A DNA stretch of 64,000 bases from Flavobacterium profundi. Lineage in GTDB: Bacteria > Bacteroidota > Bacteroidia > Flavobacteriales > Flavobacteriaceae. The translations under genes and the position numbers were made by a program. Positions 1-64,000 of the stretch are shown here, piece by piece. Under the pieces are notes generated by a model that was given only the letters and a program-made list of their open reading frames with translations, did not search any database and was not told where the DNA came from. Position 1 is the first letter of the stretch. The number at the start of each line of letters is the position of its first letter. The stretch covers positions 62,001-126,000 of the forward strand of contig NZ_VDCZ01000001.1 of the NCBI RefSeq assembly GCF_006491645.1. Direction: 5' to 3'.

Positions 1-3000
1 AGTAATGTTAGCAAAGTAGAAACTATAGCTCCTGCAACTAACGAAATGGCTAATCCTTGAAAAATAGGATCAAACAAAATAATCGAAGCGCCAATTACTA
101 CTGCACCTGTAGTTAATAAAATAGGTGTCGTACGCACGGCTCCTGCTTCAATAATAGCTTGCTTTATTGGAATACCATCATTTAAACGTATTTCAATAAA
201 ATCGATTAATAATACCGAATTTCGAACCATAACTCCAGCCAATGCAATCATACCTATAAAGGAAGTAGCGGTAAAGAAAGCTCCCAATAACCAATGTCCT
301 AGAACAATCCCAACTAACGATAATGGAATAGCTACCATCATCACCATAGGTGTTTTAAAATTTTGGAACCAACCTACAATAAGCATATAAATGATAATAA
401 TTACTACTAAAAAAGCGGCTCCTAAATCACGGAAAACTTCTAACGTAATTTGCCATTCTCCATCCCATTTTACCGTAAAATCACTTTCATCTGAAGGTTG
501 ATCCATATACAATTCATTCACTTTATATCCTGAAGGCAATTGCATTTGTTGCAATTTTTCATTCATTCCTAAGATTGCGTAAACCGGACTTTCTAAAATG
601 CCAGCCATATCTGCCAAAACGTACACCACTCTTTTTTGATCTTTGCGATAAATCGTATTTTGTAAAGTATCTGCTTTTACTTTTACCAAATCGCTTATTG
701 GTACTACATTTCCTTGATTGCCTTTTATTTTTAAATTTTCAATATCCTGAAGTGAGGTTTTATCAGCATCTGCCAAAGACATAACAATACCTACGGGATC
801 ATTAGAACGTTCATCATATAAATTAGAGACTGGCATTTCTCTTAACAAGTAGGTTAAATTCCCAACCACTTGCTGTGGAGCAATCCCATTTAGCATGGCT
901 TTTTCTCTATCAATTTCCAATTTATATTCTACTTGAGGAGCTTCAACCATCCAATCGGTATCCACTACATCCGAAGTGCTTTCTAAAATTCTCTTTACTT
1001 GATGAGCAACTTTAATTTGCTCTTCATAATCAGGACCATACACCTCAGCTACCAATGTAGATAAAACTGGAGGACCCGGTGGCACTTCTACAATTTTTAC
1101 ATTGGCTCCATATTTTTTAGCTATTTTTTGGATTTGTGGACGTACTAATTTAGCAATATCATGACTTTGTAAATCTCGATCCTCTTTGTGCAATAAATTC
1201 ACTTGAATGTCTGCCATATTGCTTCCACCTCGCATATCGTAATGACGTACTAAACCATTAAATGTAATAGGTGCTGACGCTCCAATATAATTTTGATAAT
1301 TCACTACCTCAGGAATCGTGGTAAGATATTGTGCAATTTCTTTAGTAACTACGGCTGTTCTTTCTAAAGTTGTGCCTTCTGGCATATCGATGACTACTTG
1401 AAATTCATTTTTATTATCGAAAGGCAACATTTTTACGGCAACCGATTGGGTAAAGAACATCATTACAGAACCTAATAACAACAAAATAGTAATACCAAAC
1501 ATCAGATTTCTTTTTACTGAACTATCTAATAAGGGCTGTTCCAATTTCTTATAGATTTTAAAAATCAGACTGGTTTCTAAACCTTGTTCGTCTTTGTGTT
1601 CCTGTTCGTCTTTCTCCTGAAGCAAATGATATCCTAAATAAGGAGTTACCGTTAAAGCAACAAATAAGGATAACAACATGGCTATTGAAGCCCCTATCGG
1701 CATCGGACTCATATAAGGTCCCATCATTCCAGATACAAATGCCATCGGTAAAATGGCAGCAATAACGGTAAAAGTTGCTAAAATGGTTGGATTACCTACT
1801 TCATTTATGGCATAAATGGCAGCTTGTTTAAAGGGTAAACGCTTCATTTTAAAATGCCTGTGCATGTTTTCAGCAATAATAATACTATCATCTACTACAA
1901 TTCCTACTACAAAAACCAATGCAAAAAGCGTAATTCTATTTAAAGTATATCCTAATAAATAATAACTGAATAACGTAAGAGCAAAGGTTAAGGGAACCGA
2001 AAAGAAAACAACTAAACCTCCTCTCCAACCCATTGCCAGCATGACTAAAATAGTAACGGCTAAAATAGCAACACCTAAATGCAATAATAATTCTCCCACT
2101 TTATGGGAAGCTGTTTCTCCATAATTACGTGATACTTCTACATGAACATCTGTAGGAATTAAATGCTTTCTTAACGTTTCTACTTTGCTCAGAATTTTAT
2201 CTGCAATTTGCATGGCATCTGCTCCTTTTACTTTAGCAACAGAAATGGTAACGGCTGGATATTCCGATTTAAATTGGCTGTACTTTTCATTCGTTTTTCC
2301 GTAACCAAAAGAAACGTAGTTCTTAGGAGTTTGGGGTCCGTCTTGAATGATAGCAACTTGTTTTAAATACACCGGTTTATTTTGGTTCACCCCAATAACT
2401 AAATTTTCAACATCTTCAGAAGTCGTTAAAAATTGCCCTGTAGTCACTAAATATTCGGTGTCATTTTGAACAAAATTTCCAGATTGTGCACTGCCATTAT
2501 TGGCTTGAATCATTTGCATAATGCTCAAAGCATCCACATTATTTTCAGCCATTTTATCTTTATCCAACACAACTTTTAATTCTCGTGTTCTACCTCCAAT
2601 TTCTTTTGTAATGGCTACGTCTTTTACTTTTTCTATTTCTGAAGTAACTTCTTCCGCAATTTGACGCAATTGAAAATCACTATAATTTTCGCTCCAAAGC
2701 GTTAACCCTAACATCGGAACATCGTCTATCGAACGTGTTTTAACCATAGGTTGATACACGCCTTGAGGAAACATATCGCGGTGTTTCATCAATTCGTCAT
2801 ATAACTTCACATAAGAATCTTCACTGTTTTCTCCTACGTAAAACTGTACGACTATCATCGCCTGACCGTTCATGGCCATACTATGAATATGCTCTACTCC
2901 TTTGATATTTCCAATGATTTTTTCCAAAGGTTTAATTACCCTGCTTTCCACTTCTTTAGGACTAGCACCTGGATAACCCACCATGATGTCTGCCATGGGA

Positions 3001-3140
3001 ACATTAATTTGTGGTTCTTCTTCTCTAGGAATTAAGAACGAACTGTATGAGCCAATTATCATTAATGCTACCATTAATAAAATGGTTAGTTTTGAATTAA
3101 TGAAAAAATGGGCTATTTTTCCTGATATACCTTCTTGCAT
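1..3140 (-). CDS. RND efflux pump, inner-membrane permease subunit (3' end cut by window)
   Basis: Proton-driven inner-membrane pump of the RND superfamily. It works with the adaptor and TolC-like channel encoded just upstream. Reading from the ATG at 3138-3140, 1046 codons stay open to the window edge, close to the usual 1000-1100 residues, so only the C-terminal tail is missing. Visible features are an N-terminal membrane helix after the first 10 residues, a TM4 segment with the adjacent proton-relay aspartates (VVDDSIIIAEN, about residues 417-418), the RND motif GNPTILATFTVIAAILPMAF, and the second membrane half near the window start. The Asp-Asp pair favours a multidrug/HAE-like pump over a CzcA-type metal pump, but the substrate cannot be read from sequence. 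It is the third gene of an operon. Confidence 0.93.
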   Translation of the reverse strand, partial: MQEGISGKIAHFFINSKLTILLMVALMIIGSYSSFLIPREEEPQINVPMADIMVGYPGASPKEVESRVIKPLEKIIGNIKGVEHIHSMAMNGQAMIVVQFYVGENSEDSYVKLYDELMKHRDMFPQGVYQPMVKTRSIDDVPMLGLTLWSENYSDFQLRQIAEEVTSEIEKVKDVAITKEIGGRTRELKVVLDKDKMAENNVDALSIMQMIQANNGSAQSGNFVQNDTEYLVTTGQFLTTSEDVENLVIGVNQNKPVYLKQVAIIQDGPQTPKNYVSFGYGKTNEKYSQFKSEYPAVTISVAKVKGADAMQIADKILSKVETLRKHLIPTDVHVEVSRNYGETASHKVGELLLHLGVAILAVTILVMLAMGWRGGLVVFFSVPLTFALTLFSYYLLGYTLNRITLFALVFVVGIVVDDSIIIAENMHRHFKMKRLPFKQAAIYAINEVGNPTILATFTVIAAILPMAFVSGMMGPYMSPMPIGASIAMLLSLFVALTVTPYLGYHLLQEKDEQEHKDEQGLETSLIFKIYKKLEQPLLDSSVKRNLMFGITILLLLGSVMMFFTQSVAVKMLPFDNKNEFQVVIDMPEGTTLERTAVVTKEIAQYLTTIPEVVNYQNYIGASAPITFNGLVRHYDMRGGSNMADIQVNLLHKEDRDLQSHDIAKLVRPQIQKIAKKYGANVKIVEVPPGPPVLSTLVAEVYGPDYEEQIKVAHQVKRILESTSDVVDTDWMVEAPQVEYKLEIDREKAMLNGIAPQQVVGNLTYLLREMPVSNLYDERSNDPVGIVMSLADADKTSLQDIENLKIKGNQGNVVPISDLVKVKADTLQNTIYRKDQKRVVYVLADMAGILESPVYAILGMNEKLQQMQLPSGYKVNELYMDQPSDESDFTVKWDGEWQITLEVFRDLGAAFLVVIIIIYMLIVGWFQNFKTPMVMMVAIPLSLVGIVLGHWLLGAFFTATSFIGMIALAGVMVRNSVLLIDFIEIRLNDGIPIKQAIIEAGAVRTTPILLTTGAVVIGASIILFDPIFQGLAISLVAGAIVSTLLTL

Positions 3141-3171
3141 TTTTTTTAAGTTTAAAAGTTAGACTTCTCGC

Positions 3172-3195
3172 CTCTCGACTACGCTCGAGGTGACG
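3172..3195. repeat. short hairpin-forming intergenic element
   Basis: CTCGA at 3174-3178 pairs with TCGAG at 3185-3189 around a six-base loop, followed by GTGACG. It sits in the 81-bp gap between the adaptor and pump genes. It resembles the larger repeat family nearby (CTCGA...TGACG) but is much shorter. It may act as an mRNA processing or stability hairpin inside the operon; that role is inference. Confidence 0.5.
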
Positions 3196-3221
3196 GCTTG
3201 AAGTGACAAAACTGTGACTGA

Positions 3222-4298
3222 TTACTGGATACTCACTTTTGCTCCATTATACAATTTCCCTTCTGTAGCCACGATATAAGGTTCATTAGCTGACAATCCT
3301 GACAACACTTCCACCTCATTTCCATATTTTTTTCCTATACGTAACCAACGTAAGATGGCAATATCATTATCTCCTAAAGTATACACTCCTGTCAATTGTC
3401 CTTCTCTAACCAAAGCCGTTTCTGGAACCAAAACAGTAGTGGTTTCATTAGCGATTTGTTGTTTTTCTATTGGAAATTGTACATTTACAAACATGCCCGA
3501 CAAAATTTTAGCATCGGTTTTTTCTAAATCTATTTTTACTAAATATTGTCCGCCCGTATTTCTAGCCGATAAACTCACTTCACTAACTGCTCCTTTTACT
3601 GTGATTCCTAATGACTTTACTAATACTTTTACTTGCATTCCATTGGTAATAGACGTAATATCATTTTCGGAAACCATAGCTGTAACTTGCAGTTTCTGAG
3701 CATCTTCTATACTTATCAAAGGCATACCTGGATTAGCCATATCGCCTTCTTTCACAAAAGAATTGGTAATTATTCCACTAAAAGGTGCGGTAATATTTGC
3801 ATAAGCAAATTGGGCATTAATCTCGTTACGCATTTGTTTCGCTGCTTCTAAACCTGCTTTTGCCATTTCATAACGAGAGGTCATATCATCTAATTCTTTT
3901 TGAGAAGCACTTTGTTGCGCAAATAGGTTCGTAAAACGCTCATAATCTTTCTTAGCATTGTTATAAGCTGCCTTAGCTTGAATAATAGAAGCATCTACTT
4001 GTGCTTTTTTAGCTTCTAAATCGGTGTTATTAATACTAACTAACAATTGGCCTGCTTTCACTTTTTGTCCCACTTTCACAGGTACTTTGGTTACAAATCC
4101 CATCATTCTGGTACTCAAATTGGCACTATTTTCAGATTCAATTTTTCCACTTGCTGCCACATAGGATTGTGTTGCAGTACTAGTTTTTCCATACACTATC
4201 ACTTTTATGGGAGAGGAAGTAGCAGTAGTATTCTTGGTTTCACTTCCACAAGATATTGCGACAAGTGCTACGATTATCATTAAAGTTATTTTTTTCAT
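3222..4298 (-). CDS. RND efflux periplasmic adaptor (membrane fusion protein), lipoprotein
   Basis: HlyD/MFP-family adaptor linking the inner-membrane pump to the outer-membrane channel. The 358-residue length is typical. It starts with a lipoprotein signal (lipobox ending AISC at residue 17), so it is probably acylated. It then shows a lipoyl-like half motif (GFVTKVPVKVGQKVKAGQLL), a coiled-coil hairpin around residues 90-160, the second lipoyl half (FSGIITNSFVKEGD), and beta-barrel/MP domains to the C-terminus. It lies between the TolC and pump genes on the same strand, with a 162-bp gap upstream that contains an intergenic repeat. The assignment to the family is firm; the substrate is unknown. 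Confidence 0.93.
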   Translation of the reverse strand: MKKITLMIIVALVAISCGSETKNTTATSSPIKVIVYGKTSTATQSYVAASGKIESENSANLSTRMMGFVTKVPVKVGQKVKAGQLLVSINNTDLEAKKAQVDASIIQAKAAYNNAKKDYERFTNLFAQQSASQKELDDMTSRYEMAKAGLEAAKQMRNEINAQFAYANITAPFSGIITNSFVKEGDMANPGMPLISIEDAQKLQVTAMVSENDITSITNGMQVKVLVKSLGITVKGAVSEVSLSARNTGGQYLVKIDLEKTDAKILSGMFVNVQFPIEKQQIANETTTVLVPETALVREGQLTGVYTLGDNDIAILRWLRIGKKYGNEVEVLSGLSANEPYIVATEGKLYNGAKVSIQ

Positions 4299-4366
4299 AT
4301 TTAATTTTTATAGGTGGTCTGTCGACGGTTATTTATTTTCTGTTCTCTCTTCACGTCACTTCATGT

Positions 4367-4458
4367 GCGAAGCGTATCGAGAAGTTTTACTTTATATTTT
4401 TTGTTCTCGATACATTTTTTATTGCATTGCATTTCATAAAAAACACTCGAACTAACGG
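4367..4458. repeat. intergenic repeat copy A (forward copy 4403-4458, preceded by a truncated inverted copy)
   Basis: GTTCTCGATACATTTTTT begins at 4403 and the far end CACTCGAACTAACGG ends at 4458, two bases before the TolC stop codon (reverse strand, 4461). A partial inverted copy (GTATCGAGAAGTT) lies at about 4374-4386, so the two could fold together. This is one of eight copies in the first 9 kb. It sits inside an operon, between TolC and the adaptor gene. Confidence 0.8.
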
Positions 4459-4460
4459 CT

Positions 4461-5774
4461 TTATTTCATTAAAAACTGCAAATACTCTTTCGTAAAATTA
4501 TATTCAAAAACGGCTTGCAATACTTCCAATTCTTTCTGAGCCATTTGTGTTTCTGCATGTAGTAAATCGGTTGTTTTTTCTAAACCTTGTGCAAAGCGAT
4601 TTTGACGAATGCGAAAAACTTCCTGAGATTGTTCATATGCCAATTGACTTAATTGCACTTTGTTTTCAGCATCCACTAATTGACGACTCGTTTTAGTGAC
4701 TTCTAAAAGACTTTGTTTTTTATAGTGTTCGGTTTCAATTTTAGCTTTATTAAAATCGGCTTTGGCTTTTTGGGTTTTCCCAATGTTTTTATAGCCATCA
4801 AATACATCCCAAGACAATTGCGCTCCAAGCAAATAGCCTTTCGCTTGAGTTCCTAAAAATTGACTATCGTATAATTGATAATTTCCAAAGGCATTTAAAC
4901 GTGGTAAAAAACCATACTTAGAAGATTGAAACATTTTTTTATACGCTTCGGTTGACTTTTCCATGGCTTGAATATCTTTTCTATTCGCATTCAAACCCAC
5001 CTCAACAGCTTCTAAGGTTACTTCATTGGCTAACGATTCTGCTGGCACATATACTTTTCCATTGGTATCTTCATTTAAAAGAAAAGCCAAATAATCGGAA
5101 GCATTTTGCACATTACTTTTGGCATATTGCAATTGGTTTGTTATTTCGTTTACACGAACTTGTACATTCAACACATCGGTTTTTTGTAGCATACCATTGT
5201 TGAAGTAATTTTCTACTAGTTTTAAATTTCCTTTTGCGGTTTCGTTTGCTTTTTCTAAAACAAGAACAGCTTTGTAAGCCAATTGCAATTGCATATAGGC
5301 TTTGGAAACTTCTAAGACCAAATATTCTTTGGTTCGTTCGGTTTGCAATTGAAAAGCATCCATTTTAGCTTTTGCTGCCTGTCTTCCAAGCAATCCGTCC
5401 ACATTAATTAGCGGTTGTTTGACTTCAATTACAGTTGCAAAATTTTGAGTTTGATCGGGATTATTCAACAAAGCAGGGTTAAAATCAGCTTGGGTTAAGA
5501 TTTCCTGATTTAATTTGGACCCAAATGCCATTAGCGGATTGGTAGTAACTATACCTGTATAAGACACATTTACATTCGGCAAAAACAAAGCATTCGATTG
5601 ACGATAATCGGCTTTTGCAGCTTGATAAGAGGCATCGGCAGCTTGTAGTTGCAAATTTTTCTCAGAAACTTTTTGTAATATTTCTTCTTTTGAAATTGAG
5701 ATGGTTTCCTGACTAAAAACACCTGCTGTAAAAAAGAGTACGCCTGTAAAGAGGTTCCATTTTATATTCTTCAT
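4461..5774 (-). CDS. TolC-family outer-membrane efflux channel
   Basis: Outer-membrane factor of the tripartite pump. It is 437 residues long and has a cleavable signal (MKNIKWNLFTGVLFFTAGVFS, QE follows). Two OEP-type halves are rich in long helices: one around residues 28-230 (AADASYQAAKADYRQSNALF and following) and one around 240-430, with LLGAQLSWDVFDGYKN near residue 320 matching the second strand region. It is the first gene of the operon TolC, adaptor, pump. The promoter and two palindromes lie at 5801-5866 in front of it. The order TolC first is common in Bacteroidota efflux operons. Confidence 0.93.
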   Translation of the reverse strand: MKNIKWNLFTGVLFFTAGVFSQETISISKEEILQKVSEKNLQLQAADASYQAAKADYRQSNALFLPNVNVSYTGIVTTNPLMAFGSKLNQEILTQADFNPALLNNPDQTQNFATVIEVKQPLINVDGLLGRQAAKAKMDAFQLQTERTKEYLVLEVSKAYMQLQLAYKAVLVLEKANETAKGNLKLVENYFNNGMLQKTDVLNVQVRVNEITNQLQYAKSNVQNASDYLAFLLNEDTNGKVYVPAESLANEVTLEAVEVGLNANRKDIQAMEKSTEAYKKMFQSSKYGFLPRLNAFGNYQLYDSQFLGTQAKGYLLGAQLSWDVFDGYKNIGKTQKAKADFNKAKIETEHYKKQSLLEVTKTSRQLVDAENKVQLSQLAYEQSQEVFRIRQNRFAQGLEKTTDLLHAETQMAQKELEVLQAVFEYNFTKEYLQFLMK

Positions 5775-5800
5775 TGCTATTTTGTTCTTAATTTCTGAAA

Positions 5801-5808
5801 CAAAAGTA
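5801..5808 (-). promoter_or_regulatory. -7 box of the efflux operon promoter
   Basis: On the minus strand this reads TACTTTTG, an exact match to the Bacteroidota -7 consensus TAnnTTTG, 26 bases before the TolC ATG. The -33 element is weak (TTG with a 16-base spacer). A poor -33 box is expected where an activator bound at -41 helps polymerase. Confidence 0.6.
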
Positions 5809-5830
5809 CAATGGCAAAATGGCCCAATTG

Positions 5831-5866
5831 GTAACCAAAGTTACACAGACTTGTAACTAAAGTTAC
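5831..5866. promoter_or_regulatory. two tandem 14-bp palindromes, Crp/Fnr-type operator
   Basis: GTAACCAAAGTTAC (5831-5844) and GTAACTAAAGTTAC (5853-5866) are GTAAC-N4-GTTAC palindromes spaced 22 bp centre to centre. Their centres lie 33 and 55 bp upstream of the centre of the -7 box, so about -40 and -62 from the expected start. These are the classic class II and class I activator positions of Crp/Fnr proteins. GTA-N8-TAC geometry is known from that family (for example NtcA). The same palindrome recurs in front of cydA. No regulator gene is in the window. Confidence 0.6.
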
Positions 5867-5908
5867 ATAACTATTTTATTTCCACTATAAGATTTAATGA
5901 ATAAACTG

Positions 5909-6349
5909 AAGTTAATTCGGTTGAAACGTAACTCGATTCGTAATAAGCATAATTTGATTTGGTTTAAACATAACTTAATTAGCAATAAGCAAAACTTAAT
6001 TCGGTTTAAACATAACTTAATTAGCAATAAGCAAAACTTAATTCGGTTTAAACATAACTTAATTAGCAATAAGCAAAACTTAATTCGGTTTAAACATAAC
6101 TTGATTCGTAATAAGCAAAACTTAATTTGGTTTAAACGTAACTCGATTACTAGTTCTATGCAATCGGTTCATAGAACTATGCAATTGATACAGTGTTCTG
6201 TGTAATTGATACATAGTTCTGTGTAATTGATACATAGTTCACTGTATTGAGTTCAGAGTTCTGTGTAATTGATAACTAGTACACTGCAATTGATACACCC
6301 TTCACTGTATTGGAAACATAGTCAAGTGCATTGGTTACATAGTTAACAA
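5909..6349. repeat. 21 tandem units of exactly 21 bp
   Basis: The 441 bp divide into 21 consecutive 21-bp units with no indel. Units 1-12 start AAxTxxATT and alternate two right halves (CGGTTTAAACAT and AGCAATAAGCAA), giving a 42-bp higher order; three copies of the 42-mer (5972-6097) are identical. Units 13-21 change to the form (C/T)AATTGATACATAGTTCxxTG but keep the same phase. Unit 12 is a hybrid of both forms. 21 bp equals two DNA turns. The array lies between the efflux operon promoter and the next gene. It reads open in several frames only because 21 is a multiple of three. Confidence 0.9.
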
Positions 6350-6382
6350 CGCTAAATTTGGTTGAAAAACAATAGAAAAACT

Positions 6383-6412
6383 AGTTCTCGATACTATTTT
6401 TATAAAAAACAT
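6383..6412 (+). repeat. intergenic repeat copy B (truncated)
   Basis: AGTTCTCGATACTATTTTTA marks the left end. The right end (CTCGAACTGACG) is missing. It lies 88 bp past the stop codon of the 180-residue secreted protein gene. The shared variant TACTATTTTTATAAAA links it to copies C and H. The rest of the 5775-6499 gap holds the efflux promoter, its operators and the 21-bp array; I see no gene there. Confidence 0.7.
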
Positions 6413-6499
6413 TCTCTTTGATAGAATAAGTTGCGAGATTTGACAACTCTTCTAAGATTGTATTTTCTTTTCTGTTTTTTTAAAGTAATTTAATAGAGC

Positions 6500-7042
6500 C
6501 TAATGATATTCATTGAATTTTATAGACTCTATTATGTTTGTTCTGAATGCTTTATTTTTATCAAAATTATCACCATCAATCATGAATTGGATAGAATAAA
6601 TAGCACCTTTATAAATAAAACTATAATTTTCTACTATTTTCTTTTGTTCTTGAACTTCTAATACAATTTTGATATAAAAAAACTTCACATTCTCTACAGA
6701 AAAAACTTTGAAATCTTCAGTAGTAGAAAAAGTTTCACTAATGAGCGTTCCCTTAGTAGAATTAAGGACTCCTTTTTTTATCCCTTTTAAAAACTTATTC
6801 ATACCCTTTTCGTCACTTATCTTTGAGGCTTCATTTATTCTATCAAATTTTGTATATACTATAATTTCAGTATCGTATATTCCTCTTATAAATTTTCCAT
6901 TTGCGATTACTCCTTCTTCGGCATTATCAAGAACATCAATAGTAATGTTTTCATCAAATTCATATTGGAATACTTCTTGACTAAAACAATTTAAACTAAA
7001 AAAAACAATAGCATTGTAAATGAATTTTAGCATGAATTTCAT
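6500..7042 (-). CDS. secreted hypothetical protein, paralogue 1
   Basis: 180 residues with a signal peptide ending near CFS-QEV. I do not recognise a named family. It is clearly paralogous to the gene at 9025-9528: both mature proteins begin SQEVFQYEFDEN, share an acidic segment followed by GKF(I/V)(R/K)G, and end with FxYKGxIYxIQFM and a KNxxFRxxIxxSIxFN motif. The fold is probably a small beta-rich exported domain, but that is a guess. Repeat copies flank it on both sides (B downstream, C upstream). Its promoter (-7 box TAGTTTTG at 7062-7069) resembles that of the gene starting at 8819. Confidence 0.8.
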   Translation of the reverse strand: MKFMLKFIYNAIVFFSLNCFSQEVFQYEFDENITIDVLDNAEEGVIANGKFIRGIYDTEIIVYTKFDRINEASKISDEKGMNKFLKGIKKGVLNSTKGTLISETFSTTEDFKVFSVENVKFFYIKIVLEVQEQKKIVENYSFIYKGAIYSIQFMIDGDNFDKNKAFRTNIIESIKFNEYH

Positions 7043-7061
7043 TTTATTAAATTATACTTGA

Positions 7062-7102
7062 CAAAACTAATCTTTTATTTTTCTAAAAAACTACCAAATG
7101 GG
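7062..7102 (-). promoter_or_regulatory. promoter of paralogue 1, homologous to segment 8901-8940
   Basis: On the minus strand TAGTTTTG (7062-7069) fits TAnnTTTG and lies 20 bp before the ATG at 7042. The following bases (reverse of TAATCTTTTATTTT...CTACCAAATG) match the segment at 8906-8939 closely, and both run straight into a repeat copy. A promoter-plus-repeat block seems to have been duplicated. Confidence 0.5.
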
Positions 7103-7175
7103 AGTTCTCGATACTATTTTTATAAAATTGTTTTTTACATTTTATAAAAATCACTCGAACTGACGCAGTGCTGAT
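7103..7175 (+). repeat. intergenic repeat copy C
   Basis: Left end AGTTCTCGATACTATTTTTA at 7103. Right end CACTCGAACTGACGCAGTGC followed by TGAT, ending at 7175. The ends pair (AGTTC with GAACT) and the inner T-run pairs with an A-run, so a single-stranded copy can fold into an imperfect hairpin. Confidence 0.8.
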
Positions 7176-7212
7176 TTAAATTTTTATTACATCCGTTTTG
7201 TTTACTGTTATG

Positions 7213-7278
7213 AGTTCTCGATACATTTTCTACTCCATTTCATTTCGTAAAAAACACTCGAACTGACGCAGTGCTGAT
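7213..7278 (+). repeat. intergenic repeat copy D
   Basis: Full-length forward copy from AGTTCTCGATACATTTTC to GACGCAGTGCTGAT. It contains the inner block CATTTCATTTCGTAAAAAAC shared with copies A and G. It is 37 bp from copy C and in the same orientation. Confidence 0.85.
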
Positions 7279-7312
7279 TACAAAAATAGTAGATAAAATT
7301 ATATTAACGACT

Positions 7313-7366
7313 CGTCAGTTCGATTGGTTTTGTGAAGCGCAACGAAACAAAAATATATCGAGAACT
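7313..7366 (-). repeat. intergenic repeat copy E (inverted)
   Basis: Reads CGTCAGTTCGATTGG ... ATATATCGAGAACT on the plus strand, the reverse complement of the forward copies. The inner block has GTTGCGCTTCAC (minus strand) instead of the CATTTCAT form, so it belongs to a subtype shared with copy F. Confidence 0.8.
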
Positions 7367-7383
7367 CATTTTAATTACCACAC

Positions 7384-7437
7384 CGTCAGTTCGAGTGTTT
7401 TTGTGTAGAGTAACGAAACAAAAATGTATCGAGAACT
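7384..7437 (-). repeat. intergenic repeat copy F (inverted), abutting the GIY-YIG stop codon
   Basis: Reads CGTCAGTTCGAGTG ... ATGTATCGAGAACT on the plus strand. Its last base touches the GIY-YIG stop codon (7437-7439), so on the coding strand the gene ends TAAGTTCTCGATAC and runs directly into the repeat. The 7043-7436 gap consists almost wholly of copies C, D, E and F. Confidence 0.85.
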
Positions 7438-7724
7438 TAAAATTTCTTCTTTGCTAAATTAGGTAAGTCATCAAATTCACCAAATATTAAAGCTTCTTTT
7501 TTAGCTCTAGACCACTTTTTTATTTGCTTTTCTTTTTGAATTGCAATAGTAATATCCGTAAACTCAGCATAGAAAACCAATAAAACTGGTCTCCTATTAA
7601 AAGTATAACAATCTTGAAAAACACCATTTTCATGCTGAAAAATACGTTGCGAAAGATTACTTGTAACTCCTGTATAATAAGTGTTATCAGAACATTTTAA
7701 AATATATACATAAGAAGCTTTCAT
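7437..7724 (-). CDS. small GIY-YIG nuclease domain protein
   Basis: 95 residues, a stand-alone GIY-YIG domain of the UvrC/UPF0213-like type. The N-terminus has YVYILKCSDNTYYTGVT, where YVY and YYTG are the GIY and YIG elements, followed by the helix SNLSQRIFQHENG with the catalytic-type Arg and a His. The C-terminal half has EKQIKKWSRAKKEALI, a basic helix typical of the family. Members of this group occur as several copies in many flavobacterial genomes; their role is unknown. The gene is bounded by inverted repeat copies F (touching the stop codon) and G (17 bp before the ATG), both with the GTTCTCGATAC end facing the gene. That arrangement suggests a link between nuclease and repeat, which is inference. 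Confidence 0.88.
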   Translation of the reverse strand: MKASYVYILKCSDNTYYTGVTSNLSQRIFQHENGVFQDCYTFNRRPVLLVFYAEFTDITIAIQKEKQIKKWSRAKKEALIFGEFDDLPNLAKKKF

Positions 7725-7741
7725 CTATATTTTTTCAAGTG

Positions 7742-7807
7742 AGTTCTCGATACATTTTTCCCTCTATTTCATTTCATAAAAATCACTCAAACTGACGCAG
7801 TGCTGAT
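7742..7807 (+). repeat. intergenic repeat copy G, directly upstream of the GIY-YIG gene
   Basis: Forward copy from AGTTCTCGATACATTTTTCC to CTGACGCAGTGCTGAT. It starts 17 bp before the nuclease start codon and is inverted relative to copy F on the other side of the gene. Confidence 0.85.
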
Positions 7808-7860
7808 TGATTATGTCTGTTTTGAAAAGCGTAATTTGTTTATTTAAGGAAAGAGATTTA

Positions 7861-8316
7861 CTATTTAAGAATCGCTTTTATTTGCTTTTCTAAATCTTTT
7901 ATTCCTTTAAATTTTTTAAAATTTAACTCTTTCCCAGTTGCTTTTAATTCACTAATTAATTCTAGAACGAGTTCCAAAGGTTCTGCTTCAAACCCAAACA
8001 TGTTTTGATCAAATTCTGTTCCAATGATAAGTCCGTCATGATCCATACCAATACACCAATTTTCTATAAATTCCACTAATGGAATTTCAGCAATTTTATA
8101 ATTGGACCATTCTTCTGTTATACAAGATTTTGCCAAAGCAATATCAGACCAAAAGCAAATAATACCAATGGGCTCCTCATCGTAGTTTATATAATTATTG
8201 GATGTAGAAGTTGCGTATCCTTCTGTATCTTTTAGGGTGTAAACAATAGAAGATTTACAAACGTTTTTTATAAATTTTTTATATTGTTTCTCTATTAAAA
8301 TGGAGTCTTGTAGCAT
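7861..8316 (-). CDS. DUF2750 family protein
   Basis: 151 residues, soluble, no signal. The central pattern ICFWSDIALAKSCITEEWSN, IPLVEFIENWCIGMDHDG and FGFEAEPLELVLEL fits the DUF2750 family: a small acidic protein with an FWS...W...I-L-EFL-W..GM-DG core. Such proteins are often found in accessory regions and their function is not established. It lies 5 bp behind the 165-residue membrane protein gene upstream, so the two are probably co-transcribed. Confidence 0.7.
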   Translation of the reverse strand: MLQDSILIEKQYKKFIKNVCKSSIVYTLKDTEGYATSTSNNYINYDEEPIGIICFWSDIALAKSCITEEWSNYKIAEIPLVEFIENWCIGMDHDGLIIGTEFDQNMFGFEAEPLELVLELISELKATGKELNFKKFKGIKDLEKQIKAILK

Positions 8317-8321
8317 TATTA

Positions 8322-8819
8322 TTATTTATAATTATAGAAAACCTTGGGAACAGATTTTATATTTTCAATTTTCTTAATTTGAATCATTCTTTCAAAATCA
8401 TTTAAGACTTGTTCTACTTCTGGCAGATCGCTAACCACTTTGATTTTATACAACTTACATATTGTAAGTGTAGTTAGATATAATCTTTCCTTTTTATATT
8501 TTCGAGCAAATTTTAATCCATATACAAAACCGTAATTTTCATTTTTCAATCTATTTTTAAATTCTAAAATCAGTTCTAATGTAATTCTATTATTTAGTAC
8601 TTGAAAACTACAATGATAGGTATATTCATCTACTATTTTAGAAAACCATTTATCTAATTTTTTCTGTTTAGAATTTTCTAATTCAAAACCAATATCTTCT
8701 AGTTTTTTAAATAAAGGAACATGTTCGAAATTTTTTTTTATTTTCTTTAATTTGAAATGCTCATATATAATAGAACTTATTAGAAACATGACCATTAAAA
8801 CTAAAAATAACATACCCAT
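8322..8819 (-). CDS. hypothetical membrane-anchored protein
   Basis: 165 residues. A single N-terminal hydrophobic segment (GMLFLVLMVMFLISSIIYEH) is followed by a charged cytosol-type domain with several Lys-rich helices and no motif I can name. The start at 8819 sits behind a TAnnTTTG promoter box at 8901-8908. It forms a two-gene unit with the DUF2750 gene, with a 5-bp gap. An accessory pair of this type could be an effector/immunity set, but nothing in the sequence shows it. Confidence 0.6.
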   Translation of the reverse strand: MGMLFLVLMVMFLISSIIYEHFKLKKIKKNFEHVPLFKKLEDIGFELENSKQKKLDKWFSKIVDEYTYHCSFQVLNNRITLELILEFKNRLKNENYGFVYGLKFARKYKKERLYLTTLTICKLYKIKVVSDLPEVEQVLNDFERMIQIKKIENIKSVPKVFYNYK

Positions 8820-8900
8820 AAATTGTTTGATTTTTTTATATATGATAGATTATATCAATTAATTGTTTTATTTATTTGTTTGAATTTCTTTTTTAGCGAG

Positions 8901-8940
8901 CAAAGCTAACCTTTTATTTTATAAAAGAATACCAAATGCT
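8901..8940 (-). promoter_or_regulatory. promoter of the 8322-8819 gene, duplicated segment
   Basis: On the minus strand TAGCTTTG (8901-8908) fits TAnnTTTG. The block running from here into the repeat at 8941 matches the one at 7062-7103, including ACCAAATG just before AGTTCTCGATAC. Two unrelated genes therefore share one promoter-plus-repeat block. Confidence 0.5.
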
Positions 8941-8966
8941 AGTTCTCGATACAATTTTTATAGAAT
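8941..8966 (+). repeat. intergenic repeat copy H (truncated)
   Basis: AGTTCTCGATACAATTTTTA at 8941, the right end lost. It lies 58 bp before the stop codon of paralogue 2. It resembles truncated copy B, which lies the same way round downstream of paralogue 1. Confidence 0.65.
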
Positions 8967-8985
8967 GACAAATTGTATTGTTTAA

Positions 8986-9017
8986 AAAAAAGAGTGTCTC
9001 AAAAGACACTCTTTTTT
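8986..9017. terminator. hairpin terminator of paralogue 2
   Basis: AGAGTGTCT (8991-8999) pairs with AGACACTCT (9004-9012) over a four-base loop, with A and T runs on both sides. It follows the minus-strand stop at 9025 and works in either direction. Confidence 0.85.
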
Positions 9018-9024
9018 AGTTTAA

Positions 9025-9528
9025 TTAGTTAAATTCTATTGAATCTAGAATTTTCTTTCTAAAATCATTATTTTTTTCAAATTCATCTTGTGCATTCATG
9101 AATTGAATTGTGTATATAAAACCTTTATAAAAAAAATTAAAGCTTTGGGTTCTTTTACTTTCTCCTCCTGCAACAAAATCTATTGTAAAGGAATAGATTT
9201 TAACATCGTTCAAAACAAATTCTTCCTCACTCACAAGCTTTCCTTTTGCAGACTTTAGCAGGCCATCTTTAACTCCTTTAAAAAAATTAACTTTCTTTTT
9301 TTCATCCTTACCTTTAAAGATATCTTTTGGTTTATCTGAACTTAGGTAAACAATAATTTCATTTCCAAAGGCACCTTTTACAAATTTCCCATCTAGTAAT
9401 TCACCTTCTTCAGCTTCTTCAACAACATCAATAGTTAGATTTTCATCAAATTCATATTGAAAAACTTCCTGACTAAAACCATGTAAATTAAAAAGTACGA
9501 AAACCGCAAAAAATAGTATTTTTTTCAT
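9025..9528 (-). CDS. secreted hypothetical protein, paralogue 2
   Basis: 167 residues from the ATG at 9528. The frame opens further upstream at 9555, but the internal start gives a clean signal peptide (MKKILFFAVFVLFNLHGFS, QE follows). It is paralogous to the 6500-7042 product: same mature N-terminus SQEVFQYEFDEN, same GKFVKGAFGNEIIVY segment and same C-terminal motif FFYKGFIYTIQFM. Family unknown. A strong terminator follows. Finding both copies within 3 kb, each with a truncated repeat downstream, points to local duplication. Confidence 0.8.
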   Translation of the reverse strand: MKKILFFAVFVLFNLHGFSQEVFQYEFDENLTIDVVEEAEEGELLDGKFVKGAFGNEIIVYLSSDKPKDIFKGKDEKKKVNFFKGVKDGLLKSAKGKLVSEEEFVLNDVKIYSFTIDFVAGGESKRTQSFNFFYKGFIYTIQFMNAQDEFEKNNDFRKKILDSIEFN

Positions 9529-9673
9529 ATTAAAATTTTTTATATATCTATTCAATTTATAAACAAGCTACTTTTCATTTTGAAAATAGCTAGGCAAATC
9601 TACTATTTAAAAATTTAAATCTATTATCTTTTTTTATATTTAAAATCTCATTTAAAATAAAAATATTACTATT

Positions 9674-10192
9674 TTACTTCTTCACCTGCGCTTTAATTTG
9701 TTCGAAATACTTCGTATAATTCCCATAATCGATATGTTGGGTAATCTTTCCTTTTTCGATAGTGAGAATGGTTACAAATGGAATGGCTACAAGAATGGTT
9801 TCATTTGTTTTTTCCTGAAACCAAGCATTGGGCAAAACACATTCAAAAGTGGAATTGATAATGGTATGATTTCCTGATGTAAAGACTTTTTCGATAACGA
9901 AATTCACATAAGGAGGCTTGTCGTTTTTAAATTTGTCTTTAAAAACCGTTTTGAAGAATTGGTACACGTTTTCTTTTCCATCAAAAACAAAATCTTGTTG
10001 AAAAGCTGCTTTGGCAGTAGGATCTTCAAAATGAATCGCATCTGCATAAAAGGTTTTCATGGTATCAAAATCCCATTTCCCATAGGCTTGCATATACGCT
10101 AAAGCCAGTTTTTCATTTTGATTTTCATTGGTTTGACCAAAGGAAAGAGTAGAAATAATAAGTAGTAACGTTAGGGTTAATGTTTTTTTCAT
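9674..10192 (-). CDS. secreted NTF2-like (SnoaL-type) protein
   Basis: 172 residues with a signal peptide (MKKTLTLTLLLIISTLSFG, QT follows). The mature part has the SnoaL/NTF2 pattern: an N-terminal helix LALAYMQAYGKWDFDTMKTF, then YADAIHFEDPTA, a central YQFFKTVF helix and the strand pair FVTILTIEKGKITQHIDY. NTF2-like cone folds bind small ligands or act as isomerases; no catalytic residues can be fixed here. Export suggests a periplasmic role. A likely gene remnant lies 18 bp upstream. Confidence 0.8.
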   Translation of the reverse strand: MKKTLTLTLLLIISTLSFGQTNENQNEKLALAYMQAYGKWDFDTMKTFYADAIHFEDPTAKAAFQQDFVFDGKENVYQFFKTVFKDKFKNDKPPYVNFVIEKVFTSGNHTIINSTFECVLPNAWFQEKTNETILVAIPFVTILTIEKGKITQHIDYGNYTKYFEQIKAQVKK

Positions 10193-10210
10193 TGTATAAT
10201 TCCATTTATA

Positions 10211-10327
10211 TTAAAATCCGGCATCAATTCGTTTTTGCACATCGTAAACTTCTTCGTTTAAAAAAATTTTGTGCTGTTTTGGCTCTTTAGAGGAAATAAT
10301 TATTTTATAAAACAGATAGTTTGCTGT
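10211..10327 (-). pseudogene. possible C-terminal remnant of a lost gene
   Basis: A 38-codon open stretch without a start, ending in TAA 18 bp before the NTF2-like gene. Its end reads like real protein (KIFLNEEVYDVQKRIDAGF). It is closed upstream by an in-frame TAG at 10328-10330. It may be the tail of a gene once upstream in the same operon. Evidence is only codon appearance and position, so confidence is low. Confidence 0.25.
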
Positions 10328-10423
10328 CTATTTTCTTTCATTTTTCGAATAAATTTAAATTTGGGTTAAAATAATACTCATAAAGCAAACCATTTATCAA
10401 TAGGATTGGATGATACCTAAATT

Positions 10424-11047
10424 TTATTTCCAAAATTCCCACCATTTTTTTTCAATTATTTGTAATGCTCTGTTACTTTTTGAAATTTCAACGCCTTTAC
10501 CTTCTTCCACTAATTTCTTTGCAATTTCAAAATCCCATCCAATTTCTGGTCTTATGTGAGGTCCTTCATGCCAATGATCATATGTTACTTTATTTCCGAA
10601 AGATTCTATTAACTGTACCAATGCCTCAGTTCCACCAAAAGGAAAACCACCAGGATCGAAAAACAAGGTTCCTTTATCTTTTAATTTCTCTAATTTTATT
10701 AATTCATAATCTCCTTGAAAAATAACTTCAATAACAGAATTAAAATCCCAATTATCAGCTGTATTAAAAATTGGATGCTTGTGCCTTATTTCTGGTTTTG
10801 TTAAGTTCCAAAGTGCATTATATATTTTTCTTTGTTCAGAATTTGGGGTTAACTCAATTTTAGTAAACCATTTTCTAGCATTTTCATCTAAATATATTGT
10901 CCAATCAATATCATTATAAGAGATTTCAGTTTCAGCATTATAATATTCCTCCTTTACTTCCTTTAGCTTTTGAAAGAAAATTTCAAATTTCTCATGCCTC
11001 TCATTATCTTCAAAATCATAGTCTATATAAAAAAATTTGTCTCTCAT
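10424..11047 (-). CDS. hypothetical cytosolic protein
   Basis: 207 residues, no signal or membrane segment, rich in Trp, Glu and Lys. A distinct central part has GTLFFDPGGFPFGGTEALVQ followed by YDHWHEGPHIRPEIGWDFE. I do not recognise a family. Similar small acidic proteins in accessory regions of Bacteroidota are sometimes immunity proteins, but no toxin gene is next to it. It stands alone between the NTF2-like gene and gapN. Confidence 0.65.
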   Translation of the reverse strand: MRDKFFYIDYDFEDNERHEKFEIFFQKLKEVKEEYYNAETEISYNDIDWTIYLDENARKWFTKIELTPNSEQRKIYNALWNLTKPEIRHKHPIFNTADNWDFNSVIEVIFQGDYELIKLEKLKDKGTLFFDPGGFPFGGTEALVQLIESFGNKVTYDHWHEGPHIRPEIGWDFEIAKKLVEEGKGVEISKSNRALQIIEKKWWEFWK

Positions 11048-11111
11048 TGTATAAAACTAACTAAATTCTACTTAAGCTCCTATTCATAACTTTTCAATAC
11101 TTATGAAAAAT

Positions 11112-11164
11112 ACTTATAAAACAAAAAAACTAGCTTATTTCTAAACTAGTTTTTTTATAAGTAA
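11112..11164. terminator. hairpin terminator behind gapN
   Basis: Nested inverted repeat: AAAAAAACTAG (11123-11133) with CTAGTTTTTTT (11146-11156), and an outer ACTTATAAA with TTTATAAGT. It lies 14 bp beyond the gapN stop codon on the minus strand. Confidence 0.8.
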
Positions 11165-11177
11165 GCAAGATACCAAA

Positions 11178-12758
11178 TTACAGTATATAATCGGTATTAA
11201 TGAAATTACTTTTTTTACTGTCTAATAACTCTTGTAAAATAGCATTGTTATAGTCGTTATCTTTTGACGCAACAAAAGTTCGTATCGAAAACGAGCGCAA
11301 CGCGTCATGAATACTCAAGGTTCCTACAGCAGAATCTTTTCTTCCAGTAAACGGAAAAACATCTGGACCTCTTTGGCACGAACTATTTAAATTAACCCTA
11401 CACACTAAGTTAACTAAAACATCAATTAGCGGTGCTACTGTGGTAATGTCTTTTCCAAAAAGACTCACTTGTTGCCCATAATCAGAAGCCGCCATATCAT
11501 CTAAAGGCTCTTGTATGTCTTTAAAGGTTAAAATCGGCACGACTGGTCCAAACTGCTCTTCGTGATACACTCGCATCGCTTTATTTACAGGAAACAAAAC
11601 CGCTGGAAAAATATAATTTTCCATGCGTTCGCCCCCTCTTTCGTTGATAATGTTGGCACCATTTGCTTTGGCATCATCAATTAATTCTTGGATATAATCG
11701 GGCTTATCCGGCTCAGGAAGTGGTGTTAAAAACACATTTTCTTCCCAAGGATTACCAAATTTTAGCGCATCTACTTTGGCAGCAAAACGCTTGTTGAATT
11801 CTTCAGCAATCGATTCGTGTACATAAATCACTTTTAAAGCTGTACAACGTTGTCCGTTAAACGAAAGTGATCCTGTAATACATTCAGAAACGGCCAAATC
11901 TAAATTCGCATCAGGTAAAATGATGGCTGGGTTTTTGGCTTCCAAACCTAAAATCAAACGCAATTTGTTTTTATTCGGATGCAAATCTTGTAAGGCAATC
12001 GCAGATTTACTATTTCCTATTAAAGATAAAACCGTAACCAACCCCGATTTCATAATGGGTGCCGCCACTTCTCTACCGCGTCCGTATAAAATATTGATAA
12101 CACCTTTTGGGAACGAACTTTGGAACGCTTGTAACAAAGGAGCTAATAATAAAACACCAAATTTTGCCGGTTTAAACAATACGGTGTTTCCCATAATTAA
12201 AGCTGGAATTAATAAAGAAAAGGTTTCATTCAAAGGATAATTATACGGACCCAAACACAAAACCACACCCAACGGACTCCTTTTAATCATGGCATTAATA
12301 CCTTGCACTTTTTGAAAGCGATTGCCTTCCTGATTTAAGGCTTTGTAATCTTTTATCGTGTCATAAATATATTCTACGGTTCGATCAAATTCCTTTTCGC
12401 TATCCGGTAAGGTTTTCCCAATTTCCCACATTAATAATTTAACCACTTCCGAACGCGTTTGTTCCATTTGTTTTACAAATTGCTCCATGCATTTGATACG
12501 GTCTTGTACTTTCATGGTAGGCCAATCACCCTGACCATTATTATAAGCTTTGTGTGAAGACTCTAAAGCTGCTAAAGCAGCCGCTTCATTCATATTTGGT
12601 ACAGAACCCAATAAAGTAGGTTGATAATTAGTCGTTGTAGAAATGGAAGAATATACCTCAGCCGTTTCACCTTCCCAAATTTTAAGTTCGCCATCTAGCA
12701 AATAGTCTTTTTGATGCCAAGGTTGTTGCAGTTGTATTTTTTCTGGAATTGTTGTCAT
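11178..12758 (-). CDS. gapN: NADP-dependent non-phosphorylating glyceraldehyde-3-phosphate dehydrogenase
   Basis: Aldehyde dehydrogenase superfamily, 526 residues from the ATG at 12758 ([15 protein letters not shown]). The longer reading from 12824 would add 22 unlikely residues. Visible features are the [19 protein letters not shown] segment, the cofactor-binding region with LFKPAKFG, the catalytic Glu in [15 protein letters not shown] (about residue 273) and the catalytic Cys in [11 protein letters not shown] (about residue 305). [10 protein letters not shown] is typical of the GapN subgroup. It oxidises glyceraldehyde-3-phosphate to 3-phosphoglycerate while making NADPH. Single gene with its own terminator. 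Confidence 0.85.
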
Positions 12759-13023
12759 TTTATTTGTTTTTATTTTAGAGTTCCAATACTTTTCTATACA
12801 AAAAAAGCTACTATAAAATTCCAACTATTTACTGGAAGAACCAAACTTTTTCAACTGAAATACAATTATTTGACGCATTATTATTGATAATTTAAAAAAT
12901 AAAATACTTCAAACGTTTTCGCATAAAACAGAAATTAAAAAAGCCAAGTATTCTTTAAACAAAAACCTAGAAATCAAACAATTATTTATTGCTTTTTACG
13001 TTATATATTTTCAAACAACAACT

Positions 13024-14142
13024 ATGAAAAAAACAGCCCTAAACTATTTCAAAACAGTAGGTTATTGTTTTGTAATTCTAGTAAGTATAGCTTGTTCCAA
13101 AGACAATGCGGAAGAAGGTATTGAAGTACACAATCCATTAGAAAATCCACAAGACGGACCACCAGCAGGAAACCCAAATGGCAATTCACCCATTCCTGTA
13201 GGAGCAGGAACAGAAAGTGTTACTAATCCTGATGTGGTAATAGGCAATGGAACACCTGAGAGTTGTACCTGTGATGCCGTTGTTGCTGCAGTTGCACAAG
13301 GAGGAAAAATTACATTTAATTGCGGTCCCAACCCTGTGACTATTGTTATGGATCGACCGGCACGTGTTTTTAACAATGCCAACCCTGATGTGGTAATTGA
13401 TGGTGGTGGATTAGTTACTTTAAGTGGTGGTGGTACCACTCGCATTTTATATATGAATACTTGCGATCCTGATTTAGTTTGGACAACAGACCATTGTCAG
13501 AATCAAGATCATCCAAGGGTTACGGTTCAGAATATCACTTTTGCAGACGGACATAATATGGATACGGGTTCATCTGGTGGTGGCGCAGCGATTTGGGCAA
13601 GAGGCGGACGCTTAAAAGTAGTGAATTGTCGTTTTTTCAACAATCGATGTGTAGGCACAGGTCCGGATGTAGGTGGTGGTGCTATTAGAGCTTTTAGTCA
13701 ATACAATAGTTTACCTATTTATGTCGTGAATACCACTTTTGGTGGTGGCAGTATTTATGGAAATAGCGGTTCCAATGGTGGTGCCATTAGTAGTATTGGT
13801 ACCTCTTGGACAATAATTAATAGCTTATTCTCATACAATAAAGCCATTGGAAATGGTGGTAATCCAGCGCAAAGTGGTACACCCGGTGGAGGAAGTGGAG
13901 GCGCTATTTACAATGACGGAAATGAAATGACACTGACAATCTTAGGCAGTTTAATCGAACAAAATGAAGTAAATGCTTATGGCTCTTCAATTTTCTTTGT
14001 AAGTAATAATCATACAGGAGATATTCGAATTGATAATTCTACCATTAGAAATAATATTGGCGGTTCTTGGTATCCAGTATATCCGAGTATCTCCATGCAT
14101 GATGACACACCTATTGTTGTAACGAATTCAACTATTCAATAG
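13024..14142 (+). CDS. parallel beta-helix lipoprotein
   Basis: 372 residues. Lipoprotein signal with Cys at residue 24 (VSIACSKDN). After a Pro/Gly/Asn-rich linker (residues 35-75) comes a repeat-rich right-handed beta-helix region with many N-T-x-F, GGGAI and NxGGAI turns (VVNCRFFNNRCVG, VNTTFGGGSIYGNSGSNGGA, IINSLFSYNKAIGNGG). This fits polymorphic outer-membrane/choice-of-anchor pectin-lyase-like proteins. Such proteins are surface exposed or periplasmic and may bind or cleave polysaccharide; no catalytic residues are evident. It converges with the next gene, and the two stop codons touch (14142/14143). Confidence 0.75.
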   Translation: MKKTALNYFKTVGYCFVILVSIACSKDNAEEGIEVHNPLENPQDGPPAGNPNGNSPIPVGAGTESVTNPDVVIGNGTPESCTCDAVVAAVAQGGKITFNCGPNPVTIVMDRPARVFNNANPDVVIDGGGLVTLSGGGTTRILYMNTCDPDLVWTTDHCQNQDHPRVTVQNITFADGHNMDTGSSGGGAAIWARGGRLKVVNCRFFNNRCVGTGPDVGGGAIRAFSQYNSLPIYVVNTTFGGGSIYGNSGSNGGAISSIGTSWTIINSLFSYNKAIGNGGNPAQSGTPGGGSGGAIYNDGNEMTLTILGSLIEQNEVNAYGSSIFFVSNNHTGDIRIDNSTIRNNIGGSWYPVYPSISMHDDTPIVVTNSTIQ

Positions 14143-14352
14143 TTACTCTAATTCAATACACGTATAATTGAAGGTATTAAATAGTTCACAAACTGTTTTA
14201 GAAATATTTTTTTCGGCCACAATTCGTAGAATATTATCACAATCTTCTAAATCGAAATTCCATCTTTGAATGTCTTGTATCTCATTTAAATTTTTAGAAA
14301 TACTTTTAATTTGTTTTTTATCTTCAATTGAAGTTTTGAAAACGTAAACCAT
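14143..14352 (-). CDS. small conserved hypothetical protein, HMA-like fold without CxxC
   Basis: 69 residues. The order MVYVFKTSI, a helix KKQIKSISKNLNEI, WNFDLEDCDNILRIVA and a C-terminal helix plus CIELE looks like a ferredoxin-like beta-alpha-beta fold similar to heavy-metal-associated domains, but the metal-binding CxxC is absent. Similar small proteins with WNFDLEDCD are, to my knowledge, common in flavobacteria. Its function is unknown. Tail to tail with the beta-helix gene with no gap. Confidence 0.65.
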   Translation of the reverse strand: MVYVFKTSIEDKKQIKSISKNLNEIQDIQRWNFDLEDCDNILRIVAEKNISKTVCELFNTFNYTCIELE

Positions 14353-14441
14353 AGCTAAAACTAATTATTTATTTGTGCTACAAACTTAAAACCCAAATAT
14401 GACAACAGTATGTCAATAGGTTTTAACTTTTTTTAGATGAA

Positions 14442-14738
14442 TCAAATAAAAGCAGCAATAATTAGGACTAGCAATAAAAAGTAAATAGCAACTGACACAT
14501 TAAAATACAAATTCGCATAAATGGATCGGAACGAAATCAACGTTTTCTCTACATACAATTTTAAGAAATATTGACAAGAGGAAATAAAAAAACTAATAAC
14601 TGTAACCGCTACAAAAGAAAGCAAAAGTGTTTTCAGCATTTCTTCGTAGGTGAAGTTTGACTTAAAATGATTTGTTAAATAATTAAATATTCCAAAATTC
14701 AACAAAATTAAACCAATCACAAATAGCACTCTTTTCAT
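14442..14738 (-). CDS. small hypothetical membrane protein
   Basis: 98 residues with three hydrophobic segments: VLFVIGLILLNFGIFNYL, LLLSFVAVTVISFFIS and VAIYFLLLVLIIAAFI. The second helix runs into SSCQYFLKLYVEK. No family recognised. Its upstream region has a promoter and a striking set of ATACGTAT motifs at 14893-14943, so it may be a regulated gene. Reading frames upstream to 14889 overlap it but have no coding character. Confidence 0.6.
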   Translation of the reverse strand: MKRVLFVIGLILLNFGIFNYLTNHFKSNFTYEEMLKTLLLSFVAVTVISFFISSCQYFLKLYVEKTLISFRSIYANLYFNVSVAIYFLLLVLIIAAFI

Positions 14739-14862
14739 GATAAATATTTATTATGTTATAAAATTGGTTATAATTAAATGACAGACCTGTAGGCAATACA
14801 GTGCGGTAATAGCATGTCTTTTTGAATGAGAAATAAAAAACGATATGTTTTTTTGTTAGGTA

Positions 14863-14943
14863 CAAAGTTAAACTATAATTCAACATCATGCAATACGTAT
14901 TTACACGTATTTTGAGCCTTTTTTTATACGTATTTATACGTAT
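14863..14943 (-). promoter_or_regulatory. promoter with four phased ATACGTAT-type sites
   Basis: On the minus strand TTG (14893-14891), 20 bases, TAACTTTG (14870-14863) form a good Bacteroidota promoter. Directly upstream lie ATACGTATTTACACGTAT (14893-14910) and ATACGTATTTATACGTAT (14926-14943). Each is two copies of the self-complementary core (A/C)ACGTAT 10 bp apart, and the two pairs are 33 bp apart, so all four cores fall on about the same DNA face. The regulator is unknown. The promoter would drive the 98-residue membrane protein gene. Confidence 0.55.
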
Positions 14944-14969
14944 ATTCTTGATTTTGCCTTCTTATAAAC

Positions 14970-14998
14970 AAAAAAGAGCATTATAAAATACTCTTTTT
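14970..14998. terminator. hairpin terminator of the SQR / small peptide unit
   Basis: AAAAAGAG (14971-14978) pairs with CTCTTTTT (14991-14998) over an AT-rich loop. On the minus strand it follows the 43-residue gene by 44 bp and ends in a T-run. The remaining part of 14739-15041 holds only the phased promoter. Confidence 0.75.
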
Positions 14999-15041
14999 AC
15001 TAACCAATTAAAACTACTAAATATCATTTATATAATGATCA

Positions 15042-15173
15042 TTAGTTTCTTGTTCCTCCATGACCTCCAGCAACAATTTTTAGAATTCTTATATTTAAAT
15101 AAATGAATTTAAAAAATTGAATTATTGGATTTTTCATTTTAGCATGTTGAGATTTTGATATTCTTTGTGCCAT
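15042..15173 (-). CDS. 43-residue conserved-looking peptide, last gene of the SQR unit
   Basis: Reads MAQRISKSQHAKMKNPIIQF, then a short hydrophobic/basic segment FKFIYLNIRILKIVAGG and the end HGGTRN. It begins 59 bp after the SQR stop, on the same strand, and ends before the terminator at 14970-14998. The composition (basic N-terminus, one amphipathic helix, GGHGG tail) is not random AT-rich translation. I recall similar small proteins with QFFxFxxLNxxIL in flavobacteria but cannot name a family. It may be a small membrane-associated partner of SQR. Confidence 0.55.
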   Translation of the reverse strand: MAQRISKSQHAKMKNPIIQFFKFIYLNIRILKIVAGGHGGTRN

Positions 15174-15232
15174 AGTATATACTTTACTGGTTAAATATTA
15201 CTTTAAAAAATTTCTATTTTATATTTACTAAA

Positions 15233-16693
15233 TCATTCAGGAATTAACCACCAAAAAGGTTTCATTTTAGCTTTATAAATAAATGCATAATGTAGGGCTA
15301 GTTTTACCCAATGACCTGCTAATCCAATATCGCCAAATGTTTTCTTAATATCTCTTCCTCCTGTATTTTTATATTTTTCATAATCGGGCACAATGGGAAA
15401 AGTAGTTATACTTACACCACTTCCTTGTGTAATTCCATAACCTGCAGATGCAATACATGCGGCTCCCATATTTCCTAATGATCCTTTGTGAGATAAACTG
15501 GGTTGTCCTTTCTTAATACTATCAATAATATTATCGGCTACCAATTTTGCAGTAATTCCTGAAGGCATTCCTGTGCGAGGTGGTGAAGGAAAGATTTCTG
15601 TACCATTTTTACTTTTACGAGGTTTGGAAATAGAATGAGGTGGTGCAAAAGCAATACCTGGTGCAAAAATGTTCTTATAGCTAGGATTTTGATACGTTTC
15701 AGGCCAATCTTGCACAGTCCATTCCTCATAAGGCTTGGCTGTATAATCGGCATCAACAATCATAAATCCTTTAAATAATTTGTCTGTGATATCTTCTTCT
15801 TTTTTATTATATGCTTTAAATCCATGACCTGAAAATGCAGGAATTAGCATTGCAAAATCAAAAGTTTCAGTTTTATATTCTCCTTCTAAATTTTCATAAT
15901 ATGCTATACCATCCTCAATTCTTTGAACTCCAGCACCTAAAATCCATTTTATTCCTCTGTCTTCAAAAATCATTTCAACCATATCTTTAGACTTCATATT
16001 AAATCCATTGTAATCTAAAAGCATTCCGTCCATCCCAAAATCACCTAACTCATATTCGTTAGAAATCCATGTAATTTCCACTCTATTTCTTATACCATAT
16101 TTAACAAGTTCCTTTTCGATATTTAAAATATATTCGAAAGCAGCTCCTTGACAAGTTGCTTTAGCATGACCTGTTCCAATGAGAATTTTTGCTTTTTTAT
16201 CTGTGGCTTTTAGTTGCTGTACTAATTTTAGAAAAGCTTCAGAAGCATGTTCTGCATGATCATAAGTACATACAGAATAAACTTTATTAGTTGCTGGTAA
16301 TAATCCTTCGGTTAATTCAAAAGCTAATTTTGGACCTGTTGCATTAATTAAATAATCATACGTTACTTTTTCCTGATTTCCTTTTTTCTCACCATGAACA
16401 TATTCTACATTTACAAAAGGTTTTCCAGAAGTATCATTACCTTCTGGATGAAAAGAAATTACTTTAGCTTGTTTATAACCAATATTTTTCTTTTTGTATA
16501 AAGGTTCTAAAGGGAAAAGAATTTGTTTTGATTTCATTCTTCCTATTCCTACCCAAATATTCGAAGGAATCCATTGATAATTTTTATTTGGAGAAACTAC
16601 AAGTACTTCATGTTCTTTACCTAATTTTCTTCTTAAATGAGCGGCAGCTGTATGACCTGCAATACCTGCTCCTAATATTACTATTTTTGACAT
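15233..16693 (-). CDS. sulfide:quinone oxidoreductase-like FAD protein
   Basis: 486 residues, two-dinucleotide-binding-domain flavoprotein. The N-terminal FAD site is VILGAGIAGHTAAAHLRR. Three cysteines stand where SQR proteins have theirs: Cys142 (YSVCTYDHAEHA), Cys181 (KATCQGAAFEY) and Cys413 (GAACIASAGYG). The C-terminus is amphipathic and aromatic (LALHYAFIYKAKMKPFWWL), as in membrane-docked SQRs. The expected role is sulfide oxidation to sulfane sulfur with electrons passed to quinone. It follows the DUF2202 gene by 18 bp, so both share a promoter. Neighbouring bd oxidase genes fit, because bd resists sulfide and could re-oxidise the quinol. Confidence 0.75.
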   Translation of the reverse strand: MSKIVILGAGIAGHTAAAHLRRKLGKEHEVLVVSPNKNYQWIPSNIWVGIGRMKSKQILFPLEPLYKKKNIGYKQAKVISFHPEGNDTSGKPFVNVEYVHGEKKGNQEKVTYDYLINATGPKLAFELTEGLLPATNKVYSVCTYDHAEHASEAFLKLVQQLKATDKKAKILIGTGHAKATCQGAAFEYILNIEKELVKYGIRNRVEITWISNEYELGDFGMDGMLLDYNGFNMKSKDMVEMIFEDRGIKWILGAGVQRIEDGIAYYENLEGEYKTETFDFAMLIPAFSGHGFKAYNKKEEDITDKLFKGFMIVDADYTAKPYEEWTVQDWPETYQNPSYKNIFAPGIAFAPPHSISKPRKSKNGTEIFPSPPRTGMPSGITAKLVADNIIDSIKKGQPSLSHKGSLGNMGAACIASAGYGITQGSGVSITTFPIVPDYEKYKNTGGRDIKKTFGDIGLAGHWVKLALHYAFIYKAKMKPFWWLIPE

Positions 16694-16711
16694 CTTATTT
16701 ATACTATTAGA

Positions 16712-17236
16712 TTAATATCTTGAAAGATTACGATTAAATGCAGCTAAATGATTGTATGAAGCATTTAAAAGATTAGTATAAATCTCTTTAGTATAAACAT
16801 CATTTGTATTACTAATTGCCATTTGTAAATCATAGATATCTTTTTCTTCAATATTTTTTCCTACTTCTAAAGCTTCTATAGTGGAATTTGAACCTTTTTG
16901 AATTAAATCATTGTAAAGATGTTGCAATTCTTGACTCATAAAAACTCCAGATTGAGAAGAAATTTCATAGGCGACCTCATTACTTTCCAAAAGTCTTTTT
17001 ACAGCCTCCATATGCTTGGCTTCACTTTTTTTTATATTTCTAAATATTTGCAAATCCCATTTGTTGGCTAAAAAAGAATAGACATCTAAAGCCATTTTTT
17101 CTTCTTCTAACATAAATTTCATTTGATTAATTTCTTCTTGGCTCAAACTAGTTGCTTCTGAATTATTTTGACATGATATATATGTTAATGAAAGAAGGAA
17201 AATTCCTAAAAAAATTAATTTTAATCTATTTTTCAT
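16712..17236 (-). CDS. DUF2202 ferritin-like lipoprotein
   Basis: 174 residues. Lipoprotein signal with Cys at residue 22 (TYISCQNN). The mature part is helical with the DUF2202 pattern MLEEEKMALDVYSFLANKW and IKKSEAKHMEAVKRLLES, which supply Glu and His residues in ferritin-like di-metal positions, and ends with NASYNHLAAFNRNLSRY. DUF2202 proteins lie near redox genes but have no proven activity. First gene of the unit DUF2202, SQR, 43-residue peptide. Its upstream region (17264-17305) carries a degenerate copy of the cydA/efflux palindrome. Confidence 0.85.
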   Translation of the reverse strand: MKNRLKLIFLGIFLLSLTYISCQNNSEATSLSQEEINQMKFMLEEEKMALDVYSFLANKWDLQIFRNIKKSEAKHMEAVKRLLESNEVAYEISSQSGVFMSQELQHLYNDLIQKGSNSTIEALEVGKNIEEKDIYDLQMAISNTNDVYTKEIYTNLLNASYNHLAAFNRNLSRY

Positions 17237-17263
17237 TTGTATATAATTAAAGATTACTATACA

Positions 17264-17305
17264 AATTTGCTATTATTTATTAACTTGTACAGCTACATTT
17301 GTTAC
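17264..17305 (-). promoter_or_regulatory. promoter of the DUF2202-SQR unit with a weak Crp/Fnr-like site
   Basis: On the minus strand the box CAAATTTG (17264-17271) is one base off TAnnTTTG. GTAACAAATGTAGC (17292-17305) is a GTAAC-N4-GTTAC palindrome with two changes in one half. Its centre is 31 bp from the box centre, as against 32 and 33 bp at cydA and the efflux operon. Confidence 0.35.
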
Positions 17306-17312
17306 ATAAAAA

Positions 17313-17331
17313 AAGTGCCTAAGAGGCACTT
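17313..17331. terminator. hairpin terminator of cydAB
   Basis: AAGTGCCT (17313-17320) pairs with AGGCACTT (17324-17331) over a three-base loop, followed on the minus strand by a run of Ts. It separates cydAB from the DUF2202 unit. Confidence 0.88.
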
Positions 17332-17356
17332 GGTTTAGTAATAAAAATGAATTGTA

Positions 17357-18394
17357 TCAATAACTCGTATCATCCAATTTTACCTTCCCATAAAACGTTT
17401 TATATAGGAAAAGAAAATAAGCCGCTAATAAGGGAGAACCAATGGCTACAATGGTTAGCATAATTCCTAAAGATTTTTGAGAAGAAGCTGCATTATAAAT
17501 GGTAACACTATGTTCTGGATGTATGCTTGAAGGCAACAATACAGGATACAATTGAAAAGCTACCAACATTAATAAAAAGGCCATAGTTAATGAAGAAAAT
17601 ATCAATGCATAACCGTATTTCTTCTTTGAAACCAACCGTGGCACATTGGCCACAGCCAAAAAAGCCAAAACTGGTAGAACAAAGAAAATGGGATTTTCTT
17701 TAAAATTATCGGTTACTCCAGGAATAAAAATTAAGGTATATAAAGACGTAACGGAAAAACTCAAGATAAAGAAAATCATTCCCTTTCTAAGCAGAAATGT
17801 AATTCTTTCATACAACTTTCCTTCTGTTTTTAATAACAGAAAAATAGCACCTTGTGTCATAAATAAGAATAAGGTTGTAATTCCTACCATAATGGCATAC
17901 GGGCTTAAAAAAGAGAGAAAAACACCTCCTTGATATTTAAATTCATGACCAATTTCAAAACCTTCTAAAATATTTCCTAAAACTACACCTAAAAGAAACG
18001 AAATAAGTATATTCGAAATAAAATAGATATAATCCCAAGTAGTTCTCCACCAAAGCATTTCTTCTGCACTTCTAAATTTTATAGCCGAAGAACGCAATAC
18101 TAATAAGACTAAAAAAAGCATAAAAGGAATATACATTGCAGATAACATAGTGGCATACATCACAGGGAATCCAGCAAATAAAGCACCTCCACCAATAATT
18201 AACCAAACTTGATTGGCATCCCAAACAGGTCCTATAGCATTAATAGCAATTCGTCTGCTTAAGTCTTTTCTTAGAAACAAATGCCAAGCACCTGCTCCAT
18301 AATCAAACCCTTCCAAAATAGCGTAACCAGAAAATAACAACCCAACTACTAAATACCAAAGTGTAGGATAATCGATTCCTAAAAATGTTTCCAT
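17357..18394 (-). CDS. cydB: cytochrome bd ubiquinol oxidase subunit II
   Basis: 345 residues, eight to nine membrane helices. The N-terminal part has LWYLVVGLLFSGYAILEGFDYGAG (here cited as GYAILEGFDYGAG) and WHLFLRKDLSRRIAINAIGP, then WDANQVWLIIGGGALFAGFP, the standard CydB signature. It follows cydA by 10 bp. With CydA it forms the inner-membrane quinol oxidase of high oxygen affinity. No cydX-like or cydDC gene is nearby. Confidence 0.95.
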   Translation of the reverse strand: METFLGIDYPTLWYLVVGLLFSGYAILEGFDYGAGAWHLFLRKDLSRRIAINAIGPVWDANQVWLIIGGGALFAGFPVMYATMLSAMYIPFMLFLVLLVLRSSAIKFRSAEEMLWWRTTWDYIYFISNILISFLLGVVLGNILEGFEIGHEFKYQGGVFLSFLSPYAIMVGITTLFLFMTQGAIFLLLKTEGKLYERITFLLRKGMIFFILSFSVTSLYTLIFIPGVTDNFKENPIFFVLPVLAFLAVANVPRLVSKKKYGYALIFSSLTMAFLLMLVAFQLYPVLLPSSIHPEHSVTIYNAASSQKSLGIMLTIVAIGSPLLAAYFLFLYKTFYGKVKLDDTSY

Positions 18395-18404
18395 TTGATG
18401 TTTT

Positions 18405-19751
18405 TTAAATTATATCTAATGCATTTTGAGCTTCATCATAAGGTCCATGCTTAATTTTCTTATTTAAAGAATATAGAAACAATAAGAAAAGTAAACTATA
18501 AACGATAGTAAACAGTACTAAGGAAAATACTATTTGGTTTGCAGAAACTTCTTGAGAAAACCCTTGACTGGTTCTTAAATGACCGTAAACAATCCAAGGT
18601 TGTCTTCCCATTTCAGCGGTAAACCATCCTACTTGATTGGCAATTTGAGGCAAAATAACAGAAAAAGAAAAAATCCATAAGAGCCATTTCGTTTCAAACA
18701 ATTTTCCTTTCCACCATAAAAAACAAGCATAGATTGTTAATCCAATTAAAAACATTCCAATAGCAATCATAATGTGATAAAATTGAAATACTGCATTTAC
18801 TTGACTTGGTCTATCTTCTTTAGGAAAAGCATTCAATCCTATAATTGGTGCTGCAAAATCTTGATGCACTAAAAAAGATAAACCTCCAGGAATCCCTAAA
18901 CCAGTTACTTCTTGTTGTTCATTATCAACCCAACCCAATAGATATAAATCAGCAGGTGCACTTTCTTCATAATGACCTTCCATTGCTGCTAATTTAGCAG
19001 GTTGATTTTTAGCGACTCCATCAGCAGAACTATGTCCTGAGATCAATTGAGAGAATGATATTACAGTTGCTACAACCAATGCCATTTTAAAGGCTTTCTT
19101 AGAAATATCGGTATATCTTCCTTTTCTTAAGTAGTAAGCATGTACACTTAAAACCATAAAGGCACCTGCTAAAAAAGCACCTTGCCACACATGAATGATA
19201 CGATCCAAACTTGACGGATTAAAAACCATAGCCCAAAAGTCTGTCACTTCCGCACGAGCATGAATACCTTCACCTACAATATGATAACCTGCTGGAGTTT
19301 GTTGCCAACTATTTGCTACCACTATCCAAACAGCAGAAAACATGGAGCCTAAAAAAACACCAACTGTAGATATAAAATGGACTCTAGGTGACACTCTATT
19401 CCAACCAAAAAGCAAAATCCCTAAAAATGTACTTTCTAAGCCAAAAGCAAATAGTCCTTCCGCTGCAAGTGCACTTCCAAAAATATCACCCACATATTTG
19501 GAATAGATGGCCCAATTGGTTCCAAATTCAAATTCCATAATGATGCCTGTTGCCACTCCTATTCCGAAGGTTATAGCAAATATTTTTAACCAAAAACGAG
19601 TGAGAATTTCATATTCTTTTTTCCTCGTTTTTAAATACAAACCTTCCATGATAACCATTAAAAGGCCAATTCCGATACTTAGTGGAGGATAGATGTAATG
19701 AAAAGCAATTGTAAAGGCAAATTGGATTCGAGCAAGTATTTCAACATCCAT
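18405..19751 (-). CDS. cydA: cytochrome bd ubiquinol oxidase subunit I (short Q-loop type)
   Basis: 448 residues. Haem ligands and signatures: His18 in IAFHYIYPPL, GLES in FAFGLESTFLGILLFGW (about residues 98-104), His in DRIIHVWQGAF, the quinol loop QPAKLAAMEGHYEE, and the GRQPW motif with the Met of TAEMGRQPWIVYGHL. It is about 75 residues shorter than E. coli CydA because the Q-loop is short, the type common in Bacteroidota. The enzyme reduces oxygen to water using quinol and tolerates low oxygen, nitric oxide and sulfide. Promoter and palindrome at 19774-19816. Confidence 0.96.
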   Translation of the reverse strand: MDVEILARIQFAFTIAFHYIYPPLSIGIGLLMVIMEGLYLKTRKKEYEILTRFWLKIFAITFGIGVATGIIMEFEFGTNWAIYSKYVGDIFGSALAAEGLFAFGLESTFLGILLFGWNRVSPRVHFISTVGVFLGSMFSAVWIVVANSWQQTPAGYHIVGEGIHARAEVTDFWAMVFNPSSLDRIIHVWQGAFLAGAFMVLSVHAYYLRKGRYTDISKKAFKMALVVATVISFSQLISGHSSADGVAKNQPAKLAAMEGHYEESAPADLYLLGWVDNEQQEVTGLGIPGGLSFLVHQDFAAPIIGLNAFPKEDRPSQVNAVFQFYHIMIAIGMFLIGLTIYACFLWWKGKLFETKWLLWIFSFSVILPQIANQVGWFTAEMGRQPWIVYGHLRTSQGFSQEVSANQIVFSLVLFTIVYSLLFLLFLYSLNKKIKHGPYDEAQNALDII

Positions 19752-19773
19752 GGTAGTAAATTTTAGCTTCTTA

Positions 19774-19816
19774 CAAAGTTACCCCATTTGCTTTATATAA
19801 GAGTAACAAGAGTTAC
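19774..19816 (-). promoter_or_regulatory. cydA promoter with 14-bp palindrome
   Basis: On the minus strand TAACTTTG (19774-19781) is an exact TAnnTTTG box 22 bp before the start codon. GTAACAAGAGTTAC (19803-19816) is a perfect GTAAC-N4-GTTAC palindrome. Centre-to-centre distance is 32 bp, placing the site near -40, the class II activator position. The same palindrome lies at the same distance upstream of the efflux operon (5831-5844). Confidence 0.6.
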
Positions 19817-19849
19817 AATTTTTTACTAATAAAAAGAATTATTTTTTAA

Positions 19850-20956
19850 TTAAATAATATCTCTTTTTCTAAATACTGTTAGTTCGTATTTTTCGACTTT
19901 ATCTTCCGTAAAATAAATATAGAGGTAATTTTTTTTAAAATAACTCATCCTTTCATTCAAGCGAAAAACCCAAATATCACTATAATAATCATTATAGGAT
20001 TCAGAAAAGATAGAGTTTATATCTTTTTTGCTTAGCCCAATTAATTTTTCGTAGTTTTTTGAAAAATAATTGGCACTTTTTCGTTCTTTATTAATCGGTA
20101 ATTTATCGAAAATAGTGCTTAAATCGCTTTCCTTTTTCGCATCATCTAATATTTCATTCAAGTTCTTCCCTAAGCTATCATTACTCATTTCGTCGTTTTT
20201 ATTGTTGTCTATTATTTCTGTTGCTAAAGCTAAATAATTTAAAGCACCTTTACTGCTAGCATCATAATCTATCACTGTTTTTCTATGACTTTGCGCTTCA
20301 CTAATAGTAATATTTCTCACTATTATTGTAGAAAAAACCAATGTTTTGAAATGATTTTTAATCTCCTCTACAATTACGTTGGAAAAAGCCAAACGCTTAT
20401 CATACATCGTTATTAATACCCCTTCAATGTCTAAATTACGATTATAATTGTCTCGTATTGTTTTGAAAACGTTAAATAATTTAAACAAGCCACTAAGTGC
20501 ATAAAACTCACATTGTACTGGAATCAATAAAGAATTGGCAATACATAAAAAACTAGTAGTAATAAAATTTAAAGAAGGACCGCAATCTATTATAATATAA
20601 TCATACTCGTTCTTTATATCTTCAATAGAATGTTTGAGTTCGTGATGTGTTCCAAAATAATTCTTTTCTTGAATTTCCAGATTGGCTAAATTAATATTGG
20701 TGGGTATAAAACTAAGATTTGGAGTTTCTGTTTTGAAGGGACGAATACTATTTTTTTCATAATTATATAAATCAATAGTAAAAGTACAATCTTCATTATC
20801 TGAAACAGGAAAAGAACTGGTTGTATTCGACTGTGGATCAGCATCAATAAGCAGTGTTTTTTTCTCCAATACAGCCAATGAGGCAGCCAAGTTTATAGAC
20901 GTAGAAGATTTTCCTACACCTCCTTTTTGATTGGCTATCGCGATAATTCTACACAT
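19850..20956 (-). CDS. ParA/Soj-family ATPase with a long C-terminal extension
   Basis: 368 residues from the ATG at 20956; the codon before it is TTG. Deviant Walker A AIANQKGGVGKSSTSINLAA at the N-terminus, Walker A' LIDADPQSNTT, Walker B YDYIIIDCGPSLNF, and VQCEFYALSGLFKLF. These are all hallmarks of ParA-type ATPases. Ordinary chromosomal ParA ends near residue 255. Here about 110 further residues follow (from KNLNEILDDAKKESDL to YELTVFRKRDII) with no recognised family. There is no ParB gene beside it and no parS-like palindrome that I can see. It may position a cellular structure rather than segregate DNA. Single gene. Confidence 0.85.
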   Translation of the reverse strand: MCRIIAIANQKGGVGKSSTSINLAASLAVLEKKTLLIDADPQSNTTSSFPVSDNEDCTFTIDLYNYEKNSIRPFKTETPNLSFIPTNINLANLEIQEKNYFGTHHELKHSIEDIKNEYDYIIIDCGPSLNFITTSFLCIANSLLIPVQCEFYALSGLFKLFNVFKTIRDNYNRNLDIEGVLITMYDKRLAFSNVIVEEIKNHFKTLVFSTIIVRNITISEAQSHRKTVIDYDASSKGALNYLALATEIIDNNKNDEMSNDSLGKNLNEILDDAKKESDLSTIFDKLPINKERKSANYFSKNYEKLIGLSKKDINSIFSESYNDYYSDIWVFRLNERMSYFKKNYLYIYFTEDKVEKYELTVFRKRDII

Positions 20957-21061
20957 CAAGTACTAATAAGTCATTAATAAATGTTTTTTGCAGTATTTTC
21001 TCCCTCTCCTACAAATATATAAAATAAATTTTTGTAAAAAAATTATTAAAAAAACAAATAA

Positions 21062-21088
21062 AAAAAGAGGTTTTAAAGACCTCTTTTT
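21062..21088. terminator. hairpin terminator of argS
   Basis: AAAAAGAGGT (21062-21071) pairs with ACCTCTTTTT (21079-21088), seven-base loop, 20 bp after the argS stop on the minus strand. Confidence 0.88.
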
Positions 21089-21107
21089 CATTCAAAATAT
21101 CTATTTT

Positions 21108-22895
21108 CTACATTCTTTCTGGCACTTGTATGCCTAATAAATGAAATGCATTTTTGATTGTATTTCCAACCGTTTTAGACAATTGTACTCTAAAGGCTTT
21201 CTTCTCTAAATTTTGTTCAGGTAAAATAGGTACATTTTGATAGAAAGAATTAAACTCTTTTACCAAATCATACGTGTAATTTGCAATCAAAGCCGGACTA
21301 TGATGGGTTGCTGCATTTTGAACTACCTCAGGGAATAATTGCACTTGTTTGATTAATTCTTTTTCTTTCTCCTGCATTTCCAATCCACTCGATGTTATAG
21401 CAACAGTAGAATAATCAAAATCGGCCTTTCTTAAAATCGATTGAATACGTGCATACGTATATTGAATAAAAGGTCCCGTATTGCCATTAAAATCTACCGA
21501 TTCCTCTGGATTGAATAGCATTTGTTTTTTTGGGTCTACTTTTAACATATAATATTTCAAAGCCCCTAATCCAATTACTTTGTATAAAGCTGCTTTTTCA
21601 ATATCTGTATAACCATCTAATTTCCCTAATTCTTCTGAAATCTTTTGAGCAGTTTCCGTCATTTCCTCCATTAAATCATCTGCATCAACAACGGTTCCTT
21701 CACGTGATTTCATTTTACCAGAAGGCAATTCTACCATTCCATAACTCAAATGAAACAAATGTTCCGCCCAATCAAAACCTAATTTCTTTAAAATTAAAAA
21801 CAGTACTTTAAAATGGTAATCTTGTTCGTTACCAACGGTGTAAACCATACCGCCTATATCTGCATGATCTTTCACACGTTGAATTGCTGTTCCAATGTCT
21901 TGTGTCATATAAACTGCTGTTCCATCCGAACGCAGTACAATTTTCCTATCCAAACCGTCAGCAGTTAAATCAATCCAAACAGAACCATCTGGATCTTTCT
22001 CAAAAATTCCTTTTTCCAAACCGAATTGAACCACTTCTTTACCTAAAAGATAGGTGTTACTTTCGTAATAATAACTATCAAAATCAACACCTAAATTTTG
22101 ATACGTTTGCGCAAAACCATCATAAACCCATTGGTTCATCTTTTTCCAAAGTGCTACTACTTCTTCATCACCCGCTTCCCATTTACGTAGCATTTCTTGT
22201 GCTTCCTGAATGGAAGGTGCCATTTTTTTAGCCTCTTCTTCTGTTTTGCCTTGTGCCATTAATTCGTTGATTTCTTTTTTATATTGTTTATCAAATGCAA
22301 CATAAAAATTACCCACTAATTTATCGCCTTTTAAACCCGTATCTTCTGGAGTGACTCCTTCACCAAATTTTTGCCAAGCCAACATCGACTTACAAATGTG
22401 AATGCCTCTATCGTTTATAATTTGTGTTTTATATACTTTTTTACCAGAAGCTTTAATAATTTCAGCTACGGAATAGCCTAATAAATTATTACGAATGTGT
22501 CCTAAATGCAACGGTTTATTGGTATTTGGTGAAGAATATTCCACCATAATAGCCTTATCACCTTCTACTGGTGCAACATATCCAAAAGTATCTTGATTTT
22601 TAATTGTATTGAAAAAATCAACATAAAAAGTATCGGAAATAACAATATTTAAAAATCCAGCGACTACATTGAATTTTTCAACTACAGCAACATTTTCAAC
22701 TAAATAGGTTCCAATTTTGGTTCCAATTTCAACTGGATTGCCTTTTAATGCTTTAACCAAAGGAAAAACAACCATTGTAATATCACCTTCAAAGTCTTTC
22801 CTAGTCGCTTGAAATTCAACTTTATCAATGGTTAAATTGAAAACTGAATGAACGGCTTCTAAAATGTGTTTGGTTAGTGTTTCTTGTAATGTCAT
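21108..22895 (-). CDS. argS: arginyl-tRNA synthetase
   Basis: 595 residues, class I synthetase charging tRNA-Arg in the cytosol. N-terminal additional domain for tRNA binding (residues 1-110), then the HIGH signature in SSPNTNKPLHLGHIRNNLLG, the catalytic core with QDYHFKVLF, a KMSKS-type loop KMKSREGTVVDADDL, and the helical anticodon-binding domain at the C-terminus ending GIQVPERM. Length and motif order are normal. Single gene with a terminator behind it. Confidence 0.97.
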   Translation of the reverse strand: MTLQETLTKHILEAVHSVFNLTIDKVEFQATRKDFEGDITMVVFPLVKALKGNPVEIGTKIGTYLVENVAVVEKFNVVAGFLNIVISDTFYVDFFNTIKNQDTFGYVAPVEGDKAIMVEYSSPNTNKPLHLGHIRNNLLGYSVAEIIKASGKKVYKTQIINDRGIHICKSMLAWQKFGEGVTPEDTGLKGDKLVGNFYVAFDKQYKKEINELMAQGKTEEEAKKMAPSIQEAQEMLRKWEAGDEEVVALWKKMNQWVYDGFAQTYQNLGVDFDSYYYESNTYLLGKEVVQFGLEKGIFEKDPDGSVWIDLTADGLDRKIVLRSDGTAVYMTQDIGTAIQRVKDHADIGGMVYTVGNEQDYHFKVLFLILKKLGFDWAEHLFHLSYGMVELPSGKMKSREGTVVDADDLMEEMTETAQKISEELGKLDGYTDIEKAALYKVIGLGALKYYMLKVDPKKQMLFNPEESVDFNGNTGPFIQYTYARIQSILRKADFDYSTVAITSSGLEMQEKEKELIKQVQLFPEVVQNAATHHSPALIANYTYDLVKEFNSFYQNVPILPEQNLEKKAFRVQLSKTVGNTIKNAFHLLGIQVPERM

Positions 22896-22925
22896 TTTTC
22901 TTGATTTTTATAAAGGTGCAAATTT

Positions 22926-22953
22926 AGTGATTAGTGATTAGTAATTAGTAATT
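22926..22953. repeat. four tandem 7-bp repeats in the argS / TonB receptor gap
   Basis: AGTGATT twice, then AGTAATT twice, without interruption. It lies 30 bp upstream of argS. Probably a simple slippage repeat. Confidence 0.75.
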
Positions 22954-23071
22954 AGTTTACAAAATTTGTTGTAGTGTTAAAAAAAACCAAAAAAACGATA
23001 GTCCTTGTAACAAAGAATAAAAACTACAGTCTAGTATAGTATCAATCAAATCACGTTAAACAGTTATTAAA

Positions 23072-25426
23072 ATGAAATTAAAATTATTTATTTTACTTGC
23101 ATTGAGTAGTTGGTATTCCCTATTTGCTCAAATCTCTGGAAATATTTCAGGAAAAGTAATCGACAAAAAAACAAATGAACCTTTACCTTATGTGACCATT
23201 GTGGTAAAACATGACGCAACTTTGGTTACAGGTGGCATTACCAATGAAACTGGAAATTTTGAAATTAATAAATTAGTCCCTCAAAAATATACTCTTGAAA
23301 TTCAGTTTATTGGTTACAAAACTTTAATCAAAGAAGTAGATTTATCTGAAAATTCACGTATCGACTTAGGCACCATTGCCATTGAAGAAGATGTGGCTCA
23401 GTTAGCCGGTGTAGAAGTCGTGAAAGAGCGTTCAATCATGGAACAAAAAATCGACCGAAAAGTAATTAATGTGGGCAAAGATTTAATCAGTGCTGGTGCT
23501 ACTGCCGGAGAAATCATGAATAACATTCCTTCGGTTTCAGTTGATCCACAAACCAATCAAATTACATTAAGAGGAAATTCGAATGTACGAATTCTTATTG
23601 ATGGAAAACCAACGAATCTATCACCCGAACAAATATTAAAACAAATTCCATCGGCTTCTATCAAACAAATTGAATTAATTACCAATCCATCGGCAAAATA
23701 TAATCCGGAAGGAATGAGTGGTATTATTAATATTGTATTGCATAAAAATGCAAATGATGGTTTTAATGGTTCGGTAAATTCTGGAGTTACTTTTGGTATT
23801 ACTCCTAAAGTAAATTCGTCTTTAGACTTGAATTATAAAACAGGTAAAGTGAATTTCTATGGTAATTATGGTTTCAATCATGGAAAAAATGCCAATAATG
23901 GGTATATCAATAGTTTTGAAACCAACAACAGAAACAGACAAGACTTTGATTTCAACAATAAAAACACATCCCATTTATTCAAAATAGGAATGGATTATTT
24001 TATTAACGACAAAAACACAGTTTCTTTTTATACCACGCAAAATCTTTTTTATGGTGGCGCTATTGGTCGTACCGATGTTAATTATGAAGACCCAGCAACT
24101 AATGACATATTACAGCTATTCAATTCTAAAAGTGACAACACTTCGCAAGCATACAACTTTGATTACAAACACAATTTTAAAAAAGAAGGCGAAAATATTG
24201 AATTAGAAGTTAATTTTAATCAAAATGATAGTCCTGAACGCACAACATTTGAGTTTCCACTCATCCCAAGTTATACATTAAATACTGTAGATAACACAAA
24301 CGACAATGTAATTATTAATTTGGATTATGTAAATCCATTAAATGAAACGACCAAATTAGAAACAGGGTTAGAAACCCGAATTGAGTCAACTGATAATTTA
24401 TTAAATGTGAACAACAATTATAATTCTAGTTTTAGTTACGAAAGAAAAATATATTCTGCTTATGCTACTTATGGAAAACAGTGGAAAAAATGGAGCGCGC
24501 AAGCGGGAGCGCGATTAGAAAAATTTGAAGCCGCAGCCGATTTTAATCAAGTAGGAAATGCAAGTGCTCATTTTTCTGATAGCTTTGTAACAGTGTATCC
24601 TTCTGGATTTGTAAGTTATAATCCGAATGACAACAACTCATTCAACTTTAGTGTTGCCAGACGCGTGGATCGTGCCAGCATTCAACAAGTAAACCCAATT
24701 AGAGAATGGTCAACACCAACTATCGATTCAAAAGGTAATCCTGATTTAAAACCTCAGTTTACCAATTCTTTTGAATTGAATTATACTCGTAGAACTAAAA
24801 TTGGTTCCATTACATCTGGTATTTTTTATAGAAAAATTTATGATGAAATCAATCGATATATTTACGAAAGTCCAACAGATCCTAACAAAAACATCTTAAG
24901 TTATGATAACTTTAAAGATAATGATGCCTATGGAATGGAAGTTTCTGGAAATTTAAACTTTACAAAATGGTGGAGTGCTAATTTTGGAGTTGATGCTTAT
25001 TTTAGAAAAATAAGAGGTGTGGTAAGTACTGATTTTGTGGAAGCAGATGCTACTATTTTTAATGCGCGTATCAATAACTCTTTTAAAGCTACCAAAGATT
25101 TACGTTTTCAACTTTTTGGAATGTACAGAGGAGAAGACATCAGTTTACAATTTATCAGAAAACCGATGTGGAGAACCGATTTAGGTGCAAGTTACACTGT
25201 TTTAGGTGGAAAAGGAACCATTAGCGCTCGTTTTAGCGATATGTTTAAAGCAATGAAATTCAGTTTTGATGGTGACTTGCCTTATCCACAATCTGGTGCT
25301 TTTCATTGGGAAAGTCAAACGGTATATCTAGGATTTAATTATCGTTTTGGTGGTGGAAAAAACAGAGCCTTACAACGCAAAGAAAGAGACAATAATCAAA
25401 CCCAAAAAAGCGGTGGATTATTATAA
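23072..25426 (+). CDS. TonB-dependent receptor-like outer-membrane protein (OMP_b-brl family)
   Basis: 784 residues. Signal peptide ending near LFA-QISGN. A carboxypeptidase regulatory-like beta-sandwich follows (residues 22-105, GKVIDKKTNEPLPYVTI and IGYKTLIKEVDLSE). Then a plug domain (residues 120-225, IMNNIPSVSVDPQTNQITLR, IKQIELITNPSAKYNPEG) and a large C-terminal beta-barrel of the outer membrane beta-barrel family (PF14905 type) ending FNYRFGGGKN plus a charged tail. Substrate unknown, and no SusD partner is adjacent. The tail past the last strand is unusual for a barrel but common in this subfamily. Confidence 0.88.
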   Translation: MKLKLFILLALSSWYSLFAQISGNISGKVIDKKTNEPLPYVTIVVKHDATLVTGGITNETGNFEINKLVPQKYTLEIQFIGYKTLIKEVDLSENSRIDLGTIAIEEDVAQLAGVEVVKERSIMEQKIDRKVINVGKDLISAGATAGEIMNNIPSVSVDPQTNQITLRGNSNVRILIDGKPTNLSPEQILKQIPSASIKQIELITNPSAKYNPEGMSGIINIVLHKNANDGFNGSVNSGVTFGITPKVNSSLDLNYKTGKVNFYGNYGFNHGKNANNGYINSFETNNRNRQDFDFNNKNTSHLFKIGMDYFINDKNTVSFYTTQNLFYGGAIGRTDVNYEDPATNDILQLFNSKSDNTSQAYNFDYKHNFKKEGENIELEVNFNQNDSPERTTFEFPLIPSYTLNTVDNTNDNVIINLDYVNPLNETTKLETGLETRIESTDNLLNVNNNYNSSFSYERKIYSAYATYGKQWKKWSAQAGARLEKFEAAADFNQVGNASAHFSDSFVTVYPSGFVSYNPNDNNSFNFSVARRVDRASIQQVNPIREWSTPTIDSKGNPDLKPQFTNSFELNYTRRTKIGSITSGIFYRKIYDEINRYIYESPTDPNKNILSYDNFKDNDAYGMEVSGNLNFTKWWSANFGVDAYFRKIRGVVSTDFVEADATIFNARINNSFKATKDLRFQLFGMYRGEDISLQFIRKPMWRTDLGASYTVLGGKGTISARFSDMFKAMKFSFDGDLPYPQSGAFHWESQTVYLGFNYRFGGGKNRALQRKERDNNQTQKSGGLL

Positions 25427-25442
25427 ATCTTGTTAAAAAAGA

Positions 25443-25470
25443 AAATGCGATTCAAAATTGAATCGCATTT
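25443..25470. terminator. bidirectional hairpin terminator
   Basis: AAATGCGATTCAA (25443-25455) pairs perfectly with TTGAATCGCATTT (25458-25470). It separates the convergent TonB receptor and KAS III genes. Confidence 0.9.
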
Positions 25471-25490
25471 TTTATATTTATTAATTAAGA

Positions 25491-26498
25491 TTACCATCTA
25501 ATTATCACACTTCCCCAAGTAAAACCACTACCAAAAGCAGCTAATACTACTAAATCGCCTTCTTTTATTTTTCCTTTTTCCCATGCTTCTGTTAAAGCAA
25601 TAGGAATAGAAGCTGCAGTTGTATTACCATATTTCTGAATATTGTTATACACTTGATCATCTGTCAACCTAAATTTTTGTTGGATAAACTGAGAAATTCT
25701 CAAATTGGCTTGATGTGGTACTAATAAATTAATATCGGATACCTGTAAATTATTAGCTTGTAAACCTTCATTTATTACTTCACTGAAACGAACTACTGCA
25801 TTTTTAAACACAAATTGTCCATTCATATAAGGATAATAACTCTCATCATTAGGATCATTATCAGCTATAATATCTGTAACCCATCTTTTCCCCATTCCTG
25901 GAGCAATTAATGATAATTCTTCTGCATGTTGTCCTTCTGAATGCAAGTGCGTAGATAAAATTCCTTTTGTAGTATCTTCTTCTCTACTCAAAATAGCAGC
26001 TCCTGCTCCATCTCCAAAAATAACGGAAACACCTCTACCTCTTGTTGTCATATCTAATCCAGTAGAATGTAATTCAGAACCAATGACTAATATGTTTTTA
26101 TACATACCTGTCTTTATGAATTGATCAGCTACAGAAATGGCATACACAAAACCAGAACATTGGTTTCTAACATCTAATGCACCAATTGTTTTTAAACCTA
26201 AATCGCGTTGCACTAAAACACCTGGTCCTGGAAAATAATAATCTGGACTTAAAGTAGCAAAAATGACAAAATCAATATCATCCTTATCAATTTTGGCTCT
26301 TTCAATGGCAATTTTAGCTGCTTTTACACCCATTGATGTTGTGGTGTCTTCTCCTCTAATGATATGTCTACGCTCTTGAATACCGGTTCTTTCTTGAATC
26401 CATTCATCATTGGTGTCCATAATTTTAGACAAATCATCATTGGTTACTATATTGTCAGGAACATAATATCCTAATCCTGTTATTTTTGAATGATACAT
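25491..26498 (-). CDS. 3-oxoacyl-ACP synthase III family protein
   Basis: 335 residues of the thiolase fold. Catalytic triad: Cys114 (RNQCSGFVYA), His262 (VPHQANLRI) and Asn292 (GNTTAAS). The C-terminal GSGFTWGSVIIRW is typical. FabH-type enzymes start fatty acid synthesis from acetyl-CoA and malonyl-ACP. No plsX or rpmF neighbour is present, so this is probably a second KAS III used for special acyl chains rather than the housekeeping fabH. Single gene. Confidence 0.9.
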   Translation of the reverse strand: MYHSKITGLGYYVPDNIVTNDDLSKIMDTNDEWIQERTGIQERRHIIRGEDTTTSMGVKAAKIAIERAKIDKDDIDFVIFATLSPDYYFPGPGVLVQRDLGLKTIGALDVRNQCSGFVYAISVADQFIKTGMYKNILVIGSELHSTGLDMTTRGRGVSVIFGDGAGAAILSREEDTTKGILSTHLHSEGQHAEELSLIAPGMGKRWVTDIIADNDPNDESYYPYMNGQFVFKNAVVRFSEVINEGLQANNLQVSDINLLVPHQANLRISQFIQQKFRLTDDQVYNNIQKYGNTTAASIPIALTEAWEKGKIKEGDLVVLAAFGSGFTWGSVIIRW

Positions 26499-26682
26499 TT
26501 CTTACACTATTAATATTTTAGGGAGGACAAATTTAATAAATTATCATTTTAAATGAATTATCTAGCTGTTTTTTTCGGTAATCTCAAATTTACAGATTTT
26601 AAACTTACATTTTAACAAAATTTACAGATTTTCCGATTTTAATTGGATTATTTTTGAGCAACTAACCATTTTTTATTTTACA

Positions 26683-29097
26683 ATGAAAGTATTTTTTATT
26701 AGTGCATGCCTTTTAATTGCTGGTTTCTCTAGCTTTTCTCAGGAAAATGTAACCTACCAAAAACCCCCACAAGAAATTTTAACCTTAGCAGATTACCAAA
26801 GAGCGCCAAGTGTTTCCATGGATTCTAAAAAAGAATACATGTTATTAACGTATAGAAATACGTATAAAAATTTAGAAGATTTAAGTCAGGAAGAAATGCG
26901 TTTAGGAGGATTGCGCATTAATCCCGTAACTAATATTTCTAGTACAATTACATACGCAAACAACTTAAAAATTGGTACGGTTAAAAACAAATCTGAAACT
27001 CAAGTTTCAGGCTTACCTGATAACCCAAAGATTGCTAATATTTCTTGGTCACCCAATGAAAAATATATTGCTTTTACGCACACAACTTCACAAGGTGTAA
27101 CTCTTTGGTATATTGATGTTGCCACAGCAAAAGCTACAAAATTAAGCAAGGTATTTTTAAATGCCAATATGGGAAACCCTATCAGCTGGTACAAAGACAG
27201 TAAGGCTTTATTAGTAACAACTTTAGCAACCAATCCACCCGCTTTAATCAATTCAAAAGAAGCATTACCTAAAGGTCCAATTGTATCTGAAAGCGAAGGA
27301 AAAGTTTCTCAAAACAGAACCTATCAAGATTTATTAAAAAACAAAGCTGACGAAGCCAACTTTGTAACTTTAGCAACATCAAAGGTTGATAAAATCGATT
27401 TAGATGGAAACCGAACTTCTTTTAGCAAAACTTCTGGATTGTTTTCTGATGTTAGTTTTTCACCAGATGGTAATTATGTTATGATTACTTCTATTGAAAA
27501 ACCTTTTTCTTATTTGGTTCCTTATTATCGATTTCCTCAAATCACGGTTGTTTATGATATAAATGGTAATGAAATTAAAACGGTAAATGAAGTACCTCTT
27601 AATGAAATTTCTCCTAAAGGCTTTATGTCTACTCGCACAGGTAAAAGAAATATGGCTTGGAGAAGTGATGTTCCAGCAACACTTTATTATGTGGAAGCTT
27701 TAGATGGGGGTGATCAAGCGAATGAAGTTCCTTTTAGAGACGAAGTTTTTTTATGGGAAGCGCCCTTTACTAATGCACCTCAATCGTTATTAAAAGTACA
27801 ACAACGTTTTGCTGGAATACAATGGGGAAATAACACAACAGCTATTCTTTCGGATTACTGGTACGACACTAGAAACAGTAAAACCTACCTTATCAACCCT
27901 TCGGTTAATGGTGCGGAACCGAAATTAATTTGGGACCGAAATTACCAAGATAAATATAGTGATCCAGGTAGTTTCGAAAGCAAGAAAAACGATTTTGGAA
28001 ATTATGTTTTAACCATTGAAAACAATAAAATGTTTTTATTAGGCGACGGTTTTACCAAAGAAGGACAATTCCCTTTTATTGATGAATTTGACATAAAAAC
28101 ATTAAAAACCAAACGCATTTACACTTCTAAACTAACTGATAAAAAAGAAGACTTACTATCTATTGAAGACAGTAAAAAAGGAGATGTTTTGGTCATGTTG
28201 CAATCTAAAAATGAATATCCAAATTATTATTTTCGAAATTTAAAAACAAAAAAAATCACACCCATCACCGCTTTTAAAAATCCTTTTAAAAGTTTGAACA
28301 ATGTGTATAAAGAAGTTATTACATACAAAAGAAACGACGGTGTAACGCTTTCTGGAACTTTATATTTACCTGCTAATTACGACAGAAACAAAAAAGATCA
28401 GAAATTACCTTTATTGATTTGGGCTTATCCAGAAGAATTTAAAGATAAAAATAGTGCCGGACAAACCACTCAAAATCCAAATGATTTCACCTTTCCATAT
28501 TATGGCTCTTTTGTATATTGGGTAACCAGAGGTTATGCCGTTTTAGACGATGCTTCTTTTCCTATTATTGGTGAAGGAACGACAGAACCAAACGATACTT
28601 TTATTCCACAATTAGTGGCTAATGCTAAAGCAGCAATAGATGCTGTAGATGATTTAGGATATATTAATAGAAAAAAAGTGGCTGTTGGCGGACATTCTTA
28701 TGGTGCTTTTATGACTGCAAATTTATTAACACACTCTGATTTATTTGCTTGTGGAATTGCGAGAAGTGGTGCTTACAATAGAACCTTAACACCATTTGGC
28801 TTTCAAAGTGAACAGAGAAACTATTGGGATGTTCCAGAAGTTTACAATATGATGTCACCTTTTATGAATGCTTCTAAAATGAAAACACCATTACTTTTAG
28901 TGCATGGAGAAGCAGATAATAATCCTGGTACGTTTACATTGCAAACAGAGCGCTATTTCCAAGCTTTAAAAGGATTGGGAGCTCCTGTTAGAATGGTTCT
29001 TCTACCTAAAGAAAGCCATGGTTATGTTGCAGAAGAAAACATCTTTCATCTCTTATGGGAACAAGATCAGTTCTTAGAAAAATATTTAAAAAATTAA
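26683..29097 (+). CDS. S9-family serine peptidase (prolyl oligopeptidase fold)
   Basis: 804 residues. Signal peptide (MKVFFISACLLIAGFSSFS, QE follows) gives export. Residues 30-560 form a WD-like beta-propeller (ISWSPNEKYIAF, VSFSPDGNYVMI), and the alpha/beta-hydrolase domain follows. Catalytic residues: Ser672 in GGHSYGAFM, Asp745 in HGEADNNPG and His779 in ESHGYVAEE. The long propeller and the GEADNNP element resemble the glutamyl/S9D branch rather than classical prolyl endopeptidase. Probably cleaves short peptides in the periplasm. It ends in a terminator shared with the next gene. Confidence 0.9.
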   Translation: MKVFFISACLLIAGFSSFSQENVTYQKPPQEILTLADYQRAPSVSMDSKKEYMLLTYRNTYKNLEDLSQEEMRLGGLRINPVTNISSTITYANNLKIGTVKNKSETQVSGLPDNPKIANISWSPNEKYIAFTHTTSQGVTLWYIDVATAKATKLSKVFLNANMGNPISWYKDSKALLVTTLATNPPALINSKEALPKGPIVSESEGKVSQNRTYQDLLKNKADEANFVTLATSKVDKIDLDGNRTSFSKTSGLFSDVSFSPDGNYVMITSIEKPFSYLVPYYRFPQITVVYDINGNEIKTVNEVPLNEISPKGFMSTRTGKRNMAWRSDVPATLYYVEALDGGDQANEVPFRDEVFLWEAPFTNAPQSLLKVQQRFAGIQWGNNTTAILSDYWYDTRNSKTYLINPSVNGAEPKLIWDRNYQDKYSDPGSFESKKNDFGNYVLTIENNKMFLLGDGFTKEGQFPFIDEFDIKTLKTKRIYTSKLTDKKEDLLSIEDSKKGDVLVMLQSKNEYPNYYFRNLKTKKITPITAFKNPFKSLNNVYKEVITYKRNDGVTLSGTLYLPANYDRNKKDQKLPLLIWAYPEEFKDKNSAGQTTQNPNDFTFPYYGSFVYWVTRGYAVLDDASFPIIGEGTTEPNDTFIPQLVANAKAAIDAVDDLGYINRKKVAVGGHSYGAFMTANLLTHSDLFACGIARSGAYNRTLTPFGFQSEQRNYWDVPEVYNMMSPFMNASKMKTPLLLVHGEADNNPGTFTLQTERYFQALKGLGAPVRMVLLPKESHGYVAEENIFHLLWEQDQFLEKYLKN

Positions 29098-29104
29098 AAA
29101 GATA

Positions 29105-29138
29105 AAAAATAGACTTGTAAAACTACAAGTCTATTTTT
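29105..29138. terminator. bidirectional terminator overlapping the end of the ABC gene
   Basis: A 15-bp perfect stem: 29105-29119 (AAAAATAGACTTGTA) with 29124-29138. The convergent ABC gene stop codon is at 29123-29125, so the last codons of that gene form one arm of the hairpin. Confidence 0.9.
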
Positions 29139-30052
29139 ATTTTTAGACCTACTGTAGTATTCGGCACTATTCCATATTTATTTTCAAAGAAAATGGTTTG
29201 GTTACCCAAAGTCGATTCAATTAGATACGAATTTCCTTTAAAATAGTTTTTCCGAACAACTACTTCAAAGGTAGAATTTTCAGAAATTTCCAATTGATGT
29301 GCATAAAGAAATAAACTATCCTCTTCCCACTTGATTTGATTTACTTCACCAAATAAAGAAGCCGAATAAAAAGAACTTGGGTATTTATAAATTTCTTCCG
29401 TTTGACCAAAATCAACTAATTCTCCTGCTTTCATAACTAAAACCTGATCACAAAATGACAATACATCCTGAGTATCATGAGTGGCTACGATACAACTAAT
29501 TTGCTTTTCTTTTAAATAAGCAAAAATTTTTCTTCTCAAACTGTTTTTTAGAAAATTATCGATATGACTAAAAGGCTCATCAAGTAACAACAATTCAGGT
29601 TCAAGAGCTAAAACTTTAGCCAAAGCTACTCGCTGCATTTGTCCGCCACTTAAAAACTTCACTTTGGTACTTGAGAAAGAAGTCATTTCTACCACTTCTA
29701 ACAATTCCTTTACGCGATTCTTTTTCTCTTCTGGATAAAAGTTAGATAAAAATTTACCTACGTTTTCAGCAACAGTTGTGTAAGGCATTAGGTCAAAATC
29801 TTGAGCCAAATATTTCATTTTTGACATTCCAGGAACCAAATTGGATTTAGGACCTAATACGGGTTCGTCATTCCAAAAAATAGTTCCAAAATCCAAATCA
29901 TGTAACCCGTATATTAATTGTAACAGGGTACTCTTACCACATCCGCTTTCTCCAATAAGGGCTAAAAAATTCCCTTCTTTTAAAGAAAAGCTCATTTTTT
30001 TTATCAAAGGTTCATTCGTATATGAAAATGATATATTTGATACTTTTAACAT
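29123..30052 (-). CDS. ABC transporter ATP-binding protein, orphan
   Basis: 309 residues. Walker A GESGCGKSTLL (about residues 36-46), Q-loop LAQDFDLMPY, signature LSGGQMQRVALA, Walker B LLLLDEPFSHIDN and the switch His in ATHDTQDV. After residue 225 comes a small beta-rich C-terminal domain like the TOBE-type domains of the PotA/FbpC/ModC class, which suggests an importer ATPase. No permease or binding-protein gene adjoins. The last codons overlap the terminator at 29105-29138. Confidence 0.9.
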   Translation of the reverse strand: MLKVSNISFSYTNEPLIKKMSFSLKEGNFLALIGESGCGKSTLLQLIYGLHDLDFGTIFWNDEPVLGPKSNLVPGMSKMKYLAQDFDLMPYTTVAENVGKFLSNFYPEEKKNRVKELLEVVEMTSFSSTKVKFLSGGQMQRVALAKVLALEPELLLLDEPFSHIDNFLKNSLRRKIFAYLKEKQISCIVATHDTQDVLSFCDQVLVMKAGELVDFGQTEEIYKYPSSFYSASLFGEVNQIKWEEDSLFLYAHQLEISENSTFEVVVRKNYFKGNSYLIESTLGNQTIFFENKYGIVPNTTVGLKIKIDL

Positions 30053-30204
30053 TATTTACTCCATTTTTCAACAAACTTACAAATAAATTGACTTTTATGC
30101 GGTCCAAGTTTAAAAACAATACATTGTTAATAAAAAGTATTATGGAACATTGAATTTAATTTCTATCTTGCGGCACCCAAAATAACAACCTATTCTAATT
30201 TAAA

Positions 30205-30801
30205 ATGGTACGAAATTTATTTTCCATTAGTTTCTTTTTTTGCTTATTTACCCTAACTTCTTATGCGCAATTTGGTATAGAAGTAAATTATGGTCTTAAC
30301 GGTGTTTTACAACCTAATATCACAAATTTTTCACATATAGGAGGAGGTCTCTTATATGATTTTAACGAATCTTTCGGTGCTAAGTTAGATTTTGGATCTG
30401 ACCAATTTAGAACCGACAATACTTTTTTTAATAAAGAATCTGGTATTAATATAACTCGTTTTTCACTTCAAGGTACTGCTAATATTTCAGATTTAATTGA
30501 CCCAACAAGCCTTTATAGTTCTTTTAATTTATCGGGACATTTAGGAGGTGGTTATTCTTTTATAAAATCGACAGAACATAAGAATTCAGATAATACCGTA
30601 AATGCTATCATTGGGTTGACCCCAAAACTTAAAATTACCCAAGGATTATATTTCGCAGTAGATGCTTCTGTAATTTTTAACCTCTCTCAACATTATGGTT
30701 TCGATGGTGAATACACTTATGATAATTATCCTAATTCAATTACAGGTATCATGTATAATGTTACAGGAGGATTAATCTATAAGTTTAATGAATATTATTA
30801 A
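30205..30801 (+). CDS. outer-membrane beta-barrel protein
   Basis: 198 residues with signal peptide (LTSYA-QFGIEVNYG). The mature part has alternating hydrophobic strands and aromatic girdles (HIGGGLLYDFNESFGAKLDF, FSLQGTANISDL, GYSFIKSTEHK, GLIYKFNEYY), fitting an eight-stranded OmpX/OmpA-like barrel of the porin family PF13568 type. Function unknown; no operon partner. Own terminator at 30808-30840. Confidence 0.75.
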   Translation: MVRNLFSISFFFCLFTLTSYAQFGIEVNYGLNGVLQPNITNFSHIGGGLLYDFNESFGAKLDFGSDQFRTDNTFFNKESGINITRFSLQGTANISDLIDPTSLYSSFNLSGHLGGGYSFIKSTEHKNSDNTVNAIIGLTPKLKITQGLYFAVDASVIFNLSQHYGFDGEYTYDNYPNSITGIMYNVTGGLIYKFNEYY

Positions 30802-30807
30802 AAACAA

Positions 30808-30840
30808 AAAAAGACTGTTGCGTTAAACAACAGTCTTTTT
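30808..30840. terminator. hairpin terminator between convergent genes
   Basis: AAAAAGACTGTTG (30808-30820) pairs with CAACAGTCTTTTT (30828-30840) over a seven-base loop. Confidence 0.9.
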
Positions 30841-30856
30841 TTTATTGATAGCAATT

Positions 30857-31552
30857 TTAATTTTGTGCTTCTTTTTGAGCGTCTTGTATCATTTTTTCAT
30901 TTGCTACAATTGCAAATTCTACACGTCTGTTTTTACTTCTTCCTGCATCAGTATCATTATCTGCAATTGGATCTGCTTCACCCATACCTTTAATTACAAA
31001 TCGTGAAGAAGAAAGCCCTTTCTGAACTAAATAACTTTTCACACTCGTAGCTCTTTGCTCTGATAAATTTAAGTTATAATCATCTGCACCTTTGCTATCA
31101 GTATAACCAAAGATGGTTATATCTGTATCTGCATAATCTTTAAAAACAGGAACTAATTTATCTAAATTTTGTTTCGCTAAAGGTGTTAAACTTGCTTTAT
31201 TGAAATCAAAATTAACTGAATTTTCTCCTAAAACTAATTGAATTCCTTCTCCTACCCTTTTTACTTCTGCTCCAGGAAGTGCTGTTTCAATTTCTCTTGC
31301 TTGTTTGTCCATTTTGTTACCAATAACGCCCCCTGCAACACCACCTACAACACCACCAATAACTGCTCCAAGAGCACCATTACCACCTTTCCCTACATTA
31401 TTTCCAATAACACCACCAATAATAGCTCCACCAACTGCTCCTATGGCAGCACCACGTTGTGTCTTATTCGAATTTTTAACTGAATTACAACTATTTAAAC
31501 TCATTAACAAACTCATCGAAAGAGCTGTTAACATTACTATTGATTTTTTCAT
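30857..31552 (-). CDS. OmpA-family lipoprotein with glycine zipper
   Basis: 231 residues. Lipoprotein signal with Cys at residue 22 (SLNSCNSVK). Residues 35-80 are a glycine zipper (RGAAIGAVGGAIIGGVIGNN and the following GGVVGGVAGGVIGNKMD), a helical hairpin that inserts into membrane. Residues 110-222 are an OmpA C-terminal domain: VNFDFNKASLTPLAKQNLDK, ITIFGYTDSKGADDYNLNLS, LSEQRATSVKSYL and RSKNRRVEFAI. The domain binds the diaminopimelate of peptidoglycan. The gene lies 13 bp behind a lipocalin-like lipoprotein gene in the same operon. Confidence 0.92.
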   Translation of the reverse strand: MKKSIVMLTALSMSLLMSLNSCNSVKNSNKTQRGAAIGAVGGAIIGGVIGNNVGKGGNGALGAVIGGVVGGVAGGVIGNKMDKQAREIETALPGAEVKRVGEGIQLVLGENSVNFDFNKASLTPLAKQNLDKLVPVFKDYADTDITIFGYTDSKGADDYNLNLSEQRATSVKSYLVQKGLSSSRFVIKGMGEADPIADNDTDAGRSKNRRVEFAIVANEKMIQDAQKEAQN

Positions 31553-31565
31553 TTTATTTATTTTT

Positions 31566-32039
31566 TTAATTATTTCTCACAAATTGATACGTAACTCCTG
31601 TATTTTTCCCTGCAACATCAACATGGTCTACTAATTGAAAAGTAGTTTCTGTTACATTTATTAAATCTAAAACATAACCTGTACCAACTCTTTTTGCTTT
31701 TTCTGCATCTAAAATTTTCATCACAAAACGACCATCCTTATTCACATACCAAGTGATATTGGATGAATATAGAGAACAAGCATCATTCGTTAAACTAAAG
31801 GAACCTTTATTATTGTTAGAAATAAAATTCCATTTACTACCCACAAAACAATTAGAATCTACTAAATCAAAAGAAGTGATTTTTACATATTGTGAATTAG
31901 GATAACTCACTTGAGTTAGTATCCAATCTCCTTTTAATGCAACTTCAGTTTTCATATCCAACTTCGTTCCAACAGGAGAATTTGATTTACATGAGATTAA
32001 TGATAGAATTAAACCCATTAGTATAAGTACTTTTTTCAT
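31566..32039 (-). CDS. lipocalin-like lipoprotein
   Basis: 157 residues. Lipoprotein signal with Cys at residue 17 (LSLISCKSN). The mature part has the lipocalin-family pattern of Bacteroidota (LKGDWILTQVSYP, SKWNFISNNNKGSF, ITWYVNKDGRFVMKIL, and a C-terminal GVTYQFVRNN). The GxW near the first strand supports the lipocalin fold. Probably binds a hydrophobic ligand at the cell envelope. First gene of a two-gene operon with the OmpA lipoprotein, a pairing often seen in flavobacteria. Confidence 0.8.
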   Translation of the reverse strand: MKKVLILMGLILSLISCKSNSPVGTKLDMKTEVALKGDWILTQVSYPNSQYVKITSFDLVDSNCFVGSKWNFISNNNKGSFSLTNDACSLYSSNITWYVNKDGRFVMKILDAEKAKRVGTGYVLDLINVTETTFQLVDHVDVAGKNTGVTYQFVRNN

Positions 32040-32217
32040 ATCTGTTTTATATTAAATTTTCTTTTACAAATGTATATCAGAAACCATCATATTTTTTTAC
32101 ATAATATTATTTTTCGCTTTCAAAATTTCCATTCAGCCAATTTGTCAGTTTCTGAAAATTGGTATTTCTTTTGAACAATAGAGTATATTATTATGTATAA
32201 TTAAAAAAATATCAAAT

Positions 32218-34101
32218 ATGTCAAGTGGAAAAATTAATGTATCAGTAGAAAACATCTTTCCTTTAATTAAAAAGTTTTTATACAGCGATCACGAAATTTT
32301 CTTACGTGAATTAATCTCTAATGCAACAGATGCTACGTTAAAACTAAAACATTTAACTAGTATTGGAGAAGCAAAAGTAGAATATGGCAATCCTAAAATT
32401 GAAGTAAAGATTGATAAAGAAGGTAAAAAATTACACATTATCGATCAAGGTTTAGGAATGACCCTAGAAGAAGTGGAAAAATACATCAACCAAATTGCTT
32501 TTTCTGGTGCAGAAGAATTTTTAGAAAAATATAAAGATACTGCCAAAGATTCAGGTGTAATTGGTCATTTTGGTTTAGGATTTTATTCTGCATTCATGGT
32601 GGCCTCAAAAGTGGAAATCATTACGAAATCCTACAAAGACGAACCAGCAGCACATTGGTCGTGTGATGGAAGTCCAGAATTTACTTTGGTTCCAACAGAT
32701 AAAAAAGAAAGAGGTACCGAAATTATCCTTCATATTGCAGAAGATTCATTAGAATTTTTAGAAGAAGGAAAAATTAAAGGCTTGCTAACCAAATATAACA
32801 AATTCATGCCTATTCCAATTGTTTTTGGAACAAAGCAAGAAGCCTTACCAAAACCTGAAGATGCTCCAGAAGATTATAAAACGGAATATAAAGAGGTAGA
32901 GAATATTATTAACAATCCTAATCCTGCTTGGACCAAACAGCCTAGCGATTTAAAAGATGAAGATTATAAAAGTTTCTATCGTGAATTGTATCCAATGCAA
33001 TTTGATGAGCCTCTCTTCCATATTCATTTAAATGTAGATTACCCATTTAATTTAACCGGTATTCTTTATTTTCCTAAATTAGCAGCAGACTTACAAATTC
33101 AGAAAGATAAAATTCAGTTGTACCAAAATCAGGTTTTTGTAACGGATAATGTGGATGGAATTGTACCTGAATTTTTAACGATGTTAAAAGGAGTTATCGA
33201 TTCACCAGATATTCCATTAAATGTTTCAAGATCGTATCTACAAGCAGACGGAAATGTAAAGAAAATTTCTAATTACATTACTCGTAAAGTTTCAGATAAA
33301 TTAAAATCCTTATTCAATGAAAATAGAGCTGATTTTGAAGCGAAATGGAACGATATTAAAATTGTATTAGAATATGGAATGCTTTCTGAACCGAAATTTT
33401 ATGAAAAAGCAGGTGATTTTGTTTTATATCCAACAGTTGATGAGAAATATTATACTTTAGCGGAACTGAAGGAGCAATTAAAAGCTTCTCAAACCGATAA
33501 AGATGGAAAATTAGTAGTACTATATGCTTCTAACAAAGAAGCACAACATAGCTATATTGAAGCAGCGAAAGAAAAAGAATATGAAGTATTGTTATTGGAC
33601 AGTCCAATCGTATCGCACTTAATCCAAAAATTAGAAGCTGATAATGAAAATCTTACTTTTGCTCGTGTTGATGGTGATGTTATTGAAAAATTAATTCAAA
33701 AAGACGATGCACAACTTTCCAAATTATCAGATGAAGAAAAAGAAAGCTTAAAATCAGTAATTGAAGCAATTGTACCTAAAGAAAAGTATAGTGTCCAATT
33801 AGAAGCAATGGACAGCAAATCAGCACCTTTCTTAATCACCCAACCTGAATTCATGAGACGCATGAAAGAAATGAGTCAGACTGGTGGTGGCATGTTTGGA
33901 ATGGGTAATTTCCCAGAAATGTACAATTTAGTGGTGAATACGAATTCTGATTTAGCGACTTCTATTTTAAATAGTGAAAATGAAGAAGTAAAAGCCAGTT
34001 TAGTAAAGCAAGCATTAGATTTAGCTAAACTATCACAAGGTTTACTAAAAGGAGAAGAGTTAACTTCTTTTGTAAAACGTAGTTTTGAAACCCTAAGATA
34101 A
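32218..34101 (+). CDS. htpG: molecular chaperone HtpG (Hsp90)
   Basis: 627 residues. GHKL ATP-binding domain at the N-terminus: FLRELISNATDATLKLKHL, IIDQGLGMTLEEVEKYINQI, and HFGLGFYSAFMVASKVEI. The middle domain includes LFHIHLNVDYPFNLTGILYF, and the catalytic-type Arg sits in LNVSRSYLQAD. The C-terminal dimer domain follows. Uses ATP to fold client proteins in the cytosol. The N-terminal start MSSGKINVSVENIFPLIKKF is the standard one. Single gene, terminator behind. Confidence 0.97.
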   Translation: MSSGKINVSVENIFPLIKKFLYSDHEIFLRELISNATDATLKLKHLTSIGEAKVEYGNPKIEVKIDKEGKKLHIIDQGLGMTLEEVEKYINQIAFSGAEEFLEKYKDTAKDSGVIGHFGLGFYSAFMVASKVEIITKSYKDEPAAHWSCDGSPEFTLVPTDKKERGTEIILHIAEDSLEFLEEGKIKGLLTKYNKFMPIPIVFGTKQEALPKPEDAPEDYKTEYKEVENIINNPNPAWTKQPSDLKDEDYKSFYRELYPMQFDEPLFHIHLNVDYPFNLTGILYFPKLAADLQIQKDKIQLYQNQVFVTDNVDGIVPEFLTMLKGVIDSPDIPLNVSRSYLQADGNVKKISNYITRKVSDKLKSLFNENRADFEAKWNDIKIVLEYGMLSEPKFYEKAGDFVLYPTVDEKYYTLAELKEQLKASQTDKDGKLVVLYASNKEAQHSYIEAAKEKEYEVLLLDSPIVSHLIQKLEADNENLTFARVDGDVIEKLIQKDDAQLSKLSDEEKESLKSVIEAIVPKEKYSVQLEAMDSKSAPFLITQPEFMRRMKEMSQTGGGMFGMGNFPEMYNLVVNTNSDLATSILNSENEEVKASLVKQALDLAKLSQGLLKGEELTSFVKRSFETLR

Positions 34102-34123
34102 GAAGGTATAAAATAGTTCAAAC

Positions 34124-34156
34124 AAAAAACCTGCAAGTAAAAGCTGCAGGTTTTTT
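34124..34156. terminator. hairpin terminator of htpG
   Basis: AAAAAACCTGCA (34124-34135) pairs with TGCAGGTTTTTT (34145-34156), nine-base loop. Confidence 0.88.
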
Positions 34157-34161
34157 TATTT

Positions 34162-34169
34162 TATATTTG
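34162..34169 (+). promoter_or_regulatory. -7 box of the thioredoxin-like gene promoter
   Basis: TATATTTG fits TAnnTTTG and overlaps the htpG terminator. Transcription would begin near 34176, so the upstream TTG start of the frame (34167) cannot be used and translation should start at the ATG at 34194. Confidence 0.6.
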
Positions 34170-34193
34170 TTGCATAATTTTATGCATTCAAAA

Positions 34194-34712
34194 ATGAAAA
34201 ACAATTTTATTTTAGTATTTCTATTATGCAATTTTTGTTGGTCACAAAACTTTGATGAAGGCACCGGTTTAAGTAAATTGAATGTAGGAGACACAATTCC
34301 TGAATTTAAGTTTACTAATTTAGAAGGTCACCTTATTAATAGTACCGAATATAGTGGAAAATATATTTATATTAATTTTTTTGCTACTTGGTGTGAACCA
34401 TGTATTAGGGAAATGAAATTAATTGAAAAAGATATTTGGGAAATCCATAAATCGAATTCTAACTTCATAATTTTAAGTTTTGGTAGAGAAGATACAGACG
34501 ATGATATCAAAAAATTTATTAATCAAAGAAAATTTACTTTCCCAATTTTTCCAGATAAGGATAGAACTATTTATAATTTATTTGCAGTATCATTTATTCC
34601 AAGAAATTACATTATAAATCCTGAAGGAATAATAATTTATTCAGAAGGTGGCTTCTACAAAGAAGAATTTGAAAAAATGAAAGAAAAATTGAATTTATTA
34701 TTATCTAAATAA
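34194..34712 (+). CDS. TlpA-like thioredoxin-fold protein, exported
   Basis: 172 residues from the ATG at 34194, which gives a clean signal peptide (MKNNFILVFLLCNFCWS, QN follows). The mature part is an AhpC/TSA-Redoxin type thioredoxin fold: LNVGDTIPEFKFTNLEG, the active-site FFATWCEPCIREM (CxxC), and the cis-Pro segment VSFIPRNYIINPEG. It should act in periplasmic disulfide reduction or cytochrome maturation. Promoter at 34162-34169. Confidence 0.88.
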   Translation: MKNNFILVFLLCNFCWSQNFDEGTGLSKLNVGDTIPEFKFTNLEGHLINSTEYSGKYIYINFFATWCEPCIREMKLIEKDIWEIHKSNSNFIILSFGREDTDDDIKKFINQRKFTFPIFPDKDRTIYNLFAVSFIPRNYIINPEGIIIYSEGGFYKEEFEKMKEKLNLLLSK

Positions 34713-34724
34713 TCTCAAAAAAAC

Positions 34725-35351
34725 CTAAACAATACTGTAAATCATAAAATAGTGAGATATACTTCCACTAAGTACAAATAAGTGCCAAATAAAATGTCCG
34801 TAAGGAATACGTTTTGAAGCATAAAAAATCGTTCCCAATGTATAAAAAACACCACCAATAGCCATGTAGGTTAAAGCTTCCCCAGATAACAAATTAAGCA
34901 ATTGGCTTAGCTCGGCAACTACTAACCATCCCATTAATAAGTACATAAATAAGGATAATTTTTCTACTTTTCCCGTAAGAAATAATTTCATCACTAATCC
35001 AATTCCTGCAATACTCCAAATTATAAAAAACAAACGCCAACCTGTTGTTTGTTCTAAAGTAATTAAACAAACTGGTGTATAGGTTCCGGCTATGAGCAAA
35101 AAAATACCAATATGATCCATAATTTGAGCTTTTTTCTTTCTTCCTTCATGTTCTAAAGCATGATAAACGGTGGAAGCAGTATATAAAGCAATCAAACACA
35201 AACCATAAATCCAAATGCTCAACGTGCTAAAATGCGTTACTCCTCTATTTTTTAATAATAAAAATACTAATCCGAAAACTCCCAATACAATTCCTGCAGC
35301 ATGTGAAATGGTATTTAAAAATTCTTCCTTATTTTTGAAGTGTAATGCCAT
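34725..35351 (-). CDS. hemolysin III family (PAQR/YqfA-like) membrane protein
   Basis: 208 residues, seven membrane helices. Signatures: FLNTISHAAGIVLGVFGLVF at the N-terminus, STVYHALEHEGRKKKAQIMD with the conserved His, DHIGIFLLIAGTYTPVC, and the C-terminal GHFIWHLFVLSGSISHYF with two conserved His. These residues would hold a metal ion as in PAQR receptors and ceramidases. The true role in bacteria is unknown. Convergent with the TlpA-like gene, 12-bp gap. Confidence 0.9.
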   Translation of the reverse strand: MALHFKNKEEFLNTISHAAGIVLGVFGLVFLLLKNRGVTHFSTLSIWIYGLCLIALYTASTVYHALEHEGRKKKAQIMDHIGIFLLIAGTYTPVCLITLEQTTGWRLFFIIWSIAGIGLVMKLFLTGKVEKLSLFMYLLMGWLVVAELSQLLNLLSGEALTYMAIGGVFYTLGTIFYASKRIPYGHFIWHLFVLSGSISHYFMIYSIV

Positions 35352-35394
35352 TATAATTCCCTACTAATTAATGGTGTAAAGATACAAAAATCCT

Positions 35395-35961
35395 ATGAAA
35401 GAAAAACCACTCTTATATTTCAAAAATGATACAGAATGGCGCGAATGGCTACATGAAAACCATACACAATATGAAGGCGTCTATTTAATTTTTTACAAAG
35501 TAGCTAGTGAAAATGATAGTATGCGCTGGGAAGAAGCAGTAAAAGTAGCTATATGTTATGGATGGATAGATTCTACCGTCAAAAAAATCGATGATGCTAG
35601 AAGAAAACAACTTTTTACTCCTAGAAAAGATAAAAGTGTATGGAGTAAATTAAACAAATCCTATATTGAAGAATTACACGCTCAGAAATTAATTCATGAA
35701 AGTGGCTTAAAAAAAATTGAAATTGCCAAACAAAATGGCTCTTGGGAAAGTTTAGATGCGGTTGAAAATTTAGAAATTCCTTTAGATTTACAAGTGGCTT
35801 TTGAAAAAAACGAAACAGCTTTTAGCAATTATACCAATTTCAGTAAAACCTATCGAAAAAGTTATTTGTATTGGTTAAACCAAGCCAAAAGAACTGCTAC
35901 TAGAGAAAATAGAATTCAAGAAATAATCAGTTTGTGTGAAAAAAATATAAAATCTAGATAA
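35395..35961 (+). CDS. YdeI/OmpD-associated family protein
   Basis: 188 residues, cytosolic. FKNDTEWREWLHENHTQYEG, then EEAVKVAICYGWIDSTVKKI and RRKQLFTPRKDKSVWSKLNK are the family core; the C-terminus YRKSYLYWLNQAKRTATREN also fits. The family is conserved in many bacteria, its role is not established, and a link to cell-envelope stress has been proposed only in enterobacteria. It runs divergently from the hemolysin III gene with a 43-bp spacer, so the two promoters overlap. Confidence 0.85.
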   Translation: MKEKPLLYFKNDTEWREWLHENHTQYEGVYLIFYKVASENDSMRWEEAVKVAICYGWIDSTVKKIDDARRKQLFTPRKDKSVWSKLNKSYIEELHAQKLIHESGLKKIEIAKQNGSWESLDAVENLEIPLDLQVAFEKNETAFSNYTNFSKTYRKSYLYWLNQAKRTATRENRIQEIISLCEKNIKSR

Positions 35962-36078
35962 ATTTTATTCGCAATTTAAATAAAACATAAACATTTAACA
36001 AAAAATACGAATTTACTGTAATATAGTTATTTTTTTAATATTTATTTTTATACTAAATCTAACCAAACAATTATAAAT

Positions 36079-36942
36079 ATGAAAAAAATTAATTTTAGAA
36101 AAATGGTTCTTTTAGCCATTTTTTCGATGACTGTATTTGCATGTGACAAAAATGAGGTACAGGAAGAAGACATTTCAGAAAATGTAAATTCAGTAACCGA
36201 TGAAATTTACAACACCAAATCTTCTGGCAATTTAATTGATGCTATTTATCTTGGAAGAAATGTAACACTTTTGGAAGTAGAAAATGGAAAATACCTTTAT
36301 GATGGTGACGTCCTATTAGAAAGAAATGATTTTTCAATTCCTGTTGAAGAAAGCAATCGAGGTGTTTATGGCGGTGGAAATTGGCCCAATCGTAATGTTC
36401 GTTGGAAATATGCTAGTGGTGTTTCACAAGATCTTAAAAACAAATGGACAAGTGCTATGAATACTTGGTCAAGTCAACTAAATTTTTCATTTACTCAAAT
36501 TTCTGGTTCTTCTGGAGATTACATTTTGGTACAACAAAATTCTAGTGGTTCAGCTTATAGTACTAGTATAGGACGAAAAGGCGGACAACAAATAATAAGT
36601 GTAGACCCACGATATTATGGTTCGGGAAATGTAGTTCATGAAATTGGCCATGCCGTAGGATTAATACACGAACAAAAAAGACCTGATCGAGATAATTATA
36701 TTATTGTTAATTATTCGAATATTAGACCTAATTGGACTTCTCAATATGACAAATGCTCCAGTTGTACTCCTAATGGAACTTTTGATTACAGCTCCATTAT
36801 GTTATATGGTTCAAGAGCAAGTAGTTCGGTTGTATACAATACCAGCATTCCAGCAATGACAAGAAAAGATGGCTCAATTTGGAATGCCCAACGCTCCTAT
36901 TTATCTACTGGAGACAAGGCTGCAATTAATGCCAAATATTAA
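36079..36942 (+). CDS. astacin-type (M12A) metalloprotease, lipoprotein
   Basis: 287 residues. Lipoprotein signal with Cys at residue 22 (TVFACDKNE). An N-terminal prodomain-like stretch (residues 23-95) is followed by the catalytic domain from NWPNRNVRWKYASGVS. Zinc site HEIGHAVGLIHE (His187, Glu188, His191, His197) and Met-turn SIMLYGSR (Met241, Tyr243). CSSC at 227-230 could form a disulfide. Bacteroidota astacins digest protein outside or at the surface of the cell. Single gene. Confidence 0.92.
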   Translation: MKKINFRKMVLLAIFSMTVFACDKNEVQEEDISENVNSVTDEIYNTKSSGNLIDAIYLGRNVTLLEVENGKYLYDGDVLLERNDFSIPVEESNRGVYGGGNWPNRNVRWKYASGVSQDLKNKWTSAMNTWSSQLNFSFTQISGSSGDYILVQQNSSGSAYSTSIGRKGGQQIISVDPRYYGSGNVVHEIGHAVGLIHEQKRPDRDNYIIVNYSNIRPNWTSQYDKCSSCTPNGTFDYSSIMLYGSRASSSVVYNTSIPAMTRKDGSIWNAQRSYLSTGDKAAINAKY

Positions 36943-37025
36943 TATCAAGAAATAAAACAAATCTTGAAAAACAAACTTTAACAAATTCTATAATTTTGTT
37001 GTAAGGTGAATTTAAAATTTCTATC

Positions 37026-37097
37026 TAGATTTGTATCAACAAACAAACAGATCAAGCATGATGAAACCGTCTAAAAATTTTTTTTTAGACGGTTTTT
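37026..37097 (+). ncRNA. promoter box and terminator without a gene, candidate short RNA
   Basis: TAGATTTG (37026-37033) is a TAnnTTTG box. A perfect hairpin AAACCGTCTAAAAA (37064-37077) with its complement ends in a T-run at 37094-37097. A transcript from about 37040 would be about 58 nt. The alternative is that the hairpin is simply a distant terminator of the astacin gene, and the box is chance. The other part of 36943-37204 shows nothing more. Confidence 0.3.
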
Positions 37098-37204
37098 TTC
37101 TTTTTAAAAATTATGAAAACAAATTAAACCTAAATTTAAGGTTGCACTTTCTTCTAGAACACAATCAAGATTCCTATATTTACATAGTAAATTATCTTTA
37201 AATT

Positions 37205-38026
37205 ATGAAAAAGGAACTTTTTATTGTACTATTCACCATTTTATCTTTCCAAAACAGTTTTAGCCAAATCACTAAAAAACCCTTAAACATTGGTGAAACG
37301 GTAACTTTAAACTCTCAAATTCTTTCTGAAGAACGGGTCTTAAACATCTATTTACCCGAAGGATATCAGGAGAATGATTCCATTAGTTATCCTGTTATTT
37401 ATCTTTTGGACGGTTCAATTAATGAAGATTTTATACATGTAACAGGATTAGTCCAATTTTTTAATTTACAATTACAAATGCCTAAAACGATTGTTGTAGG
37501 TATTGCTAATATAGATCGAAAACACGACTTCACTTTTCCTACAACTATCCCTGATTTAAAGAAAGATTTTCCTACTACTGGTGGTTCTGAAGCTTTTATT
37601 GCTTTTATCGAAAAAGAAGTTCAGCCATTTATAAACAGTAATTACAAGGTTTCAGAAAAGAAATATCTGTTAGGACAATCTTTAGGAGGCTTATTGGCAA
37701 CAGAAATATTATTTAAAAAACCTGAATTATTTACGCATTATATTATTACTAGTCCAAGTTTATGGTGGGATGACCAATCCTTGTTACAAAAAGCCAACAC
37801 GTATTTATCGAAGATTCAAAAACCAGTTTATGTATTTGTAGCAGTTGGTGAAGAACATAAGATTATGATTAGAGATGCTAAAAACTTAGCTTCGGAATTA
37901 AAAAAATATCCTAAAACCATTCAATCAAATTTTCAATATTTTGCAAAAGAAAATCATGCCACTATATTACACAACAGCTTATACCACGCCTTTTTATTAG
38001 AATTTCCTTATAAAGAACCTAAATAA
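37205..38026 (+). CDS. alpha/beta-hydrolase esterase (esterase D / enterochelin esterase-like), exported
   Basis: 273 residues with signal peptide (SFQNSFS-QITKK). Esterase PF00756 pattern: RVLNIYLPEGYQENDSISYP, VIYLLDGS, nucleophile elbow LLGQSLGGLLA with Ser, and a C-terminal His in NHATILH. Residue DFTFPTT follows the TIVVGIAN strand. It probably hydrolyses an ester bond, as in siderophore or acyl esters. First gene of a three-gene unit with a PD40 protein and a GNAT (gaps 7 bp and -4 bp). Confidence 0.88.
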   Translation: MKKELFIVLFTILSFQNSFSQITKKPLNIGETVTLNSQILSEERVLNIYLPEGYQENDSISYPVIYLLDGSINEDFIHVTGLVQFFNLQLQMPKTIVVGIANIDRKHDFTFPTTIPDLKKDFPTTGGSEAFIAFIEKEVQPFINSNYKVSEKKYLLGQSLGGLLATEILFKKPELFTHYIITSPSLWWDDQSLLQKANTYLSKIQKPVYVFVAVGEEHKIMIRDAKNLASELKKYPKTIQSNFQYFAKENHATILHNSLYHAFLLEFPYKEPK

Positions 38027-38033
38027 TCATTTT

Positions 38034-38954
38034 ATGAAAACAATCTATTTTTGGTTCGTTTTACTAACTTTTGCAAATGGTATTAGCCAAAATGAAACAG
38101 TAGTTCCAGCCTTTGATTTTTTAATTCAATTTACTAATTGTAGAGACTTTACGCTTTCAAAAAGTCAGGATGAACTATATTTTACCATACAAAACACAAC
38201 GGAAGAAATTTCTCAAATTGTTTGCAGTAAAAAAATAAAAAACAAATGGACAACTCCAGAATTAGTTTCTTTCTCAAGTGAACATAGAGACATAGAACCT
38301 TTTCTAAGTGCTGATGGGTTGCGATTGTATTTCTCTTCCAACCGACCTTTGGAAAACACTTCAAACCAAAGTAAAGATTATGACATTTGGTATGTGGAAA
38401 GAAAAAACACAAAAGAAAAATGGTCTCACCCCATTAACATTGGAACACCAGTTAATACAGTTAAAGATGAATTTTACCCATCTGTTGCTTTAAATGGAAA
38501 TTTATATTTTACTTCCGAAAATGACAAATCACTAGGAAAGGACGATATTTTTGTTTCTCGCTGGGAAAATAATGCTTTCACAAATCCAGAAAATTTAGGC
38601 CCTAGTATTAACTCAACAGGTTATGAATTTAATGCTTTTATTGCTCCAGATGAATCCTTTTTAATTTTCACAGGTTACAAAAGAGAAGATGGTTTAGGAA
38701 GTGGTGATTTATATATTAGCTATAAAAATAAACTGGACGTTTGGGAAAAAGCCACCTCGCTAGGTTCCAAAATAAATTCTTCGGCTATGGATTATTGTCC
38801 TTTTTATGATTCCTTAACTCAAACCTTATACTTTACGAGTAAAAGGAATAGAGCTACAAACCAATCCTTTTTAAATCTAGAAACGTTTCTAAAAGAAATA
38901 AATCAATATGAAAATGGTTCTAGTAGAATTTACAAATGTAATTTAAAACTATGA
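38034..38954 (+). CDS. PD40/WD40-like beta-propeller protein, exported
   Basis: 306 residues with signal peptide. TolB-like repeats: DIEPFLSADGLRLYFSSNRP, DEFYPSVALNGNLYFTSEND, EFNAFIAPDESFLIFTGYKR and DYCPFYDSLTQTLYFTSKRN, each with the F(S/T)S motif of PD40 blades. Likely a six-bladed propeller for protein or glycan contact. It lies between the esterase and the GNAT gene, overlapping the latter by 4 bp. Confidence 0.85.
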   Translation: MKTIYFWFVLLTFANGISQNETVVPAFDFLIQFTNCRDFTLSKSQDELYFTIQNTTEEISQIVCSKKIKNKWTTPELVSFSSEHRDIEPFLSADGLRLYFSSNRPLENTSNQSKDYDIWYVERKNTKEKWSHPINIGTPVNTVKDEFYPSVALNGNLYFTSENDKSLGKDDIFVSRWENNAFTNPENLGPSINSTGYEFNAFIAPDESFLIFTGYKREDGLGSGDLYISYKNKLDVWEKATSLGSKINSSAMDYCPFYDSLTQTLYFTSKRNRATNQSFLNLETFLKEINQYENGSSRIYKCNLKL

Positions 38955-39472
38955 TGGACTTACAGCCTACCTTAACTCATGAACTTGTGCTTTTAAGACC
39001 TTTATTAGAAGACGATTTTGATGATTTATATCAAGTTGCCTCTGACAAATTATTATGGGAACAACATCCTAATTCAGACCGATATCAAAAGGAGGTGTTT
39101 GAAGATTTTTTTGAAAAAGCATTAGATTCAAAAGGTGCTTTTGTTATTATCGATCAAAAGAATAAAAATATCATTGGTTCTTCGCGTTTTTATGATTTTA
39201 ATGCGGATGAAAAAAGTGTTATTATTGGATATACTTTTATAGACAGAAAATTTTGGGGCACAGCCTACAACAAAACCATCAAAAAAATAATGTTAGATTA
39301 CGCTTTTGAATTTATTGAAACTGTTTATTTTCATGTTGGAAAAACTAATTTTCGTTCGCAAAAAGCCATGGAAAAATTAGGAGGAAAAATCGTAAGCTAT
39401 ACAACAGCTGCAAATGGTACAACAGACAATCCGGTTTATGCAATTTCAAAAGAAGAGTGGTTTAAAAATTAA
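38951..39472 (+). CDS. GNAT family N-acetyltransferase
   Basis: 173 residues. The N-terminal ELVLLRPLLEDDFDDLYQVA and the acetyl-CoA site region with KSVIIGYTFIDRKFWGTAYN and NFRSQKAMEKLGGKIV (motif A/B pattern) are typical of the RimJ/RimL-like branch. Substrate unknown. The first codons read ATGATG; the start at 38951 overlaps the upstream stop by ATGA, which suggests translational coupling. End of the three-gene unit. Confidence 0.9.
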   Translation: MMDLQPTLTHELVLLRPLLEDDFDDLYQVASDKLLWEQHPNSDRYQKEVFEDFFEKALDSKGAFVIIDQKNKNIIGSSRFYDFNADEKSVIIGYTFIDRKFWGTAYNKTIKKIMLDYAFEFIETVYFHVGKTNFRSQKAMEKLGGKIVSYTTAANGTTDNPVYAISKEEWFKN

Positions 39473-39489
39473 TTTGGCACACTTATTGA

Positions 39490-39521
39490 AATTCAAATGT
39501 TAAATTTTTAACATTTGAATT
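39490..39521. promoter_or_regulatory. 13-bp perfect inverted repeat
   Basis: AATTCAAATGTTA pairs with TAACATTTGAATT over six bases. It has no immediate T-run. It may end the GNAT transcript or serve as an operator of the lipoprotein gene at 39574. Confidence 0.5.
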
Positions 39522-39573
39522 AAACCTTTTTACCTTTTAAACATCTTATACATAAACACTAAAATAATAAATT

Positions 39574-40407
39574 ATGAAAAGAATATTTGTTTTAACAGCA
39601 ATCGTAGTATTAGCGGGGTTTTCATTCCAATCTTGTAGTAAAGATGAAACAGAAGCTGCAGTTGTAGATCAAGAATTATTAGTAGCCAATGCTCAAATTG
39701 ATGTATCTAATGAAATGGATTTTGACTTAGGTTTGGATGTAGCTTCAGAACAAGATACCTACTCTAGTAGAAATGGAGTTTCATCAGCTAGAACTTTTCC
39801 TTCTTGTGCCACTATAAGTGTTGAAAACGGAACATTAGGGCAATTTCCTATTACTTTTGCAGTTGATTTTGGCACAGGCTGTTTACACAATGGTATTTTA
39901 CGCTCTGGAATAATTCGAATTACTTTCGATGATTATTTAATTAATTTTGGAAGCCATATGACCATTACTCGTTCTAACTATTATGTTAATGGTAGAAAAA
40001 TTGAAGGAACAGTTGTTTACCAAAACCAAACTACTAATGCAGAAGTTCCAAAATGGTCAAGAACAGTTACCGATGGTAAATTAACAACGCTTACTGGCAG
40101 TGTATTCACTTTTTCTGGAACAAGAATAGTACAACAAATTGAAGGAGTTGGTACTTTAACATTAGGAGATAATGTATATGAAGTTTTATCTGGAAATCAT
40201 ACTGTTACTAGACCAAATGGAACTTCACTAACAGTAACAGTAGTAACACCACTAATTAAAAAATATGCTTGTACCTATATTTCTCAAGGCCAACTTAACT
40301 TACAAGGTGCTTTATTAGATGGTATTTTGGATTATGGAGACAATACTTGTGATAATTTAGCTACTTACACGCATTCCAATGGTGTTGTATATAATGTTTC
40401 ACTTTAA
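39574..40407 (+). CDS. hypothetical lipoprotein
   Basis: 277 residues. Lipoprotein signal with Cys at residue 21 (SFQSCSKDE). Acidic linker (residues 22-75), then a beta-rich domain with ISVENGTLGQFPITFAVDFG, GIIRITFDDYLINFGSH and YVNGRKIEGTVVYQN, and four Cys (PSCAT, TGCLH, YACTY, NTCDN). The pattern of a repeated edge strand with Asn-Gly turns looks like a surface beta-sandwich. I cannot name the family. It is followed 11 bp later by the Arg-rich secreted gene, so they form an operon. Confidence 0.7.
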   Translation: MKRIFVLTAIVVLAGFSFQSCSKDETEAAVVDQELLVANAQIDVSNEMDFDLGLDVASEQDTYSSRNGVSSARTFPSCATISVENGTLGQFPITFAVDFGTGCLHNGILRSGIIRITFDDYLINFGSHMTITRSNYYVNGRKIEGTVVYQNQTTNAEVPKWSRTVTDGKLTTLTGSVFTFSGTRIVQQIEGVGTLTLGDNVYEVLSGNHTVTRPNGTSLTVTVVTPLIKKYACTYISQGQLNLQGALLDGILDYGDNTCDNLATYTHSNGVVYNVSL

Positions 40408-40418
40408 TAGATAACAAC

Positions 40419-41222
40419 ATGAAAAAGATTTCTTTTTTATTTTTTCTATTAGCATGGAGTTTTTCTTTCTCTCAAGATGTCGATACAACTCAAAACACAG
40501 GAGACAATTTTAGTCTGGAAGGAGCATTAGCTTTATTAAAACAAGCCTCCAATTTAGAAGAATTTGAAAAATTACTGAATGAAGAGCAAAACAATGTTAA
40601 CAATTTAGATTTAAATGGAGACGGTGAAATTGATTATATTGTAGTAAATGCTATTCAAGAAAAAGATACGCATGTACTTGTTTTAAGCACGTATTTAAAT
40701 GAAACAGAAAAACAAGATATTGCTACTATTGGCATAGAAAAAACAGGTAATGAAGAAGCTATACTTCAAATTGAAGGAGATGAAGACTTATATGCTGAGA
40801 ATACTATCGCAGAACCTATAGCTATTGAAGAAAAAGCTACTAAAATGGGTCAAGGCCCAAATTCATTTGAGATTGAAACCATTGCAGTTGTAGTAAACGT
40901 TTGGTTTTGGCCTAGCGTTCGTTACCTTTACGCTCCTGGTTATGTTGTTTGGAAATCTCCTTATAGATGGAGGGTTTATCCAAAATGGTGGAAACCTTGG
41001 AAACCATACCGACATACCGTTTTTTACACCAAAACAACACCTCACAGAGTGTATTATACAAGAACACCCACAAGACGTGTTGTGGTGGCAAGAAAAGTGT
41101 ATACTCCTAGAAGAAGCCGATCTACCGTAGTAGTTCACACAAGAAGAGGTACAACAGTAGTTCATAAAAACAAAAGAGGAAAAACTACAGTGGTTCGAAC
41201 TAAAAAAAGAGCCCGAAGATAA
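40419..41222 (+). CDS. exported protein with EF-hand-like loop and Arg-rich tail
   Basis: 267 residues. Signal peptide (WSFSFS-QDVD). After an acidic helix comes LDLNGDGEIDYIVVNAI, an EF-hand/dockerin-like calcium loop. The middle is acidic, while residues 170-267 are very basic and aromatic: WFWPSVRYLYAPGYVVWKSP, then repeats of RR, TTVV and VHT (RRGTTVVHKNKRGKTTVV) ending KKRARR. The charge split suggests binding to an anionic polymer such as DNA or polysaccharide. Not recognised. Terminator at 41229-41269. Confidence 0.7.
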   Translation: MKKISFLFFLLAWSFSFSQDVDTTQNTGDNFSLEGALALLKQASNLEEFEKLLNEEQNNVNNLDLNGDGEIDYIVVNAIQEKDTHVLVLSTYLNETEKQDIATIGIEKTGNEEAILQIEGDEDLYAENTIAEPIAIEEKATKMGQGPNSFEIETIAVVVNVWFWPSVRYLYAPGYVVWKSPYRWRVYPKWWKPWKPYRHTVFYTKTTPHRVYYTRTPTRRVVVARKVYTPRRSRSTVVVHTRRGTTVVHKNKRGKTTVVRTKKRARR

Positions 41223-41228
41223 TTGTTT

Positions 41229-41269
41229 AAAATCGCTAATCCTCTCAATTTGATTAGCGATTTTTTTTT
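41229..41269. terminator. hairpin terminator of the lipoprotein / Arg-rich operon
   Basis: AAAATCGCTAAT (41229-41240) pairs with ATTAGCGATTTT (41253-41264) and is followed by a long T-run. Confidence 0.88.
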
Positions 41270-41316
41270 GGTTTATCTAAAAATTACCGAACTTTGATTT
41301 TTTCAAATAATACGCT

Positions 41317-41712
41317 ATGACTCTTTCGATAGAAACACCAGCTTTACTTTTTTCTGCAACTTCCTTAATTCTTTTAGCTTATACCAATCGTTTTTTAACT
41401 ATTGCTCAAATTATTAGAAGTTTAAAAAAATCATACGATGAGGAAGAAAGTAAATTAATCTTACTAGAAATTAAAAATTTAAATTTAAGATTAACATTGA
41501 TACGTTATATGCAACTATTTGGAGTAATGTGCTTGTTTCTATCTGTTTTTGCCATGTTACTTTTATTCTTAGGACATCAACTTACTGGCATCTATCTTTT
41601 TGGATTATCCTTATTATGCCTATTAATTTCGTTAGGACTTTCTTTTTGGGAAATTAGTATTTCCGTAAAAGCATTACGCTTGCATTTAAGCGATTTGAAT
41701 GACAAATATTAA
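41317..41712 (+). CDS. DUF2721 membrane protein
   Basis: 131 residues with three or four membrane helices. TPALLFSATSLILLAYTNRF at the N-terminus, then a charged LLEIKNLNLRLTLIRYMQLF segment and the helix GVMCLFLSVFAMLLLFLG match DUF2721. Function unknown. Its stop overlaps the stop of the convergent histidine kinase gene by 4 bp. Confidence 0.85.
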   Translation: MTLSIETPALLFSATSLILLAYTNRFLTIAQIIRSLKKSYDEEESKLILLEIKNLNLRLTLIRYMQLFGVMCLFLSVFAMLLLFLGHQLTGIYLFGLSLLCLLISLGLSFWEISISVKALRLHLSDLNDKY

Positions 41713-43937
41713 ATAAAGACCTTTTCTAAAACTTCTTTTAGCTTTTCCACTTCAAAAGGTTTCCACAAAAAACCGCTAAAATAATTTGTCTCACGGGTTT
41801 CTGAAGTTACCATAGTATCAGCTGTAAGTGCTAAAATAGGCGTACTCGAATTGAGATTTTCAGTTGTTCGTATCAATCGAGTGACTTCTATTCCATTCAT
41901 TTCTGGCATATGAATGTCCATTAAAATAAAATCATAAAACTGCTCTTTTACTTTTTGCAACGCTTTTTCGCCATTATCTACATGTTCAGAGATAATATTC
42001 CACCTAGAAAGTAATTTTTGAAGCAGAATAGCATTGATAGTAGTATCTTCTACAATTAAAACTTTTTTATCTTTTAAAATGCCATCTCTAGCATTTGGAA
42101 CTACATCCACAAGTTGATTTTCTATAATTTCATCTCTTTTCAATTTCAATTTAAAGAAGAAGGTAGTTCCTTTCCCAACAGTACTTTTAACTTTAATCTT
42201 GCTTTTATGCAGTTCAATAATTTTCTTAACAATAGCCAAGCCTAGACCTGTTCCACCTTGTTTGCGAGTTAAAACAGGTTTCACTTGAGAAAAACTCTCA
42301 AAAATTTCATCTAAATTTTCTTTTGAAATTCCTTCTCCTGTATCTTTAACTTCAAACAATAAAGTATCTTTTTTAGGCGACGACTTTACATGTTTTATTT
42401 TTAATTCTACACCTCCTTTTTCTGTAAATTTAATAGCATTACTGATTAAATTATTTAATACCTGAGTAATTTTAGTCTCATCTAAGTTGTATCTAATTTC
42501 TTTAGATAAATCGCAATTTAAAGTAAGATACAATCCTTTTTCATGAGCTTGTTTTTCATAAACACTAACAATATTTTTCGCTAAAATGGCTAATGCAGAA
42601 GGAACCATTTCAAGTTTTGATTTATTGGAATCCAATTTGGTAAAATCTAAAACATCATTTACAATTTTAATCAAATTTGAAGATGCAAATTTTAGACTCC
42701 CTAACAATTCTTTTCCTTCTGGATTCACCTCATCTTTCAATAATTCTACTATTGAAGTAATTGCATTTAAAGGGGTTCTAATTTCATGACTCATAATCGA
42801 CAAAAAGTCTTGACGCATTTTAATAGCCTTCGCTTCATCAAGATTTTTTTTCTCTAAAAGCAATTGTTTTTCTTTATGAAGTTTTGCCTCATTTTTAAGA
42901 ACTTCCATTTTAGAAATCAATTCATAATTTTCAATTACTTTTAAAGTTTGCGCATTAATTACGGTTTCCTTTTCTTTTTGATAACGTTCAAAATAATCTA
43001 AAGCTAATGCGGGTTCATTTTTGGCTTTATAAATATGATAAATTAGTTTTTTTAATTTAATAGTAGACATGGCTAGTTTTAAGGATGTAGCAATTTCCAG
43101 TCCTACAAATGCAGTATCTAAGGCTAACTCTAAATCATTCTTTGTGTAATACAGTTCACCTAGTTTAGTATAGGTCATTGCTTTACCAGTATTTTCACCC
43201 ATTTGATTGTGAATCTCTAACCCTTTAAAATAATATGCTTCTGCTTTTTCATAGTCTTTTAAGTAAAAGTAAACTTTCCCTTTACCATACAAAGCATAAG
43301 CCATTCCTCTTATATCATTGGTCAATTCTTTTTGTGCAATTGATTTATTAATAAATGCCATTGCAAATTTTAGTTTACCATTCTTAGCCAGTATTCCCGA
43401 TATATTATTATAAACATTCGATTCTAAATTAAAATCATTTATCTTTCTAGCATTTTTTACCGCACTGTAGTATGATTTTAAAGCCGCATGTTGATCTCCA
43501 ATGTAACCATAAATGGTTCCTAAGGATTTCTCGGTACGGGATTGATTGTAATAATCGTCATTTTTTTGATATATTTTTAAAGCATCGGTAAAAGAAACCA
43601 AGCCCAAATGATACAAGTTTGTTTTGTAATACACACCTGCAAGACTGTATTTTGCATCAGCTATACCTCTTTCGTCTTTTAGTTCGGTGTAAAGTGTTAA
43701 AGCTAATTTTGAAAAATATTCTGCTTTATCCATCTCACCAATAATCATATAATACAATCCTAACTGGCTGTAACATTTAGCCAATAAAGATTTACTACCC
43801 AATTGAGCACTTGACTCAAGGGCAAAAAGAGTCATCGAAATACTCTTCGGAAGATTATGGATTCTAATTTGATGTGCTTCATTAAGCAATAAAAGAATCT
43901 CTTTTTCTCTTTTATTAACTTTCAAAGGGTTAGACAT
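41709..43937 (-). CDS. cytosolic TPR hybrid histidine kinase / response regulator
   Basis: 742 residues, no signal peptide and no membrane helix. Residues 20-330 are TPR repeats (ESSAQLGSKSLLAKCYSQLG and several like it), 330-375 a coiled coil. The kinase: phosphoacceptor His384 in FLSIMSHEIRTPLN, N-box NLISNAIKFT (about 495-504), G-boxes DTGEGIS and GGTGLGLAIV (about 532-570). The receiver domain (625-742) has acceptor Asp674 in ILMDIHMPEMNG, plus TADT and WKPF. No output domain, so it should signal through phosphorelay. The TPR part probably senses another protein. No partner regulator is next to it. Confidence 0.92.
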   Translation of the reverse strand: MSNPLKVNKREKEILLLLNEAHQIRIHNLPKSISMTLFALESSAQLGSKSLLAKCYSQLGLYYMIIGEMDKAEYFSKLALTLYTELKDERGIADAKYSLAGVYYKTNLYHLGLVSFTDALKIYQKNDDYYNQSRTEKSLGTIYGYIGDQHAALKSYYSAVKNARKINDFNLESNVYNNISGILAKNGKLKFAMAFINKSIAQKELTNDIRGMAYALYGKGKVYFYLKDYEKAEAYYFKGLEIHNQMGENTGKAMTYTKLGELYYTKNDLELALDTAFVGLEIATSLKLAMSTIKLKKLIYHIYKAKNEPALALDYFERYQKEKETVINAQTLKVIENYELISKMEVLKNEAKLHKEKQLLLEKKNLDEAKAIKMRQDFLSIMSHEIRTPLNAITSIVELLKDEVNPEGKELLGSLKFASSNLIKIVNDVLDFTKLDSNKSKLEMVPSALAILAKNIVSVYEKQAHEKGLYLTLNCDLSKEIRYNLDETKITQVLNNLISNAIKFTEKGGVELKIKHVKSSPKKDTLLFEVKDTGEGISKENLDEIFESFSQVKPVLTRKQGGTGLGLAIVKKIIELHKSKIKVKSTVGKGTTFFFKLKLKRDEIIENQLVDVVPNARDGILKDKKVLIVEDTTINAILLQKLLSRWNIISEHVDNGEKALQKVKEQFYDFILMDIHMPEMNGIEVTRLIRTTENLNSSTPILALTADTMVTSETRETNYFSGFLWKPFEVEKLKEVLEKVFI

Positions 43938-43994
43938 TTAAGCAGTATTGGGTCGATAAAAATAGCAAAAAAAAACATATAAAAAATTATTTTT

Positions 43995-44606
43995 TTATAT
44001 AATCCACAATAAAACAGGTTTTTGAGTGTTCTGAAGTTGCTTATCTAACTTCTCCATAAAGGCATTTGACACAGCTGGACAACCCCAACTTAACGGACTA
44101 AACTTTGGGTATATTTCGTTGTTTTTCACAGCATTCCACGAATGTAAAACCACTACTCTATCGACTGCTGTGGAATTTGTATTCTCCAAACCATGTATCC
44201 AATATTTTATTTTAATACCCCAAGAACTACTATCTCTTTTACCAATTTTATATTTGCCTTTCATGGAGCAATGACTATTATTTCTCACATCAAACTTTAC
44301 TTTTTGCCATTTTTCAGGATTCTCTTGAAACTGATCACAACTGCCATGAGTAACTAAATTCTCATCGATAATCTTTTGATTTTTAAAATCATAAACATAA
44401 AAACGGTTTTTACCAGAATGTAGACTCAAATCAATCAAATAATAATAGTCGGTATTAAAATTGTTTTTTTCAATGTATTCCTTAGCTTCCTTATGAAAAG
44501 CACTGTAGTCTTTTTTATATTCTTTTGGCTTATTAAGATTTGGAGTAACCTTATTCTCTTTACAACTGAAAAAGAGTAGAGAAAAAATTAGAATTATGTT
44601 TTTCAT
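43995..44606 (-). CDS. murein L,D-transpeptidase-like lipoprotein
   Basis: 203 residues. Lipoprotein signal (SLLFFSCKEN, Cys at residue 15). The YkuD-like catalytic-type region has VVVLHSWNAV with His155 and PLSWGCPAVSN with Cys176. Upstream GKNRFYVYDFKNQKIIDENL is the usual first strand pair of the family known as murein L,D-transpeptidase catalytic domain. It would remodel peptidoglycan cross-links from the outer membrane side of the periplasm. Single gene. Confidence 0.85.
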   Translation of the reverse strand: MKNIILIFSLLFFSCKENKVTPNLNKPKEYKKDYSAFHKEAKEYIEKNNFNTDYYYLIDLSLHSGKNRFYVYDFKNQKIIDENLVTHGSCDQFQENPEKWQKVKFDVRNNSHCSMKGKYKIGKRDSSSWGIKIKYWIHGLENTNSTAVDRVVVLHSWNAVKNNEIYPKFSPLSWGCPAVSNAFMEKLDKQLQNTQKPVLLWII

Positions 44607-44689
44607 TGAATACTATTAAAATGGAAATTTAAAATTTAATTTAAACCTTTTGTGTTAAATTTTATCTAAAAATAGTAACACTTTTAATT

Positions 44690-46078
44690 ATGAATACAGC
44701 AATCACTTGGTCTTTACGATTAGGCTTTTCTAAAAAACAAAGTATTTCTATTGAAAAATTAGGGATTGAGAAATTTTTGGAGCAATCATTTGAATCAAAA
44801 GTAGATACTTCTTTACCAGATTGCTTAAAAGAAAGTCCGAAGACACTTGCGCAATTAAAAGAAGTAAGAGAGAAAATAAAAAATGCAACTTCTGAAGAGC
44901 AGAAAAAACTTTTAAAAAGTCAAATTAAAGATGCGAATGAACTGCGAATATGGTGGTTGAACAAAATGAAAAACGAAAAATTTCCCTTGCGAGAAAAAAT
45001 GACTTGCTTTTGGCACAATCACTATGTCGCTTCGATTCAAAAAGTTAAGGTCAATTATTGGGTGTACCAACACAACATGATTTTAAGAGAAAATGCATTT
45101 GGAAATTTTAGAGAGCTTACAAAAAAAGTAATTCATACTAATGCGATGGTGCGCTATTTAGACAATATCGATAATCGCAAAGGCAAGTTAAATGAAAACC
45201 TAAGTAGAGAATTACTAGAATTATTCACCATAGGCATAGGTAATTACACTGAAGAAGATATTAAAAATGGTGCAAAAGCGTTAGCGGGGTTAAGTTTAGG
45301 AGAAGAAGAAGCAATTTATAGAACACGTTTACAAGATGATGACGAAATCACTTATTTAGGGAAAACTGGAAAATTTAAAGCCAACGACTTGATTGACATT
45401 ATATTCGAACAAAAACAAACCTCTTATTTCTTAACCGAAAAACTGCTAAAATGGTTCATTTATGACAATCCTTCTGAAGATATTATACACTATTATGGAG
45501 ATTATTTCAGACAAGTAGATTATGAAATACAACCTTTATTAATTAAAATTTTCACAGAAGAATATGAAAAAAATAATGCGGGTTCCAAAATTAAAGACCC
45601 TCTTGTTTTTGCTTTTCAACTTTTGGAAGAACTTGAAATAGAAATGCCTGCCAATATTATTATTCCCTTTTTAAAACAACAAGGCATGGAATTATTTAAC
45701 CAACCTAACGTAAAGGGCTGGATTGGTGGCAATCATTGGCTTACTTCTCAAATTTATTTGCAACGGAATAACGCAATAGATTTTTTAATCAATGGTCAAA
45801 ATATTCTTGGCAGAAGAAATAAAAACGTAGAAATGAATAGCAACGAAATGAGTAATGACAAGAGAAAACCAAACCTCGTTTTTAATTCTAACGGTAATCA
45901 TCTAACGATTATTCAAGAGCTCTCTAATAGATTGCTTTTTTTAGTAGAAGAACCCATTCAAAAAGATATGGAAACTATTTTAAAATATGATTTTAATCCA
46001 AAAAGTGAAAATGCACAAACTGCTGTCTTACGATTATTTGCATACATTACTAAACTTCCTGAATTCCAACTTATCTAA
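44690..46078 (+). CDS. DUF1800 protein
   Basis: 462 residues. KMKNEKFPLREKMTCFWHNH, then NVSWVY-type contact and ENLSRELLELFTIGIGNYTE and VKGWIGGNHWLTSQIYLQRN are the family signatures. No signal peptide is visible at the start (MNTAITWSLRLGFSKKQSIS), unlike many relatives. The gene is always paired with DUF1501 in many bacteria; here the DUF1501 gene follows 11 bp later. Activity is not established. Confidence 0.9.
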   Translation: MNTAITWSLRLGFSKKQSISIEKLGIEKFLEQSFESKVDTSLPDCLKESPKTLAQLKEVREKIKNATSEEQKKLLKSQIKDANELRIWWLNKMKNEKFPLREKMTCFWHNHYVASIQKVKVNYWVYQHNMILRENAFGNFRELTKKVIHTNAMVRYLDNIDNRKGKLNENLSRELLELFTIGIGNYTEEDIKNGAKALAGLSLGEEEAIYRTRLQDDDEITYLGKTGKFKANDLIDIIFEQKQTSYFLTEKLLKWFIYDNPSEDIIHYYGDYFRQVDYEIQPLLIKIFTEEYEKNNAGSKIKDPLVFAFQLLEELEIEMPANIIIPFLKQQGMELFNQPNVKGWIGGNHWLTSQIYLQRNNAIDFLINGQNILGRRNKNVEMNSNEMSNDKRKPNLVFNSNGNHLTIIQELSNRLLFLVEEPIQKDMETILKYDFNPKSENAQTAVLRLFAYITKLPEFQLI

Positions 46079-46089
46079 ACTTATTAATT

Positions 46090-47256
46090 ATGGATCGTAG
46101 AAAATTTTTCAAACTAGCAGGAACTTACACAGGAGGCTCACTTTTGCTACCTAATTTCCTTCATGCTTTTACCGATTATAATTCCTTTTCATTACAAGAA
46201 AAGAGTGTTCTTTTCATACAACTTAATGGTGGTAATGATGGGTTGAATACTTTTATCCCATACGACAACCCTTTATATTACGATTTACGACCCAATATAA
46301 GTTTGTCAAGAGATCAAGTTATTGGTAAAAACAAGGGTATGGCATTTCATCCCTCTTTAAAAGGATTTGCTTCAATACAAGATGCAGGCGATTTAACTGT
46401 AATTCAAAATGTAGGATATCCTGAACCAAATCGTTCCCATTTCAGAAGTCAGGAGATTTGGCAAACCGCATCAAATGCCAATGAATATAAAAACGACGGT
46501 TGGTTAGGACGCTATCTCGATTTTCATTACAAAGAACATCATCCTACTGGTGGAATCAATTTAGATGCTATTGATAATTTAGCCCTAAAAGGAATAGAAC
46601 CTAATAGTGTTACTGTAAAAGATCCTAACCGATTTAAAATAAAAAACAATTCAGAAGAAGGCATTAAATTATCGAATAACCCGCAATTAGACTTTGTTCG
46701 AAAAATTGCTAATTCGGTTATTGATGGTTCAGATGAAATACAAAAAGCCTTATCAAAAGCTAAAACAGAAATAAACTATCCGAAAACAGGGTTAGGTAAA
46801 AACCTAGAATGGATTGGAAAACTTATTAAAGGAAATTTGAATTCAAAAATATATTATACTTCATTGGGAGGATTTGACACCCACGACAATCAGTTGGCTG
46901 TACATTCCAATAAATTATCTGAATTAAATGATGCTGTATTTACATTATATACCGATTTAAAACAAGCGAATTTATTACCTTATACTACGATTGTGATTTT
47001 TTCAGAATTTGGCAGAAGAGTTCAAGACAATGGAAAAGGAACAGATCATGGTACCGCTGCACCTGTTTTTATTATTGGTGGAAATAATCACGGAAACTGC
47101 ATTGGACATAATCCTAATCTAACCGATTTAGATCATGGTGACTTAAAGTATGCTATTGATTTCAGAAGTGTATATGCTAGTCTTTTAGAAAACCAATTAA
47201 ATTTCAATCCAAAGACAATTGGTATTCAAAATCCTTCATTAAAAGGAATATTTTAA
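46090..47256 (+). CDS. DUF1501 protein with Tat-like leader
   Basis: 388 residues. The leader MDRRKFFKLAGTYTGGSLLL has a twin-arginine pattern. The body is an alkaline-phosphatase-like fold by family knowledge: VLFIQLNGGNDGLNTFIPYD, GYPEPNRSHFRSQEIWQTAS, SLGGFDTHDNQ, FSEFGRRVQDNG and GTDHGTAAPVFIIGG. The last block resembles a metal-binding His/Asp site. Paired with DUF1800 in one operon. Tat export would suit a cofactor or metal loaded in the cytosol. Function unknown. Confidence 0.9.
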   Translation: MDRRKFFKLAGTYTGGSLLLPNFLHAFTDYNSFSLQEKSVLFIQLNGGNDGLNTFIPYDNPLYYDLRPNISLSRDQVIGKNKGMAFHPSLKGFASIQDAGDLTVIQNVGYPEPNRSHFRSQEIWQTASNANEYKNDGWLGRYLDFHYKEHHPTGGINLDAIDNLALKGIEPNSVTVKDPNRFKIKNNSEEGIKLSNNPQLDFVRKIANSVIDGSDEIQKALSKAKTEINYPKTGLGKNLEWIGKLIKGNLNSKIYYTSLGGFDTHDNQLAVHSNKLSELNDAVFTLYTDLKQANLLPYTTIVIFSEFGRRVQDNGKGTDHGTAAPVFIIGGNNHGNCIGHNPNLTDLDHGDLKYAIDFRSVYASLLENQLNFNPKTIGIQNPSLKGIF

Positions 47257-47285
47257 TTCTATGATTAAAAAATTAATTCTTTGCT

Positions 47286-47293
47286 TATATTTG
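47286..47293 (+). promoter_or_regulatory. -7 box of the EamA gene promoter
   Basis: TATATTTG fits TAnnTTTG. Transcription would begin near 47300, so a TTG at 47281 cannot be the translation start; ATG 47317 or 47308 is. Confidence 0.55.
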
Positions 47294-47316
47294 CGCCCCT
47301 TAAAAAAATGAAGTAT

Positions 47317-48216
47317 ATGTCAAAGAATGAAATCATAAAAGGAGTTTTTCTAGTAGGCTTAGGAGCAACAAGTTATGGCATGCTTGCTACTATCGTTAAA
47401 CTAGCCTATCAAAGTGTTGAAAAGTTTACTACTGCAGAAGTAATTTCTGCTCAATTTATATATGGTATTTTAGGAATGCTTCTTATGAATTTGTACCAAA
47501 AGACCACAAAAAAAGAAACCATCGTTAAGGCTACACCAAAAAATATAAAAAATTTAATGCTTGCAGGAACTTCTTTGGGAGCTACCAGTATTTTCTATTA
47601 TTTATGCGTAAAATATATAAATGTATCCATAGCAATTGTATTGCTAATGCAAACTGTTTGGATGGGTGTGCTTGCCGAATGGTTTTTAGATAAAAAAGCA
47701 CCTTCGAAACAAAAAATACTTGCGGTTTTAGTGGTATTAATAGGTACCGTTTTAGCAACTAATTTATTATTTAGTAAAATCGATTTTAATTGGACTGGAT
47801 TTATGTGGGGAATTTTAGCAGCGGCATCCTTTACTACAACCATGTTTACCGCAAATAAAATTGCATTAGGTGTTTCATCGGTTCAAAGAAGCTTATACAT
47901 GCTTTTTGGCGGTGCAATTATTGTGTTATTCTTTGCTCTATATACACAAACAGATGCTTTCAATTTTGCTATTTTTGGAAAATACGGAATTCTTTTAGCA
48001 TTATTCGGAACAATTATTCCACCCGTATTAATGAATAGTGGTTTTCCAAAAACGGGATTAGGCTTAGGAAGTATTGTTTCTTCTTTGGAATTACCCGTTT
48101 CTGTTTCAATGGCTTTTTTCCTTTTAAACGAAGAAGTAGTTGTAACACAATGGCTTGGGATTCTCTTAATTATAGCAGCAATTGTAATTATGAATATAAA
48201 TTTCAAGAAAAAATAG
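47317..48216 (+). CDS. EamA/DMT family transporter
   Basis: About 299 residues from the ATG at 47317 (MSKNEIIKG); ATG 47308 adds three residues. Ten membrane helices in two EamA halves: GVFLVGLGATSYGMLATIV, SAQFIYGILGMLLMN, ASLGATSIFYYLCVKY-like segments and WTGFMWGILAAASFTTTMF. Drug/metabolite superfamily permease, substrate unknown. Promoter box at 47286-47293 decides the start. Single gene downstream of the DUF1501 gene. Confidence 0.85.
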   Translation: MSKNEIIKGVFLVGLGATSYGMLATIVKLAYQSVEKFTTAEVISAQFIYGILGMLLMNLYQKTTKKETIVKATPKNIKNLMLAGTSLGATSIFYYLCVKYINVSIAIVLLMQTVWMGVLAEWFLDKKAPSKQKILAVLVVLIGTVLATNLLFSKIDFNWTGFMWGILAAASFTTTMFTANKIALGVSSVQRSLYMLFGGAIIVLFFALYTQTDAFNFAIFGKYGILLALFGTIIPPVLMNSGFPKTGLGLGSIVSSLELPVSVSMAFFLLNEEVVVTQWLGILLIIAAIVIMNINFKKK

Positions 48217-48262
48217 TTCGTTTCCTTTCTTTTTGGTACTTTCGAAGTAAAAACATACCCTA

Positions 48263-48634
48263 ATGGACTTACCTTGGCATCAATACATGATGGGATTACT
48301 TTATATTTTAGCAGGTTTGAATCATTTCAGACAACCTCGTTTATATCTTAAAATTATTCCTCCTTATTTCAAAAACCCTAAACTATTAAATCAACTGAGC
48401 GGATTAACTGAAATCATCTTAGGAATATTGGTTTGTATTGAACCTACAAGTATATTTGCTGCATGGGGAATTATCATTCTATTAATTGCTGTCTTTCCAG
48501 CAAACTATTATATGTATCAAAATGAAAATGCTTCTTTAGGATTACCTAAATGGCTAAGATTACTGAGACTACCTTTACAGTTAATATTAATATATTGGGC
48601 CTATTCATACATTCCTTATATAACCTATGCATAA
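48263..48634 (+). CDS. DoxX-like membrane protein
   Basis: 123 residues with four predicted membrane helices. MGLLYILAGLNHFRQPRLYL, then LTEIILGILVCIEPTS and IAVFPANYYMYQNEN fit the DoxX/MauE-type group (small membrane proteins with NHF near the first helix). Role unknown. It is followed 24 bp later by the alkB-like gene. Confidence 0.75.
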   Translation: MDLPWHQYMMGLLYILAGLNHFRQPRLYLKIIPPYFKNPKLLNQLSGLTEIILGILVCIEPTSIFAAWGIIILLIAVFPANYYMYQNENASLGLPKWLRLLRLPLQLILIYWAYSYIPYITYA

Positions 48635-48658
48635 AAGACAACTATTATATTTTAGTGT

Positions 48659-49261
48659 ATGTTAGATTTATTTCCAAATGAAAAAATCGTTTTAGATTTA
48701 CCGGATGCCATTTTTGAGTATTATCCCAATTTTCTTACCCAAGAAAAAGCCAATATGATCTATCAAAAATTGTTGGATGAAACTCCTTGGAAACAAGACA
48801 GTATAACTATTTACGGAAAAAATCATTTACAACCAAGATTGACTGCTTTATATGGAAATGAAGGCAAACCGTATTCCTATTCAAATATTGTAATGCAACC
48901 TCACGCTTGGAACCCAACTTTAATGTTTTTGAAAAACGAAATTGAAGAACATACGCAATTGTCATTTACAACCGTACTTCTTAATTTATATCGTGATGAA
49001 AATGATAGTAATGGTTGGCATTCAGATAATGAAAAAGAATTAGGAAGAAATCCAACTATTGCTTCTTTGAGTTTAGGGCAAGATCGCGTTTTCCAAATAA
49101 AACACATTGAAAAAAAAGAAATAAAACAAAATATTATTCTCACAAATGGGAGTCTTTTAGTAATGAAAGAAGGCAGTCAAATTTATTACAAACATCAGTT
49201 ACCAAAAGCCTCAAGCCCAAAAAGAAGCAGAATAAATTTAACATTTAGAACTATTATTTAA
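48659..49261 (+). CDS. AlkB-type 2-oxoglutarate/Fe(II) dioxygenase
   Basis: 200 residues. The double-stranded beta-helix core has the 2-His-1-Asp site WHSDNE, the distal His in YYKHQLPK and the 2OG-binding Arg in SPKRSRINLTFR. NLYRDENDSNGWHSDNEKEL is the classical AlkB/ALKBH2-3-like block. Expected to remove alkyl groups from DNA or RNA bases. Start MLDLFPNEKIVLDLPDAI gives the usual substrate lid region. Alone apart from the DoxX-like gene upstream. Confidence 0.92.
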   Translation: MLDLFPNEKIVLDLPDAIFEYYPNFLTQEKANMIYQKLLDETPWKQDSITIYGKNHLQPRLTALYGNEGKPYSYSNIVMQPHAWNPTLMFLKNEIEEHTQLSFTTVLLNLYRDENDSNGWHSDNEKELGRNPTIASLSLGQDRVFQIKHIEKKEIKQNIILTNGSLLVMKEGSQIYYKHQLPKASSPKRSRINLTFRTII

Positions 49262-49401
49262 ATATTTTTTAAAAAAAACTAAGAAAGCTATATTTATATT
49301 AACAAATTTTTAAAAATGAAAGAATATATTTTTTTTACCATTTTTTTTAGTAATATTGAACTAAATAACACTAATACATTTACAGATTAATTTTTCATCT
49401 G

Positions 49402-49683
49402 ATGAAGAAAAGAAAGATTTCAGAATTGGACAACGAAACACTAGAAAGAGTTGTAACCATGGCTCAAGAGGAAAAAAAACCTTTTGAAGTCTTAAAAGAA
49501 GAATTTGGAATTTCAGAAACTGAAGTTACAGAATTAATGCGAAAAAAATTATCGAAAGATAACTTTGAAATTTGGAAAAAGAAAGCTGTTTCAAGTAAAC
49601 CCAAACCAAAACCCTTAAAATTTGATCCTCTTGAAGATGATGATTTAGATAGTAAATACTACTTTAAAAATAAATTTGATTAA
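49402..49683 (+). CDS. DUF2805 / TIGR03643 family protein
   Basis: 93 residues. LDNETLERVVTMAQEEKKPF, then LKEEFGISETEVTELMRKKL is the family helical pair, looking like a helix-turn-helix. After it comes a Lys/Pro-rich linker and an acidic tail. The family is widespread in Bacteroidota and cyanobacteria; function unknown, DNA binding is possible. Terminator right after it. Confidence 0.88.
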   Translation: MKKRKISELDNETLERVVTMAQEEKKPFEVLKEEFGISETEVTELMRKKLSKDNFEIWKKKAVSSKPKPKPLKFDPLEDDDLDSKYYFKNKFD

Positions 49684-49690
49684 AAATGTT

Positions 49691-49719
49691 AAGCTCTTCC
49701 TAAATGAAGAGCTTTTTTT
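49691..49719. terminator. hairpin terminator
   Basis: AAGCTCTTC (49691-49699) pairs with GAAGAGCTT (49706-49714) and a T-run follows. Confidence 0.88.
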
Positions 49720-49780
49720 ATTAAAAAATGTAACATTTGCATTGCTTTAACGTCAAATCAAAATATCAATAACGATTTAA

Positions 49781-51637
49781 ATGAAAAAAATAATTTTAAC
49801 CCTTGCAGTAGCAAGTTTTATTTGGAGCTGTAAACCAGGTGCTACATCTTCAAAAAAAGACGAAGTTAATGTTGCTATCGACTTAGTAAATGTAAAAGAT
49901 GACAAAGTAATGGTATCCATTGACGCACCTACCTTTACATCAGAAAGTACAACTTTTTTCATACCAAAAACTGTTCCTGGAACTTATTCAGAGGATGACT
50001 ATGGAAGATTCATTGAAGATTTTAAAGCTTTAGATGCTTCAGGAAATGGTTTACGAGTTACCAAATTAGATAAAAACTCTTATAAAATTGAGGAGGCTAA
50101 AAAATTAGCAAAAGTAACCTACCTAGTTAACGACTCTTTTGATACTGAAGGTGGTGGCGGATTTGGACAAAGTGAAGATGTGTTTTCTCCAGCAGGAACG
50201 AATATTAAAGCAGGTGAAAATTTCATGTTAAACACCCATGGTTTCGTGGGATATTTTGAAGGAAAAACAGAAACTCCTTATACGCTAACCATCACACACC
50301 CAGAAAGCCTTTTAGGTGTATCAGCTATGGTTGATTTAGATGCTTCAAAAAGTAAAGATGTTTTTCAAAGTTCAAAATATGCAACTTTAGTAGAAATGCC
50401 ATTAATGTATTCTAAACCAGACATTACCACTTTTATGGTTGATGATATGGAAATTATCATTAGTGTTTATTCTCCAACAGGAAAATATACAGCAAAAGAT
50501 ATTACTCCTAACATGGAAGCGATGATGACAGCACAAAAGAAATTTTTAGGCAAATTCAATGCCACTAAAAAATATGCAATTCTATTGTACCTGTCTACTA
50601 TGGAAAATGACGCTAAAGGTTTTGGAGCTTTAGAACATCCAACTTCTACAACAGTTGTTATGCCAGAAAGAATGGAATTAGAACAATTAAGAGAGCAATT
50701 GAAAGACATAGTTTCTCATGAATTTTTCCACATTGTAACACCATTAACTGTTCATTCTAACGAAATACAATATTTCGATTTTAATAACCCTCAAATGTCT
50801 GAACATTTATGGATGTATGAAGGTGTTACAGAGTATTTCGCAAATTTATTCCAAGTAAATCAAGGTTTGATTGATGAAACTGAATTTTATGAAAGAATGT
50901 CTGATAAAATTCAACAATCTAAAAGAATGAATGACAAAATGAGTTTTACTAAAATGAGTAAAAACGTTTTAAATGAACCTTATAAAGACCAATATATTAA
51001 TGTATACCAAAAAGGAGCTTTAATTGCAATGTGTGTTGACATTTTAATTAGAGAAAACAGTAATGGTCAAAAAGGTATTCTGAATTTAATGCAAGATTTA
51101 TCAAATGAATTTGGAACGAAAAAAGCATTTAAAGATGAAGAATTATTTGGCACTATAACTAAATTCACCTATCCAGCTGTTGGTGATTTCTTAAATAAAT
51201 ATGTGGCTGGTGAAACTCCAATTCCTTATGATGACTATTTTGCAAAAATGGGAGTAACTCCTGCAGAAATTGAAGTAGAAGGAAATCCTTTCTTAAAAGG
51301 TGGGCAAATTCCTTATATTACTGTTGATCAATCTACAAAAGAGATTATGATTATTCCAAGTGTTGAATTAAATGCATTCATGACCAATTTAGGATTAAAA
51401 GGAGGTGATAAAATTTTAGCTGTAAATGGAACCAATTATAACTTAGATAATATTTACGATTTAGTTATAGGAAGTATGGGTTGGAAAGATGGCGAACCGA
51501 TAACTATGAAAATTAAAAGAGACGGTGCAGAACAAGAAATTAAAGGAACTATTGTGATGCCAAAAGAAAAACGTCAAGGATATCAAGCAACTGATGACTC
51601 TAAAAAAGCTGTTAGAGAAGCTTGGTTAAAAGGCTAA
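49781..51637 (+). CDS. M61 glycyl aminopeptidase-like lipoprotein with PDZ domain
   Basis: 618 residues. Lipoprotein signal with Cys at residue 17 (SFIWSCKPG). N-terminal beta domain (residues 30-230), then the zinc protease: His313, Glu314 and His317 in VSHEFFHIVTP, and the third ligand Glu347 in MYEGVTEYFANLF. A C-terminal PDZ domain (about 530-600) contains NLGLKGGDKILAVNG. M61 enzymes cleave N-terminal Gly or Ala. Located on the outer or inner membrane facing the periplasm. Single gene with a terminator behind it. Confidence 0.92.
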   Translation: MKKIILTLAVASFIWSCKPGATSSKKDEVNVAIDLVNVKDDKVMVSIDAPTFTSESTTFFIPKTVPGTYSEDDYGRFIEDFKALDASGNGLRVTKLDKNSYKIEEAKKLAKVTYLVNDSFDTEGGGGFGQSEDVFSPAGTNIKAGENFMLNTHGFVGYFEGKTETPYTLTITHPESLLGVSAMVDLDASKSKDVFQSSKYATLVEMPLMYSKPDITTFMVDDMEIIISVYSPTGKYTAKDITPNMEAMMTAQKKFLGKFNATKKYAILLYLSTMENDAKGFGALEHPTSTTVVMPERMELEQLREQLKDIVSHEFFHIVTPLTVHSNEIQYFDFNNPQMSEHLWMYEGVTEYFANLFQVNQGLIDETEFYERMSDKIQQSKRMNDKMSFTKMSKNVLNEPYKDQYINVYQKGALIAMCVDILIRENSNGQKGILNLMQDLSNEFGTKKAFKDEELFGTITKFTYPAVGDFLNKYVAGETPIPYDDYFAKMGVTPAEIEVEGNPFLKGGQIPYITVDQSTKEIMIIPSVELNAFMTNLGLKGGDKILAVNGTNYNLDNIYDLVIGSMGWKDGEPITMKIKRDGAEQEIKGTIVMPKEKRQGYQATDDSKKAVREAWLKG

Positions 51638-51657
51638 TCTTTATCATATAAAAATAC

Positions 51658-51694
51658 AATCCTCAAAGTAGCTTCTATTTTGAGGATTTTTTTT
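51658..51694. terminator. hairpin terminator of the M61 gene
   Basis: AATCCTCAAA (51658-51667) pairs with TTTGAGGATT (51679-51688), followed by T-run. A TTG that opens the next frame (51680) lies inside it and cannot be a start. Confidence 0.85.
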
Positions 51695-51718
51695 ATTATT
51701 TTGCAACCAAATTATATA

Positions 51719-53026
51719 ATGATGCAAAACCCTCCTTATTTTACAGATGATACAATTGTTTTTGGTTTACTAATGTTACTCTTAGGTTTCGTTTTTTATA
51801 CCTCTTCAAAAGAAGAAGGCAATTGGAAAAAATTCTATAAAATTGTTCCTGCACTTTTAATGTGTTATTTACTTCCTGCTATTCTAAGTTCAATGAATAT
51901 TATTGCTCCTGAATGGACAGAAATTTCAGCAAATGGAGAAGAAATTAAAAAATCTTCTCAAATTTACCACATAGCTAGTCGCTATTTATTACCCGCAGCT
52001 CTAGTTTTAATGACATTGAGCATTGATTTAAAAGCACTTATGAATCTAGGATTTAAATCAATTATAGTTTTCTTAGCAGGTACAATTGGAATTATTTTAG
52101 GAGGCCCTATCGCAATTTTAATAATTTCCATTTTTTCACCAGAAACAGTTGGCGGTAATGATTTTGATGCGGTATGGAGAGGATTATCAACAATTGCTGG
52201 TAGTTGGATAGGTGGTGGTGCAAATCAGGCTGCTATGTTAGAGATTTTCAAATTTAACCAATCTAAATATGGAGCAATGGTCTTAGTTGATATTGTAGTA
52301 GCTAATATTGGAATGGCATTTTTATTATTTGGTATTGGTAAAAAAGAAACTATAAATAAGTGGTTAAAAGCCGATAATTCATCCATTCAAAAACTACAAG
52401 ATAAAGTATCCAATTATCAAGAAAGTGTAAAGAGAAATCCTTCTTTAACCGACTATATGGTTATTTTAGCTATTGCATTTACATCAGTTGGAATATCTCA
52501 TTGGGGTTCTCAAATCATATCCAATTTTTGCACACAAACTTTCGAAGCAGTGAATGACCCTAAAAGTTTTGCTTCAACTTTTGGTGGAACTTTCTTTTGG
52601 ATGATAACTATTGCTACAATTTTAGGAATTATACTTTCCTATACAAAATTAAAAACTTATGAAGGAGCTGGTGCTAGCAAAATCGGGAGTATCTTTATAT
52701 ATATATTAGTAGCATCAATTGGTATGAAAATGAATTTAACTTCAGTATTTGATAATCCAGGATTAATTCTTGTAGGAATTATTTGGATGATAATTCATTT
52801 TATTATCATCTTTGCGGTCGCAAAATTAATAAAAGCACCCTATTTTTTTATAGCGGTTGGTAGTCAAGCAAATGTTGGTGGTGCAGCTTCTGCACCTGTT
52901 GTAGCTTCTGCTTTTCATCCTTCCTTAGCTAGCGTAGGAGTTCTTTTAGCAATTTTTGGATATATTATCGGTACATATGGAGCAATTATTTGTACTTTTT
53001 TAATGGAACATGCTGCTCCTCAATAA
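51719..53026 (+). CDS. DUF819 family membrane protein
   Basis: 435 residues from the ATG pair at 51719/51722; the frame upstream falls in the terminator. About ten membrane helices. SGIAGSWIGGGANQAA-like segment here reads STIAGSWIGGGANQAAMLEI, and AVGSQANVGGAASAPVVASA near the C-terminus; these two glycine-rich re-entrant parts define DUF819 (YjcL). They resemble an inverted repeat transporter. Substrate unknown. The next gene begins 7 bp later (53034). Confidence 0.85.
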   Translation: MMQNPPYFTDDTIVFGLLMLLLGFVFYTSSKEEGNWKKFYKIVPALLMCYLLPAILSSMNIIAPEWTEISANGEEIKKSSQIYHIASRYLLPAALVLMTLSIDLKALMNLGFKSIIVFLAGTIGIILGGPIAILIISIFSPETVGGNDFDAVWRGLSTIAGSWIGGGANQAAMLEIFKFNQSKYGAMVLVDIVVANIGMAFLLFGIGKKETINKWLKADNSSIQKLQDKVSNYQESVKRNPSLTDYMVILAIAFTSVGISHWGSQIISNFCTQTFEAVNDPKSFASTFGGTFFWMITIATILGIILSYTKLKTYEGAGASKIGSIFIYILVASIGMKMNLTSVFDNPGLILVGIIWMIIHFIIIFAVAKLIKAPYFFIAVGSQANVGGAASAPVVASAFHPSLASVGVLLAIFGYIIGTYGAIICTFLMEHAAPQ

Positions 53027-53033
53027 TAAAAAA

Positions 53034-53777
53034 ATGAAAATTAAAAAAATGAAAAAAGGACTACTTCTTGGATTTGCATTACTAAGTTTAATAGCTTGTA
53101 ATGATAATGAGGCTCCAAAAGAAAATTTACACTTAACAGGAAATGTAAAAGGATTAAGCCAAGGTAAATTATATATTAAAAAATTTGAAGACACCACTTT
53201 GGTAGCAATCGATAGTATTATTATTAAAGGAAATTCTCATTTTGAGACCACTATACCTTTAAAAAACCCAGAAGTATTCTATTTGTTTTTAGACAGAGGT
53301 CAAACCAATTCCATTGATAATAATTTAGTTTTTTTTGCTGAACCAGGTGAAATGAATATAGAGACTTCTCTAAAAGAGTTCTATGCGGGTGCTAAAATTA
53401 CAGGTTCAAAAAATCAAGAACTTTTTGATGAATTTAATAGTTTCAAATCTAAATTTAATGATGAAAATATAGCCATCATAGAAAAGAGAATTGAGAACAG
53501 TACAAATTTTAACCAACAAAGAGCAGATAGTATTGAAGAGGCTTATGGCAGATTAGTTAAAAGAAAATACCGCTATACAGCCAATTTCGCAAGCACACAT
53601 GGTGAATATGAAATTGCCCCTTATCTTGCATTAACAGAAATTCCCGACATCAATGTAGCTTATTTAGATACAATCGCTAAGCACATGAGCAGAGAAGTTG
53701 CTGCTTCGAAATACGGAAAAATTCTTAGAAAACATATTTATGATACAAAAAAAGAAACTTTATCCAATAAAGAATAA
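53034..53777 (+). CDS. DUF4369-type lipoprotein lacking a thioredoxin domain
   Basis: 247 residues from ATG 53034; ATG 53049 is another choice. Lipoprotein signal (ALLSLIACNDN). NLHLTGNVKGLSQGKLYIKK through ETSLKEFYAGAKITGSKNQE is the DUF4369 beta-domain. This domain normally precedes a thioredoxin-fold domain in Bacteroidota proteins. Here helices follow (residues 130-220) but no CxxC or cis-Pro appears. It is close behind the DUF819 gene and may be co-transcribed. Confidence 0.8.
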   Translation: MKIKKMKKGLLLGFALLSLIACNDNEAPKENLHLTGNVKGLSQGKLYIKKFEDTTLVAIDSIIIKGNSHFETTIPLKNPEVFYLFLDRGQTNSIDNNLVFFAEPGEMNIETSLKEFYAGAKITGSKNQELFDEFNSFKSKFNDENIAIIEKRIENSTNFNQQRADSIEEAYGRLVKRKYRYTANFASTHGEYEIAPYLALTEIPDINVAYLDTIAKHMSREVAASKYGKILRKHIYDTKKETLSNKE

Positions 53778-53842
53778 GCTTTCTTTTTGAAATTCATTTG
53801 TTTTTAGGTATTTTTCAATAAATTTTAATTCCTATAATACCT

Positions 53843-54970
53843 ATGAAAAAACAGCATATTCAAACATTAGCAGTTCATGCTGGTGAAACCAAAGGAAAGA
53901 ATAAAGACATTATTCAACCCATACATCTTTCGACCACATTTGAACGCAATGAGGACGGAACCACAGGAGAATATATTTATACTCGTGGTGAAAACCCTAA
54001 CCGAATTGCTGTAGAACAAAAATTGGCACAAATTGAAGGTGCAAAAACAGCTATTGCCTTTGCCTCTGGAATGGCAGCAATAAATGCTTTATTTGATACT
54101 TTATTAGAACCAAATTGTCATATTATTATTCCTGATGATTGCTATCATGGAACGCGTCAGTTATTAGATACTTTTTTTAAACGTTGGAATGTAACTACGA
54201 ATAGGATTGATATGACCGAAGCCACACATGTTGAAAAAGCGATACAACCCAACACGAAATTAATTTGGATTGAAACACCATCAAATCCTCAATTAAAAAT
54301 AACCGACTTAGAAGCTGTCATTTCGATTGCTAAGAAGAATAATATACTAACCGTTTGTGATAATACTTTTGCAACACCTTTAGCTCAAAAAACAATTCAA
54401 AATGGTATTGACTACGTCATGTATTCCTCAACTAAATTTTTTAGCGGTCATTCCGATATTTTAGGAGGTGTTGTCTTAACTAACAAAGAAGATGAATTGA
54501 GCCAAAGTATTCGAACGTATCAAAAAATGGCAGGTGCTGTTCCATCTCCATTCGATTGCTGGCTACTCAACAGAAGTTTAGCTACATTTCCTTTACGTTT
54601 TAGAGCACAATCTGACAACGCTATTACTATTGCAAATTTTTTAAGTACGCATCCTTCCATTGAGAAAGTGTTTTTTCCTGGTTTAGCTTCCCATGAAAAT
54701 CATCATATTGCAAAAAAACAAATGCAAAATGGTTTTGGCACTATAGTCTCTATTTTGGTGAAAGGAAACCAAGAAAATGCCTTAGCGTTTACCAATAAAC
54801 TACACATTTTCAAACACGCTACCTCTTTAGGAGGTGTAGAAAGTTTAGTAGAACACCGAAGAAGTGTTGAAGGCACCAATCCGATTAGCCCAGAGAATTT
54901 AATACGTCTTTCAATTGGAATTGAGTATATAGATGATTTACTTTCCGATTTGAAACAGGCTTTGGAATAA
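53843..54970 (+). CDS. PLP-dependent trans-sulfuration enzyme, cystathionine gamma-synthase/lyase type
   Basis: 375 residues, Cys/Met metabolism PLP family. TLAVHAGETKGKNKDIIQPI at the N-terminus, EYIYTRGENPNRIAVEQKLA, FASGMAAINAL, the Schiff-base Lys in MYSSTKFFSGHSDILGG, and the C-terminal SLGGVESLVEHR followed by LIRLSIGIEYIDDL. It either makes cystathionine from O-acylhomoserine or splits it. Sequence cannot separate the two reliably. Single gene. Confidence 0.92.
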   Translation: MKKQHIQTLAVHAGETKGKNKDIIQPIHLSTTFERNEDGTTGEYIYTRGENPNRIAVEQKLAQIEGAKTAIAFASGMAAINALFDTLLEPNCHIIIPDDCYHGTRQLLDTFFKRWNVTTNRIDMTEATHVEKAIQPNTKLIWIETPSNPQLKITDLEAVISIAKKNNILTVCDNTFATPLAQKTIQNGIDYVMYSSTKFFSGHSDILGGVVLTNKEDELSQSIRTYQKMAGAVPSPFDCWLLNRSLATFPLRFRAQSDNAITIANFLSTHPSIEKVFFPGLASHENHHIAKKQMQNGFGTIVSILVKGNQENALAFTNKLHIFKHATSLGGVESLVEHRRSVEGTNPISPENLIRLSIGIEYIDDLLSDLKQALE

Positions 54971-55022
54971 TTATCCAAAAATATTTTTCATATCTTTAGC
55001 TAACAAAAGTAGATCTAAAAAC

Positions 55023-55502
55023 ATGCTTTCTATAATGAAATGGTTCAGAAATTACAAAACAGCTATTTTATATGGCATAAGTTTATTTGTTTTGCTTTTT
55101 TTTCTGAAATGGTTAGAACTTCGTTATATTTTATTTGATCATTCTTTGGAAATTTATATTGGTTCCATTGCAGTTCTTTTTACAGCATTAGGAATTTGGC
55201 TTGCTTTAAAACTTTCTAAACCCAAAACGAAAACCATTATTGTAGAAAAAGAAGTTTTTATCCCAAAAGAGGAAGACTTTACAATGAATCAAGCTCTAAT
55301 TGAAAAATTAGAATTAAGTGCAAGAGAATTAGAAATACTTGATTTAATGGCTCAAGGAAATAGCAATCAAGAAATTGCGAATAGCATTTTTGTCTCCTTA
55401 AGCACCGTAAAAACACACAATCAAAATATTTTTGAAAAATTAGATGTAAAAAGAAGAACGCAAGCTATTGAAAAAGCAAAACGTTTACAAATTATACCTT
55501 AA
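55023..55502 (+). CDS. membrane-tethered LuxR-type transcriptional regulator
   Basis: 159 residues. Two N-terminal membrane helices (ILYGISLFVLLFFLKWLEL and YIGSIAVLFTALGIWLALKL). A linker follows, then a GerE/LuxR helix-turn-helix (residues about 95-155): LSARELEILDLMAQGNSNQE, then IANSIFVSLSTVKTHNQNIF and KLDVKRRTQAIEKAKRL. There is no receiver domain, so signal input must come through the membrane part. The DUF4199 membrane gene follows at 55612. Its target is unknown. Confidence 0.88.
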   Translation: MLSIMKWFRNYKTAILYGISLFVLLFFLKWLELRYILFDHSLEIYIGSIAVLFTALGIWLALKLSKPKTKTIIVEKEVFIPKEEDFTMNQALIEKLELSARELEILDLMAQGNSNQEIANSIFVSLSTVKTHNQNIFEKLDVKRRTQAIEKAKRLQIIP

Positions 55503-55611
55503 GTGAGTCCTACTTTAGTACTAAATTCATGATAAAAAACAAAAATGTACTAAAGTATGAGTAAAAAAAAGCGGTTAATTTTCACATTTGTGGTTATAAA
55601 TGATTCCTAAA

Positions 55612-56130
55612 ATGAAAAAAAACATTCTTATCTTCGGACTAATAGCTGGTATAGTTGTTTCTATACCTATGCTTATCATTACTTCTAATTGTACCTCTTT
55701 CGATTTTGAAAAAGGAATGCTTATTGGCTACTCCTCCATGCTCATTGCTTTTTCTATGGTCTATGTGGGTATTAAAAATTACAGAGACAAATACAACCAA
55801 GGTGTAATCAGCTTTGGTAAAGCATTTAAAATTGGTAGTATTATCGTATTAATTGCTTCTACTATGTATGTGGTGAGCTGGTTGATTAACTATTTTTATT
55901 TTGTACCCGATTTTACTGAAAAATATGCCGAGCATATGATAAACGGTTTAAAACAAAGTGGTGCTAGTTTGACAGAAATAGAGCAAAAAACAAAAGAAAT
56001 GGAAGAGTTTTCCACGATGTATAAAAACCCTTTTTTTAACGCCATGATAACGTATACAGAAATTTTACCTGTTGGGATACTTGTGACGTTAATTAGTTCT
56101 TTCATTTTAAAAAGCAAACCTACAGAATAA
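55612..56130 (+). CDS. DUF4199 membrane protein
   Basis: 172 residues from ATG 55612; ATG 55600 would leave only two or three bases of leader after a -7 box CACATTTG at 55583-55590. Four membrane helices (ILIFGLIAGIVVSIPMLII, GMLIGYSSMLIAFSMVYVG, GSIIVLIASTMYVVSWL and LPVGILVTLISSFIL). DUF4199 proteins are common in Bacteroidota; role unknown. It lies next to the LuxR-type gene upstream. Confidence 0.85.
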   Translation: MKKNILIFGLIAGIVVSIPMLIITSNCTSFDFEKGMLIGYSSMLIAFSMVYVGIKNYRDKYNQGVISFGKAFKIGSIIVLIASTMYVVSWLINYFYFVPDFTEKYAEHMINGLKQSGASLTEIEQKTKEMEEFSTMYKNPFFNAMITYTEILPVGILVTLISSFILKSKPTE

Positions 56131-56202
56131 TAACACAAATAGGGAAGTTAACTGAAGACAAATATTATTTTTATTTGGCTTCCCTGTATTTTATTGTATC
56201 GC

Positions 56203-56571
56203 ATGACCAAAAAAGAAATTGTTACTCATTTTTTACATCTTGCTGCTAAAGGGCAATCTAGAGAAGCCTTTGAAGTATATGTAGCACCTGATTTTATCCA
56301 TCACAATGCCTATTTTAAAGGAGATCGAAACACCTTAATGCTTGCTATGGAAGAAAATGCAATTCAAAATCCGAATAAAATTTTTGAAATACAACGCATT
56401 TTAGAGGATGAGCATTTGGTTGCTGTACATTCTCGCATTCAATTACAACAAAACAATTTGGAGTTAGCTGTCATGCATATTTTCAGATTTAATGAAAATA
56501 AAATTGTAGAACTTTGGGATTTTGGGCAACCCGTTCCAAAAGATATCATTAATGAAAATGGTATGTTTTAA
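56203..56571 (+). CDS. SnoaL-like NTF2-fold protein
   Basis: 122 residues from ATG 56203. The frame opens at TTG 56194, but the ATG is clearly preferred. FLHLAAKGQSREAFEVYVAP, DFIHHNAYFKGDRNTLMLAM, RILEDEHLVAVHSRIQL and VMHIFRFNENKIVELWDFGQ match predicted SnoaL-like polyketide-cyclase-type proteins. It may isomerise or hydrate a small molecule. Terminator follows. Confidence 0.85.
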   Translation: MTKKEIVTHFLHLAAKGQSREAFEVYVAPDFIHHNAYFKGDRNTLMLAMEENAIQNPNKIFEIQRILEDEHLVAVHSRIQLQQNNLELAVMHIFRFNENKIVELWDFGQPVPKDIINENGMF

Positions 56572-56591
56572 TATACAAAAAGTGGAAAAAT

Positions 56592-56624
56592 AAAAAAAGG
56601 AAAGCAAATGCTTTCCTTTTTTTT
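56592..56624. terminator. hairpin terminator shared by SnoaL gene and tRNA-Thr
   Basis: AGGAAAGC pairs with GCTTTCCT (56598-56605 and 56610-56617) between A and T runs, loop AAAT. It serves the gene on the plus strand and the tRNA on the minus strand. Confidence 0.88.
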
Positions 56625-56625
56625 G

Positions 56626-56699
56626 AGCCGATGGAGGGACTCGAACCCACGACCTGCTGATTACAAATCAGCTGCTCTAGCCAGCTGAGCTACACCGGC
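56626..56699 (-). tRNA. tRNA-Thr (anticodon TGT)
   Basis: 74 nt. Acceptor stem GCCGGTG pairs with CATCGGC plus discriminator T. D-arm GTAGCTCAGCTGGCTAGAGC-like, anticodon arm GCTGA-TTTGTAA-TCAGC with anticodon TGT, T-arm GTGGGTTCGAGTCCC. CCA is not encoded. The anticodon reads ACA and, with wobble, other Thr codons. Confidence 0.96.
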
Positions 56700-56813
56700 A
56701 ACTCTTAAGGAAACAGCCACTAAAACAAGCTACCTGTTTCCTTTATTGCGGTGCAAATATAATTTTGATTTTTATATTTGCAAAGAAAAATCTGCTTTTT
56801 TTTTACTATTTTT

Positions 56814-57083
56814 TTAATTCAATTTGTTGATTTTTTCAACTATTTGATTTGCAGTATCTTCGTATTCTTTACGAATTTGCTTAAAATGCGCTTTTTTATT
56901 TTCAACATCTTTTTTATTGATTTTGGTAACCAATGCATCATAGTTATCGTAGATTTCATCAATAATAGCATCTGTAGTTTCAGTAGGTTTTCCACCATTT
57001 GTCATTTCCCACACATACACAATATTTACTAAATCTCCTAAAACGTAGTTGATTTCTTTCTTCAAGTTTTTAACGCTTGCCAT
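56814..57083 (-). CDS. small conserved hypothetical protein
   Basis: 89 residues from ATG 57083 (MASVKNLKKEINYVLGDLVN). Helical, rich in Lys, Asp and Glu, with no signal. NIVYVWEMTNGGKPTETTDA then two helices with Tyr and Asp. Found as a short conserved protein in many flavobacteria as I recall; function unknown. It lies 30 bp before the manA stop and downstream of manA on the same strand, so the two may share a transcript. Confidence 0.7.
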   Translation of the reverse strand: MASVKNLKKEINYVLGDLVNIVYVWEMTNGGKPTETTDAIIDEIYDNYDALVTKINKKDVENKKAHFKQIRKEYEDTANQIVEKINKLN

Positions 57084-57140
57084 TTTGTATTTATTTAAAA
57101 TTTGAAGCAAAATTAAGGAATATATTCTTATGATATTTAA

Positions 57141-58103
57141 TTAAATAGAAATTTCTAACAACGTAGCATTTCCTTTAAAAACTAAATTATCAATTACAGC
57201 TGGTATTAAAATCGTATTTCCCGCTTTCAAACGGAAGCAATCTTCTTCAAAAAGCAAATCCAATTCACCTTCCGTACACATAAAAACACTAAACGCATCT
57301 TGTTTTTTGGACCAATTATAGATTCCATCTAAAGGAATTATATTTGTTTTAAAATAAGGACAATCCACAACCTGGTTAGAAGTATTTTCAATGGCCTGAA
57401 AAGCAATTGCTGCGTTTGTTTTTTCAAAAGTAATGGCTTCTAAAGCTAAATCAGTATGCAATTCCCTACCCTTACCGTTTGCATCAACCCTATCCCAATC
57501 ATAAATGCGATACGTTACGTCGCTTGTTTGTTGAATTTCTGCTATAACAACACCAGCTCCAATAGCGTGAATGGTACCTGTTTCTAAAAAAAAGACATCT
57601 CCCTTTTTCACAGGTACTTCATTTAAAATTGAAACTAACGTTTTATTTTCCAAATGATGTAAATATTCTTGCTTGGTTGTATTCTCTTTAAATCCAACAA
57701 CTAAGCGTGAGTTCGAATCGGCTTGCATCACATACCACATTTCTGTTTTCCCGAAAGAATTATGCCTTTTTTTAGCTAAAAAATCATTTGGGTGTAGTTG
57801 AATAGATAAATCTTCTTTGGCATCAATAAACTTAAATAATAATGGAAAATCATTTCCAAATCTTTTTATTACAGAATCTCCCAAAAAATCTTTAGAAAAC
57901 AATTCAATCAACTCATTGATATTTTTCCCTTTTAAAGCACCATTATTCACTACACTCAAATCGTTTGGAACTGTAGAAATTTCCCAACTCTCTCCTGTTA
58001 TCTCAGAAGAAATAGGTTTATTTAAATAGGTTTTTAATTTGGTTCCGCCCCAAATTCGCTCTTTGAGTATCGGTTTAAAAAGTAATGGATATAAACGATT
58101 CAT
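57141..58103 (-). CDS. manA: mannose-6-phosphate isomerase, type I
   Basis: 320 residues from ATG 58103. The TTG further up (58124) overlaps a probable promoter (AATATTTG on the minus strand). Cupin metalloenzyme: LLFKPILKERIWGGTKLKTY, FKFIDAKEDLSIQLHPND (metal ligands Gln and His), EMWYVM, and LETGTIHAIGAGVVIAEIQQ (His). It converts fructose-6-phosphate to mannose-6-phosphate for capsule, LPS or glycan synthesis. Lies upstream of the 89-residue gene. Confidence 0.92.
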   Translation of the reverse strand: MNRLYPLLFKPILKERIWGGTKLKTYLNKPISSEITGESWEISTVPNDLSVVNNGALKGKNINELIELFSKDFLGDSVIKRFGNDFPLLFKFIDAKEDLSIQLHPNDFLAKKRHNSFGKTEMWYVMQADSNSRLVVGFKENTTKQEYLHHLENKTLVSILNEVPVKKGDVFFLETGTIHAIGAGVVIAEIQQTSDVTYRIYDWDRVDANGKGRELHTDLALEAITFEKTNAAIAFQAIENTSNQVVDCPYFKTNIIPLDGIYNWSKKQDAFSVFMCTEGELDLLFEEDCFRLKAGNTILIPAVIDNLVFKGNATLLEISI

Positions 58104-58227
58104 AATGTATTTTTTTGGATACAAATATTGAAGAATTGTAATTTTATTTTATTTTATTTCGACGAATGCGCAACTTATTTATTTCAACAACAAAAAAACT
58201 GAGACAACTCGTAAGTTAAATATCGAT

Positions 58228-58554
58228 TTACTTAATTTTTGAAAGCATTATTAAAAAAGCAATAATAGTGAGAATAATATACCCTGAAAAATAGCGTTTA
58301 GGAATTTTAGTTTCTTCGTTAATTTTAAAAAGTTTATTTTTGGCAGTACTCGTCATTTCAAAAGGTTTAAGATCTCCTTTTTTACATTGTGAACAACCTA
58401 CAACAGTTCTTTTTTCTAATGGAAAAATAAAAATTTTTAGTATTAAAAACTTTAGATAAACATCAACAAGTAAACTTGTATCTTGGTTACAAACTTTACA
58501 TTTCTCGTCTTTGATAATTCCTTGAGAAATTAATCTTTCTCTTGTTCCAATCAT
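58228..58554 (-). CDS. small membrane protein with zinc-ribbon-like CxxC pairs
   Basis: 108 residues. Two CxxC pairs: EKCKVCNQD (residues 19-22) and GCSQCKKGD (around 54-57). They probably bind zinc. A hydrophobic stretch (VYLKFLILKIFIFPL) lies between and a C-terminal membrane helix YIILTIIAFLIMLSKIK closes it. Not recognised. Separate from its neighbours on both sides. Confidence 0.65.
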   Translation of the reverse strand: MIGTRERLISQGIIKDEKCKVCNQDTSLLVDVYLKFLILKIFIFPLEKRTVVGCSQCKKGDLKPFEMTSTAKNKLFKINEETKIPKRYFSGYIILTIIAFLIMLSKIK

Positions 58555-58611
58555 AAATAAACCATTTAAAAAGCAAAAATAGAAACTTAAAAGGCAAAAA
58601 AAGATTTTATT

Positions 58612-59082
58612 CTATTTATTTTTAAAATCCTTAAAAATTTCTTTAACCTTATCTTTTGCAATTGAAACATGATTCTTTGCCGACATATTATTATAAATGT
58701 ACACTAAAGTCCCTTCTGCATTAATAATATAAGTTACCCTACCGGGTAGCAATCCTAATAAATTTGTTGGAACTCCAAATAATTTCCTTAAGCTTTTATC
58801 TTGATCAGACAATAATATAAAAGGCAACTTGTATTTTTGAGCGAATTTAGTATGTGCTTTTTCAGAATCACCACTTACACCAATAACTTCAGCACCTAAT
58901 TCTTTAAAGTCTTCATATTCATCTCTAAAACTGCAAGCTTGAGCTGTACAACCTGGCGTATCGTCTTTTGGATAAAAATATAGTACTATGGGTTTACCTA
59001 AATGTTCATCCCAAATAAAATTGGCTCCATGTTGATCTTTCGCACTAAAATTTGGAACTTTATCTCCTACTTTTAAACTCAT
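58612..59082 (-). CDS. bcp: thioredoxin-dependent peroxiredoxin, BCP/PrxQ type
   Basis: 156 residues. LKVGDKVPNFSAKDQHGANF, then YFYPKDDTPGCTAQACSFRD with peroxidatic Cys and the resolving Cys five residues later, the PrxQ arrangement. LPFILLSDQDKSLRKLFGVP and GRVTYIINAEGTLVYIYN complete the fold. Reduces peroxides in the cytosol. Ends one base behind queD (59084), so the pair is co-transcribed; idi lies upstream. Confidence 0.95.
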   Translation of the reverse strand: MSLKVGDKVPNFSAKDQHGANFIWDEHLGKPIVLYFYPKDDTPGCTAQACSFRDEYEDFKELGAEVIGVSGDSEKAHTKFAQKYKLPFILLSDQDKSLRKLFGVPTNLLGLLPGRVTYIINAEGTLVYIYNNMSAKNHVSIAKDKVKEIFKDFKNK

Positions 59083-59083
59083 T

Positions 59084-59494
59084 TTAATTACCTTTATACG
59101 TTACAAAATTTCTTGGAGTCTCATATAGTACCACTTCCATTTCCAAAGTAGAGTCGATGTAAGGCCTTAATTTGTTCCAAATTACCACAGCTATATTTTC
59201 TGCAGTAGGATTTAAATCTTCAAAATCTGGAACATCTAAATTTAAATTTTTATGATCGAAAGCATCTTCTATATGTTCTTTTATCAAATCCGATAAAATT
59301 TTCACATCCATAACAAAACCTGTTTCAGGATTTATGGGACCAGTTACACTTACAATTAATTCGTAATTATGCCCATGATAATTAGGATTATTACACTTCC
59401 CAAAAACCAGATTGTTTTTCTCTTCTGACCAATCTTTTCTATATAATCGATGGGCCGCATTAAAGTGTGCCTTTCTTGAAACCGTTACTTTCAT
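59084..59494 (-). CDS. queD: 6-carboxytetrahydropterin synthase (QueD)
   Basis: 136 residues. Metal-binding His in KAHFNAAHRL and NYHGHNYEL, the catalytic Cys in FGKCNNPNYHGHNY, and FDHKNLNLDVPDFEDLNPTA with the catalytic Asp-His pair. It makes 6-carboxytetrahydropterin for queuosine synthesis. Lies between idi and bcp on the same strand (23-bp and 1-bp gaps). Confidence 0.93.
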   Translation of the reverse strand: MKVTVSRKAHFNAAHRLYRKDWSEEKNNLVFGKCNNPNYHGHNYELIVSVTGPINPETGFVMDVKILSDLIKEHIEDAFDHKNLNLDVPDFEDLNPTAENIAVVIWNKLRPYIDSTLEMEVVLYETPRNFVTYKGN

Positions 59495-59517
59495 TTGTTT
59501 TTAGAAAATTTGTGGCA

Positions 59518-60045
59518 TTAAATTTTATGACTTTCTAGATAATGATAAAATTCATCAAAAATAATTTTAAACCATACCGTATAGCGTTCTGGATGAGTTG
59601 CCATATCTTCTCTAATATCTTCTATTTTCATCCATTTCCAATCTTCAACTTCTTCTTTATTAATAACAGGCTCTTCATTATATCTTCCAATCATAACATG
59701 ATCTAATTCATGTTCGGTTAAACCGTTATCAAAAGGAGCTTTATAGATGAAGTGAAAGAGTTCTTTTAAATCGGTAACAAAACCCATTTCTTCCATTAAG
59801 CGCCTTTTACCTGCTAAAATATTAGACTCTCCAGGTCGCTGATGACTACAACAGGTGTTTGTCCACAATAAAGGAGAATGGTATTTCTGAGCTGCTCTTT
59901 GTTGCAGCATTACTTCATTTTTATCATTTAAAATAAATACTGAAAAGGCTCTATGCAAAAGCGCTTGTTCATGTGCTGCCATTTTTTCCATTAAACCAAT
60001 GGCTTCATCATTTGTATCCACTAAAATTACTTTTTCTTCACTCAT
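59518..60045 (-). CDS. idi: isopentenyl-diphosphate delta-isomerase, type I
   Basis: 175 residues, Nudix-like fold. Metal and catalytic residues: WTNTCCSHQRPGE with the catalytic-type Cys, GKRRLMEEMGF as the Nudix-like helix, and HELDHVMIG with the second catalytic Glu. It isomerises isopentenyl to dimethylallyl diphosphate for quinone and carotenoid synthesis. First gene of the unit idi, queD, bcp. Confidence 0.94.
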   Translation of the reverse strand: MSEEKVILVDTNDEAIGLMEKMAAHEQALLHRAFSVFILNDKNEVMLQQRAAQKYHSPLLWTNTCCSHQRPGESNILAGKRRLMEEMGFVTDLKELFHFIYKAPFDNGLTEHELDHVMIGRYNEEPVINKEEVEDWKWMKIEDIREDMATHPERYTVWFKIIFDEFYHYLESHKI

Positions 60046-60229
60046 AGTATTGATTAATGTCTCAAAAATACAAAAAAACTTTGGCTTATGTAAGTCTTTA
60101 GAAGTTTATGAGAACATTAACAATTGTATAGCTAAATTTAATTTCTTAACTTAGGTAAAGAATAAACAAAAGAATAAACAGTTGACATTCAATTTTATAA
60201 AATTCAAACATTCTCTTCAATTAATATTG

Positions 60230-60237
60230 TATATTTG
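60230..60237 (+). promoter_or_regulatory. -7 box and long leader of the cold-shock-domain gene
   Basis: TATATTTG fits TAnnTTTG. The gene starts at 60371, so the leader would be about 125 nt, and the 60046-60370 gap has no other content. Long leaders with temperature-sensitive folding are usual for cold-shock mRNAs. Confidence 0.5.
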
Positions 60238-60370
60238 TTCCTTAGAAATTTTTTAAATTCTTTTCATTATTTACCTCATAAATAGTTTTAAGTACTACTA
60301 TAAGATATAATAATTGTTTTTTTTAAATTTTTATCATCTTAAATAATCACTTAAAATTATAAATTAATTA

Positions 60371-60817
60371 ATGGGCAGACCTCAACAATCATTTAATAAA
60401 AAAGAGCAAGAAAAGCTTCGTGCTAAAAAACGAAAAGAAAAACAAGAAAAAAAAGAGGCAAGAAAAGCCAATCCTAAATTATCTGGTGAAGATTTATATG
60501 TATATGTAGATGAAAATGGTTATTTAACCAGTACACCTCCAGATCCTTCCAAAAAAATAGTTACAGATGTAGAAAGCATTGAAATTAGTATTCCAAAAAG
60601 AGAAGAAACAGAAGAAGTTGACAAAGAAAAAAAAGGAATAATCGATTTTTATGATACTTCAAAAGGTTTTGGTTTTATTAAAGAAATCGACTCTGATAAT
60701 AAATTCTTTTTTCACATAAAAGGACTAATTGATGAGGTAAAAGAAGGAAATAAAGTTACCTATGAATTAGAGAAAGGAATAAAAGGAATGAATGCCGTAC
60801 GCATAAAAAAGATATAA
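60371..60817 (+). CDS. cold-shock-domain protein with basic N-terminal extension
   Basis: 148 residues. The N-terminal 35 residues are a Lys/Arg/Glu-rich helix (KKEQEKLRAKKRKEKQEKKE). After an acidic linker the C-terminal 65 residues are a cold-shock domain: GIIDFYDTSKGFGFIKEIDS, with RNP1-like KGFGFI and RNP2-like KFFFHI, ending with AVRIKKI. It binds single-stranded RNA or DNA. Promoter and long leader at 60230-60370. Confidence 0.9.
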   Translation: MGRPQQSFNKKEQEKLRAKKRKEKQEKKEARKANPKLSGEDLYVYVDENGYLTSTPPDPSKKIVTDVESIEISIPKREETEEVDKEKKGIIDFYDTSKGFGFIKEIDSDNKFFFHIKGLIDEVKEGNKVTYELEKGIKGMNAVRIKKI

Positions 60818-60873
60818 ATCTATCCTTCAATAACCATATAAAATGTTGCTCCATAAGGGAGTGACATTTATTT

Positions 60874-62433
60874 TTACATTAAACTTTCAGCAATTTTAAT
60901 AGCACATTTTTCACCATCTATGGCTGCAGAAATAATTCCTCCTGCATAACCTGCTCCTTCACCACAAGGATAAAGGCCTTTTATTTCTAAATGCTCCAAA
61001 GTAATTGGATCACGAGGAATTCTAACAGGAGAGGAAGTTCGACTTTCTGGTGCATGCAAAATTGCTTCATTTGTAAAATAACCTTTCATAGATTTTCCAA
61101 ATTGAACAAAACCCTCTCGCATGGTTTGGGTTAAAAACGAAGGGAATACCTCTCCCAACTCCACTGAAGTAGTTCCTGGAACATAGGAAGTTTTAGGAAT
61201 TTCCGCAGAACTCTTTTTCTGAGAAAAATCGACCATTCGTTGCGCTGGCACTTTTTGTGTTTTACCAGCAACTTGCCAAGCTTTTTGCTCTATTGCTTTT
61301 TGAAATTCCATTCCTGCTAAAGCACCAAACTTTGCAAAAGGTTTAAAATCCTCCAATCGCAATTCAACTACTATTCCAGAATTAGCGGTAGCTTGATCCC
61401 TTTTTGAAGGTGACCAACCATTCGTTACAACTTCACCCGGACTTGTGGCACAAGGTGCAATAACTCCTCCAGGACACATGCAAAAAGAATACATCCCTCG
61501 TCCTGCGATTTGCTTAACAATTGAATACGGTGCAGGTGGCAAAAATTCTCCTCTAAAATCGCATGAATATTGTATTTTATCAATCAACTCTTGTGGATGT
61601 TCTGCACGAACCCCTAGAGCAAACGGTTTTGCCTCAATAAAGATTTTTTTCCTATCTAATAGTTCAAAAATATCTCTTGCAGAATGTCCTGTTGCTAAAA
61701 TAATTTTTTTTGTTGAAAGGACATTTCCATCCTGCAAAACAACTCCTGCAACTTCATTACTTTTTAACAAAATATCGGTAACCCTTTTTTCAAATAAAAC
61801 TTCACCACCACTGGCACGAATTTTTTCACGAATATCTTGAATAATTTGTGGTAATTTATTGGTTCCAATATGAGGATGTGCTTCAATCAAAATTTCATCT
61901 GAAGCTCCAAAACCAACCAAAAGTTTTAAAATTCTTTCAACATCTCCTCTTTTTTTGGATCGTGTATATAATTTACCATCGGAATAGGTTCCTGCACCAC
62001 CTTCTCCAAAACAATAATTGGAATCTTCATTAACAATATGATCTACATTTATCGCTTTCAAATCTCTTCTTCGTCCTCTCACATCTTTTCCTCTTTCTAA
62101 GACGATTGGTTTCAGCCCTAATTCTATTAATTGTAAGGCTGCAAATAAACCTGCTGGTCCAGCACCTACAACAACTACTTCTTGTGCATGAGACACATTG
62201 GGATAATCTGGTAATTCTATAGATGTCGCAACAAATGGCTCACCTAACAAAAACACATTTGCTTTAATGTTTATTTTAATCGATTTTTGTCGGGCATCAA
62301 TAGAGCGTTTTACCACAATTACCTTTTGAATCTCTTTTGGAGAAACTTGAAATAATTTAGCAACATGATGTGTTAGCAAAACTTCGTTTGCTGCAACTTC
62401 TGGAGAGACTTGAAATTGAAATTCGCGTGGCAT
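60874..62433 (-). CDS. COG2509 FAD-dependent oxidoreductase
   Basis: 519 residues. N-terminal ~80 residues (LFQVSPKEIQKVIVVKRSID) are a family extension. FAD Rossmann site VVVVGAGPAGLFAALQLIEL, then NYCFGEGGAGTYSDGKLYTR, the central ILATGHSARDIFELL, and the C-terminal GLYPCGEGAGYAGGIISAAI motif. This is the uncharacterised dehydrogenase family COG2509. Substrate unknown. Its ATG overlaps the stop of the upstream lipoprotein gene by one base (TAATG), so the two are translationally coupled. Confidence 0.88.
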   Translation of the reverse strand: MPREFQFQVSPEVAANEVLLTHHVAKLFQVSPKEIQKVIVVKRSIDARQKSIKINIKANVFLLGEPFVATSIELPDYPNVSHAQEVVVVGAGPAGLFAALQLIELGLKPIVLERGKDVRGRRRDLKAINVDHIVNEDSNYCFGEGGAGTYSDGKLYTRSKKRGDVERILKLLVGFGASDEILIEAHPHIGTNKLPQIIQDIREKIRASGGEVLFEKRVTDILLKSNEVAGVVLQDGNVLSTKKIILATGHSARDIFELLDRKKIFIEAKPFALGVRAEHPQELIDKIQYSCDFRGEFLPPAPYSIVKQIAGRGMYSFCMCPGGVIAPCATSPGEVVTNGWSPSKRDQATANSGIVVELRLEDFKPFAKFGALAGMEFQKAIEQKAWQVAGKTQKVPAQRMVDFSQKKSSAEIPKTSYVPGTTSVELGEVFPSFLTQTMREGFVQFGKSMKGYFTNEAILHAPESRTSSPVRIPRDPITLEHLEIKGLYPCGEGAGYAGGIISAAIDGEKCAIKIAESLM

Positions 62434-63218
62434 TAATTGTATTCTATTATAGCTTCAGAAATTAATACTGGTTGGGTTGAACTCACACTATATTTTTTAA
62501 TTAAAACTGGATAATTATCATTATCATATGTGATTTCATATTCATGCGAAAGTGTTCCGGTAGAAGCGTTCACATCAGAATAGGAATATCTTTTTAAAAT
62601 ATTATTACTACTTATAAAATCGCAAGTTTCATATTGAAGAATAAACTTTAAATAAGGATTCATCATTTTCATTGGATTATTCTTTGCATCATACTCAAAA
62701 GTTGATTTATAGGAAGATGAAAAGCTATAATTCTCTGTAATAACTTGCTGAATATTATTCGTAAGAAATATGTATTGTTTTTCAGAATCTGTTATCCAAT
62801 TTGAGCTTTCTAAATGTTGATTCTTTACCAAAGACAAAGTACCATTATTGTATGTCAAAATTTGCTTTTCATCATTAGAATCATTGACAATTGAGCTCAA
62901 TAAGGATCCCTCGTAATTTAAATAATTGATTGACATCAATTGATTATTAGAATATTTTTTTATTTGGCTAATCTTATTTGAATTGTAGTAAAATTCAAGA
63001 ACATTCTGAGTATCAGAAATAGAAACAAGTTTACCTTCTGAATAATTAAAATTAGCAGTGAACTGATAATCAACTTGTTGATTATAATATACCTTTTCTG
63101 AATATTTTTTTATCGTTTTTGATAAAGAAACCGTTTCACCATTCTCAGTAGTATCATCATTACTACAACCAAAATTTAATCCAACAACAACTGTTAATAA
63201 AACTACTCTCCAATTCAT
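62433..63218 (-). CDS. hypothetical lipoprotein
   Basis: 261 residues. Lipoprotein signal with Cys at residue 18 (GLNFGCSNDD). The mature part has many short beta strands with YNSNK, YNNGT, YDAKN and YDNDN turns (FNYSEGKLVSISD, YENYEGSLLS-like), looking like RHS/YD-type strand repeats as seen in other Bacteroidota lipoproteins. Family not named. Upstream gene of the coupled pair with the COG2509 gene. Confidence 0.7.
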   Translation of the reverse strand: MNWRVVLLTVVVGLNFGCSNDDTTENGETVSLSKTIKKYSEKVYYNQQVDYQFTANFNYSEGKLVSISDTQNVLEFYYNSNKISQIKKYSNNQLMSINYLNYEGSLLSSIVNDSNDEKQILTYNNGTLSLVKNQHLESSNWITDSEKQYIFLTNNIQQVITENYSFSSSYKSTFEYDAKNNPMKMMNPYLKFILQYETCDFISSNNILKRYSYSDVNASTGTLSHEYEITYDNDNYPVLIKKYSVSSTQPVLISEAIIEYN

Positions 63219-63258
63219 CTTTACATTTTTTTTGCAAAAATAGTGTTTTAAAATAAAA

Positions 63259-63283
63259 ATGAGAGGTAGAAACCACCTCTCAT
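63259..63283. terminator. hairpin terminator of the T9SS protein gene
   Basis: ATGAGAGGT (63259-63267) pairs with ACCTCTCAT (63275-63283). On the minus strand a T-run follows. Confidence 0.85.
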
Positions 63284-63304
63284 CCCAATTAATTTACTCT
63301 ATTC

Positions 63305-64000
63305 TTAATTTTTTAAAAATTTTTGAATAACTATTCCTTCATTAGTGTTCAATTTTACAAAATAAATACCCGATTGCAATTCAGAAACATCCATTTTCAA
63401 AACAGTTTCAGTAGTGGTTATATTTTGCAATACTTGCCCGTTTATGGAAACAATTGTTGCTTCATTTATAGCAACTCCTTTATTATTTTCAATTGTAATT
63501 TCAGAAAAGGCAGGGTTAGGATATAAAGTAAACCCAATATTGTTTTCAAAATTAGGAGTACCCAAAACTGCAGCATTGTCTAGATAATCAGGAATTGAAT
63601 TGGTATTAATATCATCATCCATCGGATTAAAATTATGGTTATAATCTTCATCCTTAGTTAAAACACCATCCCCATCATCGTCATCATCAAGGTAATCTGG
63701 AATTGTATCGTTATCCGTGTCTAATAAACTACTTGTAGTGCCACGATTAGATCTTGCAAAAACATATTCGTATTCTGTTAAAACAGTATCACCATCATCA
63801 TCATTATCAGCAAAATTTGGAATACCATCATTATCGGTATCATCATTTGCCAAATTTCCGTCGCCATTTAAATCCTCACTTGATGTTGGCACACTATCTG
63901 CGTCAAAATCATTTGAACAATCAATAACTTGAAGTTTTACATCATAAATAACACCTTCAGAAAACGCATAAATTGTTTGTTGTGATTGTGTATTTGCATA
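63305..64000 (-). CDS. T9SS-secreted calcium-binding repeat protein (5' part beyond window)
   Basis: The reading frame is open to the window edge, so the 195-residue piece that starts at a GTG at 63892 is only the C-terminal part. Visible upstream residues include YAFSEGVIYDVKLQVIDCSN. Then come Asp-rich thrombospondin type 3-like calcium repeats (DLNGDGNLANDDTDNDGIPN, DNDDDGDTVLTEYEYVF). The last 75 residues are a T9SS type A sorting domain: FTLYPNPAFSEITIENN, GQVLQNITTTE and GIYFVKLNTNEGIVIQKFLK. Type IX secretion fits a gliding flavobacterium. The catalytic or binding part lies outside. Confidence 0.88.
   Translation of the reverse strand, partial: YANTQSQQTIYAFSEGVIYDVKLQVIDCSNDFDADSVPTSSEDLNGDGNLANDDTDNDGIPNFADNDDDGDTVLTEYEYVFARSNRGTTSSLLDTDNDTIPDYLDDDDDGDGVLTKDEDYNHNFNPMDDDINTNSIPDYLDNAAVLGTPNFENNIGFTLYPNPAFSEITIENNKGVAINEATIVSINGQVLQNITTTETVLKMDVSELQSGIYFVKLNTNEGIVIQKFLKN

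Follow-up and report, generated by a model that had tools for sequence, protein, structure and literature searches.

BrickBuilt of Porphyromonas gingivalis is a 23-bp minisatellite within a MITE, and it agrees with the Flavobacterium arrays considered in this study in the occurrence in Bacteroidota, the intergenic location, the head-to-tail arrangement of units without spacers, and the presence of several copies per genome (PMC4596501). BrickBuilt forms one family with a 23-bp unit and has a leader and a tail with inverted-repeat ends, whereas the Flavobacterium arrays have units of 20.5–22 bp and belong to several families (PMC4596501). Dispersed noncoding satellite families of prokaryotes, such as those of Leptospira interrogans, are rare according to a survey, and they resemble the present arrays in that related noncoding arrays are found at several loci per genome; however, the Leptospira families named there have units of 37 and 46, and the Flavobacterium psychrophilum family given there has a repeat size of 69, both unlike the present arrays (PMC6749651). 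The TAACTGA direct repeats of Beggiatoaceae and some Bacteroidetes are also intergenic and form long arrays in some Bacteroidetes, but they differ in their 7-base unit and, in the best-studied genome, in their position mostly just before start codons (PMC4679880). No description of two-turn arrays in Flavobacterium was found in the open-access literature. Iteron arrays of plasmid and chromosomal origins consist of repeats of approximately 17–22 bp in helical phase, on which protein is bound side by side. The present arrays differ from iterons in occupying many loci per genome; the nearest flanking ORFs were listed for 18 arrays, and no initiator gene was found among the ten proteins checked against Pfam (eight flanking ORFs, the HlyD-type ORF, and the ORF inside the array).

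The array studied here is located in a 64,000-bp stretch of Flavobacterium profundi DNA, the whole of which is referred to as the window (source genome of 4.01 Mb, 44 contigs). It lies 135 bp upstream of a gene of the OEP/TolC type and 151 bp from an ORF of 180 aa (Table 1).

Table 1. Position of the tandem array, its parts, and the adjoining genes in the window
Feature	Position	Strand	Remarks
Whole array	5909..6349	.	21 units of 21 bp, single register
Family 1 units (n = 11)	5912..6142	+	TTAATTCGGTTTAAACATAAC / TTAATTAGCAATAAGCAAAAC forms in alternation, core AACTTRATT
Three identical 42-mers	5975..6100	+	copies 5975-6016, 6017-6058, 6059-6100
Hybrid unit (unit 12)	6140..6160	+	joins both halves
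Family 2 units	6146..6348	+	TTGATACATAGTTCTGTGTAA type
OEP/TolC-type efflux gene	4461..5774	-	Pfam PF02321; adjoins array
HlyD-type membrane-fusion gene	3222..4298	-	Pfam PF16576; downstream of OEP gene
180-aa ORF	6500..7042	-	other side of array; no Pfam family

An earlier note on this DNA had described the array as 21 units of 21 bp in strict phase, with three identical 42-mers inside and a twelfth unit of hybrid type, and each of these points was confirmed: the length is 441 bp (21 × 21), the row-by-row alignment of units requires no indel, the first 42-mer recurs exactly in the other two copies, and unit 12 combines both unit forms. A 42-bp period dominates the first half because units 1 to 11 take two forms in turn, and Tandem Repeats Finder reported a period of 42 with 5.5 copies (score 359) at 5912–6143 and a period of 21 at 6183–6274, with 5% indels in the latter row, whereas the 21-bp alignment rows need none. 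The lag detector found the segment 5859–6371 in the window, and two simulated windows with matching trinucleotide composition gave no hit. Being a tandem repeat outside genes, the array is a satellite in the sense of Subirana and Messeguer. Two other statements of the note, namely, that the unit changes completely between the halves and that slippage could not yield two families in one phase, did not hold up. The same place in the unit is occupied by AACTTRATT in family 1 and by CAATTGATA in family 2, and the match to AACTTRATT averaged 7.37 of 9 positions over both halves in one register compared with 5.04 (sd 0.46) in column-permuted units. Since both halves have a common core, the single phase requires no special cause and can be given by common descent; taken together with the same order of units in relatives, this means that both halves can descend from one array.

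Other repeats were observed on both sides of the array. Two 14-bp inverted repeats located in the efflux promoter region (5831–5844 and 5853–5866, 22 bp apart) look like a doubled repressor operator; a comparable pair is present in genome G255 (L013), and 22 bp are deleted at that place in NRK F7. A dispersed palindromic repeat, AGTTCTCGATAC ... CACTCGAACTGACGC, occurs in the window at approximately 6383–6410, 7102–7175, 7213–7275, and 7300–7440, and a copy of it directly adjoins the array on its right side in both the window and NRK F7.

Judging by the neighboring efflux gene (98% protein identity), NRK F7 is the closest named relative. The DNA search with the efflux gene against 398 genomes of the genus gave a match in 157 of them and 30 loci, the own locus included; a 21-bp array was located upstream in four of these loci (own, NRK F7, G337, which is taken to be 9AF, and G255) and was absent in 26. 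In the protein search of the named genomes, an array was found in 4 of the 39 loci (NRK F7, J27, 9AF, and F. jejuense) and was absent upstream of the efflux gene in 35, with under 300 bp of upstream DNA in two of the 39. Five relatives (NRK F7, J27, 9AF, G255, and F. jejuense) carry the array at the same locus, always with a step of 21 bp, which is constant while the number and the letters of the units differ. NRK F7 contains both unit forms in phase, with fewer of each, and 9AF contains a short array in which a similar junction and right end are retained; a junction of the hybrid type is found in both. In G255 and F. jejuense, family 1 units are followed by family 2-like units, and the sequence of J27 terminates inside the array. 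The view that phase outlasts sequence is thus supported: the proposed search for the same phase with a different unit sequence in related genomes succeeded at this very locus in five relatives with diverged units, families of other sequence have periods of 20.5–22 bp, and the free variation of unit length among relatives that would speak against this view was not seen. In F. jejuense, a transposase-like ORF (L221, 2518–3732), which presumably resembles IS256, separates the array from the efflux gene. In genome G179, the 3' end of the efflux gene has an array of 20/21 bp with another sequence nearby (L030, 1340–1545, reverse reading).

The own genome contains at least three further arrays of the same unit family, at C7, C14, and C17, that is, several related arrays per genome, as in a dispersed satellite. 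The C7 array is located beside a GH18 gene, the C14 array between cytidylyltransferase-like (coaD-like) and sulfate-permease genes, and the C17 array precedes an RNA methyltransferase gene; the first two have counterparts in NRK F7, and the third has one in G172 before a closely similar gene. In the C14 array, the orientation of the core alternates with the 21-bp step kept, and genome G122 carries four arrays, with 20 to 38 units each, in which the spacer is a different one. The genes flanking the arrays are arranged in tandem, divergently, or convergently, and no promoter or terminator role is therefore indicated; the functions of the neighbors also vary, and, with sister arrays adjoining genes of such different kinds, the special link to the efflux promoter suggested earlier is unsupported. 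The register was unbroken over 297 units in 17 arrays, a tally in which the longest in-phase run per array was taken, orthologues were counted separately, and the ends were treated leniently. BLAST searches with the window array gave no match in 59 other genomes, in phages, or in plasmids. In the genome tally, a distance of 21 was found in 10 genomes and other distances in up to 8, a count that is weak when taken alone because 21 stands out only in runs of several matches.

Comparison of the window species with NRK F7 revealed 459 substitutions and 18 indels in flanking noncoding DNA, one of the 18 being a multiple of 21, and 76 substitutions and five indels in the three arrays compared, all five being multiples of 21. 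It should be noted that 10 of the 18 flanking indels fell in homopolymer runs of at least 5, which had a density of 2.2 per kb in the arrays versus 26.0 in the flanks. For nine arrays (one per locus) and their substitutions, the homopolymer-corrected expectation was 4.8–9.6 indels, a value that falls lower without the 21- and 22-bp flanking events, and none was seen within the in-phase runs. Because the longest in-phase runs had been chosen and the eight flanking indels outside homopolymer runs include one of 21 bp and one of 22 bp, this result is suggestive, not decisive, and the absence of indels would argue weakly for a constraint on phase.

Noncoding arrays with at least five copies and a period of at least 10 bp were counted manually in stretches picked by coordinate only, and 8 of the 10 had a period of 20.5–22 bp (L044, L164, L173, L177, L178, L183, L080, and L091), the exceptions being arrays of 24 bp in L208 and 29 bp in L092. 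The 24-bp array was counted as an exception even though it adjoins what we take, by resemblance, to be IS21-type genes, and L091 was counted as noncoding despite a coding flag from an antisense ORF because the forward genes end at 8697 and start at 9411. By eye, the eight arrays represent five families (TACTCAGAYGG, TAAAATTTTA, ACTAAAAGTAAATA, CTTATAAATAAG, and CCAATAGTAT); the match of L178 and L183 to the family 1 core was not above the permuted control, and the unrelatedness of the remaining arrays was judged by eye. In a wide-gap pattern search of 50 genomes, 24 of the 25 TACTCAGA pairs were spaced 20 or 21 bp. Sampling 400 kb across four genomes that belong to other families of the order gave no passing noncoding array with a period close to 21 bp. 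Many weak hits given by an earlier, laxer detector were not used for the counts, and the 21-periodic DNA of L058, a coding heptad region, was dropped from them. The other common noncoding class consisted of 7- and 8-bp periods (L049, 546–690; L167, 894–1103; L162, 10146–10291 and 11304–11502).

Among pairs of TAAAATTTTA-type cores, with gaps of up to 31 allowed and the letters of the spacer varying, 83 of 85 were at 21 or 22 bp (24 of 25, 17 of 17, and 42 of 43 in the separate pattern searches), which do not amount to 83 independent events because readings of both strands, overlapping patterns, and sites common to sister species are included. The own genome has 27 such pairs per strand, all at 21 or 22 bp among the matches listed. 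Palindrome arrays of this type, with a step of 21–22 bp, were observed in the own genome at G000:C2:15647–15763, C2:303656–303771, C5:8903–9061, and C6:91410. In other genera, one pair each, with mixed spacing, was found in 9 of 119, and the family is confined. No covariation was detected across the palindrome flanks of 20 cores, and a protein site therefore fits better than a hairpin. The scan of viral contigs, which covered spacings of 22 and 23 bp, revealed six stretches with a 12-base gap (22 bp) and two with a 13-base gap (23 bp), which are mostly AT-rich and probably due to chance; in contig L273 (3061–3093), two GTAAAATTTTACG palindromes are 23 bp apart. In IMG/VR, 12 stretches had three cores 21 bp apart and none had them at 22; they were rejected as evidence, 10 of the 12 being inside ORFs of at least 100 aa (the others were L262 and L264).

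The feature common to the arrays is a step of two helical turns, a spacing that is suggestive of proteins stacked along a single DNA face. Our preferred, although tentative, reading is that these are helically phased protein-binding arrays, the copy number of which changes in whole units. The window array would then belong with other noncoding tandem arrays of a Flavobacterium species group, in which a short core recurs once per two helix turns and one or several putative DNA-binding proteins occupy each core; bound neighbors would align on one DNA face and touch side by side, and a stiff or compacted stretch between genes would result. Recombination or slippage would change the copy number in whole units, and units losing register would be selected against. 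The conservation of 21 bp at the same locus, the unbroken register, the whole-unit indels, and the similar spacing in other families, all directly observed, count for this reading, and the varying unit number, the varying orientation and function of neighbors, the absence of the array at most Flavobacterium loci, and the lack of a palindrome beyond chance in family 1 count against it. We infer the bound protein, its stacking on one face, and a possible effect on neighboring genes or the nucleoid.

Almost as likely is a neutral or selfish minisatellite, the 21-bp unit of which had a single origin, was multiplied in whole units through slippage and unequal recombination, and reached several loci, with the period being kept only by inheritance from copy to copy. 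It agrees with the common core of both halves, the differences in copy number (42 and 21 bp) that separate sister species, the dispersal of related copies at unrelated loci, and the patchy presence in the genus; however, it leaves unexplained both the 20.5–22 bp in families of other sequence and the 21–22 bp between TAAAATTTTA cores, given their varying spacer letters. The common period across families of different sequence would follow if all arrays were functionless products of a copying mechanism whose inherent step is about two turns, but the spacing shifts by one base within a family (20/21, 21/22), and we consider this improbable; to our knowledge, no copying mechanism with such a step has been found.

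According to the curvature prediction, which was based on wedge values, the two halves of the window array rank differently among noncoding windows, the first at the 51.2th percentile and the second at the 91.7th, and 73% of same-period permuted controls were bent as much as the first half or more. The array does not stand well above the noncoding background, and the bent-DNA segment proposed earlier is not supported. Three TAAAATTTTA arrays had predicted curvature at the 98.9th–100th percentile, reached by a share of at most 0.01 of column-permuted controls, and L164, a TAAAATTTTA array of the own genome, is strongly curved by prediction. Bending is thus a trait of a single family rather than what unites the arrays, so that intrinsically bent DNA, which holds for that family, is a very unlikely explanation of the whole set.

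An ORF of 102 aa (5897–6205), consisting of NLIxxKx heptads, runs through family 1, and the position of its start codon is common to NRK F7 and J27; the NLIxxKx heptad is encoded by frame +0 in many arrays of family 1. A translated heptapeptide repeat would accord with this start codon, with the presence of at most one stop in frame +0 in 9 of 17 arrays or parts of arrays (none in seven), and with a synonymous share of 0.31 in this frame versus 0.17–0.24 in the others. Nevertheless, the same open frame was not found across related arrays, with frame +0 having stops in family 2 and in the C14, C17, and G122 arrays; the periods of other families are not multiples of 3, and the ORF had no Pfam match, all of which leaves translation with very little probability as well. 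The least probable explanation is structured RNA or DNA hairpins. Compared with mononucleotide shuffles, family 2 has the better fold (z of −5.6 and −4.6), and it has weak sub-threshold Rfam matches, but family 1 does not fold better than its shuffles (z of 1.3 and 0.8), and none of the six matches listed by Rfam for 5700–7500 of the window (microRNA models, AfaR) reached the gathering score. Neither stable RNA folds nor coding frames are common to the arrays.

Returning to helically phased binding arrays, a broader version is possible, although rather doubtful: a subgroup of Flavobacterium may possess a genome-wide class of two-turn arrays with different cores and one spacing rule (20.5–22 bp), placed at fixed intergenic sites and changing in letters and copy number, which might serve as landing platforms for one or several uncharacterized nucleoid proteins reading the phase of the helix together with a loose core. 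Noncoding satellites of bacteria are usually regarded as products of slippage. If the two-turn period is common to families of different sequence and is retained while the letters change, the arrays would offer a direct route to the protein reading them and a test of nucleoid organization in Bacteroidota. The nucleoid-platform reading, if true, would mean a chromosome-organizing element new to Bacteroidota, as far as the open-access literature goes.

Follow-up and report, generated by a model that had tools for sequence, protein, structure and literature searches.

In the window analysed here, a stretch of 64,000 nucleotides from Flavobacterium profundi, a small GIY-YIG nuclease gene lies between inverted hairpin-forming repeats, and the association of this nuclease with such repeats across homologous loci is essentially certain. 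We interpret the gene and its flanking repeats as the autonomous unit of a nuclease-REP system whose solo repeats would be non-autonomous, a reading to which we assign a probability of about 0.7 and in which cleavage and spreading are deduced from sequence patterns. A small UPF0213/COG2827-like enzyme would recognise its cognate hairpin, a repeat belonging to the CGTC-REP superfamily and composed of a CGTCA or TGTCA foot, a variable 4-bp stem, a 2-nt GA bulge, GA/TC pairs, and a variable inner loop or stem, and would probably nick it as single-stranded DNA. The gene with its flanking repeats would form a unit that is gained and lost in the spaces between genes; repeats scattered as singles, pairs, and clusters would be its non-autonomous relatives, as in RAYT/REPIN systems but with a GIY-YIG enzyme.

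An earlier note on this DNA had described a 95-residue GIY-YIG gene between inverted hairpin repeats, one touching the stop codon and the other ending 17 bp before the start; all of this is borne out by the coordinates (Table 1), and the protein matches PF01541 with E = 7.8e-17. The two inverted copies, F and G, turn their GTTCTCGATAC ends towards the nuclease gene and their CGTCA ends outward. Where the note had counted six more copies, four further complete or near-complete ones were found; the sites at 6384 and 8942 are half copies, and that at 4374 is a shorter relative. Its statement that copies occur only in the first 9 kb did not hold. With one mismatch at most, GTTCTCGATAC occurs 10 times in the window (0.35 expected; 0 of 100 shuffles reached 10), nine of these sites lying within 4374-8952 and the remaining single-mismatch site at 11282; genome-wide there are 11 exact long copies, and the wider motif GTCASTTCGA-N4..34-TCGAGAAS has 30 copies against 0 for a reversed-pattern control.

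Table 1. Nuclease gene and CGTC REP-like repeats in the window (positions count from its first nucleotide).
Feature	Position	Strand	Details
Short-type CGTC REP-like repeat, GTCACCTCGAGCGTAGTCGAGAGG	3171..3194	minus	absent from the earlier note
Fragment of a shorter, C-type relative (GTGCGAAGCGTATCGAGAAGTT)	4365..4386	plus	
Long-type CGTC REP-like repeat, degenerate foot (AACTAACG)	4403..4457	minus	
Half copy, GTTCTCGATAC end only	6384..6410	minus	
Long-type CGTC REP-like repeat, long inner stem	7104..7165	minus	fold z = -4.0
Long-type CGTC REP-like repeat	7214..7268	minus	
Long-type CGTC REP-like repeat	7313..7366	plus	89% identical to copy F and in tandem with it (spacing 71)
Long-type CGTC REP-like repeat, copy F	7384..7437	plus	CGTCA foot at 7384, away from gene; abuts stop codon (TAA, then GTTCTCGATAC)
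GIY-YIG nuclease gene, intact, 95 aa	7437..7724	minus	ATG at 7724, stop codon 7437-7439
Long-type CGTC REP-like repeat, copy G	7742..7797	minus	foot outward; 17 bp upstream of start codon; one stem mismatch (CTCAAACTGACG)
Half copy, GTTCTCGATAC end only	8942..8965	minus	

The active-site residues Y7, Y17, R27, H31, and E65 of the nuclease are invariant in 23 homologues. Its AlphaFold2 model has a mean pLDDT of 89.5. The UPF0213 proteins BH0048 (1zg2) and EF2693 (1ywl) come first among its PDB neighbours, followed by Slx1, and these two UPF0213 proteins are the nearest solved relatives by sequence as well as by fold. The F. profundi genome has five GIY-YIG places. The closest paralogue, on contig 19, is 60% identical and has short-type repeats such as GTCAGTTCGAGCGGAGTCGAGAAC on both sides, one of which forms the end of the paralogue's own reading frame (GLDSARPD). 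The earlier picture of a single-copy nuclease serving many palindromes needs correcting in detail, since this paralogue comes with its own cognate repeat type. At eight loci (L001, L070, L071, L107, L119, L129, L131, and L151), the downstream repeat reads in frame as the C-terminal tail of the nuclease; such repeat-derived tails read GLDSARPD, GFDSAQPD, HPSTGSG, or NPSTSSG. Another small GIY-YIG gene of the same genome (contig 7, L004:1429-1842) adjoins a tRNA-Asn gene and has its stop codon inside a fragment that duplicates the anticodon arm of tRNA-Asn (TCTGACTGTTAATCAGAG); this gene may use the tRNA gene much as the window gene uses its REP.

The association was measured in 80 homologous loci from named genomes, with 762 ORFs in the same loci as controls, by scoring a strict structural repeat (GTCA-X4-GA...TCGA-X4') at most 200 bp from a gene. 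Such a repeat accompanies 70 of the 80 nuclease genes (88%) and 38 of the 762 control ORFs (5.0%), and it is present on both sides at 49 nuclease loci (61%) versus five control ORFs (0.7%), an enrichment of about 18-fold at the gene and about 90-fold for both sides. None of the 80 nuclease loci scored with any of seven permuted or foreign feet, GTAG among them. Read by eye, every one of the ten strict misses has variant copies on both sides, for example with the foot GTCT (L085, L154) or GTTGA (L145) or the core GCCGA (L124, L138, L146). The earlier note had proposed to ask whether copies flank GIY-YIG genes above chance, which they do, and had named GIY-YIG genes routinely lacking copies as an argument against the link, which these counts contradict. 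It had also remarked that both copies present the same end to the gene. Of the 53 loci with repeats on both sides, 22 have their nearest repeats feet-outward, 22 in tandem, and nine feet-inward; the arrangement of the window is thus a commonest one, level with tandem, but no rule.

Among 120 Flavobacteriaceae genomes, presence of the nuclease predicts the repeat (odds ratio 6.7, p = 3e-6), and the mean number of repeat copies is 5.7 in genomes with the nuclease versus 1.3 in those without. Several other REP-rich genomes at first scored as enzyme-free proved on profile re-search to have another GIY-YIG subfamily, whose genes sometimes lie beside CGTC-like or other palindromes. Genomes with many repeats and no homologue, which the earlier note would have counted against the link, do occur: G070 (20 exact copies) and G093 (six) have no nuclease homologue even after profile re-search. 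Repeats therefore persist without the enzyme, which fits enzyme loss and fits independence as well. Elsewhere in the locus set, L203 carries a tandem array of repeat pairs beside the nuclease gene (11 repeat copies, spacing about 105 bp), suggesting local amplification of a repeat pair, and a contig carrying a Klebsiella pneumoniae MAG label (L154) bears a flavobacterial-type nuclease unit, its label probably being a binning error.

The repeats share a common plan. The foot GTCA, usually as CGTCA or TGTCA, is followed by a variable four-base stem X4 and GA; after a loop or inner stem come TC, a GA bulge, and the X4 complement. The middle is GAGTG, a variable hairpin, and TGTATCGA in the long type and a loop of 5 to 6 bases in the short type. 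When motifs near the nuclease gene were picked by foot and core only, without selecting for pairing, 170 of the 263 distinct motifs had fully complementary stems, whereas 500 shuffles gave a mean of 39.9 and a maximum of 57, and the complementary X4 stem came in 21 sequence versions. Copy F folds into the foot, bulged stem, and inner stem, but its stability is not above that of shuffles, and the same holds for most hairpins of the window, the exception being the copy at 7104-7165 with its long inner stem; because single-copy folding energies are unremarkable, the structural claim is based on the covariation. Around some nuclease genes (L085, L154, L145, and L156), the foot itself is altered, with GTCT, GTTGA, or GGTTT replacing GTCA, which suggests that foot and enzyme change together.

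Repeat type also follows the nuclease. On the nuclease tree with 72 labelled rows, the type (long or short) changes twice, compared with a shuffled mean of 23.7, and none of 500 shuffles was as low. The two F. profundi paralogues have different repeat types, each being the type of its own clade, and two paralogues in one genome of Flavobacterium fluviatile (L109/L125) likewise differ in type and match their clades. Since paralogues in one genome differ in repeat type, host lineage is no explanation for the type matching. Clade matching and covariation together make it very probable that the nuclease recognises its cognate repeat.

The link between nuclease and repeat is not specific to flavobacteria but reaches Alphaproteobacteria, Cyanobacteria, Nitrospinota, and Nitrospirota. 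Distant homologues with flanking foot-plus-hairpin repeats come from a small cross-phylum sample whose plasmid flanks were assessed with a relaxed scan and by visual inspection. They lie in plasmid records of Azospirillum (between sufB and sufC), Shinella, Rhizobium, Methylobacterium (two), Sinorhizobium, Planktothrix, and Spirosoma, which belongs to the Bacteroidetes but not to the flavobacteria (Cytophagia). The stems of these repeats are entirely different, and several are canonical CGTC REPs (CGTCATCCCCGCGAAGGCGGGGATCCA). The main locus set also includes loci with repeats from Nitrospinaceae (two), Nitrospirae (one), and Ignavibacteria (two). At a Sphingomonas locus, copies lie on a single side, and flanking repeats are absent from a frameshifted Sphingomonas gene, from an Acidiphilium gene next to a tRNA, and from B. 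subtilis yazA, which differs from the window gene in belonging to a housekeeping gene cluster.

CGTC-tagged REPs are widespread, having been described in 5 phyla including Bacteroidetes, with Gramella forsetii as a positive species (Di Nocera, De Gregorio and Rocco 2013, PMC3733652). That survey examined transposase genes, reported that these REPs "apparently lack a dedicated transposase," and makes no link in its text between repeats and a nuclease gene; it left unanswered whether any enzyme spreads them, and which. The repeat class itself is already described; what is added is that a specific enzyme family can now be named, and the GIY-YIG enzyme is, on the sequence evidence, the candidate that best fits the role of the missing CGTC REP partner. 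Published CGTC REPs and the present repeats share an unpaired CGTC/TGTC/CCTC foot, an imperfect short hairpin with heterogeneous stems, and occurrence as intergenic singles and inverted dimers; the window copies begin with an unpaired CGTCA, and the complementary arms of the stem-loop are seen in the 170 motifs above. Alphaproteobacterial copies at GIY-YIG genes agree with the published description (CGTC foot, AT-first stem, CCA tail), and the Azospirillum, Shinella, and Rhizobium copies have the published stem and loop lengths. The flavobacterial repeats, which also flank GIY-YIG genes, have a 4-bp outer stem, a 2-nt GA bulge, and a varied loop, which in long-type copies is replaced by a variable inner stem. 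This mismatch in stem and loop places them outside the four published CGTC REP families, and they would be at most a divergent branch of the superfamily.

The likeness to RAYT/REP systems that the earlier note proposed, together with its nuclease-repeat link, is strongly supported by flank enrichment, clade matching, the comparison with Y1_Tnp genes given below, and site polymorphism. As with RAYT (TnpA-REP) and REPINs, the enzyme gene is flanked by a cognate foot-plus-hairpin repeat, solo copies occur elsewhere as seemingly non-autonomous singles and inverted pairs, and enzyme and repeat appear to coevolve. Unlike RAYT, the enzyme is a GIY-YIG nuclease, not an HUH Y1 transposase, the foot is CGTCA, not GTAG, and movement is putative.

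A second precedent is the work of Chenal and colleagues (2025, Nat Commun), in which Ssn proteins are reported to be site-specific GIY-YIG nucleases cutting single-stranded DNA. The Neisseria Ssn reportedly acts on the NTS repeat and affects transformation, and thousands of Ssn homologues with different specificities are said to exist. We take the window nuclease to be probably related to the Neisseria enzymes; it is a small stand-alone GIY-YIG protein with its catalytic residues present and, as is reported for Ssn, is linked to a many-copy repeat. Ssn work on Neisseria tempers novelty, and no published link between a GIY-YIG gene and REPs was found in the literature searched. From the foot-plus-hairpin form of the target and the Ssn precedent, we infer single-stranded cleavage; binding, strand cleavage, and a role of the cut in repeat spread are all predicted from sequence, and mobilisation of the repeats by the nuclease cut is plausible, at about even odds. 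More tentative still, and somewhat short of even, is the wider proposal that small GIY-YIG nucleases are the missing mobilisers of the whole CGTC-REP superfamily, a second, HUH-independent REP system in which nuclease, hairpin target, and solo repeats would co-evolve in at least five phyla.

The strongest rival retains recognition and drops mobility: the nuclease would cut the repeat in incoming single-stranded DNA and modulate natural transformation or recombination, and the repeats would be genome marks spread by ordinary recombination. We regard this as a serious possibility but lean against it. It involves the same enzyme superfamily and the same logic as the reported Neisseria system, and all of the evidence for cognate recognition fits it equally; moreover, the Neisseria dRS3 repeats are CGTC-1 REPs (PMC3733652). 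For a fixed host function, however, two observations are unexpected. Nuclease genes that are closely similar (83-89% identical) often lie in unrelated neighbourhoods, with no common neighbouring genes (L096/L106, L110/L121, L084/L092), and the entire repeat-gene-repeat unit varies in presence at an orthologous site, an intergenic region aligned in 30 Flavobacterium genomes that lies upstream of a cutC-like gene. Twelve of these genomes have repeat-gene-repeat (559-1114 bp, 2-11 repeats), six have repeats without the gene, three of them only with another CGTC-like repeat (GTCATTGCGAG), and 12 have neither gene nor repeats (52-165 bp). The polymorphism could reflect loss as well as gain. Comparison of one pair (L183 and L186) points to precise loss or gain of a single repeat between short direct repeats (CCAATT).

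This orthologous comparison, which the earlier note had proposed in order to find clean insertions, thus yielded filled and empty sites but no clean insertion ends: repeats are clustered, the intergenic DNA has diverged, exact ends could not be fixed, and no target-site duplication or precise boundary was established between filled and empty cutC sites. Around the window gene, virtually nothing but the gene and repeats matched among 61 congeners, and that locus gave no filled/empty pair. A second kind of repeat (GTCATTGCGAGGAACGAAGCAA, often as an inverted pair) also occurs upstream of cutC in some Flavobacterium species (L183, L185, L186, L200, and L206), and several CGTC-like repeat families therefore use one site.

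An unlikely alternative is that the GIY-YIG gene is a homing parasite that inserts into pre-existing REPs as landing sites, the REPs spreading by another route. The gene is indeed found within repeat clusters, REPs exist without it, the downstream REP reads into frame in many nuclease genes, and the other small GIY-YIG gene of the F. profundi genome sits between a tRNA-Asn gene and a tRNA-Asn fragment. However, the tracking of nuclease clade by repeat type and the higher copy number in nuclease genomes imply that the enzyme acts on the repeats in some way, and no other candidate mobiliser was found. Mobilisation by a tyrosine (HUH) RAYT, with a secondary GIY-YIG association, is very improbable. 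In Bacteroidetes, atypical secondary structures do flank genes of TnpAREP subclass 2.6 (PMC6006769), but a RAYT partner is rejected for the F. profundi genome, which has no Y1_Tnp (PF01797), and is unsupported in the family: the repeat lies near 1 of 30 Y1_Tnp loci versus 29 of 30 GIY-YIG loci in the same genome set, and Y1_Tnp presence is unrelated to the repeat in the 120 Flavobacteriaceae genomes (p = 0.45). Least probable of all is coincidence, with the repeats as terminators or mRNA-stabilising hairpins by many genes and the nuclease as a bystander; the repeats are intergenic hairpins and about 5% of other genes have one nearby, but the comparison with control genes rejects this idea, and clade matching and the recurrence in other phyla with different repeat sequences oppose it too.

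For the nuclease-REP reading, natural filled and empty sites and the matching of enzyme and repeat across and within genomes open the question to experiments with a single purified protein and a small set of oligonucleotides. The matched enzyme-repeat pairs are numerous and, if the enzyme does recognise hairpin targets, would also form a ready set of site-specific nucleases.

The window has two other features. Positions 6500-7042 and 9025-9555, which bracket the nuclease region, encode two similar small proteins without a Pfam family, suggesting a local duplication, and the intergenic stretch 5900-6350, upstream of a TolC-like gene, consists of minisatellite-like 21-bp repeats in several variants such as GTGTAATTGATACATAGTTCT.
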